From Halorussus rarus (GTDB lineage Archaea; Halobacteriota; Halobacteria; Halobacteriales; Haladaptataceae), in NCBI RefSeq assembly GCF_003369835.1, contig NZ_QPMJ01000003.1:434001-498000 (forward strand): DNA of 64,000 nt, in the 5' to 3' direction. The notes under the pieces were generated by a model that ran no database searches, had not been told where the DNA came from, and was given only the letters and a program-made list of their open reading frames with translations. The position numbers and the translations under genes are program-made. Numbering within the stretch: the stretch's first letter is position 1; the number at the start of each line of letters is the position of its first letter. Positions 1 through 64,000 of this stretch are shown here, one piece after another.

Positions 1-195
1 GAGTCGGGCGTGGGCGAGTTCGAGTTCACCGTCGAGATGCGTGCGAAGGCGATGTTCGTCGCCGACGACCCCGACGGCGAGAAGGTGGGCGCGCGAGGCG
101 GCAAGGGGTTCATCCCGATAGAGATGCTGACCGGCGAGGGCGAAGCCGAGGAGTTCCGGTGTTACAACTGGATGGACGATTCAAGCGACTCCTAA
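1..195 (+). CDS. C-terminal end of an unrecognised acidic protein (5' truncated by the window edge)
   Basis: The reading frame is open from the first base, so the gene begins outside the window; only about 64 C-terminal residues are present. The visible part is acidic and contains the stretch KGFIPIEMLTGEG and a terminal RCYNWMDD segment. I do not recognise the family. It is followed immediately by the convergent thiD-type gene: the two stop codons overlap by 3 bp (TAA at 193-195 here, TAG at 194-192 on the other strand). The coding call rests on the uninterrupted acidic frame with haloarchaeal codon use and on that tight convergent packing. Confidence 0.6.
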   Translation, partial: ESGVGEFEFTVEMRAKAMFVADDPDGEKVGARGGKGFIPIEMLTGEGEAEEFRCYNWMDDSSDS

Positions 196-1676
196 ACGGC
201 GCCTCTCAACGTCAGTACTCGCTCGGTCAGTTGGTCCGCGTCCCTCGCAATCACCTTCGTCATCGCCTCTTTCCCCACCTCGCCGCGGTCGACGACCGCC
301 ACGGGCGTCCCCTCCAGCGACTCGAACGCCTGCTTTGCACCCCACTGCATCGTACTCCCCTCCTCTTCTTTCACCCCGTCCGGCTCCGACTCCCGGTCGT
401 ACGCCGCGACCGGCCAGCCCACCGACTCCAGCGCGGCCTCCACGTCCGCGTCGAACCGGCAGTTCGCCGCGAACCGGAGGCCGGGGTCGAACTCCCGGCA
501 GGCGAGCAGGAAGCGCGCGACGTGGCTCGACGCGCCGAAGCGCACGCCGCGATTGGGTTTCACGCCCGAGAGCGTCCGGGTGATGCGGCCCTCCACAGCG
601 GCGGTCTCCTCGACGCCTTCGGCGTAGGGCGTCGCGCCGACCACGTTCATCCCCACCTCCGGCACGAGGGCGGAGACGTCCGCGTCGACGAACTCCTGAA
701 CGACCTCACGGACCTCTTCGGCCGTAGTTTCCCGGGCGGCCCGATTCCGCAGTTCCACCGAATGATGCACCGACCCCGGTCCCTCGCCCACGTCGAGGGG
801 GTAGCGGACCGCCCGGGTCACGAAGTCCACGCCGGCCTCGACCGCTTCCCCGAGATCGTCGCCGAGGGCGAGTCGGGCCGCAATTGCGGCCGAGAGCGCG
901 CATCCCGACCCGTGGGTCGCGTCGGTATCGATGCGGGGATGGCGGGTCGCGCGGGTCCGGTCGGGTGTCACCAGCACGTCCCGGACCGTCTCGCCGGGGA
1001 CGTGGCCCCCCTTCACGAGGGCGGCGTCGGCGCCCGTCGCGACCAGTTGCTCGCCCGCCGCGACCGCCGACTCGCGGTCGGTCACCGCCACGCCGGTCAG
1101 CACCTCGGCCTCGTCGGCGTTGGGCGTCACCAGCGCGGCCTCGGCGACCAGGTCCTCGTAAGCGTCCTCTGCCTCGCGGTCGAGCAGGCGGTCGCCCGCG
1201 GCGGCGACCATCACGGGGTCGACCACGACCGGGAAGTCCGCCCCGGCGGCGCGCTCGGCCACCAGTTCCACGATCTCCGCGGTGGCGAGCATCCCGGTCT
1301 TTGCCGCCCGCACGTCGAAGTCGCCGGTCACGGCGTCGACCTGTGTCGCGACCTCGCCGGCCGGCAGAACGTGGGTCGACTCGACGCCCCGCGTGTGCTG
1401 GGCCGTGACCGCGGTCACGGCGCTGGCCCCGAACGCGCCGTGGGCTTCGATGGTCTTGAGGTCGGCCTGCACGCCCGCGCCGCCGCCCGAGTCGCTGCCC
1501 GCCACCGTGAGCGCGACCGGCCTGTCGACCGGGGCCGCCTGGCGGGTGCCGGTTGTCGCGTCGTCGTCCCGTTCGGTCGTCACGTCGCCGTCTCGGTCGG
1601 TCGTCACGTCGCCGTCTCGGTCGGTCGTCACGTCGCCGTCTCGGTCGGTCGTCGCGTCGGTGTCCTCGCCATTCAT
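192..1676 (-). CDS. thiD: ThiD-ThiN bifunctional thiamine biosynthesis protein (HMP-P kinase fused to thiamine-phosphate synthase)
   Basis: A 494-residue fusion. The ThiD ribokinase-fold domain (about residues 53-300) starts with VALTVAGSDSGGGAG at residues 54-68 and carries the late GSGC catalytic/anion-hole motif; it phosphorylates hydroxymethylpyrimidine and its phosphate. The C-terminal part (about 305-494), with RFGASSHVAR and MQWGAKQAF segments, matches the archaeal ThiN-type thiamine-phosphate synthase that replaces ThiE. The first about 50 residues are odd: an acidic TTDRDGDV octapeptide repeated in tandem ahead of the kinase core. The true start could lie after the repeats, but no Met occurs before the core, so ATG at 1674-1676 is kept. 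The enzyme is cytosolic. A small palindrome sits just upstream of the start. Confidence 0.92.
   Translation of the reverse strand: MNGEDTDATTDRDGDVTTDRDGDVTTDRDGDVTTERDDDATTGTRQAAPVDRPVALTVAGSDSGGGAGVQADLKTIEAHGAFGASAVTAVTAQHTRGVESTHVLPAGEVATQVDAVTGDFDVRAAKTGMLATAEIVELVAERAAGADFPVVVDPVMVAAAGDRLLDREAEDAYEDLVAEAALVTPNADEAEVLTGVAVTDRESAVAAGEQLVATGADAALVKGGHVPGETVRDVLVTPDRTRATRHPRIDTDATHGSGCALSAAIAARLALGDDLGEAVEAGVDFVTRAVRYPLDVGEGPGSVHHSVELRNRAARETTAEEVREVVQEFVDADVSALVPEVGMNVVGATPYAEGVEETAAVEGRITRTLSGVKPNRGVRFGASSHVARFLLACREFDPGLRFAANCRFDADVEAALESVGWPVAAYDRESEPDGVKEEEGSTMQWGAKQAFESLEGTPVAVVDRGEVGKEAMTKVIARDADQLTERVLTLRGAV
1573..1655. repeat. 24-bp tandem repeat within the 5' end of thiD
   Basis: Three perfect 24-bp units (1573-1596, 1597-1620, 1621-1644) and one decayed partial unit. 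On the coding (minus) strand each unit encodes the octapeptide TTDRDGDV. The repeat length is a multiple of three, so copy-number change by slippage would preserve the frame. Confidence 0.9.
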
Positions 1677-1677
1677 T

Positions 1678-1704
1678 TACCAGGTAGTACAACCAAGTGG
1701 TACT
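1678..1704 (-). promoter_or_regulatory. Palindrome abutting the thiD start (candidate operator)
   Basis: Nested inverted repeats TACCA (1678-1682)/TGGTA (1698-1702) and AGTAC (1686-1690)/GTACT (1700-1704) lie within 30 bp of the thiD ATG. Position and symmetry suit a repressor site. Haloarchaeal thiamine genes are known to be controlled by the ThiN-domain repressor ThiR; assigning this site to ThiR is inference only. Confidence 0.3.
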
Positions 1705-1780
1705 TAGAGGTGGGTGGTCCGAGTCCCGCGTCGGGGTCTTCCGACCGTCTGCGGGCGCCGCCACGCTCGTATGGACGGCC

Positions 1781-1788
1781 TTTTAATC
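1781..1788 (+). promoter_or_regulatory. TATA-like box of the NOG1-type GTPase gene
   Basis: TTTTAATC lies about 27 nt upstream of the ATG at 1811, the spacing expected for a leaderless haloarchaeal transcript. Confidence 0.55.
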
Positions 1789-1810
1789 CCGCGAGACCGT
1801 ATCTACGTCC

Positions 1811-2773
1811 ATGATTTTCGAGAACCTGCCGACGACACCCACGTCGGAGGAGCTCATCGACAAGGCGTTCTCGCGGGCGTCGCGGGCCGGCCGTGCCAAG
1901 AGCGGCGCCGAGGCCCAGCAGTCGATGCTCCAGACCGCCTCCAACATCCTGAGCGACAACCTCCAGAACGTCGCGGCCGAGTGGCCCGACTTCGACGAGG
2001 TCGACCCCTTCTACTACGAACTCGCCGACGCCATCGTCGACGTGGACGAGTTGCGCCAGAGCCTCTCGGAGATACAGTGGGCCAGCCGGAAGACCCACGA
2101 CATCGGCCGGGAGTACCAGGGCAAGCTCACCGGCGACGCCGACGCCGACCGGAAGTTCCGCAAGCAGGGGTTCGCCCGGCTCGCGGACGTGGTCGAGGAG
2201 GTCGCCGACGACCTGGAGCGGGTCGGTCAGGCCCACCAGGACCTCCGGCGGCTCCCCGACATCGACCCCGAGGAGCCGACCATCGTGGTGGCGGGCTACC
2301 CCAACGTCGGCAAGTCGTCGTTCGTCAACGCGGTCACGAACGCCCGCAACGAGATCGCCGAGTACCCCTTCACCACCAAGGGCGTCCGGGTCGGCCACTT
2401 CGAGCGCGACCACATCCGGTACCAGATCGTCGACACGCCCGGCCTGCTCGACCGGCCGGCCGACGAGCGCAACGACATCGAGAACCAGGCGGTCTCGGCG
2501 CTGACCCACCTCGCGGACGCCATCGTCTTCGTCGTCGACGCCAGCGGCTACTGCGGCTACCCCCTCGACGCCCAGCTCGACCTCCGGGACGCGCTCGCCG
2601 AGCGGTTCGACGGCGTGCCCGTGCTCACCGTCTGCAACAAGGCGGACCTCTCGACCGACGTCGAGGCGGACGCCTACATGAGCGTCGAGAGCGGCGAGAA
2701 CGTAGACGCGGTCCTCGACGCCGCGGTCGACGCGGTCGGCTACGAGCCCGAACTCCCCTTCGAGGACCGGTAA
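1811..2773 (+). CDS. NOG1-type GTPase (OBG-HflX superfamily)
   Basis: A 320-residue protein with an N-terminal helical domain (about 1-150, including SEIQWASRKTHDIGREYQGK) and a G domain showing G1 GYPNVGKSS (about 161-169), a TTKG switch-I threonine region, G3 DTPG and G4 NKAD. This architecture is that of NOG1/GTPBP4, a ribosome large-subunit assembly GTPase in eukaryotes whose archaeal homologues are shorter and lack the C-terminal NOG1 extension; a ribosome-biogenesis role is inferred from the family. The start is supported by a TATA-like box at the leaderless distance. It is divergent from thiD and ends 29 bp before the convergent DUF389 gene. Confidence 0.88.
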   Translation: MIFENLPTTPTSEELIDKAFSRASRAGRAKSGAEAQQSMLQTASNILSDNLQNVAAEWPDFDEVDPFYYELADAIVDVDELRQSLSEIQWASRKTHDIGREYQGKLTGDADADRKFRKQGFARLADVVEEVADDLERVGQAHQDLRRLPDIDPEEPTIVVAGYPNVGKSSFVNAVTNARNEIAEYPFTTKGVRVGHFERDHIRYQIVDTPGLLDRPADERNDIENQAVSALTHLADAIVFVVDASGYCGYPLDAQLDLRDALAERFDGVPVLTVCNKADLSTDVEADAYMSVESGENVDAVLDAAVDAVGYEPELPFEDR

Positions 2774-2801
2774 GCGGACGGTACGTGCTCGAAGAGAACT
2801 C

Positions 2802-4127
2802 TCACGCGAACGCTCGGCCCGCCGGCGTCCCCAGCGACCCGACGGTCCCGTTCGAGACCTGGTAGTCGACGAAGTGGACGCGGACGGACGGGTCCTGCCT
2901 CGTCACGGCGCCCAGTCGGCGCTCCAGCCTGGTCGCCAGGCCGGGGTACTCGCGGTCGGACGTGCGACTGATGGTGACGGTGACCGACTCGGATTCGAAC
3001 CAGCCCCCGGTGAACCCGTACTCGGTGTTGGTCGAGACGTACGTGAGGTTCGCGTACGCCTGGTTGTCGAGGACAGAACTCACCTCCTGGTTGACGGTCC
3101 GCTCGTAGGTGATCTGCTGGTACGTCGCGACCACCACGCCGCCGACGATCAGGAGCAGCACCGCCACTCCGATCGCGAACGCCGCGGTGCTCGTCGACTC
3201 GCGGGGGTCGAACAGGTCCCGGTCGAACCCGTTCGGCCGGTAGCCGAGGTATCTGAGCGTGACGAAGGCGGCGACGTTGATGCCGACCATCGAGACCAGC
3301 AGGAGCAACAGCGACCCCAGCGCGATGACGGGGAACCCCCAGACGACGGCGATGCCGGTGGTCGCCGCGGCCGGAATCAGCGCCGCGGCGATCATGACGC
3401 CGATGAGCGAGGTCGGCCCCTTCGTCGTCAGGCCGAACGCCGAGGCGCTCCCCGCCGCCAGACCGACCGCGACGGTGAGCAGGCTCGGCGAGACCCGGGA
3501 GCTGATCTGGCCGAGCGCGGTGATCTGGAGCGGCGGGACGAACGAGAACGTCTGGAGGAAGTAGCCGAACGCCAGCGCGGTGACGATTGCGATGACGACA
3601 CCGACCCCCTGCAACACGATGCTGTCCCTGAGCATCTCCCGGTCGCCCGTGACCGCACCGACGCTCGCGGTGAGAACCGGGCCGACGAACGGCGCGATGA
3701 CCATCGACCCCACGACCACCGCCGGCGAGTCGACCAGCAGCCCCGCGGTGGCGATGATGGCGCTCAGGAAGATCATCCAGACGAACGACACCTTGTCGCG
3801 GGCCATGTCCCGCGCCTTCGACCGGAGCTCCTTCCGGGTCAGCGGGTCGAAGTCGTCGGAGTACCGCTGCTCCAGCAGCTCCATGTTGGGCGTGGCGGCG
3901 GTCTCGGCGGTCGCCATGACGGTGTACTCGTCCTCCTCGAGGCCCGCGTCCCGGAGCGCGTCCATCACGTCCCCGACCCCGTCGCTCGGGAGGGGGAACT
4001 CCACGAGCACCTCCTCGCCGGTCCGCTCGTCGGTCTCGAGCACGGCGTAGTCGATCTGCTTCGAGTCGAGCGCGCCCAGGATTGGACCGCGCCGCTCCTC
4101 CGGAATCAGGACGTGTATCAGGCGCAC
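2802..4127 (-). CDS. DUF389 / TIGR00341-type membrane protein, copy 1
   Basis: A 441-residue integral membrane protein starting at GTG (4127-4125). The soluble N-terminal about 110 residues (RLIHVLIPEERRGPILGAL) form the small regulatory-looking domain of the family. It is followed by several hydrophobic segments including the family signature DSPAVVVGSMVIAPFVGP and GVMIAAALIPAAA. A hydrophilic C-terminal domain of about 100 residues follows the last helix. Function is unknown in the family; substrate transport or stress sensing have only been suggested. A paralogue lies 1 kb upstream at 5135-6433, with a SIMPL lipoprotein between them, all on one strand. A weak TATA-like sequence lies near 4152-4159. 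Confidence 0.85.
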   Translation of the reverse strand: MRLIHVLIPEERRGPILGALDSKQIDYAVLETDERTGEEVLVEFPLPSDGVGDVMDALRDAGLEEDEYTVMATAETAATPNMELLEQRYSDDFDPLTRKELRSKARDMARDKVSFVWMIFLSAIIATAGLLVDSPAVVVGSMVIAPFVGPVLTASVGAVTGDREMLRDSIVLQGVGVVIAIVTALAFGYFLQTFSFVPPLQITALGQISSRVSPSLLTVAVGLAAGSASAFGLTTKGPTSLIGVMIAAALIPAAATTGIAVVWGFPVIALGSLLLLLVSMVGINVAAFVTLRYLGYRPNGFDRDLFDPRESTSTAAFAIGVAVLLLIVGGVVVATYQQITYERTVNQEVSSVLDNQAYANLTYVSTNTEYGFTGGWFESESVTVTISRTSDREYPGLATRLERRLGAVTRQDPSVRVHFVDYQVSNGTVGSLGTPAGRAFA

Positions 4128-4233
4128 ACGGGAGGAACGGGATACCGACGCAAAAGAATTCAGGCCGCGAGCCGGTCGCGAGCCGGTCGGCCGACCGGCT
4201 CGCGGTCGCGGGCCGGGGCTATCGCGCGGGTCG

Positions 4234-4980
4234 CTACCCGGTCGCGTTGTACGTCACCGACACCTGCGCGGTGACGGTGACCGGCCCCGATTCGATCTCC
4301 GTCGCCGCCTGGCCGCCGGCGTCGGCCGAGAGCGTCTCGGCCCGAATCGGACTGTAGCTCACGTCGCCGGTCGCCGCGCTGTGGACGCCCTCGACGGTCA
4401 GGTTGGCGCTCTCGGCGATGACGTCGGCGTCGGCGCGGGCGTTGTCCATCGCGTCCCGGAGCGCCTCGGCCCGGACCTCGCGCCGGCGCTCCTCGGAGAG
4501 CGTGAGTTCGACGCCGTCGACCCGGTCGGCGCCGTTCGACACCGCCACGTCGAGCACCGCGCCGGCCCTGCTCGCGTTCGACAGGGTTATCTCGAAGGCG
4601 TGGACGCCCTGGAAGCCGACGGGGACGCGGTCGCCGTCCCGCTCGCGGTACTCCTGGTCGATGCTGAACGCGACCGTTCGAATCTGGTCGTCGCCGACGC
4701 CGGCGCGCCGGAGCGCCTCGCTCATCCGCGACGCGTTCTCCGCGAGCCGCTCGCGGACCGCGTCGGCGTCGTCGCCGCTGGCGAGGACCGCGACCTGCAG
4801 CACCGCCTGGTCGGGCTCGGCCGCGGCCTGCCCGGTGGCCGCGACGCTGATGGTCTCGCCGTCGTCGCTCGGTTGGACTGCCTGTGCGCTGGCGTCGCCC
4901 GTCGGGTCGATGCTCCCGACGCAGCCCGCCGTCAGTAGCAGGACTGCGACACCCACCGCTGCGAGTACTCCCCTTGACAT
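4234..4980 (-). CDS. SIMPL (DUF541) domain lipoprotein
   Basis: A 248-residue secreted protein. The N-terminus is a lipoprotein signal with hydrophobic core VAVLLL and lipobox LTAGC (Cys 20), which fixes the start at 4980 instead of the longer upstream frame. A short acidic linker is followed by the SIMPL/DUF541 domain (about 45-245), beginning ISVAATGQAAAEPDQAVL, the usual opening strand of the family. SIMPL proteins are periplasmic or surface proteins named from a signalling partner in mammals; their biochemical role in prokaryotes is unclear. It lies between two DUF389 membrane proteins on the same strand, a neighbourhood suggesting envelope function. A TATA-like CCTTATG lies about 29 nt upstream of the start. 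Confidence 0.88.
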   Translation of the reverse strand: MSRGVLAAVGVAVLLLTAGCVGSIDPTGDASAQAVQPSDDGETISVAATGQAAAEPDQAVLQVAVLASGDDADAVRERLAENASRMSEALRRAGVGDDQIRTVAFSIDQEYRERDGDRVPVGFQGVHAFEITLSNASRAGAVLDVAVSNGADRVDGVELTLSEERRREVRAEALRDAMDNARADADVIAESANLTVEGVHSAATGDVSYSPIRAETLSADAGGQAATEIESGPVTVTAQVSVTYNATG

Positions 4981-5134
4981 CGCCACGTCTGTACGGCGGC
5001 CCGCGACATAAGGTTCTGCTAAATTCAAATCCCGGTTTGACTCATCGTCGATGGCCGACCCGGCTCGACGCCGGGACGCGGTCCGCTGCGAGCGTCCGCC
5101 GCGGTGCAGTGGCCGACTCGTCTCGGCGCCCGTC

Positions 5135-6433
5135 TCACTTCGTCCCACCGTCGTACTCGACGTACCGCACCTGGACCGCGACCCGGTGGCCCGAGTTGCG
5201 GTTGATGCGCCTGGTGAGCGTCTCGGCGAGGTCCGGGTACGCCGTGTCCGGCGGCCGGCCGACGGTGACGACGACCCGCTGGGACTGGTCGAACGGGAGG
5301 CTGCCGCTGCCGCGGAACTCCATGTCGAACAGCCGGGCCTCGTCGTACGCGCCGCCGTCGAGCACGTCGCCGGCCTCCTGGCGGACCTGGTTCTGGAACT
5401 GGGCCTCCTGGATGGTGGCGAACGTGACGCCGCCGAGGAACAGCGAGAGCAGGCCGATGGCGGCCACCAGGACCCCCGCGCGCTTGAACAGCGCCGACCG
5501 GGTCTGGTCGTGCTCGAACAGGTTCTTCGGCCCGTAGTCGAGGTACCAGAGCACCGCGAGGCCCGCGAGGTTGATCGAGAGGATGTTGACGAGCACGAGG
5601 ACGAACGAGCTCACCGCCGCCATCGGCTGCCACCACGCGATGGCGATGCCGACCGCGGCGGCCGGCGGGACGAGCGCGGCCGCGATCATCACGCCGACGA
5701 TGGCGACCGAGACCCCCGACGCGAGGCTCAGCACGCCCGCCGCGCCAGCCCCGAGCGCGACCGCCAGCGAGAGGAAGTCGGGGGTGAGCCTGCCGCTGAC
5801 CTGCGAGATGCCGAGGATGTCGGTCTCGGGCGGGACGAGGAAGCCGTACCGCACCACGACCGCGAACAGGGTGGCGGCCGCGATGGCCGAGAAGCCCCCG
5901 ATGAACTGGTACTTCACGCCCCGCCGGAACAGCTGCCGGTCGCCCAGGACGGTCCCGACGCTGGCGCCCATCGCCGGGCCGATGAGCGGCGCGATGACCA
6001 TCGACCCCACGACCACCGCGGGCGAGTCCAGCAGCATCCCCGCGGTGGCGACGACGGCGCTGATGACGGTCATCGCCACGAACGTGGGGAACTCCGGGGT
6101 CATCTCGCGGGCCTCGGTCCGGATCTCCTCGCGGGCGATGGTCGTCGCGTCGGGGTTCTCCTCGGAGTACCGCCGCTCGAGCTCCTCGTACTGGCGCGAG
6201 ACGTCGGTCTCGGCGTCGATGATGACCGCGTGGGGGTCCTCGCCGAGCCCGGCGTCCTGGAGCTTGTCGAGGACGGGCTGGACCGCGGCCGTCGGCAGCG
6301 GGAAGTAGGCGATGGCGGTGTACTCCCGGCCGCTGGTCTCGTCGGTCAGCATGTAGTCGACCCCCTCCTCGTCGAGGACGTCGGCGACCAGCTCTCGCTT
6401 TCCCGCCGGAATCGAAACCTGCACGAGCCGCAT
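5135..6433 (-). CDS. DUF389 / TIGR00341-type membrane protein, copy 2
   Basis: A 432-residue paralogue of the gene at 2802-4127, with the same order: N-terminal soluble domain (MRLVQVSIPAGKRELV), then multiple transmembrane segments carrying DSPAVVVGSMVIAPLIGPA and GVMIAAALVPPAAA, then a hydrophilic C-terminal domain ending near HRVAVQVRYVEYDGG. The ATG at 6433 is chosen because the homology starts there and a TATA-like box lies about 28 nt upstream; the longer upstream frame is Gly/Arg-rich and non-conserved in appearance. Function is unknown. The two copies differ mainly in the C-terminal domain and loops, which suggests duplication followed by specialisation. Confidence 0.86.
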   Translation of the reverse strand: MRLVQVSIPAGKRELVADVLDEEGVDYMLTDETSGREYTAIAYFPLPTAAVQPVLDKLQDAGLGEDPHAVIIDAETDVSRQYEELERRYSEENPDATTIAREEIRTEAREMTPEFPTFVAMTVISAVVATAGMLLDSPAVVVGSMVIAPLIGPAMGASVGTVLGDRQLFRRGVKYQFIGGFSAIAAATLFAVVVRYGFLVPPETDILGISQVSGRLTPDFLSLAVALGAGAAGVLSLASGVSVAIVGVMIAAALVPPAAAVGIAIAWWQPMAAVSSFVLVLVNILSINLAGLAVLWYLDYGPKNLFEHDQTRSALFKRAGVLVAAIGLLSLFLGGVTFATIQEAQFQNQVRQEAGDVLDGGAYDEARLFDMEFRGSGSLPFDQSQRVVVTVGRPPDTAYPDLAETLTRRINRNSGHRVAVQVRYVEYDGGTK

Positions 6434-6458
6434 ACGTTCGGAGATGGCACGGCGGGTG

Positions 6459-6466
6459 TAAATAAG
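6459..6466 (-). promoter_or_regulatory. TATA-like box of DUF389 copy 2
   Basis: CTTATTTA on the minus strand, centred about 28 nt upstream of the ATG at 6433, consistent with a leaderless transcript. Confidence 0.55.
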
Positions 6467-6556
6467 CCGCGGCACCCAGACGGCGGTCCCGCGGCCAGAC
6501 GCGTTCGCCTCGCGGGGGTTCGCGGAACCGGTCCCGGGGTCGGTGGAACCGCGGCC

Positions 6557-6563
6557 GTTAAAC
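6557..6563 (+). promoter_or_regulatory. TATA-like box of engB
   Basis: GTTAAAC about 26 nt upstream of the ATG at 6586; back to back with the DUF389 copy 2 promoter. Confidence 0.5.
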
Positions 6564-6585
6564 CCCGCGCCCGGCAAGTGATGGT

Positions 6586-7206
6586 ATGTTCGAGAGTCGC
6601 CCGGACCGGAGCGCCGAGGTGGTGTTCGTCGGCCGGTCGAACGTCGGCAAGTCGACGCTGATGCGCGAGCTGACGGGCCACACCTTCGACACGGGGAGCA
6701 AGCCCGGCGTCACCCGGTCGCCCAACCACTACGACTGGGCCAGCGAGGACTTCGTGCTCACCGACCTGCCGGGGTTCGGCTTCATGTCGGGCGTGCCCGA
6801 GGAGCGCCGCGAGCAGATCAAGACCGACATCGTCCGGTACATCGAGGACAACGCCGACGACATCCTGGTCGGGGTCCTCGTGGTCGACGGCAAGAGCGCG
6901 GTCGACATCATCGACCGCCACTCGGGCGAGGACGAGGTGCCCTACGACGTCGAGATGTTCTACTTCCTCCGGGACGTCGACATCCCGGTCGTGGTCGCGG
7001 TCAACAAGATGGACAAGGTCGACGACGAGGACGAGCGCCTCGACGCGCTCTGCGACCGCCTCGGCCTCCACCCGCCGTGGAAACAGTGGCGCGACACCGT
7101 CGCCCCCATCAGCGCCAAGCGCGGCAACATCGACGCGCTGACCGAGGCGGTGAAGGACCACCTCCACGAGCAGCAGCGCGACGATCTGCTGAAGTTCTTC
7201 TCGTAG
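6586..7206 (+). CDS. engB: EngB/YsxC-family GTP-binding protein
   Basis: A 206-residue TrmE-Era-EngA-YihA superfamily GTPase made almost entirely of a G domain: G1 GRSNVGKST (about 16-24), the switch-I segment [11 protein letters not shown]3 DLPGFGF, G4 NKMDK and G5 SAK. The GRSNVGKS and GVTRxPN signatures are those of EngB/YihA proteins, which act in assembly of the large ribosomal subunit in bacteria; the same role in archaea is inferred. The length is normal for the family. The gene is divergent from the DUF389 gene upstream and is followed by about 100 bp without a gene. Confidence 0.9.
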
Positions 7207-7308
7207 GCCCGAGGGCCGCACATAGGTCGGAGCGGCCGCCAATCCCCGTGCGACGAATTCACTCGGACGACAGTATCTTTTTACGCCCGGGAGCGCTGGT
7301 AACGCTAA

Positions 7309-7385
7309 TGAAACTGACTTTCCTGTCGACCGACCGAGTGGCTACCGATGGAGGCCGTTCCGTACGAGGGAGGGAGCGGCGTTGA
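7309..7385 (+). other. Possible 25-codon leader ORF ahead of the histidine kinase
   Basis: An ATG at 7309 opens a 25-codon frame whose TGA (7383-7385) overlaps the TTG start of the kinase (7382-7384). A TATA-like TATCTTTTTA (7274-7283) lies about 30 nt upstream of the ATG, so the ATG would be near the 5' end of a transcript. I cannot tell a translated leader from chance. Confidence 0.25.
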
Positions 7386-10219
7386 GCGAGCACCCGCCGC
7401 CGGTCGCCGGGGCGCCGCTCGAACCGGGGCTGGAGGCGCTCGAGACGAGCCCGGAGTTCCGCGGTCCCGTCGAGCGCCTCGACGGCCACCACTGCAACGA
7501 CCACTTCGCCCAGATCTACGAGACCGACGAGGAGCGGTTCGCCGCGGCCGTCCCGTTCGCCCGCCACGGCCTCGAGTCGGGCGAGTGCGTCATGTACGTC
7601 GTCGACGAGGGCCGCGAGGCGGAGGTCCGGGCGGCGCTCGGCCGGGGTGGCGTCGACGTCGACGCCGCGGTCGATTCCGGCGCGCTGTCGTTGCACACGC
7701 CGCGCGAGACGTACCTCCGGAACGGCTCGTTCGAGCCCGACGAGATGGTCGAGTTCTACGGCGACACCGTCGCCGCAGCCGACGCGGAGTACGAGGGGCT
7801 GCGGATCGTCGCCGAGACGTCGTGGCTCGACGGCGACCGCATCACGTACGAGCAGTTCATGGAGTACGAGGCGAAGGTCAACCGGCTGTTCGACGCCGAG
7901 AACTGCGTCGCGCTCTGCCAGTACGACCGGACCCGGTTCCCGCCCGAGTTCGTCAGGAACATCGTGCGCTCGCACCCCCACCTCATCCACGACGGCGCCG
8001 TCAGCCACAACGTCTACTACACGCCGCCCGCGGAGGTCTTCGACGACGACCCCGCCCGCGAGGTCGACCGGATGCTGGGCACGCTCCGCGAGCGGACCGA
8101 GGCGAAGGCCCAGCTCCAGCGCCGCGACCGGTTTCTCCGGGAACTCTACGAGATCGCGGCGGGTCAGGACCGCTCGTTCGAGGAGAAGCTCGACGCCCTG
8201 TTCGAGCTGGGGTGCGAAGTGTTCGACCTCAACTTCGGGTTCCTGAACCGGGTCGATTCCGCCGCCGACCGCATCAAGATCGAGTACGCCAGCGACGACC
8301 ACGAGCACTACGAGGTCGGCGGCGAACTCCCGTTGTCCGAGACCTACTGTAAGGCCGCCGTCGATATCGAGGCGGCCGCGAGCATCGCGGACCCCGCCGC
8401 GGAGGGCTACGACGACCTCTTCGTCTACGAGGAGCTCGGTGTCGACGGCTACTTCGGGACGTACATCCCGGTGGACGGCGGCGCGGACCGCACCCTCGCG
8501 TTCGTCCCCGCCCCCGACTCGGAGTCGGTGTCGGTCTCCGAGGAGGACCGGATGCACCTCGAGCTGATGGGGCAGTGGGTCGGCTACGAGCTCAACCGCC
8601 GCCAGCGCGAGCAGTTCCTCCGCGAGTGCCACGAGATTACGTCCGACCCCGACCATGGGTTCGAGGCGAAACTCGAGCGGTTGGTCGAACTGGGGTGCGA
8701 CCGATTCGGTCTCGACGCCGGCGGACTGTGTCGCGTCAACCGGGAGAGTGACTTCCTCGAAGTCGAGACGGTCATCGGCGACCACGACGTCCTCGAACCG
8801 GGGTTGCAGGCCGACCTCTCGGAGACCTACTGTCAGGTGCCCACCGCAACCGGCGCGGTGGCCGATGCCGCCGTCTCCGACCCGGACGGTGTGACCGACC
8901 CCGGCCCGTTCGAGGGCACACTCGGCTACGAGGTCTTCGGGATTCGGACGTACCTCGGCACCCATCTCGAACTCGACGGGGCACCCAACCGCACGTTCTG
9001 GCTCGTGTCGAACGAACCGCGTGACGACCCGATCACCGACGAGGAACGGACGTTCCACCGGCTGATGGGGCAATGGGTGAAATACGAACTCGAACGCCAA
9101 CAACGCGAGCAGTACCAGCGCGAACTGTACGAAATCGCGGCCGACCCCGACCGTTCCTTCGAGGCGAAACTGGACGCACTGTTCGACCTCGGGCGCGAGC
9201 GATTCGGCCTCGACGTCGGCGGCATCGCGAAGATTGACCCCGAGACCGACCTGTTCGAGGTGGAGGCGGTCCGCGGCGACCACGACCACCTCATCCCGGG
9301 CGAACGATATCCGCTGTCGGAGACGTACTGTCGACTGGTGACCGAGGACGGCGAGACCGCGGCCGTGACCGACCCCGTCGACGTGGGGTTCGAAGGCCAG
9401 CTCTGCTACGACCGGTTCGGGGTGCAGACGTACCTCGGAAACCACCTCGCGGTCGAGGGCGGGACCGACCGGACGTTCTGGTTCGCCTCGACCGAGCCGC
9501 GCGAGGCGCCGATCACCGACGAGGAGCGCACGTTCGTCCACCTGATGGGCCAGTGGGTCAAGTACGAACTGGAGCGCCGCCAGCGCGAGCGCCAGCTCGA
9601 ACGGAAGAACGACCGGCTCGAGAGCTTCGCCAGCCTGCTCGCCCACGAGCTGCGCAACCCCGTCACCATCGGCCAGATATACGGCCAGCAGCTCGAGGGC
9701 GAGGCGGACCCGGAGGCGGTCGAGTACGTCCTGGAGGCGTTCGACCGCATCGAGGACATGGTCGACGTTCTGCTGATACTCACCCGGGGCCGCGAGGCGG
9801 TCGGCGAGTGCGCCCCGGTCGACCTCGCGGCCGCGGCCCGCGACGTCTGGGAGACGGTCGAGGCGCCCGACGCCGCCCTCGACGTGGACCTCGACCGGCC
9901 GATGGAGGCCGACGAGACGTACGTCAGCCACCTGTTCCGGAACCTCCTCGAGAACTCGGTGGAGCACGGCGGGGCGGACGTCACCGTCACGGTCGGCGAC
10001 CTGGGAGACGGATTCTACGTGGCCGACGACGGCGTCGGCATCCCGGTCGAGGACCGCGAGGCGGTCTTCGACGAGGGGTACACGACCGCCGCCGACAACG
10101 GCGGCACCGGGCTCGGGCTGGCGTTCGTCCGGAAGCTCGCGGAGGTGTACGAGTGGGACGTCTCGGTGACCGAGAGCGAGTCGGGCGGCGCGCGCTTCGA
10201 GTTCCGGAACGTCGACTGA
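7382..10219 (+). CDS. Sensor histidine kinase: MEDS domain, three tandem GAF-type modules, HisKA, HATPase
   Basis: A 945-residue soluble kinase without obvious membrane segments. Residues about 30-200 form a MEDS-type sensor (HHCNDHFAQIYETDEERF at its start). Three homologous modules follow (about 245-415, 415-580, 580-745). Each opens with an (E)LYEI/CHEI-type helix, has an LSETYC motif (near 318, 479 and 645) and closes with MGQWV-YEL, so the region arose by internal triplication of a GAF-like domain. The H-box HELRNP (near 757), N-box LFRNLLENS, G1 DDGVGIP and G2 GGTGLGL complete a HisKA/HATPase core. No receiver domain or adjacent regulator gene is visible. The start is TTG preceded by a GGAGGGAG Shine-Dalgarno-like run; no ATG or GTG in frame lies upstream. 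Confidence 0.85.
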   Translation: MSEHPPPVAGAPLEPGLEALETSPEFRGPVERLDGHHCNDHFAQIYETDEERFAAAVPFARHGLESGECVMYVVDEGREAEVRAALGRGGVDVDAAVDSGALSLHTPRETYLRNGSFEPDEMVEFYGDTVAAADAEYEGLRIVAETSWLDGDRITYEQFMEYEAKVNRLFDAENCVALCQYDRTRFPPEFVRNIVRSHPHLIHDGAVSHNVYYTPPAEVFDDDPAREVDRMLGTLRERTEAKAQLQRRDRFLRELYEIAAGQDRSFEEKLDALFELGCEVFDLNFGFLNRVDSAADRIKIEYASDDHEHYEVGGELPLSETYCKAAVDIEAAASIADPAAEGYDDLFVYEELGVDGYFGTYIPVDGGADRTLAFVPAPDSESVSVSEEDRMHLELMGQWVGYELNRRQREQFLRECHEITSDPDHGFEAKLERLVELGCDRFGLDAGGLCRVNRESDFLEVETVIGDHDVLEPGLQADLSETYCQVPTATGAVADAAVSDPDGVTDPGPFEGTLGYEVFGIRTYLGTHLELDGAPNRTFWLVSNEPRDDPITDEERTFHRLMGQWVKYELERQQREQYQRELYEIAADPDRSFEAKLDALFDLGRERFGLDVGGIAKIDPETDLFEVEAVRGDHDHLIPGERYPLSETYCRLVTEDGETAAVTDPVDVGFEGQLCYDRFGVQTYLGNHLAVEGGTDRTFWFASTEPREAPITDEERTFVHLMGQWVKYELERRQRERQLERKNDRLESFASLLAHELRNPVTIGQIYGQQLEGEADPEAVEYVLEAFDRIEDMVDVLLILTRGREAVGECAPVDLAAAARDVWETVEAPDAALDVDLDRPMEADETYVSHLFRNLLENSVEHGGADVTVTVGDLGDGFYVADDGVGIPVEDREAVFDEGYTTAADNGGTGLGLAFVRKLAEVYEWDVSVTESESGGARFEFRNVD

Positions 10220-10385
10220 CGCTACCGCGCTGTAATTGTCGCCTAACGCGATAAAAATCAGTTCTCGTCGACCGGTGGCGTTGCCCGACGAGGGTCGACC
10301 CGGAACGAGCCGCCACGCCGACCGCGCTCGGCGCCCGTCCGTCGCGGCCCCAAGTCGGAACACGCCCACGCCCGTACCGGGACCA

Positions 10386-11486
10386 ATGGCACAGACTCCG
10401 GCCTACGAGGTGGTCGTCGTCGGCGGCGGCCCCGCGGGGCTCACGACCGCGCTGTACGCGACCCGACTCGGCCACCGGACCGCGCTCGTCAACCGGGAAG
10501 GCGGCCGCTACGAGTCGGTCTCGCACGTCCACAACCTGGTCGGCGTCTCCGAGGAGACCTCGGGCGGCGACGTGACCGAACTCGCCGTCGACCAGCTGGA
10601 GGAGTACGGCGCGGACTACTACCAGGACGACGTGCGGGCCATCGACCGGGTCGACCCCGACGCCGACGCGGCCGAGTTCGAGAACCGGAGCGACGACACC
10701 CGGTTCCGGGTCGACGCCGAGAGCGTCGCGCTGCGGGCCGACCGCGTGGTGCTGGCCACCGGGTTCACCGACGTGCCCCCCGAGGTCCGGAACCTCCGGG
10801 CGTTCGCCGGCCGGGGGCTCCACTACTGCCTCCACTGCGACGCCTACACGCTGGGCGACGACCCCGTGTTCGTGCTCGGTCACGACGACCACGCGGCCCG
10901 GATGGCGATGATACTGCTGAACTTCACCGACGACGTGGACCTCCTGCTCAACGACGAGGAGCCGACGTGGGGCGACGACGCGGCCGACCAGGTCCGCGAG
11001 CACCCCGTCGAGGTGGTCGACGACCGGGTCGACCACGCCTACGCCGCCGCGGACCCCGACCACGGCGGCGACGCCGAGGAGTGGCTGGGCGGCCTGGAGT
11101 TCGCCGACGGCCACACCCGGGAGTACGGCGGCGGCTTCGCGGTCTACGGCAAGGAGTTCAACAACGACCTCGCGACCGACCTGGGCTGCGAGTGCAACGA
11201 CGACGGCTCGGTCGCGGTCGACGACGACCGCGAGACCAGCGTCGACGGCGTCTACGCGGTCGGCGACCTGACCCACGGCCAGAACCAGACGCCCATCGCG
11301 CTGGGCGACGGCGCGTACGCCGGCATCGCGCTCCACAAGGACCTCCGGCAGTTCCCGGTCCCGGCCGACGACCTCGACCGGCTCGCCGACCTCGGCGTCC
11401 CGGCGATGCCCGACGACCTCCGGGCCAGGATGTGGTGCGTGCAGGGCGCCGACGAGCACGCGGGCATGACGCCGCCCGGCGAGTGA
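10386..11486 (+). CDS. FAD/NAD(P)-dependent oxidoreductase, thioredoxin-reductase-like
   Basis: A 366-residue flavoprotein. An N-terminal dinucleotide-binding motif VVVGGGPAGLTTALYA (about 9-24), a second ATGF strand (VVLATGFTDVPPEV), a CLHC pair (about 148-151) and a C-terminal FAD-binding VYAVGDLTHGQNQTPIALGDG segment follow the order of the thioredoxin reductase family. The CxxC differs from the usual CATCDG of classical TrxR, and the protein is longer than TrxR, so its electron acceptor is not certain. The ATG at 10386 follows a 166-bp spacer with a possible TATA-like GATAAAAATC (10250-10259). Confidence 0.8.
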   Translation: MAQTPAYEVVVVGGGPAGLTTALYATRLGHRTALVNREGGRYESVSHVHNLVGVSEETSGGDVTELAVDQLEEYGADYYQDDVRAIDRVDPDADAAEFENRSDDTRFRVDAESVALRADRVVLATGFTDVPPEVRNLRAFAGRGLHYCLHCDAYTLGDDPVFVLGHDDHAARMAMILLNFTDDVDLLLNDEEPTWGDDAADQVREHPVEVVDDRVDHAYAAADPDHGGDAEEWLGGLEFADGHTREYGGGFAVYGKEFNNDLATDLGCECNDDGSVAVDDDRETSVDGVYAVGDLTHGQNQTPIALGDGAYAGIALHKDLRQFPVPADDLDRLADLGVPAMPDDLRARMWCVQGADEHAGMTPPGE

Positions 11487-11538
11487 TTAGCGGGCCGGAC
11501 GAGCGCGCATCGCATCCCGGAACTCTTGTGTCTGCCGG

Positions 11539-13099
<1,561 letters not shown>

Positions 13100-13762
13100 T
13101 TAGCCGTCGAATCTGCGCCCCGCGTCTCGAAGCTCGAACTGCAGTCGTCCGTCCGAATCTTCGGACACCCACAACAGGCGGTCGACGACCGACGTCAACT
13201 CCCGCATCGTCTCCTCGTCGTGGGCCGTGTAATCGATGCCGAAGATCCCGAGACCGTCGCCGGTCCGGAGCCCCTCCGTCCGTTCGAGGAGTCGACAGAC
13301 TCGTCCGGCGGTGGCGCCCTCGATCATCGGCGTGAGCGACCGAACGACGAGGTGGCGCGTCCCGGTCGCGGGGACGACGGTGCCGGTCAGGTCCGAGAGG
13401 CCGATCACGACGCGTTCGAGGTCGTCCGCCGACGGCATGAAGACGGTGGGGACGTCCGCGTACGGCGCGGTCAGATACTGGTCCTCGGAGACAGTGTCGA
13501 CCACGGCCAGCGAGCCCACCCCCGCGGCGTCGTCGTCCCGCGTGTGCGCGAGCACGTCCTCTCGGCTTCCCGTCGTCGCCACGACGAACGCGGTTTCGTC
13601 CGGGCTTCCTACGCGGGACAGGAGGCGGAGGTCGAGCGCGTACTCCGCGGGGTCGACGGTCCCCGCGACGAGCAGCGCGGTCGGCGGCGAGAGGGCGTCG
13701 ACTACCGCTCCGAGCCGTTCGTCGAAGTCCGGTGCGCGACGCCGACGGACGTCCGCGGACAT
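13100..13762 (-). CDS. DUF7504-type haloarchaeal protein (RecA-like fold suspected)
   Basis: A 220-residue protein. Its strand-turn pattern (PPTALLVAGTVDPAEYALDL, FVVATTGSREDVLAHTR, LAVVDT, TRHLVVRSLTPMI and a C-terminal DYTAHDEETM segment) resembles the haloarchaeal DUF7504/'HTR-like' group of P-loop-related proteins. I see no Walker A lysine, so it may be catalytically inactive. It is translationally coupled to the upstream zinc-ribbon gene through a TGATG overlap (stop and start share base 13762), and GGAGAGGGG upstream of the ATG is a good Shine-Dalgarno sequence, which decides the start. Relatives are often encoded beside signalling proteins; its role here is unknown. Confidence 0.72.
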   Translation of the reverse strand: MSADVRRRRAPDFDERLGAVVDALSPPTALLVAGTVDPAEYALDLRLLSRVGSPDETAFVVATTGSREDVLAHTRDDDAAGVGSLAVVDTVSEDQYLTAPYADVPTVFMPSADDLERVVIGLSDLTGTVVPATGTRHLVVRSLTPMIEGATAGRVCRLLERTEGLRTGDGLGIFGIDYTAHDEETMRELTSVVDRLLWVSEDSDGRLQFELRDAGRRFDG

Positions 13763-13974
13763 CAGCTTCCCCTCTCCGTTCGTCGTGCCCCCCGGACCTC
13801 GGCGAGCACCGATACCGTGTCGTCGGGGTAGTATCGCGCGCTGCACGCCGGACAGTCGGCGACGGTGACGTAGTCGCGCCCCTCTATCGGAAGCAAGAGC
13901 GTGTGAGCCGGTAGCGTTCGTTCGCAGAGCGCTGTGCCGCAGTCCGCGCAGGGGAGGTCGGTTTCGGTAATCAT
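13762..13974 (-). CDS. Small zinc-ribbon protein, first gene of a two-gene operon
   Basis: A 70-residue protein with two Cys pairs, CADC (about 9-12) and CPAC (about 42-45), separated by about 30 residues, the spacing of a zinc ribbon, and an ARYYPDD segment after the second pair. The ATG at 13974 (MITETDLPCADCG) is preferred to the longer upstream frame, which is basic and low in conserved appearance. Its TGA overlaps the ATG of the DUF7504-type gene, so the two proteins are probably made together and may interact. A TATATAGG-like box near 14169-14176 is the only AT-rich element in the 290 bp upstream. Confidence 0.7.
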   Translation of the reverse strand: MITETDLPCADCGTALCERTLPAHTLLLPIEGRDYVTVADCPACSARYYPDDTVSVLAEVRGARRTERGS

Positions 13975-14262
13975 GGTGGTGGATGGCTGCCGGCCCCGTC
14001 GAGAGGTCGGCCCAGCGGCTGGCCGCCGGGCGGCGGCGGAGTCATCCGGCACGGCGCATCTCAGAGCAGTGCCATCGGACGAGGCCCCCGCGCTGGCGGC
14101 AACCCGATGGGCGAACGAAGAAAGGACGGGACGGCGTCCCTCGTACCCCCGAACATCGAAGGCGACCCCGTATATAGGTTACGCCCGCCCGCTCGGCAAC
14201 GGACGGCGGCCCGAACGCCGACTCCGGTCCAAACGTCGACGCCGGCCCGAACGCCGACCGAC

Positions 14263-15615
14263 TCACCGCTCCTGCTCGCTGACGGATTCCCGGTCCGACC
14301 CGTCGCGCCAGGCCGCCAGTTCGCGCAGTTCCTCGGCCACCGCCGACACGCCGTCGGCGTCGAGCATCCCGCGCTCGGTGACGACGCCCGACACCAGGTC
14401 GGCGGGCGTCACGTCGAAGGTCGGATTCAGCACTTCGAGGTCGGCCTCGCCGTCGTACACGGCCCCGGGGTCGCCGTCTTCGAGGTGCACCGTCTCGTCG
14501 GTCCGAACCTTGTCGCCGGCCGCGACCGCGTAGACCGGGACGCCCTCGCGGGCCGCGGCGAGCGCGGTCCCGCGGGTGCCGGTCTTGTTCACCACGCGCC
14601 CGTCCGGCAGGACCGCGTCGGCGCCGACGACCACCGCGTCGACCTCACCGGTCGCCAGCACGTGCGCCGCGGCGGCGTCGGTGTGGAGCGTGACGTCGGG
14701 TCGCTCCCCGTCCGCTCCCTCGGCGAGCGCTTCCGCCACGCCGACGCCCTCGCGGGCCGGCCGCGACTCGGCGACGGACGCCGCCGCGGCTGCGGGCAGG
14801 GCGTCGAGCACGGTGCCCGACCGCGAGAGGGTGAGCACGCGCTCGCCCCGGATCTCGTCGGCCGCGAGTTCGGCGGCTCGGTCGCCGGCCCGGTAGGCGC
14901 GCTCGATGCCATCGCGGGCGGCCCGCTCGACGGCTCCGGCGGTCCGGCCGTCGTCCGCGGCGTCGGCCATCGCGCGGTTCACCCGGTTGCCGACCGCGGC
15001 CATGCTCGGCCGGGCGTCGAGCAGTCGCTCGGCCAGGTCGGCCAACTGGGGCCAGCCGCCGGCGTTCCGCTCGGCGAAGCTGCCGGCCCGGTCGCGCAGG
15101 ACTTCGAGCGCCCGGACCGAGACGTAGGCCGACCCGTGGTCCTCGTCTTCCGCGACCTGGTCGACTGTCGGAGCCACCCGCGAGTAGGCGGCCCAGAGGT
15201 TCGGGACCGTCTCGCGCCGGAGTATCTCGGTCGGGTGGACCCACTCGGCTTCGGCGGTCTCCCAGTCGGTCTCGGCGTCGCGGCGCTCGCAGTCGAAGAG
15301 GTACGGGTGGACGACCCACCGGGTGTCGAGGTCTTCGTCCTCGAAGCTGAAGGTGACCCCCGACCGCGCCAGCGTGCAGGCGTCGAGCAGCCCGGTCTCC
15401 TCCGCTATCTCCTCGCGGGCCGCGGCGTCCTCGCGAGCGTCGGCGAGCGAGGGCTCGGAGGACGCGGTTCGTCCTCCGGCGTCCGGGTCGGCCTCGGCGT
15501 GGCCCGCGACCCCGCCCCACTGGCCGGCGTACGAGCCCACCTCGGCCGAGCGCCTGAGCAGCAGCACCTCGCCGCGGTTCCGCAGAAAGCAGGTGACGAC
15601 GCGCGTCTCGTCCAT
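14263..15615 (-). CDS. NUDIX domain fused to an eIF-2B alpha-like (ribose-1,5-bisphosphate isomerase type) domain
   Basis: A 450-residue two-domain protein. Residues about 1-150 form a NUDIX hydrolase domain: TCFLRNRGEVLLLRRS at the start and a GHAEAD...REEIAEETG NUDIX box. A linker of about 30 residues joins it to an eIF2B-alpha/beta/delta-like domain (about 160-440) with RALEVLRDRAG, VLTLSRSGTVLDAL, VVVGADAVLPDG and NKTGTRGTALAA. The NUDIX box contains an insertion between its Gly and the RE-EE helix, so hydrolase activity is not certain. eIF2B-like archaeal proteins include ribose-1,5-bisphosphate isomerases and methylthioribose-phosphate isomerases; nucleotide or sugar-phosphate metabolism is therefore more likely than translation. 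The start at 15615 (MDETRVV) leaves room for the divergent promoter. Confidence 0.82.
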   Translation of the reverse strand: MDETRVVTCFLRNRGEVLLLRRSAEVGSYAGQWGGVAGHAEADPDAGGRTASSEPSLADAREDAAAREEIAEETGLLDACTLARSGVTFSFEDEDLDTRWVVHPYLFDCERRDAETDWETAEAEWVHPTEILRRETVPNLWAAYSRVAPTVDQVAEDEDHGSAYVSVRALEVLRDRAGSFAERNAGGWPQLADLAERLLDARPSMAAVGNRVNRAMADAADDGRTAGAVERAARDGIERAYRAGDRAAELAADEIRGERVLTLSRSGTVLDALPAAAAASVAESRPAREGVGVAEALAEGADGERPDVTLHTDAAAAHVLATGEVDAVVVGADAVLPDGRVVNKTGTRGTALAAAREGVPVYAVAAGDKVRTDETVHLEDGDPGAVYDGEADLEVLNPTFDVTPADLVSGVVTERGMLDADGVSAVAEELRELAAWRDGSDRESVSEQER

Positions 15616-15748
15616 GCCGGACGCGTCGGTCCCGAGCGGCTTGAACGTCGGGTTCGACGCGAGCGCTCCGGCGGGGACGGTCGAGACGTCCTCCCCGCCG
15701 ACGTCCGATTTCCGATAGGTTCTTGCTCGGACGGGAAGGTGGCCAACC

Positions 15749-17014
15749 ATGATTCTGACTCTCCGCGTCGGAGTGCGACAGCTACGGCGGGCCGCAGGGA
15801 TTCGAGAGCTGCAGGTCGGCTTCGGCATCCTGCTGTTCGGCGGCGGCGTCGTCGCGGCGTTCCTCCTCGCGTTCCCGCAACTGACGCCGAGCACCGCTCT
15901 CCAGTTGGTCACGACCTTCGTCGCGGCCGTCGCCGGGGTCTACCTGTCGCACACGCTCGTCGTCCACCGGATTTTCAAGACCGACCGCGACAGAATCGAC
16001 GCGCCCGAGGCGGTCTGCGAACGCTACGCCGACGCCGTCGAACTGCTCGAACTGTCCGGTCTCGAGTCACTGAATCCCGCGTACGCCGGCGAACTGCCGC
16101 TCGTCGTCCACGACAGCGACGTGTTCGAGGGTCCCGACCCCTCGTTCCCGACCGAGCGCTCGGATTCGGTCTACCAGCTTCCGGCGTCGGTCTCGGCGTT
16201 CCTCGAACCGCGACGCGACGACCTCGTCGCTCGGTTCAACAGCGAGGGCAAGCACAACCGCCGCCTCGTCCGGGTCGACGCGATTCGGGGGTCGACGGTC
16301 CGCGTCTCGGAGTCGAGCTACTTCCGCACCTACTGCACGAACATCTCGCCCGACTTCACCGGCCGGAGCGACCGGAAGTCGCTGCGCGACGCGTTCGACC
16401 CGGAGCTGGTGACCGAGAGGGGTATCGTCCCGCTCTCCGAGTCGCCGTTCTCGAACACGCTCAGCGGCGGCGGGCTCGTCGTCACGACCGACGGGGCCAC
16501 GATCCTCGGCCTGAAGGCGCTCGACGCGACGGTCGGCGAACGGGAACTGGCCGACTCGTTCGGCGGCAACGTCGAGTTCCAGCGATTCGGCGACGCGAGC
16601 GTCCGCGACGAACTGGTTCGCGAGGCGACGGAGGAAGTCGCGTCGGTCACGGAGCGAGACGTCCGCGTCCTCTACGGGCTCGGGCTCGTTCGGCGGCTCG
16701 ACTGGCTCGGCCAGCCCAACCTCCACTCGCTGCTCCTCGTGGACGCACCGGCGGAGCTCGTCCACTCCGGGACCGAGCACCTGCACACGATCTCCGTCGA
16801 CCTGGGCGAGGACGTAACTGTCGACGAGGCGTCGCTGTCGGACCCCGACTTCGCGCGCGAGTTCGTGTCCGAAATCCTCGACGCCTGCGAATCCTCGCGC
16901 TACACGCCTGGAGTGACTCTCCTGACGACGCTCGAACTGTGGCTTCGACAGGCCGGCGCGACGAAGGAACGGTTGCAACCCGACCGCTCGCGGACTCCCG
17001 AGAAACGGAAGTGA
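15749..17014 (+). CDS. Membrane-anchored protein with a NUDIX-like cytosolic domain (unrecognised family)
   Basis: A 421-residue protein. Two hydrophobic segments (about 25-45 and 50-70) are separated by a very short turn, forming a hairpin anchor. The remaining 350 residues are hydrophilic. Within them, GGGLVVTTDGATILGLKAL (about 231-249) resembles the strand pair before a NUDIX box and DELVREATEEVASVTERDV (about 288-306) resembles its helix, with RE-x-EE preserved but the usual Gly replaced by Ala. I do not recognise the family, and activity is uncertain. It is divergent from a true NUDIX fusion gene, which raises the possibility of related substrates. Confidence 0.72.
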   Translation: MILTLRVGVRQLRRAAGIRELQVGFGILLFGGGVVAAFLLAFPQLTPSTALQLVTTFVAAVAGVYLSHTLVVHRIFKTDRDRIDAPEAVCERYADAVELLELSGLESLNPAYAGELPLVVHDSDVFEGPDPSFPTERSDSVYQLPASVSAFLEPRRDDLVARFNSEGKHNRRLVRVDAIRGSTVRVSESSYFRTYCTNISPDFTGRSDRKSLRDAFDPELVTERGIVPLSESPFSNTLSGGGLVVTTDGATILGLKALDATVGERELADSFGGNVEFQRFGDASVRDELVREATEEVASVTERDVRVLYGLGLVRRLDWLGQPNLHSLLLVDAPAELVHSGTEHLHTISVDLGEDVTVDEASLSDPDFAREFVSEILDACESSRYTPGVTLLTTLELWLRQAGATKERLQPDRSRTPEKRK

Positions 17015-17021
17015 CCGTGAT

Positions 17022-18731
17022 CTACCCGGCCGTCGCGGTCTCGTTGGCCGCCGCGGTCGTCGTCCCGACCTCGATTTCGGCGGTGTCAGCCGTTCCGTCG
17101 GTCGTCGTCTCGGTCGCTCCGTCGTCCGGCGTGGCGGTCGCCTCGCCCGCGTCACCGCCCGCAGCGGTGGTCGTCCGGTTGGACGTGATCGGGTCGACGT
17201 CGGGCCGAATCTCCGAGAGCTGGCCCACCGTCGGCGCGTTCACGATGGTGACGTTCCGGTCGTCGAGCTGGACGTAGAACGCGTCGGCGAACCCGCCCTG
17301 CGCGATGCGCCAGGTGTTCGGGCCGACCTGCTGGCCGCCCCAGTACCGGAGGACCTCCTGGTACCCCTCGACGAACTGCTGGGCGTCCTGGGGCGAGTCC
17401 CACGCCAGCCGCCAGACGTAGCCGAACTCCCCGGCCTCGTTCTCGTAGACGTGGAGCCGGTCGCCGTCCCAGCCGGCCGAGTAGTCCGACTCGTAGTTCA
17501 GCGGGTCGAACGTGCTGACGCCGCCCGACTGGTTGTAGTCGAACCACTCGTCGCGGGGCACGATCTGGGTCCGGCCCCCGCTGTCGTAGTACGGGTAGAC
17601 GAACATCATCATCGCCGCGGCCTCGCCGAGCTGGCCGTAGCCGGGCCGGTTCGGCGCGTTCACGCGCTCCCACGACCCCTCCGCGGTGTCGTCGATGGTC
17701 ACGTTCGTCGGCGGGTCGGACCGGTACTTGAGCGGGTGGATGACCTGCTCGGTGCTCGCCGGCGGGTCGCGGTAGAGCTGGTCGACCGCGTCCCAGCCGC
17801 CGAACTCGTAGGCCGTCCTGATGAACGCCGGCCCGTCGCTGTACGGCTGGTACTTCAGCAGGTAGACGCCGATGTTGGCGAGCTGCCCCGCGCTGGGCCG
17901 GGGCGCGTCGAGGCACTCCCACCCGGCGCCGCACCGCTCCTCGTAGAGCGTCTCGACGTAGCTGGCGTCGCCCTCGATGACGCCGTTCCGGGCGTTGACC
18001 TGGTCGCGGAGCTGCGCCTGGAGTTCGCCGCCCGAGAGGTTGAACTGCTGGTCCTGCCAGGCGTGCATCAGCTCGTGGGCCAGAGTCAGTTCGTCGATGC
18101 GGAGCTGCTCGGCGCTCTCGGCGATGACGACGATCTCGTCGCGCCGCGGGCTGTAGTAGCCGAGGACGCCGCTGGCGCGGTTCCGGTTCTGGACCGCGAT
18201 GGAGTCGGCCGACTCGTTGACGAGCAGCAGGGCTTCGAACTTGACGTTGTCGAACTTCCGGAGCCCCTCGGAGACGTTCCGCCGCTCCTGCTGGCGCTGG
18301 AACTGCTGTCTGCTGATGACCGACACCGGCACCGACTGGTTGAACTCGATGCACCGGATCGCCTCGACCCGGGCCATCGTGCGCGAGACGATGCGCTCGC
18401 GCTCGCCCCGCTGGACCCCGTCGTCCTGGTTCACCTCTAGCGACTCGTTGTACCAGAGCCCGTTCTCCCACCCCATCACGTCCGACGCGGGGTCGGAGCC
18501 GTTCTGGGGCGGCGACGCCGCACACTCCGTCGAGACGTTCTGCGGTCCGCTGCTCCCGCCCCCGTCCTGCGCGCTCGCACTCGGTGTCGCGTCACCGGCG
18601 TTCGGTGTCGCGTCGCCCGCCGTCGGCGACGCGTCGGCCGGCGGCCCGCCGAGAGTCGCTCCCGCGACGCCCGACGCGAGCAGCGCGATTACCAGTAGTA
18701 CTGACGCGATTCGTTCGCCCTGTGATAACAT
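17022..18731 (-). CDS. Hvo_1808-type secreted surface protein with an HExxH metalloprotease-like motif
   Basis: A 569-residue exported protein. Residues 1-27 form a signal peptide (SVLLVIALLASGVAGA). A low-complexity Ala/Thr/Asp/Pro linker with repeated GDATP units follows. The globular part (about 85-520) contains HELMHAWQDQQF (HExxH at 219-223) and a downstream EGDASYVETLYEE segment that could supply the third zinc ligand. This is the pattern of the haloarchaeal Hvo_1808 surface protein family. The C-terminus is Thr-rich without a clear membrane anchor or PGF motif. Proteolysis is inferred from the motif, not demonstrated for the family as far as I know. The start at 18731 fits the signal peptide; it is convergent with the membrane NUDIX-like gene. 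Confidence 0.82.
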   Translation of the reverse strand: MLSQGERIASVLLVIALLASGVAGATLGGPPADASPTAGDATPNAGDATPSASAQDGGGSSGPQNVSTECAASPPQNGSDPASDVMGWENGLWYNESLEVNQDDGVQRGERERIVSRTMARVEAIRCIEFNQSVPVSVISRQQFQRQQERRNVSEGLRKFDNVKFEALLLVNESADSIAVQNRNRASGVLGYYSPRRDEIVVIAESAEQLRIDELTLAHELMHAWQDQQFNLSGGELQAQLRDQVNARNGVIEGDASYVETLYEERCGAGWECLDAPRPSAGQLANIGVYLLKYQPYSDGPAFIRTAYEFGGWDAVDQLYRDPPASTEQVIHPLKYRSDPPTNVTIDDTAEGSWERVNAPNRPGYGQLGEAAAMMMFVYPYYDSGGRTQIVPRDEWFDYNQSGGVSTFDPLNYESDYSAGWDGDRLHVYENEAGEFGYVWRLAWDSPQDAQQFVEGYQEVLRYWGGQQVGPNTWRIAQGGFADAFYVQLDDRNVTIVNAPTVGQLSEIRPDVDPITSNRTTTAAGGDAGEATATPDDGATETTTDGTADTAEIEVGTTTAAANETATAG

Positions 18732-18908
18732 AACCCACTTCTCCCCCGTGGCAGGCCACGGCCGCCTCGTCCAAAAGGTCACCGAATATGAACGAATCGC
18801 CGGCCACACTCCCCGAGAGGCTCCCCGGCGGAGCCCTCGACCTGCCGGCGCGACGGGCGGTCCGCCGGCGCCTCCAGCTTTTTGCCGGACCGGGTCGAAC
18901 GTGCCGGC

Positions 18909-19427
18909 ATGGTCGAGGTAGCCATCGTCAGCGACACGCACGTCCCGTCGCGCGCCGACCGGGTCCCCGACTGGGTGGCCGAGCGCGTCCGCGGGGCCGA
19001 CCACACCATCCACGCCGGCGACTTCGACAGCCCCGCGGCCTACGAGGCGGTCGCGGACCTCGCGGGAGCGAACTTCACCGCCGTCACCGGCAACATGGAC
19101 CCCGCTTCGCTCGATTTGCCGCGGGTCGCCGCGGTCGAGATCAGCGGGACCACGTTCGTGGTGACTCACGGCACGGCGGCGACCCCGGAGGAGTACGAGG
19201 AGACGGTCGCCGAGGCCGTCAGCGAAGAGCTCACCGGCCCCGGCATCGCGGTCGCGGGCCACACCCACGAGGTCGTCGACGACGACATCGAGGGCATCCG
19301 CTTTCTGAACCCCGGGAGCGCGACCGGGGCCGACCCCGCCGAGCGCGAGACGATGATGACCGTCGAGATCGTAGAGGGCGAGGTGGACGTGCGGGTCTTC
19401 GAGGCCGACGAGGAGATCGACGCCTGA
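18909..19427 (+). CDS. YfcE/MJ0936-type metallophosphoesterase
   Basis: A 172-residue calcineurin-like phosphoesterase. Metal-binding motifs appear in order: SDTH (about 8-11), HAGDFDS (DxxxH/GD type), TGNMD (GNxD), THG and GHTHE. The compact size and motif order match the YfcE/MJ0936 phosphodiesterase family, which hydrolyses phosphodiester substrates with two divalent metals; the physiological substrate is unknown. The start MVEVAIVSDTH at 18909 is the only one consistent with the family N-terminus. It lies between the divergent surface-protein gene and the PQQ-type protein gene. Confidence 0.88.
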   Translation: MVEVAIVSDTHVPSRADRVPDWVAERVRGADHTIHAGDFDSPAAYEAVADLAGANFTAVTGNMDPASLDLPRVAAVEISGTTFVVTHGTAATPEEYEETVAEAVSEELTGPGIAVAGHTHEVVDDDIEGIRFLNPGSATGADPAERETMMTVEIVEGEVDVRVFEADEEIDA

Positions 19428-19573
19428 AGGGGCCGAGACGGCGGCGCTCCGCCGCGTCCGGGCGGTCTCGTCGGCCTCCGCGGCCCCGAACGAGGAGCCG
19501 GCGCGCCGGTGGCGGACGACGCCCGCCGCCGATGACAGAAGATACTTGCCAGCGCTCGCGGAACTCGCCGACG

Positions 19574-20842
19574 ATGGTCCGCCCGCCCTCCAGGCGCGAC
19601 GTCCTCTGCGGCAGCGCCGGCGCCCTCGCCGGCGTCACCGGCGGCCTGTTCGCGCGACCGCACCTCGGCACCGCCGCCGACTCGACGGCGGACGAGTCCG
19701 CGGACCCGGTCCCGCTCGCGTGGGCCGACGCGGAGTGGCCGTATCCCGACTACGACCCGGCCCGGACGCGACACCCGCCGGCGAGCAGCGCGCCCGACGA
19801 CGCCCTCGAACGCGACTGGCGGGTCGCCCTCGACCCGGTCCACTCGCGTACGCCGGTCGTCGCCGCGAACGGCCGCGTCTTCACCGGCGCGGTTCACGAC
19901 CGCGGAACGACGGTCCGCGCAGTTTCTCTCGGGACGGGAGCGCCGGCCTGGGAGCGCCACTACGACGGGGACGACACGACCCGCCCGTCCCTCGTCGCCG
20001 CGGGCGACGGCGTGTACTACCGAATCAGCGACGGGCGGTTCCCGCTCGGACAACTCGGCGCGGCGACCGGCGAGCGGGTGTGGGGCGTCGCGGACCCGCC
20101 GCTCGGCGGGTGGACGCTCGGCGGCGGCCGCCTCTACTACGGCGACCGGAAGATCGGGGCGCTCCGGGCGTACGACGCCCGGACCGGCGAGTCGCTCTGG
20201 TCGACCGGCGTCGACGACGAGCGCCTCGTCGTCCGGTCGTTCCACCCCGAGTACGGCGTCTTCGCCGCGTCGTTCGGGACGCTGTACGCGCTCGACCCGG
20301 CGGACGGCGCGGTCCGCTGGACCGTCCCCGTCCCGGAGCACACCCGGTCGGGGCCGGTCGTGACCGGCGGCCGGGCGTTCGTGACGAAGTGGGGCGACGG
20401 CATGGACCTCCTCGCGTTCGACGCGGCGACCGGCGACCGGCTGTGGCGCTATCCGCTCTCGCCGACCGAGGTCGAGCGCTCCGGGAGGGTCTTCCGTCGG
20501 TGGTACGAACTCGGCGCGGCGACGCCCGAGACGGTGCTGATCGTCGAGCGCCACGCCGACGAGGCGCCGGGCGCGCTCCACGCGGTCGACGCCGCGACGG
20601 GCGACCGGCTGTGGCGGGTCGCGCCGCCCGACGGTGCCCGCGCGTTCTCGGCCCCGACGGTCGTCGACGGGGACGCGTACGTCTGCGTCGGCGGCGACGA
20701 CCTGACCGCGCTCCTCCGGCTGGACCCGGCGGACGGTACCCGGCGAGCGTCGCGGCCGCTCCCCGACCACGGGAGCGCGCCGGTCGTGACCGACGGCCGG
20801 GTGCTCGTCCGGACCGGCCGGGAGCTCCTCGCGTTCGCCTGA
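19574..20842 (+). CDS. Exported PQQ-binding-like beta-propeller protein with a Tat-type signal
   Basis: A 422-residue protein. The N-terminus has a twin-arginine motif SRRDVLCG followed by a hydrophobic Gly/Ala-rich segment, suggesting Tat export of a folded propeller. The rest consists of repeated blades with the PQQ-like consensus (a-D-A-TG-LW), for example YDARTGESLWST, FDAATGDRLWRY and VDAATGDRLWRV, with about seven recognisable repeats. No catalytic residues of PQQ dehydrogenases are evident, so it may be a binding or scaffold propeller such as BamB-like proteins. ATG 19574 is chosen because a TATA-like AGATACTT lies about 30 nt upstream; ATG 19532 in the same frame is the alternative. 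Confidence 0.8.
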   Translation: MVRPPSRRDVLCGSAGALAGVTGGLFARPHLGTAADSTADESADPVPLAWADAEWPYPDYDPARTRHPPASSAPDDALERDWRVALDPVHSRTPVVAANGRVFTGAVHDRGTTVRAVSLGTGAPAWERHYDGDDTTRPSLVAAGDGVYYRISDGRFPLGQLGAATGERVWGVADPPLGGWTLGGGRLYYGDRKIGALRAYDARTGESLWSTGVDDERLVVRSFHPEYGVFAASFGTLYALDPADGAVRWTVPVPEHTRSGPVVTGGRAFVTKWGDGMDLLAFDAATGDRLWRYPLSPTEVERSGRVFRRWYELGAATPETVLIVERHADEAPGALHAVDAATGDRLWRVAPPDGARAFSAPTVVDGDAYVCVGGDDLTALLRLDPADGTRRASRPLPDHGSAPVVTDGRVLVRTGRELLAFA

Positions 20843-20900
20843 GCGGGGGCTGCCCGCGGCGCGGTTCGGCGACCGGTACCGCTTGCCCGTTTCGGGCGGG

Positions 20901-20907
20901 TTTTTAC
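20901..20907 (+). promoter_or_regulatory. TATA-like box of cofE
   Basis: TTTTTAC about 27 nt upstream of the ATG at 20931, the leaderless spacing. Confidence 0.55.
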
Positions 20908-20930
20908 CCGCGACGCGCCAACTCCGGGCC

Positions 20931-21722
20931 ATGAACGTGTTCGCGGTGCCGGGGCTCCCCGAGGTCCGGCCGGGCGACGACCTCGCGGCGCTGGTCGAGG
21001 CTCAGACCGACCTCCGGGACGACGACGTACTGGCGGTCGCCAGCACCGTCGTCTCGAAGGCCGAGGGCCGGCGCGCCGACCTCGACGACTTCCCGGCCGG
21101 CCCCAGGGCCCGGGAGCTCGCCGAGCGCCTGGAAGCCATCTCCGGCGAGGAGAAAGACCCCCGGTTCGCCCAGGCCGTCCTGGAGGAGAGCACCGAGATC
21201 ATCACGGAAGCGCCGTTCCTGCTCACCGCCACGAAGTTCGGCCACGTCGGCGTCAACGCCGGCATCGACCGGTCGAACGTCGGGGGCGGCGCCGGTGGAG
21301 ACGGCGATGACGACGGCGCCGACCTGCTGTTGCTGCCCGAGCGCCCGAGCGAGAGCGCCGCCCGCATCCGGCGGAACCTCTCGGCCGACCCGGCCGTCAT
21401 CGTGACCGACACCTCCGGCCGGCCGTTCCGGCACGGCCAGCGCGGCGTCGCCATCGGCTGGGCCGGCATGCCGGCCTCGCGTGACTGGCGGGGTGAGCGC
21501 GACCGCGACGGCCACGAGCTCGAGGTCACGGTCGAGGCGGTCGTCGACGAGCTGGCGGCCGCCGCCAACCTCGTGACCGGCGAGGGCGACGACGGCCTCC
21601 CGGTGGCGGTCGTCCGCGACTGGGAGTTCGGCGACCACGAGGGCTCGGACAACCTCTACCGGGACGTCGACGGCGACTTCGTCCGGCAGGCGCTCAGGGG
21701 GTGGGAGTTTGCGCGGGATTGA
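20931..21722 (+). CDS. cofE: Coenzyme F420-0:L-glutamate ligase
   Basis: A 263-residue CofE-family protein. It opens with the family pattern MNVFAVPGLPEVRPGDDLA, then VLAVASTVVSKAEGR, the FGHVGVNAGIDRSNV loop and VIVTDTSGRPFRHGQRGVAIGWAG, which contains conserved substrate-binding residues. CofE adds L-glutamate residues to F420-0 using GTP to give F420-1 and F420-2. An insertion of Gly/Asp residues follows the RSNV motif. The next gene encodes an F420-dependent reductase and overlaps it by 14 bp, so cofactor completion and use are co-expressed. Confidence 0.93.
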   Translation: MNVFAVPGLPEVRPGDDLAALVEAQTDLRDDDVLAVASTVVSKAEGRRADLDDFPAGPRARELAERLEAISGEEKDPRFAQAVLEESTEIITEAPFLLTATKFGHVGVNAGIDRSNVGGGAGGDGDDDGADLLLLPERPSESAARIRRNLSADPAVIVTDTSGRPFRHGQRGVAIGWAGMPASRDWRGERDRDGHELEVTVEAVVDELAAAANLVTGEGDDGLPVAVVRDWEFGDHEGSDNLYRDVDGDFVRQALRGWEFARD

Positions 21723-22728
21723 GCTCACGCCCGAGCATCCCGTCGACGACCTGGTGGCCATCGGCGAGTCCGCCGAGGCCGAGGGGTTCGACGCCGTCTT
21801 CGCGAGCTGCCACTACAACAACCGCGACCCGTTCGTCGTGCTCGACCGGGTCGCGGCCGCGACCGACGACCTGCTGGTCGGGCCGGGCGTGGCCAACCCC
21901 TACGAGACCCACCCGGTCGCGCTCGCCTCGCGGGTGGCGACGCTGGCGGAGGCCAGCGGCGGCCGGGCGGTCTGCGGCCTCGGCGCCGGCGACCGCTCGA
22001 CCCTCGCCAACCTCGGCGTCGAGCGCGAGAAGCCGCTCCGGCGCGTGCTGGAGACCATGAAGGTGGCCCAGAAGCTCTGGGCCGGCGAGCGCGTCGACCA
22101 CGACGGGACCTTCCGGGCGACCGACGCGGGGCTGAACTACGCCGACGCCATCGGCGCCGGTCGCGGGGACGGTGACGGCGGCGACGGCGCCATCCCCGTC
22201 TACGTCGGCGCGCAGGGCCCCCACATGATCCGGATGGCGGCCAAGCACGCCGACGGGGTGCTGGTCAACGCCTCGCACCCCGACGACTTCGCGTGGGCCG
22301 ACGAGCAGGTCGAGACGGGGCTGGCCGAGCGCCCAGACGAGCGGGGTGACTTCGACTTCGCGGCCTACGCCAGCGTCAGCGTGGCCGAGGACGAGGCGGC
22401 CGCCCGGGAGGCGGCGCGACCGCCGGTGGCGTTCATCGCGGCCGGGGCGGCTCCGCCGGTGCTCGACAGGCACGACCTCGACCGCGAGTGCGCCGAAGAG
22501 ATCGGCGAGGCCATCGAGGCGGGCGAGTTCTCGGCCGCGTTCGAGGCGGTCACGCCCGCCATGCTCGACGCGTTCTGCATCGCCGGCACGCCGGAGACGG
22601 CCGCGGAGAAGATTTCGGAGGTGCTGGAGTACGCCGACAGCTTCGTCGCTGGGTCGCCGCTCGGACCGGACCCGCGCGAGGCGGTCAGCCTCGTTGCTGG
22701 GGCGGTCGACCGAGCGACTCGGGAGTGA
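21709..22728 (+). CDS. mer: F420-dependent LLM-class oxidoreductase, Mer-like (methylenetetrahydromethanopterin/-folate reductase)
   Basis: A 339-residue bacterial-luciferase-like (LLM) protein. The N-terminus RGIELTPEHPVDDLVAIGESAE, the GPGVANPYETHPVALASRVATL segment and the VYVGAQGPHM strand are typical of the Mer/F420-dependent LLM group. Haloarchaeal Mer-type enzymes are thought to reduce methylene-tetrahydrofolate with F420H2 or a related donor; haloarchaea lack methanogenesis, so a C1 role is inferred. The only start giving the full N-terminus is TTG at 21709, inside cofE, so translational coupling is likely. The 3' end overlaps the convergent small membrane protein gene by 44 bp. Confidence 0.85.
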   Translation: MRGIELTPEHPVDDLVAIGESAEAEGFDAVFASCHYNNRDPFVVLDRVAAATDDLLVGPGVANPYETHPVALASRVATLAEASGGRAVCGLGAGDRSTLANLGVEREKPLRRVLETMKVAQKLWAGERVDHDGTFRATDAGLNYADAIGAGRGDGDGGDGAIPVYVGAQGPHMIRMAAKHADGVLVNASHPDDFAWADEQVETGLAERPDERGDFDFAAYASVSVAEDEAAAREAARPPVAFIAAGAAPPVLDRHDLDRECAEEIGEAIEAGEFSAAFEAVTPAMLDAFCIAGTPETAAEKISEVLEYADSFVAGSPLGPDPREAVSLVAGAVDRATRE

Positions 22729-22891
22729 CGAAGTCGACGAGCGCGCCCGCGGTGAGGTACGCGAATACGAGCACCGACCCGGTTATCAGGACGAATCCCG
22801 TCAGCACGAGCAGTATCGAGGTCGGGAACGAGAGGGCGGCGTCGCCGATGTAGCCGATCATGTCCAAGACGTTCTGGATGATGCTCGCCAT
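22685..22891 (-). CDS. Small single-span membrane protein
   Basis: A 68-residue protein: an amphipathic N-terminal segment (MASIIQNVLDMIGYIGDAAL), then one long hydrophobic helix (about 24-50, SILLVLTGFVLITGSVLVFAY) and a short polar tail. The ATG at 22891 is preferred over a longer Ser/Ala-rich upstream frame that lies antisense to the following gene. The family is unknown to me, but size and composition are typical of haloarchaeal small membrane proteins. Its 3' end overlaps mer by 44 bp in antisense orientation. Confidence 0.65.
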   Translation of the reverse strand: MASIIQNVLDMIGYIGDAALSFPTSILLVLTGFVLITGSVLVFAYLTAGALVDFVTPESLGRPPQQRG

Positions 22892-22994
22892 GCGTGACCG
22901 TGCGTAACGAGGGTACTTGTTTGCTCCGTATGCGGACCGGCGGACGGCCGCCGGCTTCGGCACGCTTACGGCACGGGGTTCCGTAGTCCCGGCC

Positions 22995-23327
22995 GTGACC
23001 GAGGACGCATCGCTCGACCGGTTCGCCGAGCCCGACGCTCCCGAGAGCGAGGGAAACAGACCGGCGGACGCCGGAGAAGCGGGCGCCGACCGGACGGGCG
23101 CCGACCCCGACGACTCGCGGGCGGACGACGGGGACCCGAGCGTCGAGGAAGCGGACACGGACGAATCGGCAGACGCTCCCGAGACAGTCGACGCTGCGGT
23201 GTCCACCTACTCGTGGTCCTCCGGCAGCGGCGAGTGCGCCGCCTGCGGCGCGTCGGTCGAGCGCCGGTGGCGCGCCGACGGCGAGCGCGGCGGCGACCTG
23301 GTCTGCGCCGACTGCAAGGAGTGGTAG
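22995..23327 (+). CDS. DUF7573-type haloarchaeal protein with C-terminal zinc ribbon
   Basis: A 110-residue protein. The N-terminal TEDASLDRF segment, a long acidic disordered middle, then TYSWSSGSGECAACGASVERRWR and a final LVCADCKEW give two Cys pairs (CAAC and CADC) that can bind one zinc ion. The combination resembles the haloarchaeal DUF7573 proteins as I remember them. The start is GTG at 22995, where the conserved-looking N-terminus begins; the longer upstream frame has no support. Function is unknown; zinc-ribbon proteins of this size often act in RNA or protein interactions. Confidence 0.7.
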   Translation: MTEDASLDRFAEPDAPESEGNRPADAGEAGADRTGADPDDSRADDGDPSVEEADTDESADAPETVDAAVSTYSWSSGSGECAACGASVERRWRADGERGGDLVCADCKEW

Positions 23328-23378
23328 GCCGGCGGTCGGTCCCGGCCGGACGCACTCGCCGGTCGGTACCGAGCGCGG

Positions 23379-23987
23379 TCAGTCGTCGCGGTACAGCCGC
23401 GTCTCGAGGTAGTCGTCCAGTTCCGCGAGGACGTCCCAGGCCAGCTCCGGGTCGTCGGTGGTGGTGCGGCGCAGCAGCACGGCGTCGAGCACCGAGACGA
23501 GGAACGTCGCGGTCCGGTCGGGGTCCACCTCGCGGAAGCTCCCCTCCTCGATGCCGTCCTCGATGATTGCCGCGAGGTACTCGCGGATGTACTCGTCGGT
23601 CCGGGTGATCAGTCGCTGGTAGTCGTCGCACTGCACCGCCTGGGCCCGGAGCTCCACGAAGACGCCGACGAACTCGTCGCTGCGTTCCGGCTCCGCCGGG
23701 TCGGTCCCCCCGAAGAACGAACGGAGCTGCTCGTCGGCTGGCGCGTCTCGGGGGACCATGGCCTGCTGGTGCAGGTCGCCGAGGACGAACTCGAGGAAGT
23801 CGACCAGCAGCTCGTCCTTCCCGTCGTAGTGGTGGTAGAGCAGCGACTTGCTCTTGTCGAACTCGTCGGCGATGCGCTGGATACTGAGTCCGGCGTAGCC
23901 GTGCTCGACCAGCGCGTGATACGTCGCCTCCATGATGGCCGATCGGGTGTCGTCGGCCGACTCGTCGAAGAGATTCTCCGGCGGCAT
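23379..23987 (-). CDS. TetR/AcrR-family transcriptional regulator
   Basis: A 202-residue repressor-type protein. The N-terminal HTH (about 15-60) reads AIMEATYHALVEHGYAGLSIQRIADEFDKSKSLLYHHYDGKDELL, split here by its helices; AGLSIQRIADEF and SKSLLYHHY are the TetR recognition core. The C-terminal helical ligand domain ends near DVLAELDDYLETRLYRDD. Divergent from the MoxR operon. A near-perfect 22-bp palindrome at 24048-24069, about 60 bp upstream, is a plausible binding site, so it could regulate itself and perhaps the MoxR operon. The ligand is unknown. Confidence 0.88.
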   Translation of the reverse strand: MPPENLFDESADDTRSAIMEATYHALVEHGYAGLSIQRIADEFDKSKSLLYHHYDGKDELLVDFLEFVLGDLHQQAMVPRDAPADEQLRSFFGGTDPAEPERSDEFVGVFVELRAQAVQCDDYQRLITRTDEYIREYLAAIIEDGIEEGSFREVDPDRTATFLVSVLDAVLLRRTTTDDPELAWDVLAELDDYLETRLYRDD

Positions 23988-24047
23988 ACGGGCTGTCACG
24001 GGGTTGGCGTGACGAACGTATGAAACCTCTGGCCGTCGGGCGACTGA

Positions 24048-24069
24048 TGTATCACAGTAATGTTATACA
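24048..24069. promoter_or_regulatory. Candidate TetR operator palindrome
   Basis: Half sites TGTATCACA (24048-24056) and TGTTATACA (24061-24069) separated by GTAA; eight of nine positions are symmetrical. It lies in the 256-bp divergent spacer between the TetR gene and the MoxR operon. Confidence 0.5.
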
Positions 24070-24243
24070 CTGCGACGGAAGCGGTCCGTTCGACGGACGG
24101 CGCGCCAGTCGCGCCGCCCCGCGACACGTTCCCGGCGGGACAAAAGTTTCAAAGGTGGGGCCGATAGGTAAGGGTAGCAATCGCACGTCCGGCGGCCGAC
24201 CGGCCGCCGCCTTCTCGCCCTCCGCGTGCGGACCGAGCTACCC

Positions 24244-25218
<975 letters not shown>

Positions 25219-25219
25219 G

Positions 25220-26280
25220 ATGCTGACGCGACGCGGCTGGGCGCTCGCGGCGGTCGCGGTCGGGGCGGTGCTGCTGGCCGCCGGATTCGGCGCCCGCTCG
25301 CTGAACGCGGTGGTCGGCCCGACGCTCGTCGCGCTCGCGGCCGGCTGGCTCCAGGTCCGGCGGGCCGGCCGCCCCGACCTCGCGGTCGAGGCGCCCGAGT
25401 ACGGGTTCGCGGGCGAGCGGGCGACGCTCTCGCTGGACTTCGCGGCGTCGACGCCGATGGCCGCGACGGTCCGACTCAGTGCCGACGACGGGATCGACCT
25501 CCACGAGTCGACGTTCGAGACCACCGTCGCCGACGGGAGCCTGCCGGTCGACGCGACGCTCGGCGAGCGGGGCTTCCAGTCGGTCGGTCCGGTCGAGGTG
25601 GTCGTCGAGGACGTCCTGGGGGTCTGGGAGGCGACCCACACCTACTCCGCCTCGCGCGAAATCGTCGTCTTCCCACGGATACACCGCCTCGACGACGTCA
25701 CCGACTTCGCGGCGCTCAGCGAGCGGTTCGGCGTCGGCGGCCGCGACCGGTTCGACCAGCTCCGGGAGTACGAGCGGGGCGACCCGCTCCGGAACGTCCA
25801 CTGGAAGGCCAGCGCCAAGCGCGCCGACGACGAGCTCGTGGTGATGGAGTTCGAGGCCGACGAGGAGCGCGAGCGGGTCGAACTGCTCGTCGAGGCCGAC
25901 GGCGGCCGGATGGACGCCGCCGCGGAGGCGGCAGCCAGCGTCCTGACCTACCTGCTGGACGCCGGCTTCGCGGTCGGGCTCACCGTCCCCGGCGACGGGG
26001 TCGAACCCGGCGTCGGCCCCGACCACCGGACCGACCTCCTGACCGCGCTCGCCCGGGCGACCCCCGGGACGGTGGCGGAGCACCGCCGGGGAGACGACGA
26101 CGTGGTAATCCAGGGCCGGGGCGGCGAGGACGACGTCCGGGTCACCATCGGCGAGCGCACGGTCACGTTCGACCAGCTGTCGGGGAGTCGCGACCCCGGC
26201 CTCGACCGCGACTCGGTGCCGGCTGGCGACTCGGCGTCGACGGGCCGCGGGCGCTCCGCGGTCGCCGGAGGTGAGCGCCG

Positions 26281-26284
<4 letters not shown>
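25220..26284 (+). CDS. DUF58 domain membrane-anchored protein
   Basis: A 354-residue protein. Two hydrophobic segments near the N-terminus (about 7-45, GWALAAVAVGAVLLAAGFGA then VGPTLVALAAGWL) anchor it; the hydrophilic remainder contains the DUF58 signature GDPLRNVHWKASAKR (about 190-205). DUF58 proteins are VWA-like partners of MoxR ATPases. The ATG at 25220 lies two bases after the MoxR TGA, and the stop overlaps the next gene's ATG (ATGA at 26281-26284), so translation of the three genes is coupled. The C-terminal 40 residues are low-complexity. Confidence 0.9.
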
Positions 26285-29119
<2,835 letters not shown>

Positions 29120-29292
29120 CACCGCGTCGGTTTTGTGACGTCGAAGCGGGTCGCCGAGTGGCGACCACGCGACAGTTTCTCTTCGGCCGCTCTCGTCGCA
29201 GTTACTCCCATTACGGCTACTCATATCACAGCTAACGCACGGCGACATCTCGCGGCGCGATTCTCCGTGCCTCGAACCGAGCGGCGCTCGCC

Positions 29293-29658
29293 CTAGAAGG
29301 GCGCGTCGGCGCCGTCTGCGGTCTCTTCCGTTGCGTCGCCGTCCCGCGCCAGGTCGGCCTCCCACGCCGAGAGCCCGCCCGCCATGCTCTCGACCCGGGC
29401 GCCGTCGGCCACGCCCTCGTACGAGGAGACGAGGCGGGCGGCCTGCACGCTGGCCTTGCCGTGCGGGCAGACCGTGACGACCCGCTCGGCCCCGTCGAGG
29501 CTTTCGATCTCGTCGGCGAGCGCGTGGAACGGGATGTTCTCGCTGCCGGGGATGTGGCCCCGCTCGAACTCTTCCTCCGACCGGATGTCCACCACCCGGA
29601 CGTCCTCGTCCGCGTCGAGGAGCTGCTCGACCTCCTCGGGGGAGATTTCGGCGTCCAT
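29293..29658 (-). CDS. Rhodanese-like domain protein
   Basis: A 121-residue single-domain rhodanese. It starts MDAEISPEEVEQLLDADEDV, has the VVDIRSEEEFERGHIPGS strand-helix and an active-site loop VCPHGKAS with a catalytic Cys (about 68), then AGGLSAWEAD. Such proteins transfer sulfane sulfur or act as sulfur carriers. The ATG at 29658 is favoured over a longer Arg-rich extension because a TATA-like CTTATT lies about 30 nt upstream. The acidic C-terminal tail is typical of the host. No operon partner is evident. Confidence 0.88.
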   Translation of the reverse strand: MDAEISPEEVEQLLDADEDVRVVDIRSEEEFERGHIPGSENIPFHALADEIESLDGAERVVTVCPHGKASVQAARLVSSYEGVADGARVESMAGGLSAWEADLARDGDATEETADGADAPF

Positions 29659-29957
29659 CGACTTCGCGTTGGCTCTCCGACCGAATAAGCCCCGCGGTGG
29701 TCCGGCGCGCGTCTGATTCCCGTCGGGGCGGCACGGCCGGTCCGTCCGCGCGAGATACGACCGTTTCGCGCCCGGTTCGGCCCGCGGCGTTGTGCTCGCG
29801 CCGCGACACCGACGGGATAGCCGGCGCCTCACTCTTTTCTACGCGTAACCGGACGGAAATTAGATGGTAAGCCGTCATTACTTCCACCGCCGAATCGGCC
29901 GAACCTACCGTTCTCCTGACCGAAAACCGCAAGTAACCGCGGGCCGTGGTCACGCGT

Positions 29958-30257
29958 ATGTGGGGTTCCCGGAGTAACCGGGGCAACGACTCGGTCGACT
30001 GCATCGCCTGTGGCGAGACCATCCGACGTTCGGACGCGCGGGAGTACGACAAGGAGGGCAACCGCTGGAATCGCAAGGGAAAGGACTTCGAACACCTCTG
30101 CAAGGAGTGTCACACCGACCTCTGCCACCAGCCGCGAGACGAGCTCGAGGACCTGCTGGTGGACATCGACGCCGGGGGGCTGACCGAGGTCGAGTTCCTC
30201 GACCGGTACTGCGAGGCCGTCGAGGACCGCTACGGGCCGCTCGACCACGAGCGGTGA
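29958..30257 (+). CDS. Haloarchaeal zinc-ribbon protein (DUF7562-like)
   Basis: A 99-residue protein with CIAC (about 14-17) and CKEC (about 47-50) Cys pairs, separated by a basic/acidic REYDKEGNRWNRKGKDFEH segment, and a helical acidic C-terminal half (DELEDLLVDIDAGGLTEVEFLDRY). The arrangement resembles the haloarchaeal DUF7562 proteins, a recollection that I cannot check here. It probably binds one zinc ion; function is unknown. The ATG at 29958 is used; a GTG four codons upstream (29946) is an alternative. Confidence 0.72.
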   Translation: MWGSRSNRGNDSVDCIACGETIRRSDAREYDKEGNRWNRKGKDFEHLCKECHTDLCHQPRDELEDLLVDIDAGGLTEVEFLDRYCEAVEDRYGPLDHER

Positions 30258-30427
30258 GCCGCGCCGACGGGCGGTGAGCAGCGAGGCGGGACGGCGAGCG
30301 GCGTCGACGGACCTCCGCTTTCGCGCCGATCCATCACGGGCACCCGATTTCGCGCCGCGAGGTCGGACGACCGCCGGCCGACCCTCGCTCCGATACGCCT
30401 AACTATTCGACTCCGCTATCGTTCAGT

Positions 30428-31738
30428 ATGACGAGCGACGCGCAGGCCGAGGCCGGAACTCCCGAGGGACAAGGCCCGGTCGAGATTTCGCCGGAACTGG
30501 CGGACCAGCTCGAAGAGAAGCGCGAGGAGCTCTTCGAGAAGTTCGAGATCCGCGACGAGTTCCCGCAGGCGGTGCTCACCGAGGCCGAGAAGCGCACCGA
30601 GGACATCCAACAGGAGATACGGGACGAGGTCGACGACCGCCGGGACCTCCGGGAGATGACGACCTGGACCACCGACCCCATCGACGCCCAGGACTTCGAC
30701 GACGCGCTGTCGGTCGAGGAGCGCGACGACGAGTACGTCCTCTGGGTCCACATCGCCGACGTGACACACTACGTGAACCCCGAGACCAACATGTGGGAGG
30801 AGGCGGTCGAGCGGGCCAACACGGTGTACCTGCCGGCATACACCATCCACATGCTCCCGCCGGTGCTGGCCGAGACCGTCTGCTCGCTGGTGCCCAACGA
30901 GGACCGGCTGGCCCACACCGTCGAGATGCACCTCGACAAGGAGAATCTGAGCTTCGAGACCATCGACATCTACAAGTCGGTCATCGAGAGCGACGCCCGG
31001 CTGACCTACACCGAGGCCGAGCGCCTGCTCGACGAGCCCGAGACCGCCGCCGACCTCTTGGAGGACCCGGAGGTCGATCTCGCGGAGAAGAACGAACTGG
31101 TCTGGGAGCTGGCCGACCGGATGCACGAGCAGCGCAAGGAGGACGGCAGCCTCGTCCTGAACCCCCGGCGCGACCGCGCCCACACCATCATCGAGGAGTG
31201 CATGCTGAAGGCCAACAAGGCGGTCACCCACACCCTGATGTGGGACCGCGGAGTCGAGGCCATGTACCGGGTCCACCCACAGCCCAGTCCCGACGAGTGG
31301 AGCGAGGCCCTCCAAGAGATACAGGACCTCGACGGCGTCTCGATTCCGGGCTCGAAGTGGGACGACCCCCGGCAGGCGGTCAACGCCACGCTGGAGGACG
31401 CTCCGGAGCGCCAGCTCGACAAGATACAGTGGGCCGTGATGAAGGTCATGCCCCGGGCGCGGTACATGAACGACCCGTTCGGCGGCCACCACGCGCTCAA
31501 CTTCGAGATCTACGGCCACTTCACCAGCCCCATCCGGCGGCTCAGCGACCTCATCAACCACTGGATCGTCTACACCAACGACGTGCCCGAGGACCTGGTC
31601 GCGCTCTGCGACCGCGCCAGCGACAAGCAGGCCGACGCCGAGGCCTGCGAGCGCGAGTACAAGCAGTTCTTAGAGGAGGTCGGCCTCGACGCCGCCGCGG
31701 TCAACAACCGCGGTATCGAGGTCGTCGACGAGGACTGA
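30428..31738 (+). CDS. RNB-domain 3'-5' exoribonuclease (RNase II/R family)
   Basis: A 436-residue protein that is essentially the RNB catalytic domain. The Asp cluster DPIDAQDFDDALS (about 83-95) binds the catalytic metals; VHIADVTHYV, LPPVLAETVCSLVPNEDRLA and the late FTSPIRRLSDLINH segment follow in the family order. The N-terminal cold-shock and C-terminal S1 RNA-binding domains of bacterial RNase R are absent, as is usual for haloarchaeal RNase R-like enzymes. It degrades RNA from the 3' end in the cytosol. The ATG at 30428 follows an AT-rich CTAACTATT (30399-30407) at leaderless spacing. Confidence 0.92.
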   Translation: MTSDAQAEAGTPEGQGPVEISPELADQLEEKREELFEKFEIRDEFPQAVLTEAEKRTEDIQQEIRDEVDDRRDLREMTTWTTDPIDAQDFDDALSVEERDDEYVLWVHIADVTHYVNPETNMWEEAVERANTVYLPAYTIHMLPPVLAETVCSLVPNEDRLAHTVEMHLDKENLSFETIDIYKSVIESDARLTYTEAERLLDEPETAADLLEDPEVDLAEKNELVWELADRMHEQRKEDGSLVLNPRRDRAHTIIEECMLKANKAVTHTLMWDRGVEAMYRVHPQPSPDEWSEALQEIQDLDGVSIPGSKWDDPRQAVNATLEDAPERQLDKIQWAVMKVMPRARYMNDPFGGHHALNFEIYGHFTSPIRRLSDLINHWIVYTNDVPEDLVALCDRASDKQADAEACEREYKQFLEEVGLDAAAVNNRGIEVVDED

Positions 31739-31740
31739 TC

Positions 31741-31845
31741 GGGATTATCGTAGAACTTCGGGGGTTCGCCGACCAGCATACGGGTGCTGTCGCTCGATTA
31801 CGCCGAGAACGGTCGCGATAATCTCCGACTTGCTGCGATAATCCC
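31741..31845. repeat. 10-bp inverted repeat flanking the spacer behind the RNB gene
   Basis: GGGATTATCG (31741-31750) and CGATAATCCC (31836-31845) are perfectly complementary, with a third related GCGATAATC at 31815-31823. It begins two bases after the RNB stop and ends 28 bp before the convergent acetyltransferase stop, so it could end transcription from either side. Confidence 0.5.
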
Positions 31846-31872
31846 TGTGCGAGCCTCGCCGCCGCGAGGCGA

Positions 31873-32385
31873 CTACAGCTCCTTCTCGCGGACGTAGTCG
31901 GTCACCGTCCGGCCAGCCAGCTCCGACTCCCGCTCGCCGACGACGCGGTAGCCGTGCTTCTCGTAGAAGCCGTTGCCGACCTCGTTGTCGGCCAGCACGA
32001 CCAGGCGGAGTCGGTCGGCGCCGCGGTCGGCCAGCCGGTCCTCGACGCGCGCGAGCAGCGCCGACCCGACGCCCCCGCCCCACCGGTCCGGGCTGACGTA
32101 GATGCGCGGGAGTTCGGCCGGGTCGTCGCCGTCGCCGACCACGCCCTGCGCGAAGCCGACGACGCCGGAGTCGGTCGATTCGTCCGCTTCGGCGACCAGG
32201 AAGACGCCGTCCTCGCGCTCGACCGGCCGAGCCAGGCGCTCCGGGTCGTACCAGTCGTCGACTACCGCGTCGACCGTCTCCGCGCCCAGCAGGCCGTCGT
32301 AGGCGGCGTGCCACGACTCGCGGGCGACCCGGCGCACGGCGCCGACGTCGTCGGTCGTCGCCGGCCTGACGTTCGTCCCGTCCAT
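31873..32385 (-). CDS. GNAT-family N-acetyltransferase
   Basis: A 170-residue GNAT protein. The N-terminal VRPATTDDVGAVRRVARESW, a central VGFAQGV strand, the acetyl-CoA pyrophosphate loop segment RWGGGVGSALLARVEDRLADRG (motif A, written here about 98-118) and a C-terminal NEVGNGFYEKHGYRVVGE follow the family order. The substrate cannot be deduced. It is divergent from the uracil-DNA glycosylase gene, 78 bp apart. The ATG at 32385 gives the standard N-terminus. Confidence 0.88.
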   Translation of the reverse strand: MDGTNVRPATTDDVGAVRRVARESWHAAYDGLLGAETVDAVVDDWYDPERLARPVEREDGVFLVAEADESTDSGVVGFAQGVVGDGDDPAELPRIYVSPDRWGGGVGSALLARVEDRLADRGADRLRLVVLADNEVGNGFYEKHGYRVVGERESELAGRTVTDYVREKEL

Positions 32386-32463
32386 GGTCGGAGGTGCGCG
32401 AGAACCGACAAATAGCTTCCGCGGGCGTGAGATTCAGTACCGTCCGGCGCCACGGTCCCCGAC

Positions 32464-33132
32464 ATGGCCGAGTTCCCCGACCCGGAGTCGCGCAACGCCC
32501 TCGAACCGGGCTGTGCGCGGTGTCCCGCGCTGGTCGACTCGCGCGAGCGCATCGCGTGGGGAAACGGGTCGCTCGACGCCGACGTGGTGGTCGTCGGCGA
32601 GGCGCCCGCGTCCGGCGCGCCGGACGCGGACCGCTGGCGGGGCGGCAACTGGACCGGGATGGCCTACACCTCCCGGCACTCCGGCCGACGGGTCCGGGAC
32701 CTGTTCGCCGACGCCGGCCTCGCGCCCGGGGAACTGTACTTCACCAACGCCGTCAAGTGCTTTCCGGCGACCGAGGACGAGGAGTCGCCGGACGGCGGAG
32801 AGGCCGGCGAGAACGGGACGCCGACCAACCGCGAACCGACCGCCGAGGAGCGCGCGAACTGCCGGGACCACCTCGCGACCGAGATCGAGCGGGTCGACCC
32901 CGCGGCGGTGGCGACCACCGGCAAGCACGCCACCCTCTCGGTGCTGGGCGACGACGCGCTGCCCGACGGGTTCCTCGATTCCGTGCTCGACCCCGTCGAG
33001 TCGGCAGAGTTCGGCACGACCGTTCTCCCGGTGCTGCATCCCTCCTACCAGAACGTCTGGCTGCCCCGCATCGGGTACGACCGCGAGGAGTACGTGGCAG
33101 CGATTCGCGAGCGGATTGCGGCCAGTCGGTGA
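32464..33132 (+). CDS. Uracil-DNA glycosylase family protein (Fe-S type, family 4/5)
   Basis: A 222-residue protein. Four Cys suited to a 4Fe-4S cluster occur in CARCPALVDSR (about 18-28), in KCFPATEDEE (about 99) and in ANCRDHL. The catalytic-site motif is VVVGEAPASGAPDADRW and the DNA-contact motif is LHPSYQNVW. The GEAP and HPS motifs are those of the family 4/5 glycosylases that remove uracil from DNA in the first step of base excision repair. An acidic insertion of about 25 residues (ATEDEESPDGGEAGENG) follows the third Cys region and is a typical haloarchaeal addition. Confidence 0.87.
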   Translation: MAEFPDPESRNALEPGCARCPALVDSRERIAWGNGSLDADVVVVGEAPASGAPDADRWRGGNWTGMAYTSRHSGRRVRDLFADAGLAPGELYFTNAVKCFPATEDEESPDGGEAGENGTPTNREPTAEERANCRDHLATEIERVDPAAVATTGKHATLSVLGDDALPDGFLDSVLDPVESAEFGTTVLPVLHPSYQNVWLPRIGYDREEYVAAIRERIAASR

Positions 33133-33163
33133 CCGCTCGCCCGGCGTCCCTCTCCCGCTCAGT

Positions 33164-33694
33164 TCAGAGCAACCCCTCGTTCTCGGCGAGCAGCAGCGCC
33201 TCGATGGTGGCGTCGTTGGCCGGCGCCTCGCGCGCGGCGTCGAGGGCCTCGTCGACCGGCAGCGCCCGGACCGAGAGGAACTCGTTGCTGTCGAGGTCGC
33301 GCTCGACCGGCGTCAGCCCCTCGGCGAAGACGATTCCCCGCTCGTGGCGCAGCACGCCGGTCGAGCAGTAGAAGTCCTCCAGCAGGCTGACGCCCGCGGG
33401 GTCGAAGCCGGTCTCCTCTCGGAGCTCCCGCGCGCCGGCCCGGGTGTAGGACTCGCCGTCCTCCACGATGCCGGCCGGACACTCCAGGCACTCCTCGCCG
33501 ATGACGGGTCGGTACTGCTCGACGAAGACGACCTGGCCGTCGGTCACCGCCAGGATGACGACCGCGGGCGGGAGCTCGGCCCAGTAGTACTTCTTCGTCG
33601 AGCCGTCGGGCTGTTCCACCAGGTCGTAGCCGCCGGTGTACCAGCCGGTCTCGTACTCCGCGACCGACTCGATGACGCGCCAGTCCTCGCTCAT
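33164..33694 (-). CDS. NUDIX hydrolase (ADP-ribose pyrophosphatase-like)
   Basis: A 176-residue NUDIX protein. The NUDIX box GIVEDGESYTRAGARELREE, followed by TGF, is intact and has the G-x5-E-x7-RE-x2-EE-x-G pattern. It is preceded by VVFVEQYRPVIGEECLECPA, the substrate-proximal segment of the ADP-ribose/nudix type 5 subgroup. The enzyme probably hydrolyses ADP-ribose or another nucleoside diphosphate-X with Mg2+. It is convergent with the uracil-DNA glycosylase gene. The start ATG at 33694 is the first in frame. Confidence 0.88.
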   Translation of the reverse strand: MSEDWRVIESVAEYETGWYTGGYDLVEQPDGSTKKYYWAELPPAVVILAVTDGQVVFVEQYRPVIGEECLECPAGIVEDGESYTRAGARELREETGFDPAGVSLLEDFYCSTGVLRHERGIVFAEGLTPVERDLDSNEFLSVRALPVDEALDAAREAPANDATIEALLLAENEGLL

Positions 33695-33999
33695 GGCTAC
33701 CGTGTCGGCTGCGAGGGGGTAAAACGTGGCTACTCGCGGGTGGGGTGGAAGCCGATCCGAGACGACCCGTTAGTCTGCTGGTCGGCGCGCGCCGGCGCGG
33801 CCCGTCAGTGGCCGCGCCATCGCCGTGCGAGGGACGAGCGAACGGAGTGAGCGAGGAGGCTGGGGAGGTGTGAGGTCTGCGGTTGCGGTGCTGTGCGGTA
33901 CATAGGTGACGGCAGCAGCTAGCTCTCTCGACTCATCTCCCAGTACAACTGATGCGACCTCTCTGCCTCGATTAGCCGATACAGATTCCGTAGCAGCTC
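33695..33999. other. 305-bp interval without a supportable gene
   Basis: Contains a GC-rich inverted stretch around GCGCGCCGGCGCG (33786-33798) and, at 33830-33860, the GACGAGCGAACGGAGTGAGC-type palindromic motif that recurs elsewhere in the window. No frame with a recognisable domain is present. Confidence 0.5.
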
Positions 34000-34416
34000 C
34001 TATCCCTGCACCAGGTCCCGATACACGCGCCCGAACGCCTGGCGCCGCAACGTCGCCACCGCGGCCCGCTCCTCGTTCTGGTAGGTCGCGGCCACCACGG
34101 TCTCACCGAGCGCGTCGTGCCACGCCACGTTGTCGACGTTCTCCGAGCCCTCCTCGCGCACCTCGCGGTCGCGGTCGGCCAGCCACTCCTCGTACTCCTC
34201 GCGCGTGCCGGTCCGGACCGCCAGCAGCGACGCGAACAGGGCGTCGCGGGCGGTCTCGACCACCTCGCCGGTCACGCGCCGGTTGTACTCGTCGGCGTCG
34301 AACGCCATCGCCTTCGCGGTCTCCTTGACGACTGTCTGAGCCGCCGGCCCGATAGCCTCGTAGCGCTCGCGGGCCTCGCTCTCGGTCGCGGGCGCGAGAA
34401 AGCCGTGAGTCTCCAT
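34000..34416 (-). CDS. DUF5809-type haloarchaeal protein
   Basis: A 138-residue protein that looks like the haloarchaeal DUF5809 family: METHGFLAP at the start, EARERYEAIGPAAQTVVKE, the AKAMAFDADEYNRRVTGEVVETA helix pair and a terminal LRRQAFGRVYRDLVQG. It has no membrane segment and no catalytic motif I can name. A gene of the DUF5810 type lies just upstream on the same strand, and the adjacent family numbers suggest the two are habitually linked, but function is unknown. The start ATG 34416 is the family start. Confidence 0.8.
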   Translation of the reverse strand: METHGFLAPATESEARERYEAIGPAAQTVVKETAKAMAFDADEYNRRVTGEVVETARDALFASLLAVRTGTREEYEEWLADRDREVREEGSENVDNVAWHDALGETVVAATYQNEERAAVATLRRQAFGRVYRDLVQG

Positions 34417-34729
34417 GGGCGGGCGTTCGGAGGCCGGGAACTACTGGTTTTCGTCCTAGGCCGAGTACGGCTTGGGGCAGTTGCTGGCGGAATCAGTGCG
34501 GGGAAGAGCGTTTAGAAAGCCCCCGCCCGGTCGCGGTCGCTCGGCGACATGTCCTCGGCTCACTCCGTTCGCCTCGGATAGGGTCGCTGAGGCGACTAAA
34601 CTGTACGCGACCGGGCGGCCCCTTTCAGTCCACCGGAGGACAAACCGCGTCCTCCGAGCCTGTGCTCGCATTCGCTCGCACAGACACCCAGACGGTGGAA
34701 CAGTCCGGTAGTTCTCGCCCCTCCGAAAG
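34417..34729. repeat. 313-bp intergenic block of nested inverted repeats
   Basis: A perfect 13-bp inverted repeat CCGCCCGGTCGCG (34523-34535)/CGCGACCGGGCGG (34606-34618) encloses 70 bp that contain a smaller GTCGC-TCG-GCGAC hairpin and a CTCACTCCGTTCGCC motif. Next come an 8-bp hairpin CGGAGGAC (34634-34641)/GTCCTCCG (34649-34656) and a CTGTGC...GCACAG pair (34669-34684). The block separates the DUF5810 stop from the DUF5809 start and could hold a terminator, a structured RNA, or a small palindromic element. Confidence 0.65.
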
Positions 34730-35191
34730 TCACTCGTCGCGCTCGTCGGCCGTCTCCTCGTCGCCTTCGTCGTCGTCCGCGTCGTCCAGTAGCTGCTCGG
34801 TCATCTCCTGGGCCTCCTGGAGTATCTCCTGGGCCTCGCCGTCGAGTGCGCCTGCGCCGGTTCCGCCACCGCGGCCGCCCCCGGTCATCGACCCCCGGCC
34901 GCGGGCGTTGGCGCGCTCCAGTTCGTCCTCGAAGAGGTCGCCCGCCCGGGGCTCGTCGCCGTGGTCGTGACCCGTCGTATCTTCGAACACCTGCGGGAAC
35001 CCGACCTCCTTGGCGCGCTCCTCGACGCGGGACGCGAGCTCGTGCTCGCCCTGCTCGCGCCACCCCGGCGCGTGGTCGTCGAGCCACGCCTCGTGGTCGT
35101 CGTCGCCGAGCATCGCCGTGAACGCGAGGTGATTGGCGAGGTGTTCGGCGTCGGACTGGGGCGTCTCGCAGACCGGACAGGCGTATCCCAT
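34730..35191 (-). CDS. DUF5810-type haloarchaeal protein with N-terminal zinc finger
   Basis: A 153-residue protein. It begins MGYACPVCETPQSDAEHLANH, a C2H2-like arrangement (Cys 5, Cys 8, His 17, His 21), continues with LGDDDHEAWLDDHAPGW, a Gly-rich linker (TGGGRGGGTGAG) and a very acidic C-terminus. The pattern matches my recollection of DUF5810. The ATG at 35191 is used because the Cys motif begins five codons later and the upstream frame adds only a short unrelated stretch. The same-strand DUF5809 gene follows after the inverted-repeat block. A nucleic-acid or protein-binding role is inferred from the zinc finger. Confidence 0.78.
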   Translation of the reverse strand: MGYACPVCETPQSDAEHLANHLAFTAMLGDDDHEAWLDDHAPGWREQGEHELASRVEERAKEVGFPQVFEDTTGHDHGDEPRAGDLFEDELERANARGRGSMTGGGRGGGTGAGALDGEAQEILQEAQEMTEQLLDDADDDEGDEETADERDE

Positions 35192-35269
35192 GGGCGGGCG
35201 TAGGTCGCCCGCGCCGAAAAGCGCCACGCTCGACGTTCCCCGGCGTTCGTCGCTCGTCCCCTGCCGACC

Positions 35270-35803
35270 CTACGCGTCGAGGTCCACGACCATGATGAGG
35301 GCGTCCTCGCCGTCGTCGTAGTACCGGGGGATGGTCCGGAGGAACTCGAAGTCGAAGTCCCGGTACAGCGACACCGCCCGGTCGTTGCTCGACCGGACCT
35401 CCAGCTTCACGCTCCGGGCGCCCCGGGCCTCCAGCACGCCGAGCGCCCGCTCCAGCAGGGTCGCGCCCGCGCCCTCGCCGCGGTGGTCGGGGTGGACCGC
35501 GATGTCCTTGACGTGGCCCAGCGGCCGGCCGTGGTTCCGGACGAGGTCCGCGACGACGTAGCCCACGACGCCCTCGCCGGGACTCGGACCCGACTCGGAC
35601 TCGCCGTCGAGCGGGGACGGAGGGCCGTCCCCGCCTGCGACCGCAACCAGGAACCCGGGCTCGCCCAGGTAGCGCTCGAACGCGGAGAACGGCCACGGCT
35701 GGTCGAACGAGGCGCGCTCGATGCGCAGAACGGCGAGCAGGTCGGCCTGGACCGCCTCCCGGATCCGGACGCCGTCGCCGTCCGCCGCGTGGGTGGTTGT
35801 CAC
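35270..35803 (-). CDS. rimI: RimI-type ribosomal protein alanine N-acetyltransferase (GNAT)
   Basis: A GNAT protein of 177 residues from the GTG at 35803. The RimI pattern is seen in RIREAVQADLLAVLRIERASF, QPWPFSAFERYLGEPGFLVA, the acetyl-CoA loop HPDHRGEGAGATLLERAL and SSNDRAVSLYRDFDFEF. RimI-type enzymes acetylate protein N-termini; archaeal members have broad specificity (Ard1/Naa10-like). An ATG 12 codons upstream (35839) is an alternative; GTG 35803 is preferred because a CTTAAGG box lies at leaderless distance from it. Confidence 0.85.
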   Translation of the reverse strand: MTTTHAADGDGVRIREAVQADLLAVLRIERASFDQPWPFSAFERYLGEPGFLVAVAGGDGPPSPLDGESESGPSPGEGVVGYVVADLVRNHGRPLGHVKDIAVHPDHRGEGAGATLLERALGVLEARGARSVKLEVRSSNDRAVSLYRDFDFEFLRTIPRYYDDGEDALIMVVDLDA

Positions 35804-35839
35804 TGTCCGGGATTCTCGCCCGACCCTTAAGAGTGTCAT

Positions 35840-36258
35840 GCCCGATCCGAAGCCCGTAATTCTTTAGTAGTACTACTCATAAGAACCAAATGCACTTTCC
35901 GGCCGGAAGTGCAAGCTCCCGAAATCTCCCCCACCCACCCCCACTTTTGCATACGACACTACGACCTTTTCCAGCGGTCGCGCCCCAGGAGGCGCTCCCT
36001 TGCAAAAGCTCGACCAGAAACACCGGGAGACCGTAGCTCTCCCGAGCCTGCGTTCACTCCGTTCACGCAGACACTGCGTCACCCTCTCACTCAGTCCTCA
36101 CTGCGTTCGGACCTCGTTCGAGGGATTCCTTGGTTCGCTCGCTCGTCGCTCCGCTCCTCGCTCGCGGTACAGTAGCTGGTACTCCGGTCGGACGTGAAGA
36201 TGCGCGATACACCACCGGCTGACGGGGACGCGAAAAAACGAAAGAAGGAACGGGCTTC
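35840..36258. other. 419-bp intergenic region with palindromes, no supportable gene
   Basis: Holds the 12-bp palindrome AGTAGTACTACT (35866-35877), an AT-richer patch, a GCGCC...GGCGC hairpin near 35982-35997, and a hairpin CTGCGT (36048-36053)/ACGCAG (36065-36070) whose loop TCACTCCGTTC belongs to the recurring loop family. The last 80 bp carry several GCTCGCT/CGCTCC repeats. Plus-strand frames here have no domain and an unusual Ser/Arg/Leu composition. Confidence 0.5.
35866..35877. promoter_or_regulatory. 12-bp perfect palindrome upstream of rimI
   Basis: AGTAGTACTACT is self-complementary and lies 63 bp upstream of the chosen rimI start (27 bp from the alternative ATG). A dimeric regulator site is possible; nothing else identifies the protein that would bind it. 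Confidence 0.35.
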
Positions 36259-38238
36259 TTAGTCGTCCGCGGGAGTCGCGCCGGAGCTACCGCCCGACTC
36301 GGCCTGCTTCTTCGTGTGGGGCAGCTTGCCGCCGTCCGCGAGGATCTCGCGCTCGCGCTCGGAGGCGTCTAGGTGGGCCGTCGCCTCCCAGTCGTCGTTC
36401 ACGCGGACCGTGAACTCCTCCTGGCCGGAGCGGACCGCCTCGGCGACGTCGTCGACGATCTCGATGTCGTCGCCCTGTTCGATCTTCTCGTAGGTGTCCT
36501 CGTCGATGGTCAGCGGGATGAGGCCGAAGTTGAACAGGTTCGCCTTGTGGATGCGGGCGAAGCTCTGGGCGAGGACGCCCTCCACGCCGAGGTACATCGG
36601 GCACAGCGCGGCGTGCTCGCGGGAGCTCCCCTGGCCGTAGTTCTCGCCGGCGACGAGGAACCCGCCGTCGGACTCGAGCGCGCGGTCGGCGAAGTCCTCG
36701 TCGACGCGGCTGAGGGTGAACTCCGAGAGCTTCGGGATGTTCGACCGGAACTTCAGGATGTCCGAGGTGGCCGGGATGATGTGGTCGGTCGTGATGTTGT
36801 CCTCCATCTTCAGGAGGGTCGGCCCCCGGAGCTGGGCCTCGAGCGGGTCCTTGAGCGGGACGTCGCCGATGTTCGGGCCCTTGATGAGCTCGTCGTCGGG
36901 CGCCTCGTCGGGCGCGATGAGGTCGGCCTTGCTGCCCGTGTACTGGTCGGGCATCTCGAAGCCGGGGTCCTCGAGGTCGCCGAGCTCGTCGGCGAGGTCG
37001 CGCGGGTCGACGATCTCGCCCTTGATGGCGGCCGCGGTGGCCACCTCCGGCGAGCAGAGGTAGACGTTGTCGTCCTCGATGCCCGACCGGCCCTCGAAGT
37101 TGCGGTTGAACGTCCGGAGCGACACCGAGTTGCTGGCCGGGACGTGACCGATGCCGATGCAGGCGCCGCAGGTCGCCTCGGAGAAGTTGACGCCGGCCGC
37201 CATCATCTCGGCGACCCAGCCCTCCTTCGCGAGCATCTCGGAGGCCTGCTTGCTACCGGGCGCGACGATCATCTCGGTCGTCTTGTTGGTCTCGCGGCCC
37301 TCCAGCATCTTGGCGGCCGGGAGGATGTCCTCGTAGGCGCCGTTGGTGCAGGAGCCGATGATGACCTGGTCGACGTCGGTGCCGGCGACCTCGCGGACGG
37401 GCACGACGTTGTCGGGCATCGACGGCTCGGCGATGAGCGGCTCGAGGTCGCTCAGGTCGATGGTGATCTGGTCGTCGTACTCGGCGTCCTCGTCGGGGCC
37501 GACCTCGACGTAGTCCTCGCCGCGGCCGAGCCGCTCGAGGTAGTCCTCGGTGTTCTCGTCGGTCGGGAAGATCGAGGAGGTCGCGCCGAGCTCGGTGCCC
37601 ATGTTGGTGATGGTCGTCCGCTCGGGGACCGAGAGGCTCTCGACGCCCGGACCGGTGTACTCGAAGATCTTGCCGACGCCGCCCTTCACGCTGAGCCGGC
37701 GCAGCATCTCGAGGATGACGTCCTTCGCGGTCGCCCACTCGGGGAGTTCGCCCTCGAGCCTGACGTTGACGACCTCGGGCATCTCGATGTAGTAGGCGCC
37801 GCCGCCCATCGCGACCGTCACGTCGAGGCCGCCCGAGCCGATGGCGAGCTCGCCGAGGCCGCCGGGCGTCGGCGTGTGGGAGTCGCTGCCCAGCATCGTC
37901 TTGCCGGGGGCCGCGAAGTTCTCCTTGTGGACGTTGTGACAGATACCGTTGCCGGGCCGCGAGAAGTGGGCGCCGTAGGTACCCGCCGCCGACCGGAGGA
38001 ACCGGTGGTCGTCCGTGTTCTTGAAGTCGAACTGGTAGGTCTGGTGGTCGCAGTACTGGGCCGCCAGTTCCGTCTGGACCTCTTCGAGGCCCAGCGCCTC
38101 GAACTGGAGCCAGACGAGCGTCCCCGTGGTGTCCTGCGTGAGGACCTGGTCGATTTCGATTCCGATCTCCTCGCCGGTCTCGAGTTCGCCCTCGACGAGG
38201 TGGTCCTCGAGGATTTTTTCCGTTAGCGTCTGTCCCAT
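36259..38238 (-). CDS. acnA: Aconitate hydratase
   Basis: A 659-residue aconitase. The first iron-sulfur ligand is in the GSCTNGAYEDI segment and the other two in TCGACIGIGH; the swivel domain carries GENYGQGSSREHAA. The N-terminus MGQTLTEKILEDHLVEGE and the GSDSHTPTPGGLG substrate loop agree with the family. The enzyme interconverts citrate and isocitrate in the TCA cycle. The length (about 660) corresponds to the shorter mitochondrial-type aconitases and not to the 900-residue IRP type. The ATG at 38238 is supported by a TATAAAT box 28 nt upstream; a longer upstream frame is rejected. Confidence 0.96.
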   Translation of the reverse strand: MGQTLTEKILEDHLVEGELETGEEIGIEIDQVLTQDTTGTLVWLQFEALGLEEVQTELAAQYCDHQTYQFDFKNTDDHRFLRSAAGTYGAHFSRPGNGICHNVHKENFAAPGKTMLGSDSHTPTPGGLGELAIGSGGLDVTVAMGGGAYYIEMPEVVNVRLEGELPEWATAKDVILEMLRRLSVKGGVGKIFEYTGPGVESLSVPERTTITNMGTELGATSSIFPTDENTEDYLERLGRGEDYVEVGPDEDAEYDDQITIDLSDLEPLIAEPSMPDNVVPVREVAGTDVDQVIIGSCTNGAYEDILPAAKMLEGRETNKTTEMIVAPGSKQASEMLAKEGWVAEMMAAGVNFSEATCGACIGIGHVPASNSVSLRTFNRNFEGRSGIEDDNVYLCSPEVATAAAIKGEIVDPRDLADELGDLEDPGFEMPDQYTGSKADLIAPDEAPDDELIKGPNIGDVPLKDPLEAQLRGPTLLKMEDNITTDHIIPATSDILKFRSNIPKLSEFTLSRVDEDFADRALESDGGFLVAGENYGQGSSREHAALCPMYLGVEGVLAQSFARIHKANLFNFGLIPLTIDEDTYEKIEQGDDIEIVDDVAEAVRSGQEEFTVRVNDDWEATAHLDASEREREILADGGKLPHTKKQAESGGSSGATPADD

Positions 38239-38265
38239 ATCGACCGGATATCGACCCTCCAAGCG

Positions 38266-38272
38266 TATAAAT
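38266..38272 (-). promoter_or_regulatory. TATA box of acnA
   Basis: ATTTATA on the minus strand, about 28-34 nt upstream of the acnA ATG; the best TATA box in the window and consistent with a leaderless mRNA. Confidence 0.7.
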
Positions 38273-38376
38273 CCCGCGTGTTTCCGTTCATTACCCGGGT
38301 TGTAAATCCCGCCGCCGTCCGGCAAAAGTTGTGCGAACCTGTCGGAAGTCGCACGCCCGTCCAACTCCGCCAACGC

Positions 38377-38382
38377 TATAAT
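38377..38382 (+). promoter_or_regulatory. TATA-like box of the dUTPase/dCTP deaminase gene
   Basis: TATAAT lies about 26 nt upstream of the ATG at 38405, facing away from the acnA promoter. Confidence 0.6.
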
Positions 38383-38404
38383 GTCCCGGCGGAACCCAAC
38401 CCAC

Positions 38405-38899
38405 ATGTTCGAGAGCGGTCCGTTCGTGGCCGAACACGTCACCGAAACCGACGACGAGCAGGTCCAGCCCAACGGCGTCGACCTCACGCTCGCGGCTGTG
38501 TACGAACAGCGCGAACCCGGCCGCATCGGTCGGGACGACAAGGAGATCGGCGACCGCCGGGAGCTCGAAACCGAGCAGGTCGCCGACGACGCGCCCGAGA
38601 CGTACTACCTGACGCCCGGCGGCTACGTCGTCCAGTACGCCGAGACCGTCCGGATTCCGGAGGGTCACGTCGGCTACATCTATCCCCGGTCGTCGCTGCT
38701 CCGGAACTCCTGCATGCTGAACACCGCGGTCTGGGACGCCGGCTACGAGGGGAAGGGCGAGGGGCTGCTCGAGGTCCACCACGACATCGAACTCGAGACG
38801 GGCGCCCGGATCGCCCAGCTCGTCCTCGCGGAGGCCGACCACGAGGGCACCTACGCCGGGTCGTACCAGGGGGAGAACCTGGGTCTCGACGAGTTCTGA
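38405..38899 (+). CDS. dCTP deaminase/dUTPase-family nucleotide hydrolase
   Basis: A 164-residue member of the dUTPase-like/DCD superfamily. VQPNGVDLTLAAVYEQ, the YIYPRSSLLRNSC motif and VWDAGYEGKGEGLLEV are the conserved substrate and metal motifs. Haloarchaeal relatives are usually annotated as dUTP nucleotidohydrolase; the sequence alone does not separate dUTPase from dCTP deaminase or a bifunctional enzyme. Either way it feeds dUMP to thymidylate synthesis and keeps uracil out of DNA. The ATG at 38405 has a TATA-like box at leaderless distance. Confidence 0.88.
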   Translation: MFESGPFVAEHVTETDDEQVQPNGVDLTLAAVYEQREPGRIGRDDKEIGDRRELETEQVADDAPETYYLTPGGYVVQYAETVRIPEGHVGYIYPRSSLLRNSCMLNTAVWDAGYEGKGEGLLEVHHDIELETGARIAQLVLAEADHEGTYAGSYQGENLGLDEF

Positions 38900-39011
38900 C
38901 GGACTCTCCGAACCGGTTCGCTTCGACCCGACCTGTTCCGCCTTCTGTTCTAACTCCGCTTAATCGAACTAATCCGTTCACTTTGTCCGGCCGCGCGCCG
39001 TTAAACGGACA

Positions 39012-39689
39012 ATGAGCATCGTCGCTCACTTCACCGTCCCGCTCGACGCGGTGGCGCTCGGGGAGACGTTCCCCGCGACGCCGGAGATGCGTCTCGAAGT
39101 CGAACGTCTCGCCACCCACAGCAGGGAGTGGGTGATGCCGTTCGCCTGGGCGTCCGGCGGGGACTTCGAGGCGTTCGAGGACGCGCTCGCCGACGATCCC
39201 TCGGTCGACGAGCGCTCGGTCGTCGACGCGTTCGACGGCACCCGACTGTACGAGATCAAGTGGGTCGAATCGGTCGGCGAACTCGTCGACGAGATCGTCG
39301 ACCAGCACGGCACCATCCTCGAGGCGTCGGCCGCCCCGGACGGGTGGTTCTTCAGGATCCGGTTCACCGACCAGTCCCAGGTCGAGGCGTTCAGCGACCA
39401 CTTCTCCCGTCGGGGAGTCAGCTTCGAGGTCCAGCAACTGACCCGGCCGACCGACCCCCGACAGGCGACGTACGAACTCACCGAGAACCAGCGCGAGACC
39501 CTCGTCCTCGCCCAGCGGGCGGGCTACTTCGAGGTTCCGCGCGCGGTCTCGCTGTCGGACCTGGCCGACAGAATCGGCGTCTCCTCGAACTCGCTGTCCG
39601 AGCGCCTCCGCCGGGGCACCGACGCGCTCGTCCGGAACGCGCTGGTCGTCGAGGACCGCGACGAAGCCGACGACGCGGAGGGCGAGTAG
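39012..39689 (+). CDS. Bacterio-opsin activator-type HTH regulator
   Basis: A 225-residue protein of the haloarchaeal bat-HTH group. The N-terminal part (about 1-150) is the regulatory fold of these proteins (IVAHFTVPLDAVALGETF, FDGTRLYEIKWVESVGEL). The C-terminal HTH (about 155-210) reads LTENQRETLVLAQRAGYFEV, then PRAVSLSDLADRIGVSSNSL and a final SERLRRG helix. Such proteins regulate transcription; the signal and target are unknown. The ATG at 39012 is the first plausible start; a GTTAAACGG sequence immediately before it is too close to serve as a normal TATA box. Confidence 0.88.
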   Translation: MSIVAHFTVPLDAVALGETFPATPEMRLEVERLATHSREWVMPFAWASGGDFEAFEDALADDPSVDERSVVDAFDGTRLYEIKWVESVGELVDEIVDQHGTILEASAAPDGWFFRIRFTDQSQVEAFSDHFSRRGVSFEVQQLTRPTDPRQATYELTENQRETLVLAQRAGYFEVPRAVSLSDLADRIGVSSNSLSERLRRGTDALVRNALVVEDRDEADDAEGE

Positions 39690-39704
39690 GTCGGTCGCGG
39701 TCTC

Positions 39705-40880
<1,176 letters not shown>

Positions 40881-40905
40881 ACGATCCATTTTCGGCCCTG
40901 TCCGG

Positions 40906-40912
40906 CTTAAAA
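40906..40912 (-). promoter_or_regulatory. TATA-like box of trpB
   Basis: TTTTAAG on the minus strand, centred about 29 nt upstream of the ATG at 40880. Confidence 0.5.
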
Positions 40913-40944
40913 CACACTCTCCCGTACACCTTACTTCCGTCCGC

Positions 40945-41316
40945 TCAGCCGAGCATCAGGCGGACGTTGTAGACGGTGAAGAACACGCCGAACAGCAGCA
41001 GGACGAGCGGAGCGAAGTAGTAGACGAAGCGATCCCGCCACACGCGGACCGCGTAGAAACTGAGGCCGAAGCAGACGGCGAACACCAGGAGCTTCGCGCC
41101 GACCAGCCCGCCGAGACCGAACCGGCTCAAAAGGCGTGCGAGCAGCGGGTTCCCCTCCGCGACGACCGGGTGGTACCGCACGAGTGCGATGGTCGTGACC
41201 ACGTCGCCGACGCCGTAGCCGCTGGTCGCCGCGATCCACAGCCAGACGAACTCCCGGTAGGTCGTCGCTGCGCGTTCGAGCGAGAGGGGGTGAGTAGGTG
41301 GTAATCCGTCGGTCAT
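40945..41316 (-). CDS. Small multi-span membrane protein (DUF5658-like)
   Basis: A 123-residue protein with three to four hydrophobic segments: about 22-47 (EFVWLWIAATSGYGVGDVVT), 68-90 (LGGLVGAKLLVFAVCFGLSF) and 98-120 (VYYFAPLVLLLFGVFFTVYN). A GDVVTTIALV...NPL pattern between the first and second helices resembles the DUF5658 membrane proteins, as far as I can judge. Function is unknown. The start at 41316 is chosen because the upstream part of the long frame is Arg-rich and lies antisense to nothing recognisable; the gene follows the DUF7344-type regulator by 23 bp on the same strand. Confidence 0.68.
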   Translation of the reverse strand: MTDGLPPTHPLSLERAATTYREFVWLWIAATSGYGVGDVVTTIALVRYHPVVAEGNPLLARLLSRFGLGGLVGAKLLVFAVCFGLSFYAVRVWRDRFVYYFAPLVLLLFGVFFTVYNVRLMLG

Positions 41317-41339
41317 TGTGGGGTCCTCGGCGCGTCCCG

Positions 41340-41948
41340 TTACCGGTCCCTCGCCGGTTCCTCGATGTCCGGGACGTCCGGCGGCGACCCCTCCCCGCCG
41401 AGCCGGCGCTTCCGGTCGTAGTAGGTGTCGACCGCGCCCGACGCGACGAGCGCCGCGACGCACAGGCCCGCCCAGGCCATGTCCGGGAGCATGTCGAACG
41501 GGACGATGTCGACGTAGGCCACGGTCAACAGCGCCGCGCACACCGCTCCCAGCCCGAGGTAGTACTCGCTGCGGGGAATCTCGGATTCGGGCACGACGTC
41601 GAGGTAGAGTTCGACGTCCGCCATCCCCTCGCTCGGCCTGACGACCCCGCGGTCGGCGTCGAAGTCGACGACGCCGACCTCGTCCATCTTCGGCAGGTGG
41701 CTCTGCCGGAGCGCTGTGTACACCCGCCGGCGCTGGTCGTGGGTGATCGCGGCCGGCGGATCCTCGTTCTCCCACGCCGCGAGGTGGGTCGACAGCTCTC
41801 GGAGTTCGACCGGCCGGTCCTGCTGCCGGAGGTAGTGGACGACGTGGCGGCGGCGCTGGTTGCTCACGATCTCGAAGATCTCGTCCCGCGTCGGCTCGTC
41901 GGCCTCGGTCTCCTCCGGAGAACGTGTTTGTTTGCCACCCACTGACAT
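41340..41948 (-). CDS. DUF7344-type winged-helix regulator with two membrane helices
   Basis: A 202-residue protein. The N-terminal half is a winged helix typical of DUF7344: TRDEIFEIVSNQRRRHVVHY, then LRELSTHLAAWEN and THDQRRRVYTALRQSHLPKM with EVGVVDFDADRG as the wing. Two hydrophobic segments follow (about 129-150 and 160-180), so the regulator is predicted to sit at the membrane with the DNA-binding domain in the cytosol. It is transcribed away from the TasA-like cluster across a 281-bp spacer and is the obvious candidate regulator for it. ATG 41948 is the family start. Confidence 0.85.
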   Translation of the reverse strand: MSVGGKQTRSPEETEADEPTRDEIFEIVSNQRRRHVVHYLRQQDRPVELRELSTHLAAWENEDPPAAITHDQRRRVYTALRQSHLPKMDEVGVVDFDADRGVVRPSEGMADVELYLDVVPESEIPRSEYYLGLGAVCAALLTVAYVDIVPFDMLPDMAWAGLCVAALVASGAVDTYYDRKRRLGGEGSPPDVPDIEEPARDR

Positions 41949-42229
41949 ATCGTTAGGCTGTCTCTACAGACACATAAGCCTGACCTACGTATCATATAAT
42001 GTTTACATACGAAAGGTCGGTTCGTGATGGCGAACTCGTGGTTTCGAATCGAACCGGTCCAGTACCGCGATTCAGGCGGTGCCTGACGGCCTGTATAGAA
42101 CTCCTGACTCGATGTCAGAGGGTGTATACGTCTCTACAGGGTCGACCTGCTTACCCGTCAACATCTGAATATATGGAGTGGATGCTGGATAAGGTGTGAG
42201 TGACGACGGGCGACCGTCGTGGAACAACT
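41949..42229. promoter_or_regulatory. Divergent control region of the DUF7344 gene and the TasA-like cluster
   Basis: Contains a palindrome TGTCT-CTAC-AGACA (41959-41972), a CATATAATG TATA-like box (41992-42000) inside a GTAT...ATAC inverted pair, a second AT-rich CTGAATATATGG (42165-42176), and a direct repeat of GTCTCTACAG at 41960-41969 and 42130-42139. The final 27 bp before the first subunit gene hold a perfect hairpin ACGACGG-GCGA-CCGTCGT (42203-42220). The 66-codon frame at 41999-42199 is basic, lacks a domain and is not called. If transcription starts after 41992 the leader is over 200 nt, unusual for this host. Confidence 0.6.
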
Positions 42230-42805
42230 ATGACCGAAGACGACAACAGCGGATTCGACCTGTCGCGGCGCAAGGTACTGGGAGGACTCGTGACCGTCGG
42301 CGCTGCGTCCGCGGCCACGGGCGCAGGGACGATGGCCTACTTCAGCGACACCGAGAGCAGTGAGGGTAACACCGTGTCCGCAGGGACGCTGAACCTCAAG
42401 GTGAACGGGCGGGACGACATTAGTACTGCACCCGTGAACGTTTCTGGAGTCGCACCTGGCTGGTCCAAGTCCATCCCTCTCGATCTGTCGAACGACGGTA
42501 CGGTCGGTGGAGACCTGTACCTCAAGTTCGACGTCACTGGGAGCAACGATGGAGATGGTGACAGTCAGGGTCTCGAAGACGACCTTGACCTAACTTGGAA
42601 CGTGGACAACGGTGGTTCGGGGAGTATCGACCTCACTAATGCCCCGACCAACTGGCAGGACACCGGCCAGGACATCGGTGGTAGTAGCAACGTCACCGGG
42701 GATATCGGACTCGAACTTCCGACCAGTGTCGGTAACGAGGCCCAGGGAGAGAGTGCGACTATCGACGTCTACATGAAGCTCGTCCAGAGCGGCGGCTCCC
42801 CCTAA
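42230..42805 (+). CDS. TasA/CalY-like surface fibre subunit 1 (SipW-type signal)
   Basis: A 191-residue exported protein, the first gene of the cluster. The N-terminus has a twin-arginine-like LSRRKVLGGL (11-20), a hydrophobic Ala/Gly segment and the SipW-type boundary AYFSDTESSEGN (36-47), where cleavage is expected at the YFSDTE box. The mature part begins TVSAGTLNLKVNG and continues as an all-beta fold with spaced short Asp/Gly-rich strands, ending in a SATIDVYMKL strand, the pattern of the TasA/camelysin family. Such proteins polymerise into extracellular fibres in Bacillus and in archaeal bundling pili. This is the shortest of four paralogues and has only the single domain. Confidence 0.83.
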   Translation: MTEDDNSGFDLSRRKVLGGLVTVGAASAATGAGTMAYFSDTESSEGNTVSAGTLNLKVNGRDDISTAPVNVSGVAPGWSKSIPLDLSNDGTVGGDLYLKFDVTGSNDGDGDSQGLEDDLDLTWNVDNGGSGSIDLTNAPTNWQDTGQDIGGSSNVTGDIGLELPTSVGNEAQGESATIDVYMKLVQSGGSP

Positions 42806-42838
42806 CAGACTCCGTTCCCCCACGGGAGCATTCCAATC

Positions 42839-43537
42839 ATGTTCGACGACGACAGTAGCGTGTCACTGACCCGGCGACGCCTCCTCGGCGGCCTGGTCGC
42901 GATCGGCGGGGCCGGAGCAGCGTCAGGTGCCGGCACGTTCGCGTACTTCAGCGACACCGAGAGCAGCACCGGAAACACCATCGACGCCGGGACGCTCGAC
43001 CTGACGGTCAGTGACAGCGGCGCAGACTTCAGTGACGGCGTGTCGGGGACGTGGACCATCTCGAACGCCAAACCCGGCGACTCGGTGCTGGGCGACCTCA
43101 CGCTCCGGAACGAGGGGTCGCTGTCGTCCGACCACGTCGAGATCAGCTTCGCCGTCGACGAGAGCGAGGCTGGCGGTTCCACCGGTGCAAACGAAGCGGA
43201 CACGATGCCATCGAGCGCCGAGGGGATGGCCGAGCAGTTCGAGGTGACCGTGTTCACCTACAACGGCACCAACGTCCTCCAGAACCTGTCCGACGCCAAT
43301 GGGAACGGCATCGTGGACATCGGGGACGTTGTGAGCGGGAACGATGGGGCGCTCGACGACCTCACGTCCCTGCCGAGTGACAGCCAGGCAACCGAGTCGA
43401 TGATGCTGGAGTTCCGGTGGGCCCACGATTCGGAGTTCGATAACTCCGTCTCCGGGACGAACAACGACTACCAGGGCGACGAGTTCGACCTCACGGTCAC
43501 CTTCGCCCTCCACCAGGACTCCGGCCAGGACTTGTAG
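42839..43537 (+). CDS. TasA/CalY-like surface fibre subunit 2
   Basis: A 232-residue paralogue of the preceding gene. The signal has LTRRRLLGGL (10-19), a Gly/Ala hydrophobic segment and the box AYFSDTESSTGN; the mature protein begins TIDAGTLDLTVSD. The body has a TasA-like layout (VSGTWTISNAKPGDSVLGDL, LRNEGSLSSDHVEI) and ends with a DEFDLTVTFALHQ strand. A DANGNGIVDIGDVV segment (about 159-172) is reminiscent of a calcium-binding dockerin or EF-hand-like loop. The start ATG at 42839 follows a short GC-rich hairpin-like run and the context AATCATG that recurs before the other members. Confidence 0.83.
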   Translation: MFDDDSSVSLTRRRLLGGLVAIGGAGAASGAGTFAYFSDTESSTGNTIDAGTLDLTVSDSGADFSDGVSGTWTISNAKPGDSVLGDLTLRNEGSLSSDHVEISFAVDESEAGGSTGANEADTMPSSAEGMAEQFEVTVFTYNGTNVLQNLSDANGNGIVDIGDVVSGNDGALDDLTSLPSDSQATESMMLEFRWAHDSEFDNSVSGTNNDYQGDEFDLTVTFALHQDSGQDL

Positions 43538-43648
43538 CAACTGACACCCGACAGGGTGTCTTCGACCCTCGCGGGTAGCACGCCCTCGCGGGCGTCGGCG
43601 GTTCGACTCCGCCGGTGGGCCCTCCCCGAGCGGGGGATTCGGCAAACC
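43538..43648 (+). promoter_or_regulatory. Structured spacer before subunit 3
   Basis: Four successive hairpins: GACACCC-GACA-GGGTGTC (43543-43560), GCCC-TCGC-GGGC (43582-43593), the T-arm-like GGCGG-TTCGACT-CCGCC (43597-43613) followed by GGTGGGCCC, and TCCCC-GAGCG-GGGGA (43623-43637). The last one lies 11 nt before the ATG and its 3' arm GGGGGA is the only Shine-Dalgarno-like sequence, so folding would hide it. Confidence 0.7.
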
Positions 43649-44938
43649 ATGTCAGACAAGAACATCGACCTTTCGCGACGGAAGGTTCTGGGTAGCCTCG
43701 GCGTCATCGGCGTGGCGAGCGCCGGCGCCGGCGCGGGGACGTTCGCATACTTCAGTGACACCGAAAGCAGCACGGGGAACACGATCAGTGCGGGAACGCT
43801 GAACCTCACTGCCGACGGGAACGACGGATCGGCGACGACTACGGTCAGTGTCGACGACGTCGCGCCTGGGGAGACCGGCAGCGATTCGACGACGTTGGTG
43901 AACGCGGGCAGCGTCAGTGGATATCTGAATTTCGACGTCGCTCCCATCTCCAATCGAGAGAACGGTGTCATCGATCCCGAGGAAGGTTCCTCCGGCGAAA
44001 ACGGGGGCGACCCGGGCGAACTCGGCGCCGTCCTCGATGTCAGATACGGGTTCGACACGACCGGCGACGGGGCCATCGACGTGCCCGTCGTCGACACGAC
44101 CGACAAGCCCTACGAAGCGGTCGAACGGACCGGAGGTGCCGAGTACAATCCGAACCTCCCGTTGTCGGCCAACGGCGGTAGCGCGGACTTCGTCGTCGAC
44201 TGGGCACTCCCGTCCGACGCCGGGAACGCCGTACAGGGCGACGGCGTGGAATTCGACGCCACCTTCGAACTGCTACAGGAGCCCGCCGGGAGCGACGTCG
44301 TTCTCACCGGCAACTCCCCGTATAGCGACGCGAAGGGCTTTCCGGGGAGCTTCGCCCCCGAGTCGGCGGAGAGTCGCGTCGGAGCCGGGTCGTGGCAGGC
44401 CACGACATCGGGACAGGAAGGGTTCTACTTCGGCGGTAAGTTCTCCGGCTATCACGCGCTGCCGACGTTTACGGTCGGCGACATCGCCGAACTCGGCTAC
44501 TGGATGAACCACTCGAACAGCCAGGTGGAGTCGGACTTCTTCCTCCAGATATTCACCGCACCCAAGAACGACGGGACCGACTTCGGTAGCTTCTACAACG
44601 CACGGCTGACCGCGGTTCCGCCGGAGGCCAACGATGGGAATCCTTCGTGGACCCCGGACGAGTGGAACGAGTTCTCGACCGACCCGTCGGCCGACAATCA
44701 ACTCTACTTCTATCTGGAGGACAACCAGACCGTCTCGACTACTCCCCGGACTCTCCAGGACCTGCAGACCAACCCATTCACTCACGACGGCACCGATTAC
44801 GGGCAGTCCACTGACGAGGTGTTCGCCGTCGCGGTCCTCACGAACAGCAAACAGACCGAGTTCGAGGGACACCTCGACGACATCAACCTCGAACTCACTT
44901 CCGGACAGGGGAGCCTGTCTATCGACCTCGAACCCTGA
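43649..44938 (+). CDS. Two-domain TasA-like surface subunit 3
   Basis: A 429-residue paralogue with the same signal (LSRRKVLGSL at 8-17 and the AYFSDTESSTGN box). Residues about 40-215 form the TasA-like domain (TISAGTLNLTADG to DGVEFDATFELLQ). A second domain (about 220-429) contains EGFYFGGKFSGYHALPTFTV, ESDFFLQIFTAPK, DEWNEFSTDPS and a final HLDDINLELTSG strand. The same second domain occurs in the next gene but not in subunits 1 and 2. Its all-beta, aromatic-rich pattern suggests a lectin- or carbohydrate-binding-like sandwich displayed on the fibre; that is inference. The ATG at 43649 fits the MSDKNIDLSRRK N-terminus shared with the next gene. Confidence 0.82.
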   Translation: MSDKNIDLSRRKVLGSLGVIGVASAGAGAGTFAYFSDTESSTGNTISAGTLNLTADGNDGSATTTVSVDDVAPGETGSDSTTLVNAGSVSGYLNFDVAPISNRENGVIDPEEGSSGENGGDPGELGAVLDVRYGFDTTGDGAIDVPVVDTTDKPYEAVERTGGAEYNPNLPLSANGGSADFVVDWALPSDAGNAVQGDGVEFDATFELLQEPAGSDVVLTGNSPYSDAKGFPGSFAPESAESRVGAGSWQATTSGQEGFYFGGKFSGYHALPTFTVGDIAELGYWMNHSNSQVESDFFLQIFTAPKNDGTDFGSFYNARLTAVPPEANDGNPSWTPDEWNEFSTDPSADNQLYFYLEDNQTVSTTPRTLQDLQTNPFTHDGTDYGQSTDEVFAVAVLTNSKQTEFEGHLDDINLELTSGQGSLSIDLEP

Positions 44939-45036
44939 TGCGGCGCGCCGAGACGACAGTCCGACCCACGCGCGGTCGCCTCCGCGGCGGTTCGACTCCG
45001 CCGGTGGGTCCTTCCCCGAACGGGGAGTGAAAAATC
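44939..45036 (+). promoter_or_regulatory. Structured spacer before subunit 4
   Basis: A T-arm-like hairpin GGCGG-TTCGACT-CCGCC (44986-45002) is followed by GGTGGGTCC; an outer pair GACCCAC (44963-44969)/GTGGGTC (45004-45010) can close it into a two-stem structure. A second hairpin CCCC-GAAC-GGGG (45014-45025) includes the Shine-Dalgarno-like GGGGAGTGA, 11 nt from the ATG at 45037. Confidence 0.72.
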
Positions 45037-46287
45037 ATGTCGGACAAGAACATCGACCTCTCGCGGCGGAAGGTCTTGGGCGGTCTGGGAGTGATCGGCG
45101 TGGCGAGCGCCGGCGCGGGGGCCGGAACCTTCGCGTACTTCAGCGATACGGAGGAGAGCACCGGAAACACCGTGAGTGCTGGGACGCTCGATCTGACACC
45201 CGACGGCTCTAGCGTCGAGACGTTCACGGTCTCCGACGTCAAGCCGACCGACTCCGGGACGGAAGCGATCTCGCTGTCGAACGCCGGTAGCCTTCCGGGC
45301 TACCTGAACGTCGGCGTGTCCCTGACTGCGGACGAGGAGGGGCAGGTCCGCGAGCCCGAGCCGGACTCCGACGACGCCACGTCCGGGGAACTGGCCGAGA
45401 ACATCGACGTCGAAATCGGCCTGGATTCGGACGAGGACGGGAGTATCGATACGTCTCTGGCAGACGCGGACCTCGCGGGCGTCGCGGGACTCGCCGGCGC
45501 GAAGTACAACCCGAACCACGAACTCGCGGCGAGCGGAAGCGGGAACGACGACGTCGACTTCGTCTTCGACTGGTCGGTACCCGCGTCGGTCGGCAACGAG
45601 ATTCAGAGCGATTCGTTCACGGCCGACTTCACGTTCGAGCTCCTCCAGCAGCGGGCGAACGCGGACCTGGTCCTCACAGGCGACTCCCCGGCGATCGCGT
45701 CGGGGGAGAACCCGCTGCTGACCTCCTCGGATGCGAAGTGGGGCGACGGCTCCTGGACGAACGACTCCGGGAAGCACGGCCGGCTCTACTTCGGCGGTGA
45801 GTTCTCCGACTTCCACTCGCTTCCCGAGTTCACGGTCGACGAGATCGCGTCCATCAGCTACCACACGAAGAAGAGCCAGTCGTTCGACGCGAACGACCAC
45901 GACTTCTTCCTCCACATCTACACGACGAAGGCGAGTTCGTCGAGTCCCGACGGGTGGTACGGTAAACGGCTCACTGCGCTCCCCAAGTACGCGGCGAATC
46001 GGAACGCACCGGCCGGCCAGTGGAACGAGTGGCAGACGGAGAGCGGGACGAACCAGTTGCAGTTCTACGACAAGAACCGAAGTAACGCGAGCGAGAGCGT
46101 CCCGCTTTCCGAAATCCAGTCGGGAAGCGTGACCTGGTCGAGTTCGGGCGAGACCGTCGACTACGGCGGGATGACCGTTCGGACGCTCTCGGTCACCGCC
46201 GACAACGTCTCGTTCGACAGCAGGGTCGACGCTGTCGGACTGGAACTGACTACCGGCGAGTCGCTCACTATCGACCTCGAACCGTAG
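45037..46287 (+). CDS. Two-domain TasA-like surface subunit 4
   Basis: A 416-residue close paralogue of subunit 3: the first 16 residues are nearly identical (MSDKNIDLSRRKVLGG), followed by the AYFSDTEESTGN box and a mature start TVSAGTLDLTPDG. The TasA-like domain ends near TADFTFELLQQ (about 205). The second domain repeats the subunit 3 pattern: RLYFGGEFSDFHSLPEFTV, HDFFLHIYTTKA, QWNEWQTESG and a final VDAVGLELTTGE strand. The second domains are more diverged than the first, as expected for an exposed adhesin-like part. It is probably exported and processed by the signal peptidase encoded three genes downstream. Confidence 0.82.
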   Translation: MSDKNIDLSRRKVLGGLGVIGVASAGAGAGTFAYFSDTEESTGNTVSAGTLDLTPDGSSVETFTVSDVKPTDSGTEAISLSNAGSLPGYLNVGVSLTADEEGQVREPEPDSDDATSGELAENIDVEIGLDSDEDGSIDTSLADADLAGVAGLAGAKYNPNHELAASGSGNDDVDFVFDWSVPASVGNEIQSDSFTADFTFELLQQRANADLVLTGDSPAIASGENPLLTSSDAKWGDGSWTNDSGKHGRLYFGGEFSDFHSLPEFTVDEIASISYHTKKSQSFDANDHDFFLHIYTTKASSSSPDGWYGKRLTALPKYAANRNAPAGQWNEWQTESGTNQLQFYDKNRSNASESVPLSEIQSGSVTWSSSGETVDYGGMTVRTLSVTADNVSFDSRVDAVGLELTTGESLTIDLEP

Positions 46288-46435
46288 CGACCGCGGCGCC
46301 GACCCGCCCACGTAACGCGCTCGAACGGGCGCCGGTGGTTCGACTCCGCCGGTGGGTCCTCCCTTCGTGGGAGACCAGCGGTCTCAGTCCCCGTCACCCG
46401 TCTGAGCGAACCCAACAACCGAGACATCACGAATC
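46288..46435 (+). promoter_or_regulatory. Structured spacer with the third copy of the conserved element
   Basis: Copy three of the T-arm-like hairpin, GGTGG-TTCGACT-CCGCC (46334-46350) plus GGTGGGTCC, then a CTCCC-TTCGT-GGGAG hairpin (46359-46373). The context AATCATGTCGG at 46432-46442 matches that before subunits 3 and 4, although here the following frame is short. Confidence 0.65.
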
Positions 46436-46588
46436 ATGTCGGAATCCGCCGAAGACGCAGCGTCGATGGTACGGTCGTCAGTCCTCCGTCTCGCGGTCCT
46501 CACCGGACGACGAGACGCTACTCGATCCGATTTGACGAGAACGAACGACCGCGGTCCCGCTCGCTCGGGTGGTCACCGTGCTCCGTGA
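46436..46588 (+). CDS. Possible 50-residue ORF with a TasA-gene-like start context
   Basis: The ATG at 46436 has the same AATCATGTCGG context and upstream conserved element as the subunit genes, but the 50-residue product (MSESAEDAASMVRSSVLRLA...) is basic and lacks the twin-Arg/YFSDTE signal. It ends in TGA at 46586-46588, overlapping the GTG start of the next gene by 20 bp. It could be a translated coupling leader, the relic of a subunit gene interrupted by rearrangement, or noise. Confidence 0.28.
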   Translation: MSESAEDAASMVRSSVLRLAVLTGRRDATRSDLTRTNDRGPARSGGHRAP

Positions 46589-47963
46589 ACTGCTCGCCCG
46601 ACTGACCAAGATGGGCGCTCGCCAGACGGTCCTCGTTGTGCTCATCACTGGAACCGTCGTCGCCGGGGCCGGGTTCGGTCTCGCCGGCACTCTCACCGAC
46701 GATTCCCCCGAACCGACGCCGACTGCGACGCCCACCCCGACACCTCCGGACCCGACGGTCACTCCGCAGCAGACCGCGACACCGACGACCATCGAGCAGA
46801 CGACGGCAACTGCTCCGACCGACGGCGATACCGCCGACGATGACGACGACCCGACCGCGACGACCCGAACGACTACCACCGGGACAACCACTACGCCCGC
46901 AACACCGAACGCCACCCTGGCTCTGTCGGCGTCGGACCCGCCCGCGGTCAGCACCGAGGACGGGTCGGTCGAGCGCGTCGCCGGGAACCTCACCGGAACT
47001 CTCGACTGGACCGCGGGCTCGAACGCCACCAGCGTCACCCTCGTCGTCCAGACCTGGACGCCGGACTCCGAGTGGCGCGAGTCCCGCCGGGTCACCGTCG
47101 CTCCGAACGGGACGACGCTGGCCGTCGAGGACGCCCTCGGCGGTTCCGAACTGGTCTACGCCGCGGGCGAGCGCGCCGGCGAGTTCGCCGTCGGCGAGGA
47201 CGGCGCGACCGCGACCCGCGAGGGGTACGTCTCCGTGACTGCGGTGCTGTTCGGACCGAACGGGACCGAACTCGCCCGGAACTCGACCGCCGACGAGTAC
47301 GCCTTCAACGTGACGAACCAGGAGGAGAGCAACTTCTTCGCGTTTGGCGACTCCGGAACGACAACGACGGACGACACCCACCCGTCGCTACGCCTCGGCG
47401 GAGACGGCGAGGATCCGACCGTCCTCCGCGTGACGAACGCCGTCCCCGGCGGCTCGGGCCACGGACGGGTCTCGGTCACGAACACCGGCGAGGACGGGGG
47501 CGTCCTCCGGGTAACCGTCGAGAGCGTGTCGGACGAGGAGAACGGGTTCACCGAGCCCGAGCGCGAGGTCGACGACTCGCCGTCGACGGGCGAACTCGCC
47601 GAAGCGCTGGACGTCCGGATGAAGCTCGTCGACGAGGACGGCGAGACCGTCCAGTACCTGGCCGGCGGCGAGTCCTCCTACGCCTCGCTCGCCAGCCAGT
47701 CCGACCGGACGATGACTCCCGACACCTCGCTCGACAGCAACGAGACGGTCCGGTTCGTCGCGGAGTGGCGCGTCGACGCGTCGGTGGGCAACGAGATCCA
47801 GAGCGACTCCGTGACATTCGACCTCGACTTCACCGTCCTCGACGATGACGACGTCTCCCAGCGTCTCGATTCGCCGTCGGAAGTCGCCTCGGGTACACGG
47901 GCTAATGGCATGAAAAATGATAATATTGGTCGCGGTAGTAGTACGAACGAGGTGACGGCGTGA
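46569..47963 (+). CDS. Membrane-anchored protein with Thr/Pro stalk and C-terminal TasA-like domain (TapA-like candidate)
   Basis: A 464-residue protein. A hydrophobic segment (about 20-40, VLVVLITGTVVAGAGFGLAG) acts as anchor or signal; it lacks the YFSDTE box. A Pro/Thr-rich stalk (about 45-115) follows. Residues about 115-235 look like an Ig/FxLYD-type beta domain (VTLVVQTWTPDSEWRESRRV). Residues about 255-435 resemble the TasA-like domain of the subunits: TVLRVTNAVPGGSGHGRVSV, STGELAEALDVRMKL and DASVGNEIQSDSVTFDLDFT. This suits an accessory or basal fibre protein, like TapA in Bacillus. The start is GTG at 46569; GTG 46578 or ATG 46611 are alternatives. Confidence 0.75.
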   Translation: MVTVLRELLARLTKMGARQTVLVVLITGTVVAGAGFGLAGTLTDDSPEPTPTATPTPTPPDPTVTPQQTATPTTIEQTTATAPTDGDTADDDDDPTATTRTTTTGTTTTPATPNATLALSASDPPAVSTEDGSVERVAGNLTGTLDWTAGSNATSVTLVVQTWTPDSEWRESRRVTVAPNGTTLAVEDALGGSELVYAAGERAGEFAVGEDGATATREGYVSVTAVLFGPNGTELARNSTADEYAFNVTNQEESNFFAFGDSGTTTTDDTHPSLRLGGDGEDPTVLRVTNAVPGGSGHGRVSVTNTGEDGGVLRVTVESVSDEENGFTEPEREVDDSPSTGELAEALDVRMKLVDEDGETVQYLAGGESSYASLASQSDRTMTPDTSLDSNETVRFVAEWRVDASVGNEIQSDSVTFDLDFTVLDDDDVSQRLDSPSEVASGTRANGMKNDNIGRGSSTNEVTA

Positions 47964-48523
47964 TGGAGGGAAAACAGTCGCTCACCCGGATCGCGGCCCT
48001 GGTAGGGGTCGTGGTCGTCGTCGCCGCCTTCGCGAGCGGCGCGTACACCTACGGGCTGCTGTCCGACCGCGAGGACGGGTCGGTCTCCATCGAGGCCGCC
48101 GGGAACTTCTCCGATACCGCTACGGCGACTCCCGGCGGAAGTGTCTCTGAACTGAGTGAGGCTCCGAACAGCGATACCACCGCTTCGGACGATTCGACGG
48201 GCGAGGCGACCACTACGGCGGTCACTCAGACGGAGAAAACGACCGAGACTACGACAACACCGACCGAAAACACGACTACTACGACAACCACCGAGACCAC
48301 GACGACGAAGGATACGACTACTACGTCAACGACGACCGGTACCACCACGACGACTGGGACACCTACAACGACAGAGGACACCACGACGAAAACTGAGACG
48401 ACGACCGAAACCACGACGGACACGACAACGACGACCACTGAGACCACTACCACGACCGAAGCGACGACGACTACGACCGAGCCGACGTCATCTCCCACTT
48501 CCACGACGACCTCCAATCCATAG
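47963..48523 (+). CDS. Membrane-anchored Thr-rich surface protein
   Basis: A 186-residue protein. One hydrophobic segment (about 7-31, ALVGVVVVVAAFASGAYTYG) is followed by GLLSDREDGSVSIEAAGNFS, which resembles a degenerate TasA signal/mature boundary. From about residue 65 the sequence is almost entirely Thr with scattered Glu, Lys and Ser, a probable O-glycosylated stalk. The ATG at 47963 overlaps the preceding stop as TGATG, so translation is coupled. It may tether fibres or span the S-layer; no domain identifies its function. Confidence 0.7.
   Translation: MEGKQSLTRIAALVGVVVVVAAFASGAYTYGLLSDREDGSVSIEAAGNFSDTATATPGGSVSELSEAPNSDTTASDDSTGEATTTAVTQTEKTTETTTTPTENTTTTTTTETTTTKDTTTTSTTTGTTTTTGTPTTTEDTTTKTETTTETTTDTTTTTTETTTTTEATTTTTEPTSSPTSTTTSNP
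48165..48520 (+). repeat. Low-complexity ACN-rich (Thr-codon) tract
   Basis: About 350 bp of near-continuous Thr codons with interspersed GAR and AAR codons, encoding the Thr-rich stalk. The tract is lower in GC than flanking coding DNA and is prone to slippage. The minus-strand Val-rich frame opposite it is an artefact. Confidence 0.85.
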
Positions 48524-48533
48524 TCACTGACAT

Positions 48534-49094
48534 ATGAACCGAGAAACCCTCCGAGACACGCTAAGCGCATCGTCGATGAACCGCCGGAAAGCACTCCGAG
48601 TGCTCGGGCTCGTCGTCCTCGTCGCCCTCGTCGCCCCCTTCGTCGTCACGGCCGTGCCGCAGGTCGTGGGCGCCGACGCGAGCTACGTGGTGCTCTCCAG
48701 CAGCATGTCGCCGGCCATCCACGCCGGCGACGTGGTCGTCGTGAACGACGTCTCGCCCGCCAACGTCGAGGAGGGCGACGTCGTCACCTACCAGCCCCCG
48801 TCGGGTCACCAGCTCGCGGACGTGAACCGCGTGACCCACCGGGTCGTTGGGGTGACCAGTCGGGACGGCGAGCGCCACTTCCGGACGAAGGGCGACGCCA
48901 ACGAGGAGGCCGACGCCGCGCTCGTCCCCGCGTCGAACGTCGAGGGTCGGGTCATGTTCCACATCCCGTTCGTCGGTCGCGTCGTCTCGTTCGCCCAGTC
49001 GTCGCTCGGACTCCTCCTGCTGGTCATCGTGCCCGGCGCCCTGCTCGTCGTCTCGGAGCTCTACGACCTCTACGTCGCGGCGACGGAGGGCTGA
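48534..49094 (+). CDS. Type I signal peptidase (SipW/archaeal type)
   Basis: A 186-residue membrane serine protease. An N-terminal helix (about 22-46) precedes the catalytic SSSMSP (Ser 57 in the SMxP motif). VTHRVVG supplies His 102 in place of the bacterial Lys, and TKGDANEEAD carries Asp 121, the Ser-His-Asp arrangement of archaeal/ER signal peptidases to which SipW also belongs. A C-terminal helix (about 156-180) makes a second span. As the last gene of the cluster, 10 bp after the Thr-rich gene, it is the likely dedicated processing enzyme for the YFSDTE-type signals of the four subunits. Confidence 0.88.
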   Translation: MNRETLRDTLSASSMNRRKALRVLGLVVLVALVAPFVVTAVPQVVGADASYVVLSSSMSPAIHAGDVVVVNDVSPANVEEGDVVTYQPPSGHQLADVNRVTHRVVGVTSRDGERHFRTKGDANEEADAALVPASNVEGRVMFHIPFVGRVVSFAQSSLGLLLLVIVPGALLVVSELYDLYVAATEG

Positions 49095-49140
49095 CGGTCA
49101 CTGCGCCGTATGATCGATTCTCGTCGTTTGGTATTCGGCG

Positions 49141-50451
49141 TCAGGCGACGTTCCGCTCCTCGAGCAGGTCGCCGCGCTCGAACCGGTCGCTCCCGAGCGC
49201 CGAGACGTCGACCAGCGACGCCTCGCCGTCCAGCACCAGCTCGGCGACCAGCTGGCCGGTCGCGGGCGCGTGCTGGAAGCCGTGGCCCGAGAACCCCACC
49301 GCCTGAACGAACCCCGGCACGGTCTCCTCGACGATGGGGTGGTGGTCGGGCGTCACGGCGTAGAGCCCGGCCCAGCCCCGGCGGAGTTCGGAGTCGGGGC
49401 CGAAGTAGGTCGCGCAGTCGCCCGCGCGCTCGACGGCCTCGGCGGCCCAGTCGAGGTCCATCTTGCGGTCGAAGCCGTCGGGGTCCCGGTTGGGGTCGGC
49501 CCCTCCACCGGTGTCGCTCGCGGGTCGTTCCTCCCCGTCTGCTCGCGGGCTCTGCCCGCTTGCACGGTCCGAGGAACGGGGTTCCTCGCTCTCGAAGTGT
49601 CCGCCGACCAGCGCCGCGCCCTCGCGCTCGGGCCGGAAGTGCGACCCGGTGTCGAGGTCGATGGTGAGGGGCACGTCCTCGGGGACCGGCGTCTCGGGGT
49701 CGACGACGGCCATCTGGCGGCGCTTCGGTGCGACCGGGATCTCGACGGCCGCCATCGCGGCGACCCGGCGCGCCCACGGGCCCGCGGCGTTGACCACGAA
49801 GTCGACGTCGCGGCGTTCGCTTCCGAAAGACTCGCTCCGCTCGTCTTTCGACGTTCGAGAGGCGTCGCTTCTCTCACCGTCGGCAGTCACGCCGGTCACG
49901 GCGTCGTCGCTCGCCCCGGTACCGCGTTCGCGGTGGATGGCCGTCACGTCGGTCTGCGTCAGAATCTCGGCGCCGGCCTCGCGGGCGGCCGCGGCGAACC
50001 CCTGGAGCGCGAGGTGCGGGTCGGCGAACCCGTCGGTCGGCGAGTAGGTCGCGGCCACGAACTGGTCGGCCCGGAGCCCGGGGCAGTGCTCGGTCGCCTC
50101 CTCGGGGTCGAGCAGGACGCTCGGGACGCCCCGGTCGTTCTGCATGGCGACCTGCTCCTCGAACGCGCGTGCGGTCGCCGGCTCGCGGGCCGCGAAGAGG
50201 TAGCCCGGCCGACGGTAGGCGATGTCGGTGCCGAACGTCGACTCGAACGACTCCCAGACGTCCATGCTCTCCAGCGAGAGGTCGACGTTGACCGGCGTGG
50301 AGAACTGGGCGCGGATGCCGCCCACCGACCGCTCGGTGCTGCCGTTTCCCAGCGACCCCTTCTCGTAGACCGTGACGTCGGCCCCGCGCTCGGCCAGGTA
50401 GTAGGCGCTCGCGAGCCCCACGATGCCGCCCCCGACGACTGCGACGTCCAT
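49141..50451 (-). CDS. FAD-dependent oxidoreductase (DadA/glycine oxidase-like)
   Basis: A 436-residue flavoprotein of the DAO family. The N-terminal motif VAVVGGGIVGLASAYYLAE (4-22) binds FAD, with VTVYEKG as the ribose-contacting strand; VVNAAGPWARRVA is the second FAD segment and a C-terminal GFSGHGFQHAPATGQLVAEL closes the fold. It probably oxidises a D- or N-methylated amino acid; substrate unknown. Two hydrophilic insertions, SDASRTSKDERSESFGSERR and a longer EPRSSDRASG-type stretch, interrupt the fold; the first is encoded by a perfect palindrome (49824-49850) of the intergenic repeat type. ATG 50451 fits the family start. Confidence 0.87.
   Translation of the reverse strand: MDVAVVGGGIVGLASAYYLAERGADVTVYEKGSLGNGSTERSVGGIRAQFSTPVNVDLSLESMDVWESFESTFGTDIAYRRPGYLFAAREPATARAFEEQVAMQNDRGVPSVLLDPEEATEHCPGLRADQFVAATYSPTDGFADPHLALQGFAAAAREAGAEILTQTDVTAIHRERGTGASDDAVTGVTADGERSDASRTSKDERSESFGSERRDVDFVVNAAGPWARRVAAMAAVEIPVAPKRRQMAVVDPETPVPEDVPLTIDLDTGSHFRPEREGAALVGGHFESEEPRSSDRASGQSPRADGEERPASDTGGGADPNRDPDGFDRKMDLDWAAEAVERAGDCATYFGPDSELRRGWAGLYAVTPDHHPIVEETVPGFVQAVGFSGHGFQHAPATGQLVAELVLDGEASLVDVSALGSDRFERGDLLEERNVA
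49824..49850. repeat. Palindromic element inside a coding sequence
   Basis: CGAAAGAC (49824-49831) and GTCTTTCG (49843-49850) are perfectly complementary around the loop TCGCTCCGCTC. The stem-loop has the same loop type as the intergenic palindromes (GAGCGGAGCGA on the other strand). It lies in frame in the FAD oxidoreductase gene and encodes a charged, Ser-rich linker. Confidence 0.75.
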
Positions 50452-50636
50452 ACCCGCGAGTCGGTCGCGCGGATGTTAATCGTTGCCCCACTGCACGCGA
50501 AGTCCGCTCCCGTCCGCGATGCTCGCTCCGAACGGGCTACGCGACGCGACTCCCAGTACACGACAGCGCGCGGGAAGTTTCGCCCCGCTTGGGGGTGGCC
50601 GCCGGGGTTATCCGGCCGAGTCTCGAATGAACGACC

Positions 50637-50936
50637 GTGACAGATTCGAACCGCGAGATGGGAGTCGAGTTCGGCGAACTGGCCGACCGCATCGACGGCC
50701 ACGACTACCCCGCGACCACCGGGGAGATCGCCGACGCCTACGGCGAGTACGAGGTCGAGTACGCCGGCGGCTCGGAGTCGCTGGCCGCGCTGCTGGGCCC
50801 GATAGACGACACCTGCGACTCGCCGGCGGCGGTCAGGCAGGCCGTACTGAACGCGGTCGGCGGCGGGGCGGTCGGTCGGAGGGGGTACACCGACCGCGGT
50901 TCGTTCGCGTCGACCCCGAGCGATGTCTCGTTCTGA
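50637..50936 (+). CDS. DUF5789-type haloarchaeal protein
   Basis: A 99-residue protein matching the DUF5789 pattern: an (LGVE)FGELADRIDGHDYP start, EIADAYGEYEVEYAGGSESLA and a final RRGYTDRGS. Relatives are short acidic haloarchaeal proteins of unknown role. The start is GTG at 50637 in a GACCGTGACAG context; an internal ATG at 50658 is an alternative. It is divergent from the FAD oxidoreductase gene and followed by a 267-bp spacer before otsA. Confidence 0.8.
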   Translation: MTDSNREMGVEFGELADRIDGHDYPATTGEIADAYGEYEVEYAGGSESLAALLGPIDDTCDSPAAVRQAVLNAVGGGAVGRRGYTDRGSFASTPSDVSF

Positions 50937-51203
50937 CCGACGCCGCCGCCCCGGGCGAGAGTTTTCTCCTCGCACGCCCAGGAATCAAATGGTAATCGGG
51001 GCTTACTCCGCGACAAACGCGGCCTGAATCTCGTCGGCTCGAGACGGTCGGAACGTAGGCGACCGTTCCGCGGTCGGAACTGTCGTGAACGAACCTGAAC
51101 GGCCGACTACATTATCAGGACGTATCGGCATTTTTCGAACAGCAGACCTCGCCGACGGCGGGCGAACGCGCCCGCCGAGGGCGACAGGAGAGACACTTCC
51201 AGG

Positions 51204-52814
51204 ATGACCGCAAACGAGACAGGGGCGACAGCCGATTCGGCCGCCGAGACCGTCGCATCGCTGTGTGACGACCGCGAGCTCGTCGTCGTATCGAACCGCC
51301 AGCCGTACAGCCACAGTTACGCGGACGGCGCCGGGGACGCCGACGCCGCCGGAGACTCCGGCGCCGACACGGAGGACGCCGGGACCGCCACTTCCGGGGC
51401 CGACCCCATCACGGTCGACCGTCCGGCGGGGGGCCTCACCGCGTCGCTCGACCCGGTCATGCAGGCCGTCGAGGGGACGTGGGTCGCGTGGGGCGACGGC
51501 GACGCCGACCGCGAGGTCGTCGGGCCGGACGACGCCGTCGCCGTCCCGCCCGAGGACCCCTCGTACGACCTCCGGCGGGTCTGGCTGACCGACGACCAGG
51601 TCGAGCGCTACTACCGGGGGTACAGCAACCGGGTGCTCTGGCCGCTCTGCCACCTCGACACCGCCAAGATGGACGTCCGCGAGTCGTTCTGGCGGGCCTA
51701 CCGCGAGACCAACGCCGACTTCGCCGAGGCGGTGCTGTCGGCCGCCGACCGCGACCCCGTGGTCTGGTTCCAGGACTACCACCTCTCGCTGGCCCCGCGG
51801 TGGGTCCGGGACGACCGGCCCGACGCGTTCCTCATGCACTTCTGGCACATCCCGTGGCCCTCCCGGGACGTGTTCCGGACCTGCCCGCAGGCCGGGACGC
51901 TGCTCGACGGCCTGCTCGCCAACGACCTCGTGGGGTTCCACACCGACGACTACTGCCGGAACTTCCTCGACTGCGTCGAGGCCGAGACTGACGCCCGGGT
52001 CGACCGCGCCAGCGGGAGCGTCTCGTACCGCGACCACCGGACGTTCGTCCGGCCGTTCCCGCTGGGCATCGACGCCGTCCGGCAGGCCGACCTCGCCGAG
52101 TCCGACGCCGCCGACGAGTGGTGGGCGGAGTTCCGCGAGGCCCGCGGCATCGACCCGAGCGACGCGCTCGCGGTGGGCGTCGAGCGCCTCGACTACACCA
52201 AGGGCATCGAGGAGCGGTTGGCGGCGCTCGAGCGCTTCTGGACCGAAAACCCCGAGTGGCGCGGGGAGCTCACCTACGTCCAGAAGGGGACCGAGAGCCG
52301 GTCGGGCATCCCGGCCTACGACGCGCTCCGGGACCGCGTGGCCGCCGAAGTCGACCGGATCAACGACCGGTTCGGCACCGACGACTGGACGCCCGTGGTC
52401 TACACCACCGACCACCTGCCCGAGGCCGGCGTCGCCGCGCTCTACCGGGAGGCCGACCTCGGCCTCGTGACGCCGGTCCGGGACGGGATGAACCTGGTCG
52501 CCAAGGAGTTCGTCGCGGCCCAGACCCGCGACCCCGGCGCGCTCGTGCTGAGCGAACTCGCGGGCGCGACCGAACAGCTGGGCGACGAGGCCGTCCTGGT
52601 CCACCCGTACGACACCGCGGGCTTCGCCGACGCGATCCGCGAGGCGCTGTCGCTGTCCCGCGCCGAGCGCCGCCGGCGCGTCGCCGATCTCCAGCGCGAG
52701 GTCCACGCCGAGGACGTCTACGAGTGGCTCGAGGCCACGTTCGAGACCGCCGCCGCGGTGGACCGCGGCCGGCGCTCGCTCCAGCAGAGCCGGCCGAGTC
52801 CGACCGACGACTGA
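51204..52814 (+). CDS. otsA: Trehalose-6-phosphate synthase
   Basis: A 536-residue glycosyltransferase family 20 enzyme. The N-terminal VVVSNRQPY segment binds substrate, WFQDYHLSLAPRWVR and FWHIPWP belong to the active-site region, and VGVERLDYTKGIEERL is the family signature in the second Rossmann domain. It joins UDP-glucose (or another NDP-glucose) and glucose-6-phosphate to trehalose-6-phosphate. An acidic insertion (about 35-65) after the SNRQPY motif is a haloarchaeal addition. otsB follows after 33 bp, so the pair completes trehalose synthesis for osmoprotection. Confidence 0.94.
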   Translation: MTANETGATADSAAETVASLCDDRELVVVSNRQPYSHSYADGAGDADAAGDSGADTEDAGTATSGADPITVDRPAGGLTASLDPVMQAVEGTWVAWGDGDADREVVGPDDAVAVPPEDPSYDLRRVWLTDDQVERYYRGYSNRVLWPLCHLDTAKMDVRESFWRAYRETNADFAEAVLSAADRDPVVWFQDYHLSLAPRWVRDDRPDAFLMHFWHIPWPSRDVFRTCPQAGTLLDGLLANDLVGFHTDDYCRNFLDCVEAETDARVDRASGSVSYRDHRTFVRPFPLGIDAVRQADLAESDAADEWWAEFREARGIDPSDALAVGVERLDYTKGIEERLAALERFWTENPEWRGELTYVQKGTESRSGIPAYDALRDRVAAEVDRINDRFGTDDWTPVVYTTDHLPEAGVAALYREADLGLVTPVRDGMNLVAKEFVAAQTRDPGALVLSELAGATEQLGDEAVLVHPYDTAGFADAIREALSLSRAERRRRVADLQREVHAEDVYEWLEATFETAAAVDRGRRSLQQSRPSPTDD

Positions 52815-52847
52815 CGCGGGCGAACGACCCCATCCACACATCCACCG

Positions 52848-53762
52848 ATGGCTGACCCCACCGACTCAGACCGCGACGGGACCGACTCGGACGCAAGTAC
52901 CGACGCCGCGATCGACCCGGGCCTCGAACTCCCGAACCCGCTCCGCGAGCACCTCTACGCCGTGGTAGAGGGGCTGGTCGACCACGACGGCCTGCTGGTC
53001 GCGCTCGACTTCGACGGCACCCTGGCCGCCATCGAGGACCGGCCCGACGCCGCCGCCATTCCCGACCCGACCCGAGAGGCGGTCGCCGCGCTGGCCGAGG
53101 AGCCGAACGTCGAGGTCGCGGTCGTCAGCGGCCGGGAACTGGCCGACGTGCGCGACCGGGTCGACGTTCCCGAGGCGTCATACGCCGGCAACCACGGCCT
53201 CGAGATCCACGCCGAGGAGTACCGCGTCCACCCGACCGCCAGCGACGCAGAGGAGGACATCGCGGCCATCTCCGACGAGCTTCGCGACCGGCTCGCCGAC
53301 GTCGACGGCGTCATCGTCGAGAACAAGGGCGTGACCGCGACCGTCCACCACCGGCTCGTGGCCGACGACGAGGTCGCCCGGGTCGCGGACGCGGTCGATG
53401 AACTGGTCGACGTCCGCGACGACGTGCACCTGACCACCGGCAAGGACGTGCTGGAGCTCCGGCCCGCGGTCGAGCGGGACAAGGGCGAGGCGCTCCGGGA
53501 GCTCTACGACGTCCTGGTCCCCGACGGCGAGCAGTGGTTCCCGGTCTACGTCGGCGACGACACCACCGACGAGGCCGCGTTCGGCGTCCTCGGCGACCGC
53601 GAGCGGGGCTTCGGCATCAAGGTCGGCGACGACCCGAACACCGACGCGCCCTACCGGGTCGCCGACCCGGAGGCGGTCCGCGAGGTGCTCGACTGGCTCC
53701 GGACCTACGGCGTCGAGTTCCTGTCCGCCGACCGCCGAGACGTTCCGGGCGGCACGGCGTGA
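52848..53762 (+). CDS. otsB: Trehalose-6-phosphate phosphatase
   Basis: A 304-residue HAD phosphatase. The DFDGTLA motif (about 48-54) carries the nucleophilic Asp; VVSGRELADVRDRV is motif II, a basic KGEALREL helix and the YVGDDTTDEAAF segment (motifs III/IV) bind phosphate and Mg2+. The order and size suit trehalose-6-phosphate phosphatase, and adjacency to otsA settles the function. The 32 acidic N-terminal residues before the HAD domain are low-complexity. ATG 52848 is the only plausible start; the pair is probably one operon. Confidence 0.93.
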   Translation: MADPTDSDRDGTDSDASTDAAIDPGLELPNPLREHLYAVVEGLVDHDGLLVALDFDGTLAAIEDRPDAAAIPDPTREAVAALAEEPNVEVAVVSGRELADVRDRVDVPEASYAGNHGLEIHAEEYRVHPTASDAEEDIAAISDELRDRLADVDGVIVENKGVTATVHHRLVADDEVARVADAVDELVDVRDDVHLTTGKDVLELRPAVERDKGEALRELYDVLVPDGEQWFPVYVGDDTTDEAAFGVLGDRERGFGIKVGDDPNTDAPYRVADPEAVREVLDWLRTYGVEFLSADRRDVPGGTA

Positions 53763-53945
53763 CCGCCGGCCGCCGAGTTCGGTCCGTCGATTGCGTACTC
53801 TTCCTCCACCTCCGCCTCGTCGGTCGCGCCCTCCCGCTCGCCGGCTCCGTACCGTCACTTGCCGACCCCATACTCCCCTCGCCGTCTCCGTAATGCCCCG
53901 TTGAACCGGCGGACGGAGCCGCGAACGATGTGAACGGTCGCGCCG

Positions 53946-53952
53946 GTTTATT
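53946..53952 (+). promoter_or_regulatory. TATA-like box of the disordered protein gene
   Basis: GTTTATT about 30 nt upstream of the ATG at 53981, in otherwise GC-rich DNA; the main non-compositional argument that the downstream low-complexity frame is expressed. Confidence 0.5.
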
Positions 53953-53980
53953 CGCCGAATCGGTCAACTCCGAACGAACC

Positions 53981-55114
53981 ATGGCTACCGACGACGGCGA
54001 CACCGACGACGAGCACCGCGAGGACCGCGCCGGGGCGGGCGACGAGGGCGCGCTCGACCCCGAGGACCGACCGGGCGCACCAGATCCGACGCGGAGCGGC
54101 GACGGGGGTACGGACGGGAACGGGTCCACCTACAGCAACGCGGGCCGCGAGACCGCGTCCCGGTCCCACCGAACCGGTGACGCGCGGTCGGAACGCGGCG
54201 ACGCCCGACCGCAGGCCGACGCCGGACCGCGGAACGGCGGTGCTCCGGCCGGCTCGCCGCCGACCGGTCGCGGCGGGCCCGACCGGGGCCGAGAGGGCGA
54301 GCAGGGTAGCTCGGGCCGGCGGACGCGCCGGTACGGCTCCCGCCCGCCGACCGGGCATGGCGGCGCCCCCGGGCAGGGAGGTCCGTCCGGCGAACGGGGC
54401 GGAGGGCCGGGCGAACAGGGGACGTCCGCCGGCGAGCGAGGTGGCCGACCGGGCTCGTCGTCCGGCGAGGCCGCCGAGGATTACGGGCGACCCGGCGGTC
54501 CCGAAGTCGCCCGCGGGCGAGACCCGTCGGGAACCAGGGACGCGACGCCGGACGAGGGTCGCCGGCCTCTCGAGACCGACGCCGGCCCGGGCAGCGCCGC
54601 CCCGCCGAAGCGCACGCAGCCGCCGCGGGAACCGTCGGACCTCTCGGGGAACCCGGAGCGGACCGACCGCGGCGGCCGGGACGGTCGGTCGGCGGCCGGC
54701 GAGCGCCGGGAGGGGAAGTCCGGACCGCCCAAGTACGGGGGCCCGCGCGACCGGAACTGGGACCGGAACCGCGGCGGGTCAGCCGGGCAGCGCGAGCCCG
54801 CGGGCGGTCGGGGCGAACGGGGCGGTCAGCGCGAACAGGCCGGCCGCGGCGAGGCGGGCGGTCCGGGTCGGACCGAGAGTCAGCAGCGAGGTCCCGGCGA
54901 GGCAGGCGGTCGCCCCAAGGAGCGCGGCGACTCCGGCGGCCAGCCCGCCGGCCGCCGGGAGCCCGACCGGCGCCGCCAGCAGGAGTACAGTCCCGCCCGG
55001 TCGCCGGACCGGGAGCGCGAGACCCGCGAGTACGAGCGACGGCTCGACCGCAAACTGGACCGTCAGCGGGACTTCCAGCGGGACAAGAGCGGCGACCGGT
55101 ACCGGCGGCGGTAG
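53981..55114 (+). CDS. Gly/Arg/Pro-rich intrinsically disordered protein
   Basis: A 377-residue protein with no hydrophobic or structured segment. After an acidic start (MATDDGDTDDEHREDRAG) it is dominated by Gly, Arg, Pro, Ser and Glu with many GGxxGERGG and RGG-like units, ending in a basic DRERETREYERRLDRKLDRQ helix-like tail. In haloarchaea such a high Arg content is unusual. RNA binding or condensate formation is a possibility by analogy with RGG proteins, but that is speculation. Other frames here are also open because of the extreme composition, so the coding call rests on the TATA-like box and ATG at the leaderless distance. It is convergent with the ABC exporter gene. Confidence 0.58.
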   Translation: MATDDGDTDDEHREDRAGAGDEGALDPEDRPGAPDPTRSGDGGTDGNGSTYSNAGRETASRSHRTGDARSERGDARPQADAGPRNGGAPAGSPPTGRGGPDRGREGEQGSSGRRTRRYGSRPPTGHGGAPGQGGPSGERGGGPGEQGTSAGERGGRPGSSSGEAAEDYGRPGGPEVARGRDPSGTRDATPDEGRRPLETDAGPGSAAPPKRTQPPREPSDLSGNPERTDRGGRDGRSAAGERREGKSGPPKYGGPRDRNWDRNRGGSAGQREPAGGRGERGGQREQAGRGEAGGPGRTESQQRGPGEAGGRPKERGDSGGQPAGRREPDRRRQQEYSPARSPDRERETREYERRLDRKLDRQRDFQRDKSGDRYRRR

Positions 55115-55141
55115 ACGGTGTTCTGAGAACCGACAGCGGCG

Positions 55142-57100
<1,959 letters not shown>

Positions 57101-57103
57101 TAT

Positions 57104-57115
57104 CACTCCGGAGTG
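57104..57115 (-). promoter_or_regulatory. 12-bp palindrome at the ABC exporter transcription start region
   Basis: CACTCCGGAGTG is self-complementary and lies 3 bp upstream of the exporter ATG, between it and an AT-rich TATA-like stretch at 57128-57136. A repressor bound here would cover the expected transcription start. Confidence 0.45.
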
Positions 57116-57283
57116 GTTCGGCAGTTGAAAAACTTTCCTTCGAACCGAAACACGGGCGTCGTCGCGTCGAACTCGGTCATCGGACTTCGAAGTGAAGGAG
57201 AGGCTGAACTTATTGATATCGGTCGTGTGTGAGCGAGTACCGCCACCCTCCGTGGCTGTAGAAGCGACGCGGCCGACGGCGAC

Positions 57284-57553
57284 CTACAGCGACCGCGACT
57301 CCACTTCGGGGTCGACGCCGGACTCGGCCAGATCCTGGCGTATCCGGTCGCGCAGGGGGTCGGGAACGGTGTCGCGGCCGACCGGGACCGCGGTCTCGCC
57401 GTCGCCCTTCACCTTCCAGTAGACGATGCAGTCGCTGGGCGCGTAGTACTCGATGCTGTAGTGGTCGTCGCCGCCCCTGTAGTGGACCCGGGCGGCGAAC
57501 CCCTCGGCCTGCCAGCCGTCCCGCTCGGCGAGCGACTCGACGCGTTCGTCCAT
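57284..57553 (-). CDS. Haloarchaeal conserved small protein (DUF7538-like)
   Basis: An 89-residue acidic protein: MDERVESLAERDGWQAEGFA, then AARVHYRGGDDHYSIEYYAP, SDCIVYWKVKGDGETAVPVG, and a final helix RDRIRQDLAESGVDP. It looks like a compact alpha-beta domain and resembles a haloarchaeal family I recall as DUF7538; that assignment is unverified. No partner is evident; it lies between the ABC exporter and tRNA-Val. The start at 57553 is the first ATG. Confidence 0.68.
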   Translation of the reverse strand: MDERVESLAERDGWQAEGFAARVHYRGGDDHYSIEYYAPSDCIVYWKVKGDGETAVPVGRDTVPDPLRDRIRQDLAESGVDPEVESRSL

Positions 57554-57611
57554 GGTCGAAGGTCGGCCGGCCGCGTGGTAGTGGTTACGGAAGGCGACCG
57601 AGAAGGCAACA

Positions 57612-57619
57612 GTTATTTT
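57612..57619 (+). promoter_or_regulatory. TATA-like box of tRNA-Val
   Basis: GTTATTTT about 30 nt upstream of the tRNA-Val 5' end. Confidence 0.55.
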
Positions 57620-57644
57620 CGGCGAGGGGCTTTGTCCCGGTACC

Positions 57645-57718
57645 GGGTCCGTGGTCTAGTTGGTTATGACGCGGCCTTTACAAGGCCGAAGTCGGTGGTT
57701 CGAATCCGCCCGGACCCA
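57645..57718 (+). tRNA. tRNA-Val (anticodon TAC)
   Basis: A complete 74-nt cloverleaf: acceptor stem GGGTCCG/CGGACCC, D-arm with GGTCTAGTTGG, anticodon stem CGGCC/GGCCG around the loop TTTACAA (anticodon TAC), and T-arm GGTGG/CCGCC-type stem with loop TTCGAAT. Discriminator base A at 57718; CCA is not encoded at once (CCACC follows the stem). No intron. Confidence 0.95.
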
Positions 57719-57723
57719 CCTCT

Positions 57724-57982
57724 GACGGCGTAACGGCGACGAGCGCAGCGAGGAGCCTACGCCGTCGAATGGTCTTTCGAGGATTCGAAACAAGGAGTGG
57801 AGCGTAGCGGAACGACCGTGGTTCGAATCCGCCCGGACCCATAGATTCTGACTACGAACGAAGTGAGCAGTCGAATCTCTGACGGGAGGGCGATTCGAAC
57901 CCTGCGAGTCGCAGCCCGCACAGCCGAGCGAAGCGAGGCGAGCAGGACCGTCTCGCCCCGGTGAGAATCCGCCCGGACCCAC
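57724..57982. repeat. Palindromes and two partial copies of the tRNA-Val 3' end
   Basis: Behind tRNA-Val lie a 9-bp hairpin GACGGCGTA (57724-57732)/TACGCCGTC (57758-57766) with a GAGCGCAGCGAG loop, then a 24-nt exact copy of the tRNA 3' end (57818-57841), a GATTC-GACT/AGTC-GAATC hairpin (57844-57877) with loop GAACGAAGTGAGC, and an 18-nt copy (57965-57982). The 57890-57981 stretch resembles 59215-59304 behind tRNA-Phe. Confidence 0.8.
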
Positions 57983-58061
57983 TGCATTTTGCGCCGAGCA
58001 ATCCGCGAGGTGCAAGTCCGTGACTGCAGCCCCTTCACTCCGGAAGACGAGCGGAGCGAGG

Positions 58062-58166
58062 TCAGATGGACCCTTCGTTGGACGCCCACTCGACGAGCGC
58101 GGCGAGTTCCACGAGGACGAACAGGACGACTCCGAGCGTTACCGCCGACCGTAGTGTTTCGCGCAT
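58062..58166 (-). CDS. 34-residue membrane microprotein
   Basis: ATG 58166 to TGA 58062 encodes MRETLRSAVTLGVVLFVLVE, continuing with LAALVEWASNEGSI. One hydrophobic helix (about 9-25) with a charged N-terminus and an amphipathic end is typical of haloarchaeal small membrane proteins. There is no other supported gene in this spacer, and the frame has good codon use. It is divergent from the gene at 58305. Function unknown. Confidence 0.55.
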   Translation of the reverse strand: MRETLRSAVTLGVVLFVLVELAALVEWASNEGSI

Positions 58167-58304
58167 CACGCAAGACTACCGTCGCGTCGGAGTTACGTCT
58201 GTCGGACTCGGCCGACTCGCCTGCGGCGCCGACCCACCAAACCTATACCACCCTGCGAGAAACGGCCCGCCCATGCGTTGGCACGCGCGATCGGGGGTGG
58301 TGTA

Positions 58305-58841
58305 GTGAACCGAGGGGCAGTCGTCGCCGTCGTCCTCCTGTTCAGCCTCGCCGCCGGCGGAGTACTGCTCGCCGGCGACGACGGCCTCGGCGGGACGCCC
58401 GACGCTCCCGCAGGCGATTCGACGACCACGACGACAACCGGGAGCGGAGGCTCGCCGACCGATACCGCCAGCGGCGACAGCGCCAGTGATGCGACCGCGA
58501 CGCCTTCCGACTCGGGCTACGCGTTCACCATCCAGTCGATCGAGGACTGCGGGAGCACCTGTCGGGACGTGACTGCGCGACTCGACAACTCCGGCGGGGC
58601 GGTCCGCGAGGAGGTGGAGGTCACCACCAAGATGTACGCCGACGACGATCTGCTGTGGGCGGGCAACGAGACGGTCGGCCGGCTCGGCCCCGGCGAGTCC
58701 CACACCTCGACCCGGCGCGTGGACGTGGGGTTCTCGGGCGGCCTCGCCATCAGCGCCAACGACGGCTACGTCACCATCGTCACCGTCGTCCGGTCCGAGG
58801 GCGGAACTGCGCGGTTCTCGGAACGCCGGAAAGTGGCCTGA
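58305..58841 (+). CDS. Membrane-anchored extracytoplasmic beta-domain protein
   Basis: A 178-residue protein. The start is GTG at 58305; residues about 4-24 (GAVVAVVLLFSLAAGGVLLAG) form the anchor. A Thr/Gly/Ser/Asp-rich linker (about 30-65) leads to a beta domain (about 70-178) with YAFTIQSIEDCGSTCRDVTA, LDNSGGAVREEVEVTTKMYA and VGRLGPGESHTSTRRVDV, an FxLYD/CARDB-like pattern, with a probable Cys-Cys disulfide (ECGSTC region). It is preceded by a 10-codon frame (58273-58305) whose TAG overlaps the GTG, which suggests coupling. Function unknown. Confidence 0.75.
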   Translation: MNRGAVVAVVLLFSLAAGGVLLAGDDGLGGTPDAPAGDSTTTTTTGSGGSPTDTASGDSASDATATPSDSGYAFTIQSIEDCGSTCRDVTARLDNSGGAVREEVEVTTKMYADDDLLWAGNETVGRLGPGESHTSTRRVDVGFSGGLAISANDGYVTIVTVVRSEGGTARFSERRKVA

Positions 58842-58875
58842 CCGTCCGCTTCGCTCGACGGTCCGCTCCGACTCG

Positions 58876-58977
58876 TCACTCGATGTCGGCCCCGCAATCG
58901 GGGCACTCGTCGTCCACGATGGTCACCTGCGCGTCGCACTCGGGACAGAACTCGAGATAGCAGGCCGGGTCGCCCAT
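58876..58977 (-). CDS. 33-residue zinc-ribbon microprotein (DUF7561-like)
   Basis: ATG 58977 to TGA 58876 encodes MGDPACYLEFCPECDAQVTI, then VDDECPDCGADIE. CPEC and CPDC pairs 14 residues apart make a minimal zinc ribbon; a further Cys (position 6) is free. Very short zinc-finger proteins are abundant in haloarchaea and several have been shown to matter for motility or biofilm formation in Haloferax; whether this one does is unknown. It is convergent with the gene at 58305-58841. Confidence 0.75.
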   Translation of the reverse strand: MGDPACYLEFCPECDAQVTIVDDECPDCGADIE

Positions 58978-59073
58978 GACGTGGGGTACGCTGGCGCGGC
59001 CCAAAGGCGTTGTCCCGCTTCCCTGGTGGTGTTTCGAAACGCTTTTCTCTATCATGTGCCTCGTTGCGAGTGC

Positions 59074-59147
59074 GCCGCCTTAGCTCAGACTGGGAGAGCA
59101 CTCGACTGAAGATCGAGCTGTCCCCCGTTCAAATCGGGGAGGCGGCA
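59074..59147 (+). tRNA. tRNA-Phe (anticodon GAA)
   Basis: A complete 74-nt cloverleaf: acceptor GCCGCCT/AGGCGGC, D-arm with GCTCAGACTGGGAGAGC, anticodon stem CTCGA/TCGAG with loop CTGAAGA (anticodon GAA), T-arm CCCCG/CGGGG with loop TTCAAAT, discriminator A at 59147. No encoded CCA and no intron. A CGCTTTTCTCT stretch (59039-59049) could be its promoter. Confidence 0.95.
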
Positions 59148-59155
59148 CTCGTTCT

Positions 59156-59304
59156 GCCGACGACAAATGAGCGAGCGTAGCGAGCGAGCTGTCGTCGGCG
59201 ATGATGCGTCCGACGCGATTTGAACACGCCAGTCGCAGGCCTGCGCAGTGACCGAAGGGAACGAGCAGGACCGTCTGGCACCTGTTTAAATCGAGGAGGC
59301 GGCA
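59156..59304. repeat. Palindrome and partial copy of the tRNA-Phe 3' end
   Basis: A perfect 10-bp inverted repeat GCCGACGACA (59156-59165)/TGTCGTCGGC (59190-59199) encloses a GAGCGAGCGTAGCGAGCGAG loop. It is followed by a stretch (59215-59304) similar to 57890-57981 (shared GCGATT-GAAC, GTCGCAG and GAGCAGGACCGTCT blocks) and ends in a copy of the tRNA-Phe 3' end at 59284-59304 with two mismatches. Confidence 0.75.
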
Positions 59305-59343
59305 TACCACTTTTTACGTCGTCGGGTCTCCTCGCTCATGGTT

Positions 59344-59500
59344 CGAGAGAGCTCCGCTCTCTCGTCATCACGAAAATCTCCGATTTTCGAACGACTACGC
59401 TCGCTGCGGGAACCACTCCTCGTAAAAACTTGGGGAAAACCCCCGGACGCGACCGAAGGGAGCGTCCGGTGAAACCGCGGCTCGCTTCGCTCGCCGCGGT
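59344..59500. repeat. Cluster of four perfect 8-bp hairpins
   Basis: CGAGAGAG/CTCTCTCG (59344-59364), CGAAAATC/GATTTTCG (59371-59389), CCGGACGC/GCGTCCGG (59443-59469) and ACCGCGGC/GCCGCGGT (59474-59500). Loops are CTCCG, TCC, GACCGAAGGGA and TCGCTTCGCTC. No gene is supported between tRNA-Phe and the ferredoxin gene. Confidence 0.7.
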
Positions 59501-59674
59501 ATCCTGCACGGTCTTCGACTGCGGACAGGGCCCTCCGTTTCCAGTTTTGTAGTGGGTTGCAGTCAAAGTGCTACCAAGGTACAATCGTTCGATGACCTCC
59601 CCGCTTCCCGCCGGAAGCTGGCCATCTCAAGTTCAAGCGAAGGTTTATACTTCGGATTTCGCTAGCAAGGGGTG

Positions 59675-60403
59675 ATGGAGTCCCCGTTCGACGTGTTACT
59701 CATCGACGCCGACGCCGACGACGAGGAGGTCGAGCAGGCGTACCGGGAGCGGGTGAAGGAGGCCCACCCGGACCAGGGCGGCTCGGTGGAGGAGTTCCAG
59801 GCGGTCAGGGCCGCCTACAAGAAGATCCAGGCGGGCTACGAGGAGAACGGCGCCGCGGCCGGCGGCGACGAGGTCGACCGCCAGGCGGCCGACCGGACCC
59901 GGGCCGCCGATCGGGGGACCGTCGGCGACGACCGGGACGACGCCGGCGACGCCGGCGCCGAACCCCGCGACCGGCGGGTCTCCTCGCAGGTCACGTACCT
60001 CAACTACGACGTGCTCTCGGACTTCGGGTGGGAGACCGACGACGCGGACCTCTTCGAGAAGGCGGCCGCCGCGGACCTCGGCGAGGAGGACTACGGGGAG
60101 TTCCGCGTCCAGCCCGGCGAGTCGCTGCTCGAGGCCGCCGAGGACCGGGGCTTCGCGTGGCCGTTCGCCTGCCGCGGCGGGGCGTGCGCCAACTGCGCCA
60201 TCCTGCTGCGCGACGGGGAGCTGTCGATGCCAGCCAGCCACGTCCTCTCGGAGGAGCTGATGGAACAGGGCATCCGGCTGTCGTGCAACGGGATGCCCAT
60301 CACCGACGAGCTGGAGGTCGTCTACAACGTCAAGCACATGCCCGAACTCGACGACCTCCTGCTGCCGCCCCGACCGTTCGAGCAGGCGTACTCCGACGAC
60401 TGA
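59675..60403 (+). CDS. J-domain/2Fe-2S ferredoxin fusion protein
   Basis: A 242-residue protein. Residues about 1-50 form a DnaJ-like J domain with the HPD motif (EAHPDQGGS, about 30-38). An acidic linker (about 55-105) leads to a plant-type 2Fe-2S ferredoxin domain: FACRGGACANCAILLRDGEL supplies the first three Cys and IRLSCNGMP the fourth, the Cx4Cx2Cx~29C spacing. J-domain ferredoxins are a haloarchaeal type thought to serve as electron carriers with an unclear chaperone link. The ATG at 59675 lies about 28 nt from a TTTATAC box (59644-59650). Confidence 0.9.
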   Translation: MESPFDVLLIDADADDEEVEQAYRERVKEAHPDQGGSVEEFQAVRAAYKKIQAGYEENGAAAGGDEVDRQAADRTRAADRGTVGDDRDDAGDAGAEPRDRRVSSQVTYLNYDVLSDFGWETDDADLFEKAAAADLGEEDYGEFRVQPGESLLEAAEDRGFAWPFACRGGACANCAILLRDGELSMPASHVLSEELMEQGIRLSCNGMPITDELEVVYNVKHMPELDDLLLPPRPFEQAYSDD

Positions 60404-60524
60404 CCCGCACGACGAGCCCCGACAGGCCGTCGCATCTGTCCACGAACGCGGGCCCGACGTCGTTCGCTTCCCGTCGCCTCCGAAGTCGAACAAATTAACT
60501 ACCGCCTCTGTGAACCGCTCTCGC

Positions 60525-61193
60525 ATGAAAGCAGGGGTACTCGGCATCGTCCGGGACGACTTCGAGGTCGTCGACTCGTTCTCCGACACCGTCGAGCGCG
60601 ACGGCAGGGAACTCGAACGCGTGCTGGACGTCCGGCGGGTGTTCTCGCTCCCCTCCGGCCAGATCGCGTTCGAGGGTCGGGCGGCGGTCGAGCGCGTGGT
60701 CGAACGGACGACGACCGAACTCGACTCCGGCGAGGTCAGGGTCGAGGAGACGCCGGAGACCGAGACCCGCGTCACCGACCTCGTCGGCGTCCCCGGCGAG
60801 TTCGTGGTCGCGGGCAGCGGGAAGGGCACCTTCGCGTTCGACCTGGTGAGCCACGACACGGCCGCCGACATCGAACGCGCCAGCCTCGACCTCGACGCCT
60901 TCCTCGACGCCCAGTCCGACGCCGAGCCGTGGCGGGCGGGCTTCTACGACGGCGCCGGCAACTGCGAGAACGGCGTGGTCCACGGCTCGGACCTGCTCGA
61001 CGACGACCGGCTCGCCGACATCCTCGACGGCGCGTCGCTCAACCAGCTCGGGCTCGACTGCTCGTACGGCGACCGGTCGCTCAAGATGACCGCGGCCGAG
61101 AGCGGCTACGTCGAGGTGTACCGGCCGAGCGACTTCGACACCGCCGACTTCCTCCAGTACCTGCTCGACGAGGTCGTCCCGCACGCCGCGTGA
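60525..61193 (+). CDS. Conserved-looking haloarchaeal protein of unknown function
   Basis: A 222-residue protein without membrane segments or named motif. It begins MKAGVLGIVRDDFEVVDSFS and contains VFSLPSGQIAFEGRAAVERV, TDLVGVPGEFVVAGSGKGTF and DRSLKMTAAESGYVEVYRPS. The pattern is mixed alpha/beta and acidic. An ACAAATTAACT box (60489-60499) about 30 nt upstream of the ATG supports the start and a leaderless transcript. It precedes the carbonic anhydrase gene by 64 bp, which has its own TATA-like box. Confidence 0.65.
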   Translation: MKAGVLGIVRDDFEVVDSFSDTVERDGRELERVLDVRRVFSLPSGQIAFEGRAAVERVVERTTTELDSGEVRVEETPETETRVTDLVGVPGEFVVAGSGKGTFAFDLVSHDTAADIERASLDLDAFLDAQSDAEPWRAGFYDGAGNCENGVVHGSDLLDDDRLADILDGASLNQLGLDCSYGDRSLKMTAAESGYVEVYRPSDFDTADFLQYLLDEVVPHAA

Positions 61194-61257
61194 GGTGCCG
61201 GCGTGTCCCTCGGCTCCCTTCGGGACACATATTACGCCCGGCGACGCTGTTTCGCAC

Positions 61258-61953
61258 ATGGCGAGCCAGACGCTCCTCGACCTGCTGGAGGGGAACCGCG
61301 AACACGTCGAATCGCTCGCGGCGGACCACTTCGACGCCGTGCAGGACGAACAGCGACCGGAGGTCGTCTCCATCTGCTGTTCGGACTCCCGGGTCTCCCA
61401 GGAGGGGATGTGGACCGTCGCGGAGCCGGGCCGGCTGTTCACCCCGAGCAACATCGGCAACCAGGTCTGGGACGAGTACGATGGCGAGCGCGTAGTGAAC
61501 GGCAACCTGCTCTACCCGCTCGCCCACACGGGCACCGAAACGGTCGCGGTCGTCGGCCACACCGGCTGCGGGGCGGTCACCGCGGCCTACCGGGCGGTCA
61601 CCGCGGACGAGAGCGGGGACTACCCCGGCATCGAGAAGTGGGTCCGGAGCCTCGTGCCGGTGGTCGAGGCGGGGCTCGACGACGAGGCGGTCGACGCCGA
61701 CGCGGACGCCGACGCGGTCGTGAACCAGCTGGTGGAGTACAACGTCCACCGGCAGGTCGCGTTCCTCCGGGAGGCCGACGCGCTGCCGGCGTCGGCCTCG
61801 GTCTACGGGTTCGTCTACGACTTCCAGCGCGTCTACGGCGACGTCCCGGGCCGGACGTACCTCGTGAACGACGACGGCGAGACCGACCCGGACGCAATCG
61901 CCGACCGCCTGCCCGAGGAGTACGCCGACTCGGTCGCGAGCCTGCTCTACTGA
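61258..61953 (+). CDS. Beta-class carbonic anhydrase
   Basis: A 231-residue beta-carbonic anhydrase. Zinc ligands are Cys in SICCSDSR (with the Asp/Arg dyad), His in VVGHTGCGA and Cys in the same TGCGA. The GRLFTPSNIGNQVW segment is conserved in the family. An acidic insertion (EAGLDDEAVDADADADAV) is a haloarchaeal addition. It interconverts CO2 and bicarbonate. ATG 61258 lies 28 nt from a CATATTA box (61228-61234), favouring it over the longer upstream frame. Confidence 0.93.
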   Translation: MASQTLLDLLEGNREHVESLAADHFDAVQDEQRPEVVSICCSDSRVSQEGMWTVAEPGRLFTPSNIGNQVWDEYDGERVVNGNLLYPLAHTGTETVAVVGHTGCGAVTAAYRAVTADESGDYPGIEKWVRSLVPVVEAGLDDEAVDADADADAVVNQLVEYNVHRQVAFLREADALPASASVYGFVYDFQRVYGDVPGRTYLVNDDGETDPDAIADRLPEEYADSVASLLY

Positions 61954-62038
61954 CCCGGCGACCGAGCTCCGACGGCTCGGCCGTGTCACCGGCTCTCTCG
62001 GAAGCCTTATCCGTGCGCCGCTACTCCGTTCGGACGCA

Positions 62039-62233
62039 ATGGCGAAAGGAACGGTCGACTTCTTCAACGACACCGGCGGTTACGGCTTTATCGAGACTGA
62101 GGACGCGGACGAGGACGTTTTCTTCCACATGGAGGACGTTGGCGGCCCGGACCTCGAAGAGGGACAGGAAATCGAGTTCGACATCGAGCAGGCTGACAAG
62201 GGTCCGCGAGCGACCAACGTCCAGCGGCTGTAG
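62039..62233 (+). CDS. cspA: Cold-shock domain protein
   Basis: A 64-residue single cold-shock domain: MAKGTVDFFNDTGGYGFIET with RNP1-type GYGFIE, EDVFFHMEDV as RNP2, and a final GPRATNVQRL. It binds single-stranded RNA/DNA and is a typical haloarchaeal CspA. It has a normal length and no partner in an operon. The 5' region has a CTTATC box about 30 nt upstream of the ATG. Confidence 0.96.
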   Translation: MAKGTVDFFNDTGGYGFIETEDADEDVFFHMEDVGGPDLEEGQEIEFDIEQADKGPRATNVQRL

Positions 62234-62387
62234 TCGGTCGAACTTCTGCAACGATCAGTTTTTCCATTTATCGCCCCGGTAGCGACTGCCTCGTCGCAAC
62301 GGGTGTCGCGAGACGGACACCGATGGCCGACGACCCGATACTGATAGATTTACTTACATTTATGTGCTGGGGCACACGAGATTCCCC

Positions 62388-63056
62388 ATGGAGTTCAACA
62401 TCCGCAAGCGACCCAGCAGCGCCATCCTCGAAGTCACGCTCGACGACGGCGAGCGAATCGACGCCGAGCCCGGTGCGATGGTGAGCCGGACCGACGCGGT
62501 CGAAACCGACACCGAGGTCGCGGGCGGCGAGGGCGTGACCGGCATGCTCTCGCGGGCGATCTCCGACGAGCGCGAGATGACAGCCAACGCCTTCCGGGCG
62601 ACCGCCGACGGCGCCCAGGTGCTGCTCGCGCCCGACGCGCCCGGCGACGTCACGCCCATCGACCTGGCTGAGACGGGCCGCATCAAGGTCCAGTCGGGGT
62701 CGACGCTCGCGTGGACCCCGGACGTCGAGAAGTCGACCGCCGCCAACGAGGCCGGCAACTTCTTCTCGTCGGGCGAACTGACCGTCCTCGCGATGGCGGG
62801 CGAGGGCACCGCGTTCCTCTCGGCCTACGGCGCCGTGGTCTCCCGCGAGGTCGCTTCCGACGACCCGCTCGTGGTCGACGAGGACCACCTCGTCGCGTGG
62901 ACCGACGGCCTCGACGTCTCCCGAGAGCGCGACGGCTCGATAAAGTCCACGCTGCTCGGCGGCGAGGGGTTCGTGACCCGGTTCACCGGCGACGGGAGCG
63001 TCTGGCTCCAGACCCGCGACCCCCTCGTGTTCCGGCGGTCGGCCGGCGGGAACTAG
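62388..63056 (+). CDS. AIM24-family (TIGR00266-type) protein
   Basis: A 222-residue protein of the AIM24/TIGR00266 family. It starts MEFNIRKRPSSAILEVTLDD, has DAEPGAMVSRTDAVETDTEV, QVLLAPDAPGDVTPIDL and a final GEGFVTRFTGDGSVWLQTRD, the repeated beta-strand pattern of this beta-roll fold. Function is unknown; in yeast AIM24 helps organise mitochondrial membranes. An AT-rich block (62345-62364) with ATTTATG about 27 nt upstream supports the ATG at 62388. Confidence 0.9.
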   Translation: MEFNIRKRPSSAILEVTLDDGERIDAEPGAMVSRTDAVETDTEVAGGEGVTGMLSRAISDEREMTANAFRATADGAQVLLAPDAPGDVTPIDLAETGRIKVQSGSTLAWTPDVEKSTAANEAGNFFSSGELTVLAMAGEGTAFLSAYGAVVSREVASDDPLVVDEDHLVAWTDGLDVSRERDGSIKSTLLGGEGFVTRFTGDGSVWLQTRDPLVFRRSAGGN

Positions 63057-63057
63057 G

Positions 63058-63906
63058 CTACTCGTCGAGGCGCTTCATCTCCTCGTCGGAGAGCTCGACC
63101 GCCGAGGCCGCGACGTTCTGCTCGAGGTGGTCGACGCTGGAGGTGCCCGGAATCGGGACGGTGACCGGCGAGTGCTCGAGCAGCCACGCCAGCGCGACCT
63201 GCCGGGGCGTGGCGTCGCGGTTCGCCGCGACGTCCTCCAGCACCGATTCCTTCTCGCCGAGATCGCCCCCGCCGATGGGGAAGTAGGCGATGAAGCCGAT
63301 ACCGGCGTCCTCGCACGCCTCGAGCACGTCCTCGTGCTCGCGGTCGCCGACGTTGTACTGGTTCTGGACCGTCGCCACGTCCACCATGTCGCGGGCCGTC
63401 TCGAGCTGGTCGACGCTGACGTTGCTCAGGCCGACGTGGTCGACCAGCCCGTCGTCCTTGAGTTCGCCGAACGCCTGGACCGCTTCCTCGAACGAGGCGT
63501 CGACGTCGGTGTTGTGCAGCTGGTAGAGGTCGATGCTGTCAACGCCGAGCCGGTCGATGCTTGTGAGCACCTGGTTCCGGAAGTAGTCGGGGCCGCCGTG
63601 GGGGATCCAGTCGCCCGACCGGTTCCGGAGGAAGCCGGCCTTCGTGGCCACGACCGCGTCGTCGGACTCGAGCGCCTCCCCGATGATGCGCTCGCTGACC
63701 CCCGGCCCGTAGGAGTCGGCGGTGTCGACGAAGTCGACGTCCATCTCGACCGCCCGCCGCAGGACCTCGCGGGCCTCGTCCTCGTCGTCGGGGCGGCCGA
63801 TGATGTCCTCGCCGGTCAGCCGCATCGCGCCGTACGCGAGTCGGTGGACGGTCAGGTCGCCGCCGATGTCGAACGTGTCGCTCCGGTTCTGGCTGACTTC
63901 GACCAT
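63058..63906 (-). CDS. Aldo/keto reductase
   Basis: A 282-residue AKR-family protein. The catalytic tetrad is visible: Asp and Tyr in VDTADSYGPG, Lys in VATKAGF and His in YQLHNTD; the NADPH-binding C-terminus has PIPGTSSVDHLEQN. The substrate is unknown. ATG 63906 gives the MVEVSQNRSDTFDIGG start. It is convergent with the AIM24 gene, with two bases between the stop codons. The remaining 94 bp of the window show no gene. Confidence 0.92.
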   Translation of the reverse strand: MVEVSQNRSDTFDIGGDLTVHRLAYGAMRLTGEDIIGRPDDEDEAREVLRRAVEMDVDFVDTADSYGPGVSERIIGEALESDDAVVATKAGFLRNRSGDWIPHGGPDYFRNQVLTSIDRLGVDSIDLYQLHNTDVDASFEEAVQAFGELKDDGLVDHVGLSNVSVDQLETARDMVDVATVQNQYNVGDREHEDVLEACEDAGIGFIAYFPIGGGDLGEKESVLEDVAANRDATPRQVALAWLLEHSPVTVPIPGTSSVDHLEQNVAASAVELSDEEMKRLDE

Positions 63907-64000
63907 ACCGTTCCTGGGGTAGTGATTTCATTAGTCGTTCTGGTAGCCCCCGGTCTTGCGGGGAACGGCCGGGGGGAGGCTTTTGGTGGTCGCGGTCGAA

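Follow-up and report, generated by a model that had tools for sequence, protein, structure and literature searches.

The question raised by this locus is whether neighboring genes for four related secreted proteins and a signal peptidase in Halorussus rarus specify one surface fiber, and how the subunits of such a fiber could be supplied in different amounts. An earlier note on this DNA had described an archaeal TasA-type fiber operon comprising four paralogs with a TasA/camelysin-like body, a membrane-anchored protein with a TasA-like domain, a Thr-rich anchored protein, a Ser-His-Asp signal peptidase and a divergent membrane winged-helix regulator. Each of these genes was confirmed at its stated position. 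The note overlooked the Tat signals, a donor-strand motif in the Thr-rich protein, the insertion that the cluster forms and its tRNA-like leader elements. The features are as follows; coordinates are those of the window, the whole stretch of 64,000 nucleotides that was analyzed.

41340-41948, minus strand: helix-turn-helix protein, likely regulator; DUF7344 winged helix (PF24035, 106.7 bits) and one C-terminal transmembrane segment (residues 131-149)
42230-42805, plus strand: T1, TasA/camelysin-family subunit with a predicted Tat and SipW-type signal, SRRK...GTMAYFSDTE (PF12389, 35.5 bits; TIGR04088)
42839-43537, plus strand: T2, TasA/camelysin-family subunit (PF12389, 54.3 bits over residues 29-230; NF046066, E 4.5e-12)
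43581-43621, plus strand: T3 leader element (covariance model R1, 40.3 bits; repeat families D5/D7)
43649-44938 (from ATG), plus strand: T3, TasA domain and C-terminal beta-rich domain of the T4C type (PF12389, 37.2 bits; 48% identity to T4)
44963-45010, plus strand: T4 leader element with a 7-bp acceptor stem (GACCCAC/GTGGGTC), variable arm and T-arm (R1, 37.3 bits; fold)
45037-46287, plus strand: T4, TasA domain (residues ~50-205) and C-terminal domain (211-416) common to T3 (AlphaFold2 model; PF12389, 47.1 bits)
46301-46358, plus strand: T4/M5 element with an 8-bp acceptor-like stem (GACCCGCC/GGTGGGTC), variable hairpin and T-arm (fold, -30.3 kcal/mol)
46569-47963 (or from ATG 46611), plus strand: M5, N-terminal membrane anchor (transmembrane segment at residues 21-39), Pro/Thr-rich stalk, Ig/FnIII-like domain and C-terminal TasA-like domain
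47960-48523, plus strand: M6, signal/transmembrane segment, SipW/donor-strand-like motif and Thr-rich tail (from sequence)
48534-49094, plus strand: SIP, archaeal/ER-type signal peptidase I, SipW-like (TIGR02228, NF046067; Ser57-His102-Asp121)

The cluster is an insertion of approximately 8 kb whose flanking genes are adjacent in congeners: trpB and the FAD oxidoreductase gene are separated by 61 bp in congener G005 and by 8.25 kb at the present locus. GC content at the insertion is 65%, compared with 70%. T1 starts at the ATG at 42230, the listed GTG at 42200 being probably too early. T4 and M5 are separated by a gap of 281 nt that contains a tRNA-like element, and M5, M6 and SIP overlap or abut. 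Sigma-70 and terminator scans gave no useful result. We consider it likely that the cluster is a horizontally acquired surface-fiber module combining Tat export, cleavage by SIP, a strand-exchange fiber and tRNA-like mRNA processing. The analysis established directly its gene content, the protein families and the predicted fold, and showed that the RNA element is conserved and covaries.

The RNA elements share a general layout, in which an acceptor stem is stacked on a T-arm with a canonical T-loop, usually followed by a hairpin at the ribosome-binding site. In the T3 element, the T-arm (CGGCGG-TTCGACT-CCGCCG) occupies 43596-43614, the acceptor-like stem is imperfect, and a CCCC/GGGG hairpin at approximately 43623-43637 lies directly 5' of the start codon. 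The T4 leader element is followed on its 3' side by the hairpin TTCCCCGAACGGGGAG at 45012-45027, and the T4/M5 element by a CTCCC/GGGAG hairpin that ends at 46374. The T4/M5 element matches R1 weakly (24.7 bits at 46318-46358), has a weak, sub-threshold match to tRNA-Sec and, unlike the other elements, lies 13 nt past the T4 stop codon and approximately 250 nt before the start of M5. The 4.37-Mb genome holds three copies of the R1-type element, every one inside the cluster.

In related loci, the element was found upstream of 80 of 226 TasA-family genes and in 0 of 226 control windows. Across these 80 elements, the T-stem lies a median of 31 nt from the start codon, and a CCC..GGG hairpin is present in 70. 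Stem pairs are of several types, with compensatory changes, and the T-loop is invariant; part of the covariation set was selected by requiring pairing, and the counts were taken from the equal-length subset A7, excluding MAFFT alignment A6 (variable linkers), which misaligned the 5' strand. The covariance model has matches in 69 of 194 genomes. Upon inspection of 57 matches, 26 were located upstream of TasA-family genes and 13 upstream of DUF1102-type genes. The element has no match above the gathering score in Rfam 15, where the best hit is tRNA-Sec (20.1 bits versus 47). In addition, tRNA-like elements are absent from L035, the nearest syntenic cluster, found in the same genus, so the module can do without them.

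In Haloferax, t-elements are substrates of tRNase Z and RNase P (PMC4326828, PMC4946936). By analogy, the leader elements are probably mRNA-processing signals that mark cut sites of the message. We give about even chances to the broader proposal that haloarchaeal mRNA tRNA mimics are dedicated, conserved intercistronic processing signals of fiber operons (TasA and DUF1102), which would yield separately stable and translated subunit messages and so set the composition of multi-subunit donor-strand fibers. It is possible, but doubtful, that the tRNA-like leader and its adjoining hairpin instead form a translational switch, hiding or freeing the ribosome-binding site, perhaps via a tRNA-binding protein. 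Such a switch would suit the hairpin found between element and start codon, the nearly fixed spacing and the Shine-Dalgarno-like hairpin arm, GGGG(A/G)TGA. However, the location of the M5 element, just past one gene and distant from the start of the next, is better for a processing site, and t-element processing is documented in haloarchaea. We know of no archaeal tRNA-like translational switch. Read as processing signals, the elements would be candidate natural mRNA substrates of archaeal tRNase Z and RNase P.

The assignment of T1-T4 to the TasA/camelysin family stands as first proposed. Their scores all exceed the PF12389 (Peptidase_M73/camelysin) cut-off of 22.5 bits, each exceeds the cut-off of TIGR04088 ("cognate_SipW"), and AYFSDTE is present in all four. 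T2 is the subunit closest to Bacillus TasA, with 46 bits for the Bacillus TasA equivalog NF046066, below its cut-off of 450, and is the best candidate for a plain shaft subunit; T1 is also a candidate. The SipW-type signal described earlier retains its AYFSDTE motif, with a correction to its export class: a twin-arginine pair (R10 and R11) before the hydrophobic segment is invariant across 18 haloarchaeal proteins, whereas Bacillota relatives have KK at this place. Judged by sequence, the signals of T1-T4 are all of the twin-arginine (Tat) type.

The body of T4 is predicted to be a TasA-like beta-sandwich, the fold that the earlier note had expected. The AlphaFold2 model, which has a mean pLDDT of 59 and is good only in the TasA domain (C-terminal domain mostly <50), finds TasA as its best match among solved structures (5of1, 8aur and 5of2; Z, 9.0 to 9.2; rmsd, 3.2 to 3.4 Å over 138 to 147 residues). 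AbpA (7ueg; Z, 7.2; rmsd, 3.7 Å over 125 residues) ranks fourth, within 1 of unrelated sandwiches. A profile of the haloarchaeal family likewise retrieves TasA (E 3e-16 and 5e-16) and archaeal AbpX (E 1.5e-3) from the solved structures, and the putative N-terminal donor-strand motif of T-type proteins is conserved. This strand is more polar than its TasA counterpart, which weighs against the analogy. The C-terminal domain of T3 and T4 has no Pfam match, no solved relative by sequence and a low-confidence model. Outside this cluster, several genomes pair the T4-type domain with TasA domains; it also stands by itself in L129, a Tat-secreted protein, and is present in a further protein, L133. Neither the T family nor this domain, used as queries, had relatives in viral contigs, and a viral origin was rejected for both.

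The Pfam family is named after a metallo-endopeptidase, camelysin, and T1-T4 might accordingly not be fiber subunits but camelysin-type proteases that are secreted, or else surface proteins that stay monomeric. We regard this as unlikely. The HExxH motif is absent from all four proteins, so that protease identity was rejected; the structural neighbors are the fiber subunits TasA and AbpA; and the combination of paralogs, anchor, processing peptidase and donor-strand-only partner fits an assembly. By homology with these neighbors, T1-T4 would form fibers.

For M5, the anchored TasA-domain protein of the earlier description, the N-terminal transmembrane segment was recovered together with a region of 39% identity to the T4 body. 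No Pfam family matches M5; an ortholog is present in L035 (E 4e-157). Its AlphaFold2 model matches TasA with a Z of 8.6, tied with unrelated folds, and Foldseek puts other beta-sandwiches on top. M5 is a candidate fiber base. M6 has the Thr-rich tail and membrane segment reported for it and also carries its own SipW/donor-strand-like motif, YGLLSDRED (YGLLSDREDGSVSIEAAG); it lacks a TasA sandwich. This architecture of motif without TasA domain recurs adjoining the peptidase in many loci. The Ser-His-Asp peptidase, SIP, reaches 113.7 bits for TIGR02228 (cut-off, 51.85), and Ser57, His102 and Asp121 fall in the expected motifs (SSSM at 55, THRV at 101 and KGDAN at 119). With 105.6 bits for the Bacillus SipW equivalog NF046067, SIP does not reach the cut-off of 190 and is, on this profile evidence, a relative of Bacillus SipW and not its equivalog. 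The genome holds three such peptidase genes, among which SIP is the strongest and the sole strong TIGR02228 match. The DUF7344 protein is likely the regulator of the cluster; in most haloarchaeal loci, its relatives lie next to TasA-family genes.

Many haloarchaea share this gene set. With this recurrence and the TasA-like fold of the T4 model, neither of the two outcomes named in the earlier note as refuting was obtained. In a genome scan that is biased to AYFSD-signal proteins because a narrower alignment served as seed, 71 TasA-family loci were found in other genomes; 57 contain a peptidase and 50 a DUF7344 regulator, and TasA-family genes number two or more in 59. The chance expectation of such a peptidase within 8 kb is approximately 1%. 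Of the 292 genomes sampled from the class, 86 have PF12389, whereas 0 of 13 non-Bacillus control genomes have camelysin-family genes. Paralogs in other loci carry vWA, PKD and further domains, in keeping with the earlier picture of an elaborated system with adhesin-like second domains. The gap and tRNA-like element between T4 and M5, and the tight packing of M5-M6-SIP, could also mean that M5-M6-SIP is a separate unit, in which SIP is a general signal peptidase, and that no joint function links M5 and M6 to the T genes. This is very unlikely, given the TasA-like domain in M5, the association of peptidase and TasA-family genes, which extends to bacterial loci, and two other S26 matches in the genome that would serve general duty. 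Least probable of all is that the T-arm-like repeats act at the DNA level, as integrase targets or as recombination tracts shuffling paralogous subunits, and not as RNA signals: tRNA T-arm sequences often serve as integrase targets, the T1-T4 leaders and signal regions are repeated, and the cluster is an insertion, but the leader copies are all sense, with a fixed start-codon distance, compensatory stems and an invariant T-loop, and none of the cluster genes was noted as encoding an integrase.

For a single fiber module with a processed message, the export route, cleavage, polymerization, RNA processing and its purpose can be inferred as follows. Tat would carry T1-T4 out, as their RR signals suggest, and SIP, the cluster's own SipW-type peptidase, would cut them immediately before YFSDTE. 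By homology with TasA and AbpA, the freed N-terminal strand would occupy the groove of the subunit that follows, giving a fiber with T1 and T2 as candidate shaft and T3 and T4 adding an extra surface domain. M5 would be its membrane-anchored base, and M6 may start or cap it, as the TapA N-terminal peptide does; TapA residues 44-57 are enough for biofilm (PMC10151520). One polycistronic mRNA would have tRNA-like elements at the T2/T3, T3/T4 and T4/M5 junctions. If they are cut as the Haloferax t-element is, by tRNase Z and RNase P, the cistrons would come apart, T3 and T4 would each keep a 5' hairpin at their ribosome-binding site, and the subunit ratios would be set by this processing. These data suggest that the TasA/AbpA donor-strand fiber is a recurrent, accessory, domain-rich system in haloarchaea. 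They tie such fibers to an RNA element not represented in Rfam, a tRNA mimic in mRNA leaders of many genera, and make it testable how unequal amounts of fiber subunits arise from one archaeal transcript.

The parallel with tapA-sipW-tasA of Bacillus subtilis, drawn in the earlier note, holds for content and logic and fails for order, since the haloarchaeal peptidase comes last and the subunits first. Both systems have a jelly-roll subunit, a matching signal and N-terminal strand, a dedicated SipW-type peptidase and accessory protein(s). In contrast to B. subtilis, H. rarus has four subunit paralogs, of which two carry an additional domain; the predicted signals are Tat instead of Sec; an anchored TasA-domain protein and a strand-only protein replace TapA; and intergenic tRNA-like RNA elements and a DUF7344 regulator are present. 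M6 resembles the TapA N-terminal peptide, which starts TasA assembly, in having a strand motif without a TasA sandwich, but it ends in a Thr-rich tail and lacks an Ig domain, and its role is putative. To our knowledge, Tat signals, extra domains and tRNA-like leaders are not known for sipW-calY1-bc_1280-calY2 of Bacillus cereus. That operon is similar in joining several camelysin paralogs with SipW (order from PMC10151520). AbpA and AbpX of Pyrobaculum calidifontis are archaeal TasA-fold subunits whose fold the haloarchaeal proteins may share; they come from another phylum and the solved subunits are short (163 to 180 residues), whereas the haloarchaeal cluster is multi-paralog, with a peptidase, anchors and two-domain subunits. 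Archaeal bundling pili (AbpA) form bipolar filament bundles. Finally, the elements resemble the Haloferax volcanii t-element, a minimal tRNA-like structure within a longer transcript, which tRNase Z and RNase P cleave. The t-element lies upstream of 5S rRNA, whereas the present elements, putatively processed, lie between protein-coding genes, before TasA-family or DUF1102 genes, are joined by a ribosome-binding-site hairpin and are kept across many haloarchaea.

A leader that mimics tRNA, conserved before haloarchaeal fibre genes and unseen in the earlier note, is the more novel part of this locus. The TasA-type fibre operon which that note described (TasA being the Bacillus biofilm fibre subunit) is real, with its interpretation supported for family, fold and gene set; that the products form fibres is something we infer. 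The seven genes and the divergent regulator lie where it had placed them:

41340-41948, minus strand, divergent regulator with a DUF7344 domain and a membrane segment
42230-46287, plus strand, T1 to T4, four tandem TasA/camelysin-family genes
46569-47963, M5, anchored protein with a TasA-like domain
47960-48523, M6, short Thr-rich protein
48534-49094, SIP, archaeal/ER-type signal peptidase with Ser-His-Asp motifs

T1 to T4 all score above the Pfam camelysin and TIGR04088 SipW-signal cut-offs, in line with their proposed family and SipW-type signal, and are the only PF12389 genes recovered by a genome-wide profile search (4.37 Mb). T3 and T4 share 48% identity along their full length; T1 and T2 resemble T4 chiefly in signal and body. 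Each of the four signals contains a twin-arginine motif, overlooked previously, and both arginines are invariant in an alignment of 18 haloarchaeal members, Bacillota relatives having lysines instead. In M6, YGLLSDREDGSVSIEAAG, a motif of the T1 to T4 kind, immediately follows the hydrophobic segment, and M6 has no TasA sandwich. Proteins built like M6 lie 3' of the peptidase in about 15 haloarchaeal loci, with start and stop codons mostly overlapping. A short ORF beginning ATGTCGGAATCC (46436-46568, within the 281-nt gap before M5) may be due to chance.

The C-terminal domain of T3 and T4 has no Pfam model. It stands by itself in L129, a haloarchaeal protein secreted by Tat, occurs within an otherwise unrelated one (L133) and is joined to TasA domains in further loci (L127, L130, L131); judged by sequence, it appears to be a mobile extracellular domain.

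The structure of T4 was predicted from an alignment of 42 relatives, with pLDDT mostly 80-95 over residues ~50-205. The top solved matches of the model are TasA entries (5of1, Z 9.2; 8aur, Z 9.1; 5of2, Z 9.0), followed by the Pyrobaculum pilin-type protein AbpA (7ueg, Z 7.2), and in Foldseek the TasA fibre was the sole match below 1e-3. Against the PDB, the family sequence profile matches TasA at E 3e-16 and the archaeal protein AbpX at E 1.5e-3. Predicted model and profile both agree with the TasA-like fold that had been proposed. M5 starts with a membrane segment and a Pro/Thr-rich stalk, and its model comprises an Ig/FnIII-like and a TasA-like domain. The latter matches TasA at Z 8.6, not clearly over unrelated folds, and its sequence similarity to T4 (39% identity to the T4 body) is the better evidence.

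PF12389 is matched in 86 of 292 genomes of the class and 30 of 77 genera. The gene set recurs in other genomes: among 71 loci compared, 57 contain an S26 peptidase, 50 have a DUF7344 regulator, and in 59 there are several TasA-family genes (T genes). In haloarchaea the genes usually run in the order divergent regulator, three or four large T genes, one of 250-300 aa, a last T gene and the peptidase; bacterial and Aenigmatarchaeota loci have T genes and peptidase without the regulator. Since the whole genome holds only three TIGR02228 matches, chance alone would place a peptidase within 8 kb in ~1% of loci. Some paralogues elsewhere carry PKD repeats, and others a vWA domain inside the TasA body (L037:7260-8912, L039:6366-7829, L055:6401-7858), recalling the vWA tip adhesins of Gram-positive pili. 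The 250-300 aa subfamily (e.g., L055:11364-12236) keeps the RR signal and has lost the YFSD motif (e.g., SWNQYTSYTYA).

The cluster is flanked by trpB (left) and an FAD oxidoreductase gene (right), here 8.25 kb apart; their orthologues are separated by 61 bp in congener G005 and by ~500 bp in G014 and G016. Relative to the empty site in G005, the gap (40889-49141) is occupied by the cluster and a gene for a small membrane protein. Among the congeners, G009 alone has a cluster closely resembling this one, at a different site (L035) that adjoins an ABC transporter and trehalose-synthesis genes. Given the empty sites, this other location and a lower GC content (65% versus 70% outside), the fibre-gene module is accessory and was probably acquired. 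Elsewhere in the window, the 3' part of a tRNA-Val gene (57645-57720), GTGGTTCGAATCCGCCCGGACCCA, is repeated ~100 nt downstream (57819-57842), as might be left by an element integrated at the tRNA.

The leaders of T3, T4 and M5 share CGGYGGTTCGACTCCGCCGGTGGG. Allowing at most three mismatches, the genome contains three copies, all inside the cluster, and zero matches to the reversed control. When folded, the element presents a T-arm whose loop, UUCGACU, is the canonical one; the arm runs on into an acceptor-like stem (GACCCAC/GTGGGTC for T4, GACCCGCC/GGTGGGTC for M5, imperfect for T3). A C-rich/G-rich hairpin lies 3' of all three copies, located before the start codon for T3 and T4. Rfam has no family corresponding to the element.

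A scan of related loci revealed the same element in TasA-family leaders of Halorubrum, Halobellus, Haloarchaeobius and others. In a defined set, it lies within 150 nt upstream of 80 of 226 T genes, compared to 0 of 226 internal control windows, and at least one copy is present in 42 of 52 loci. The T-stem lies a median of 31 nt from the start codon, and a CCC..GGG hairpin intervenes in 70 of the 80. In compact copies the stems are linked by 8 nt that include an invariant GG and may mimic a D-loop. Across 16 equal-length copies, a set partly selected for pairing, 95% of the cells of the two-stem structure are paired; double changes number 14 (shuffles, 4.3), and the covariation score is 0.231 (shuffles, 0.123). 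Because of that selection, the T-stems preceding signals, where the closing pair alone was demanded, offer a fairer test. Most of their pairs are Watson-Crick, and several pair types occur (e.g., pair 3: GC 72, AT 26, GT 9, CG 6, TA 3); T-stem matches without a following signal are paired about half of the time.

With a covariance model of the element core, the top two matches in the genome are the leaders of T3 and T4, and the M5 leader comes fourth, weakly; the model has matches in 69 of 194 genomes. The downstream gene was read for 57 matches. It belongs to the TasA family in 26 and encodes a DUF1102-type Tat protein (GTGAFTSV signal) in 13, the remainder being mixed. DUF1102-type genes with a tRNA-like leader and a Tat signal ending in GTGAFTSV are found at L153, L156, L158, L159, L162, L168, L170 and L178; two further matches, L151 and L166, are DUF1102 by Pfam. 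As such leaders also precede these genes, the sequences suggest that DUF1102 proteins are a second, possibly related, fibre family.

By analogy with known tRNA-like elements, we favour the reading that the elements separate cistrons: a cut 3' of GTGGGNN would leave a 5' hairpin on the next message, and such processing would set subunit ratios. The main rival is that the elements act in translational control, but the T4-M5 copy, with 13 nt between it and the T4 stop and ~250 nt between it and M5, is better explained by processing than by an effect on translation alone. A DNA-level site instead of an RNA signal is at odds with the constant sense orientation and spacing of the elements. For processing, the closest comparison is the Haloferax t-element, a minimal tRNA-like structure 5' of 5S rRNA that is cut by tRNase Z and accepted as a substrate by both RNase P and tRNase Z (PMC4326828, PMC4946936). 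The elements of this cluster have the acceptor/T-arm geometry that these enzymes need, and by this analogy may be processed likewise.
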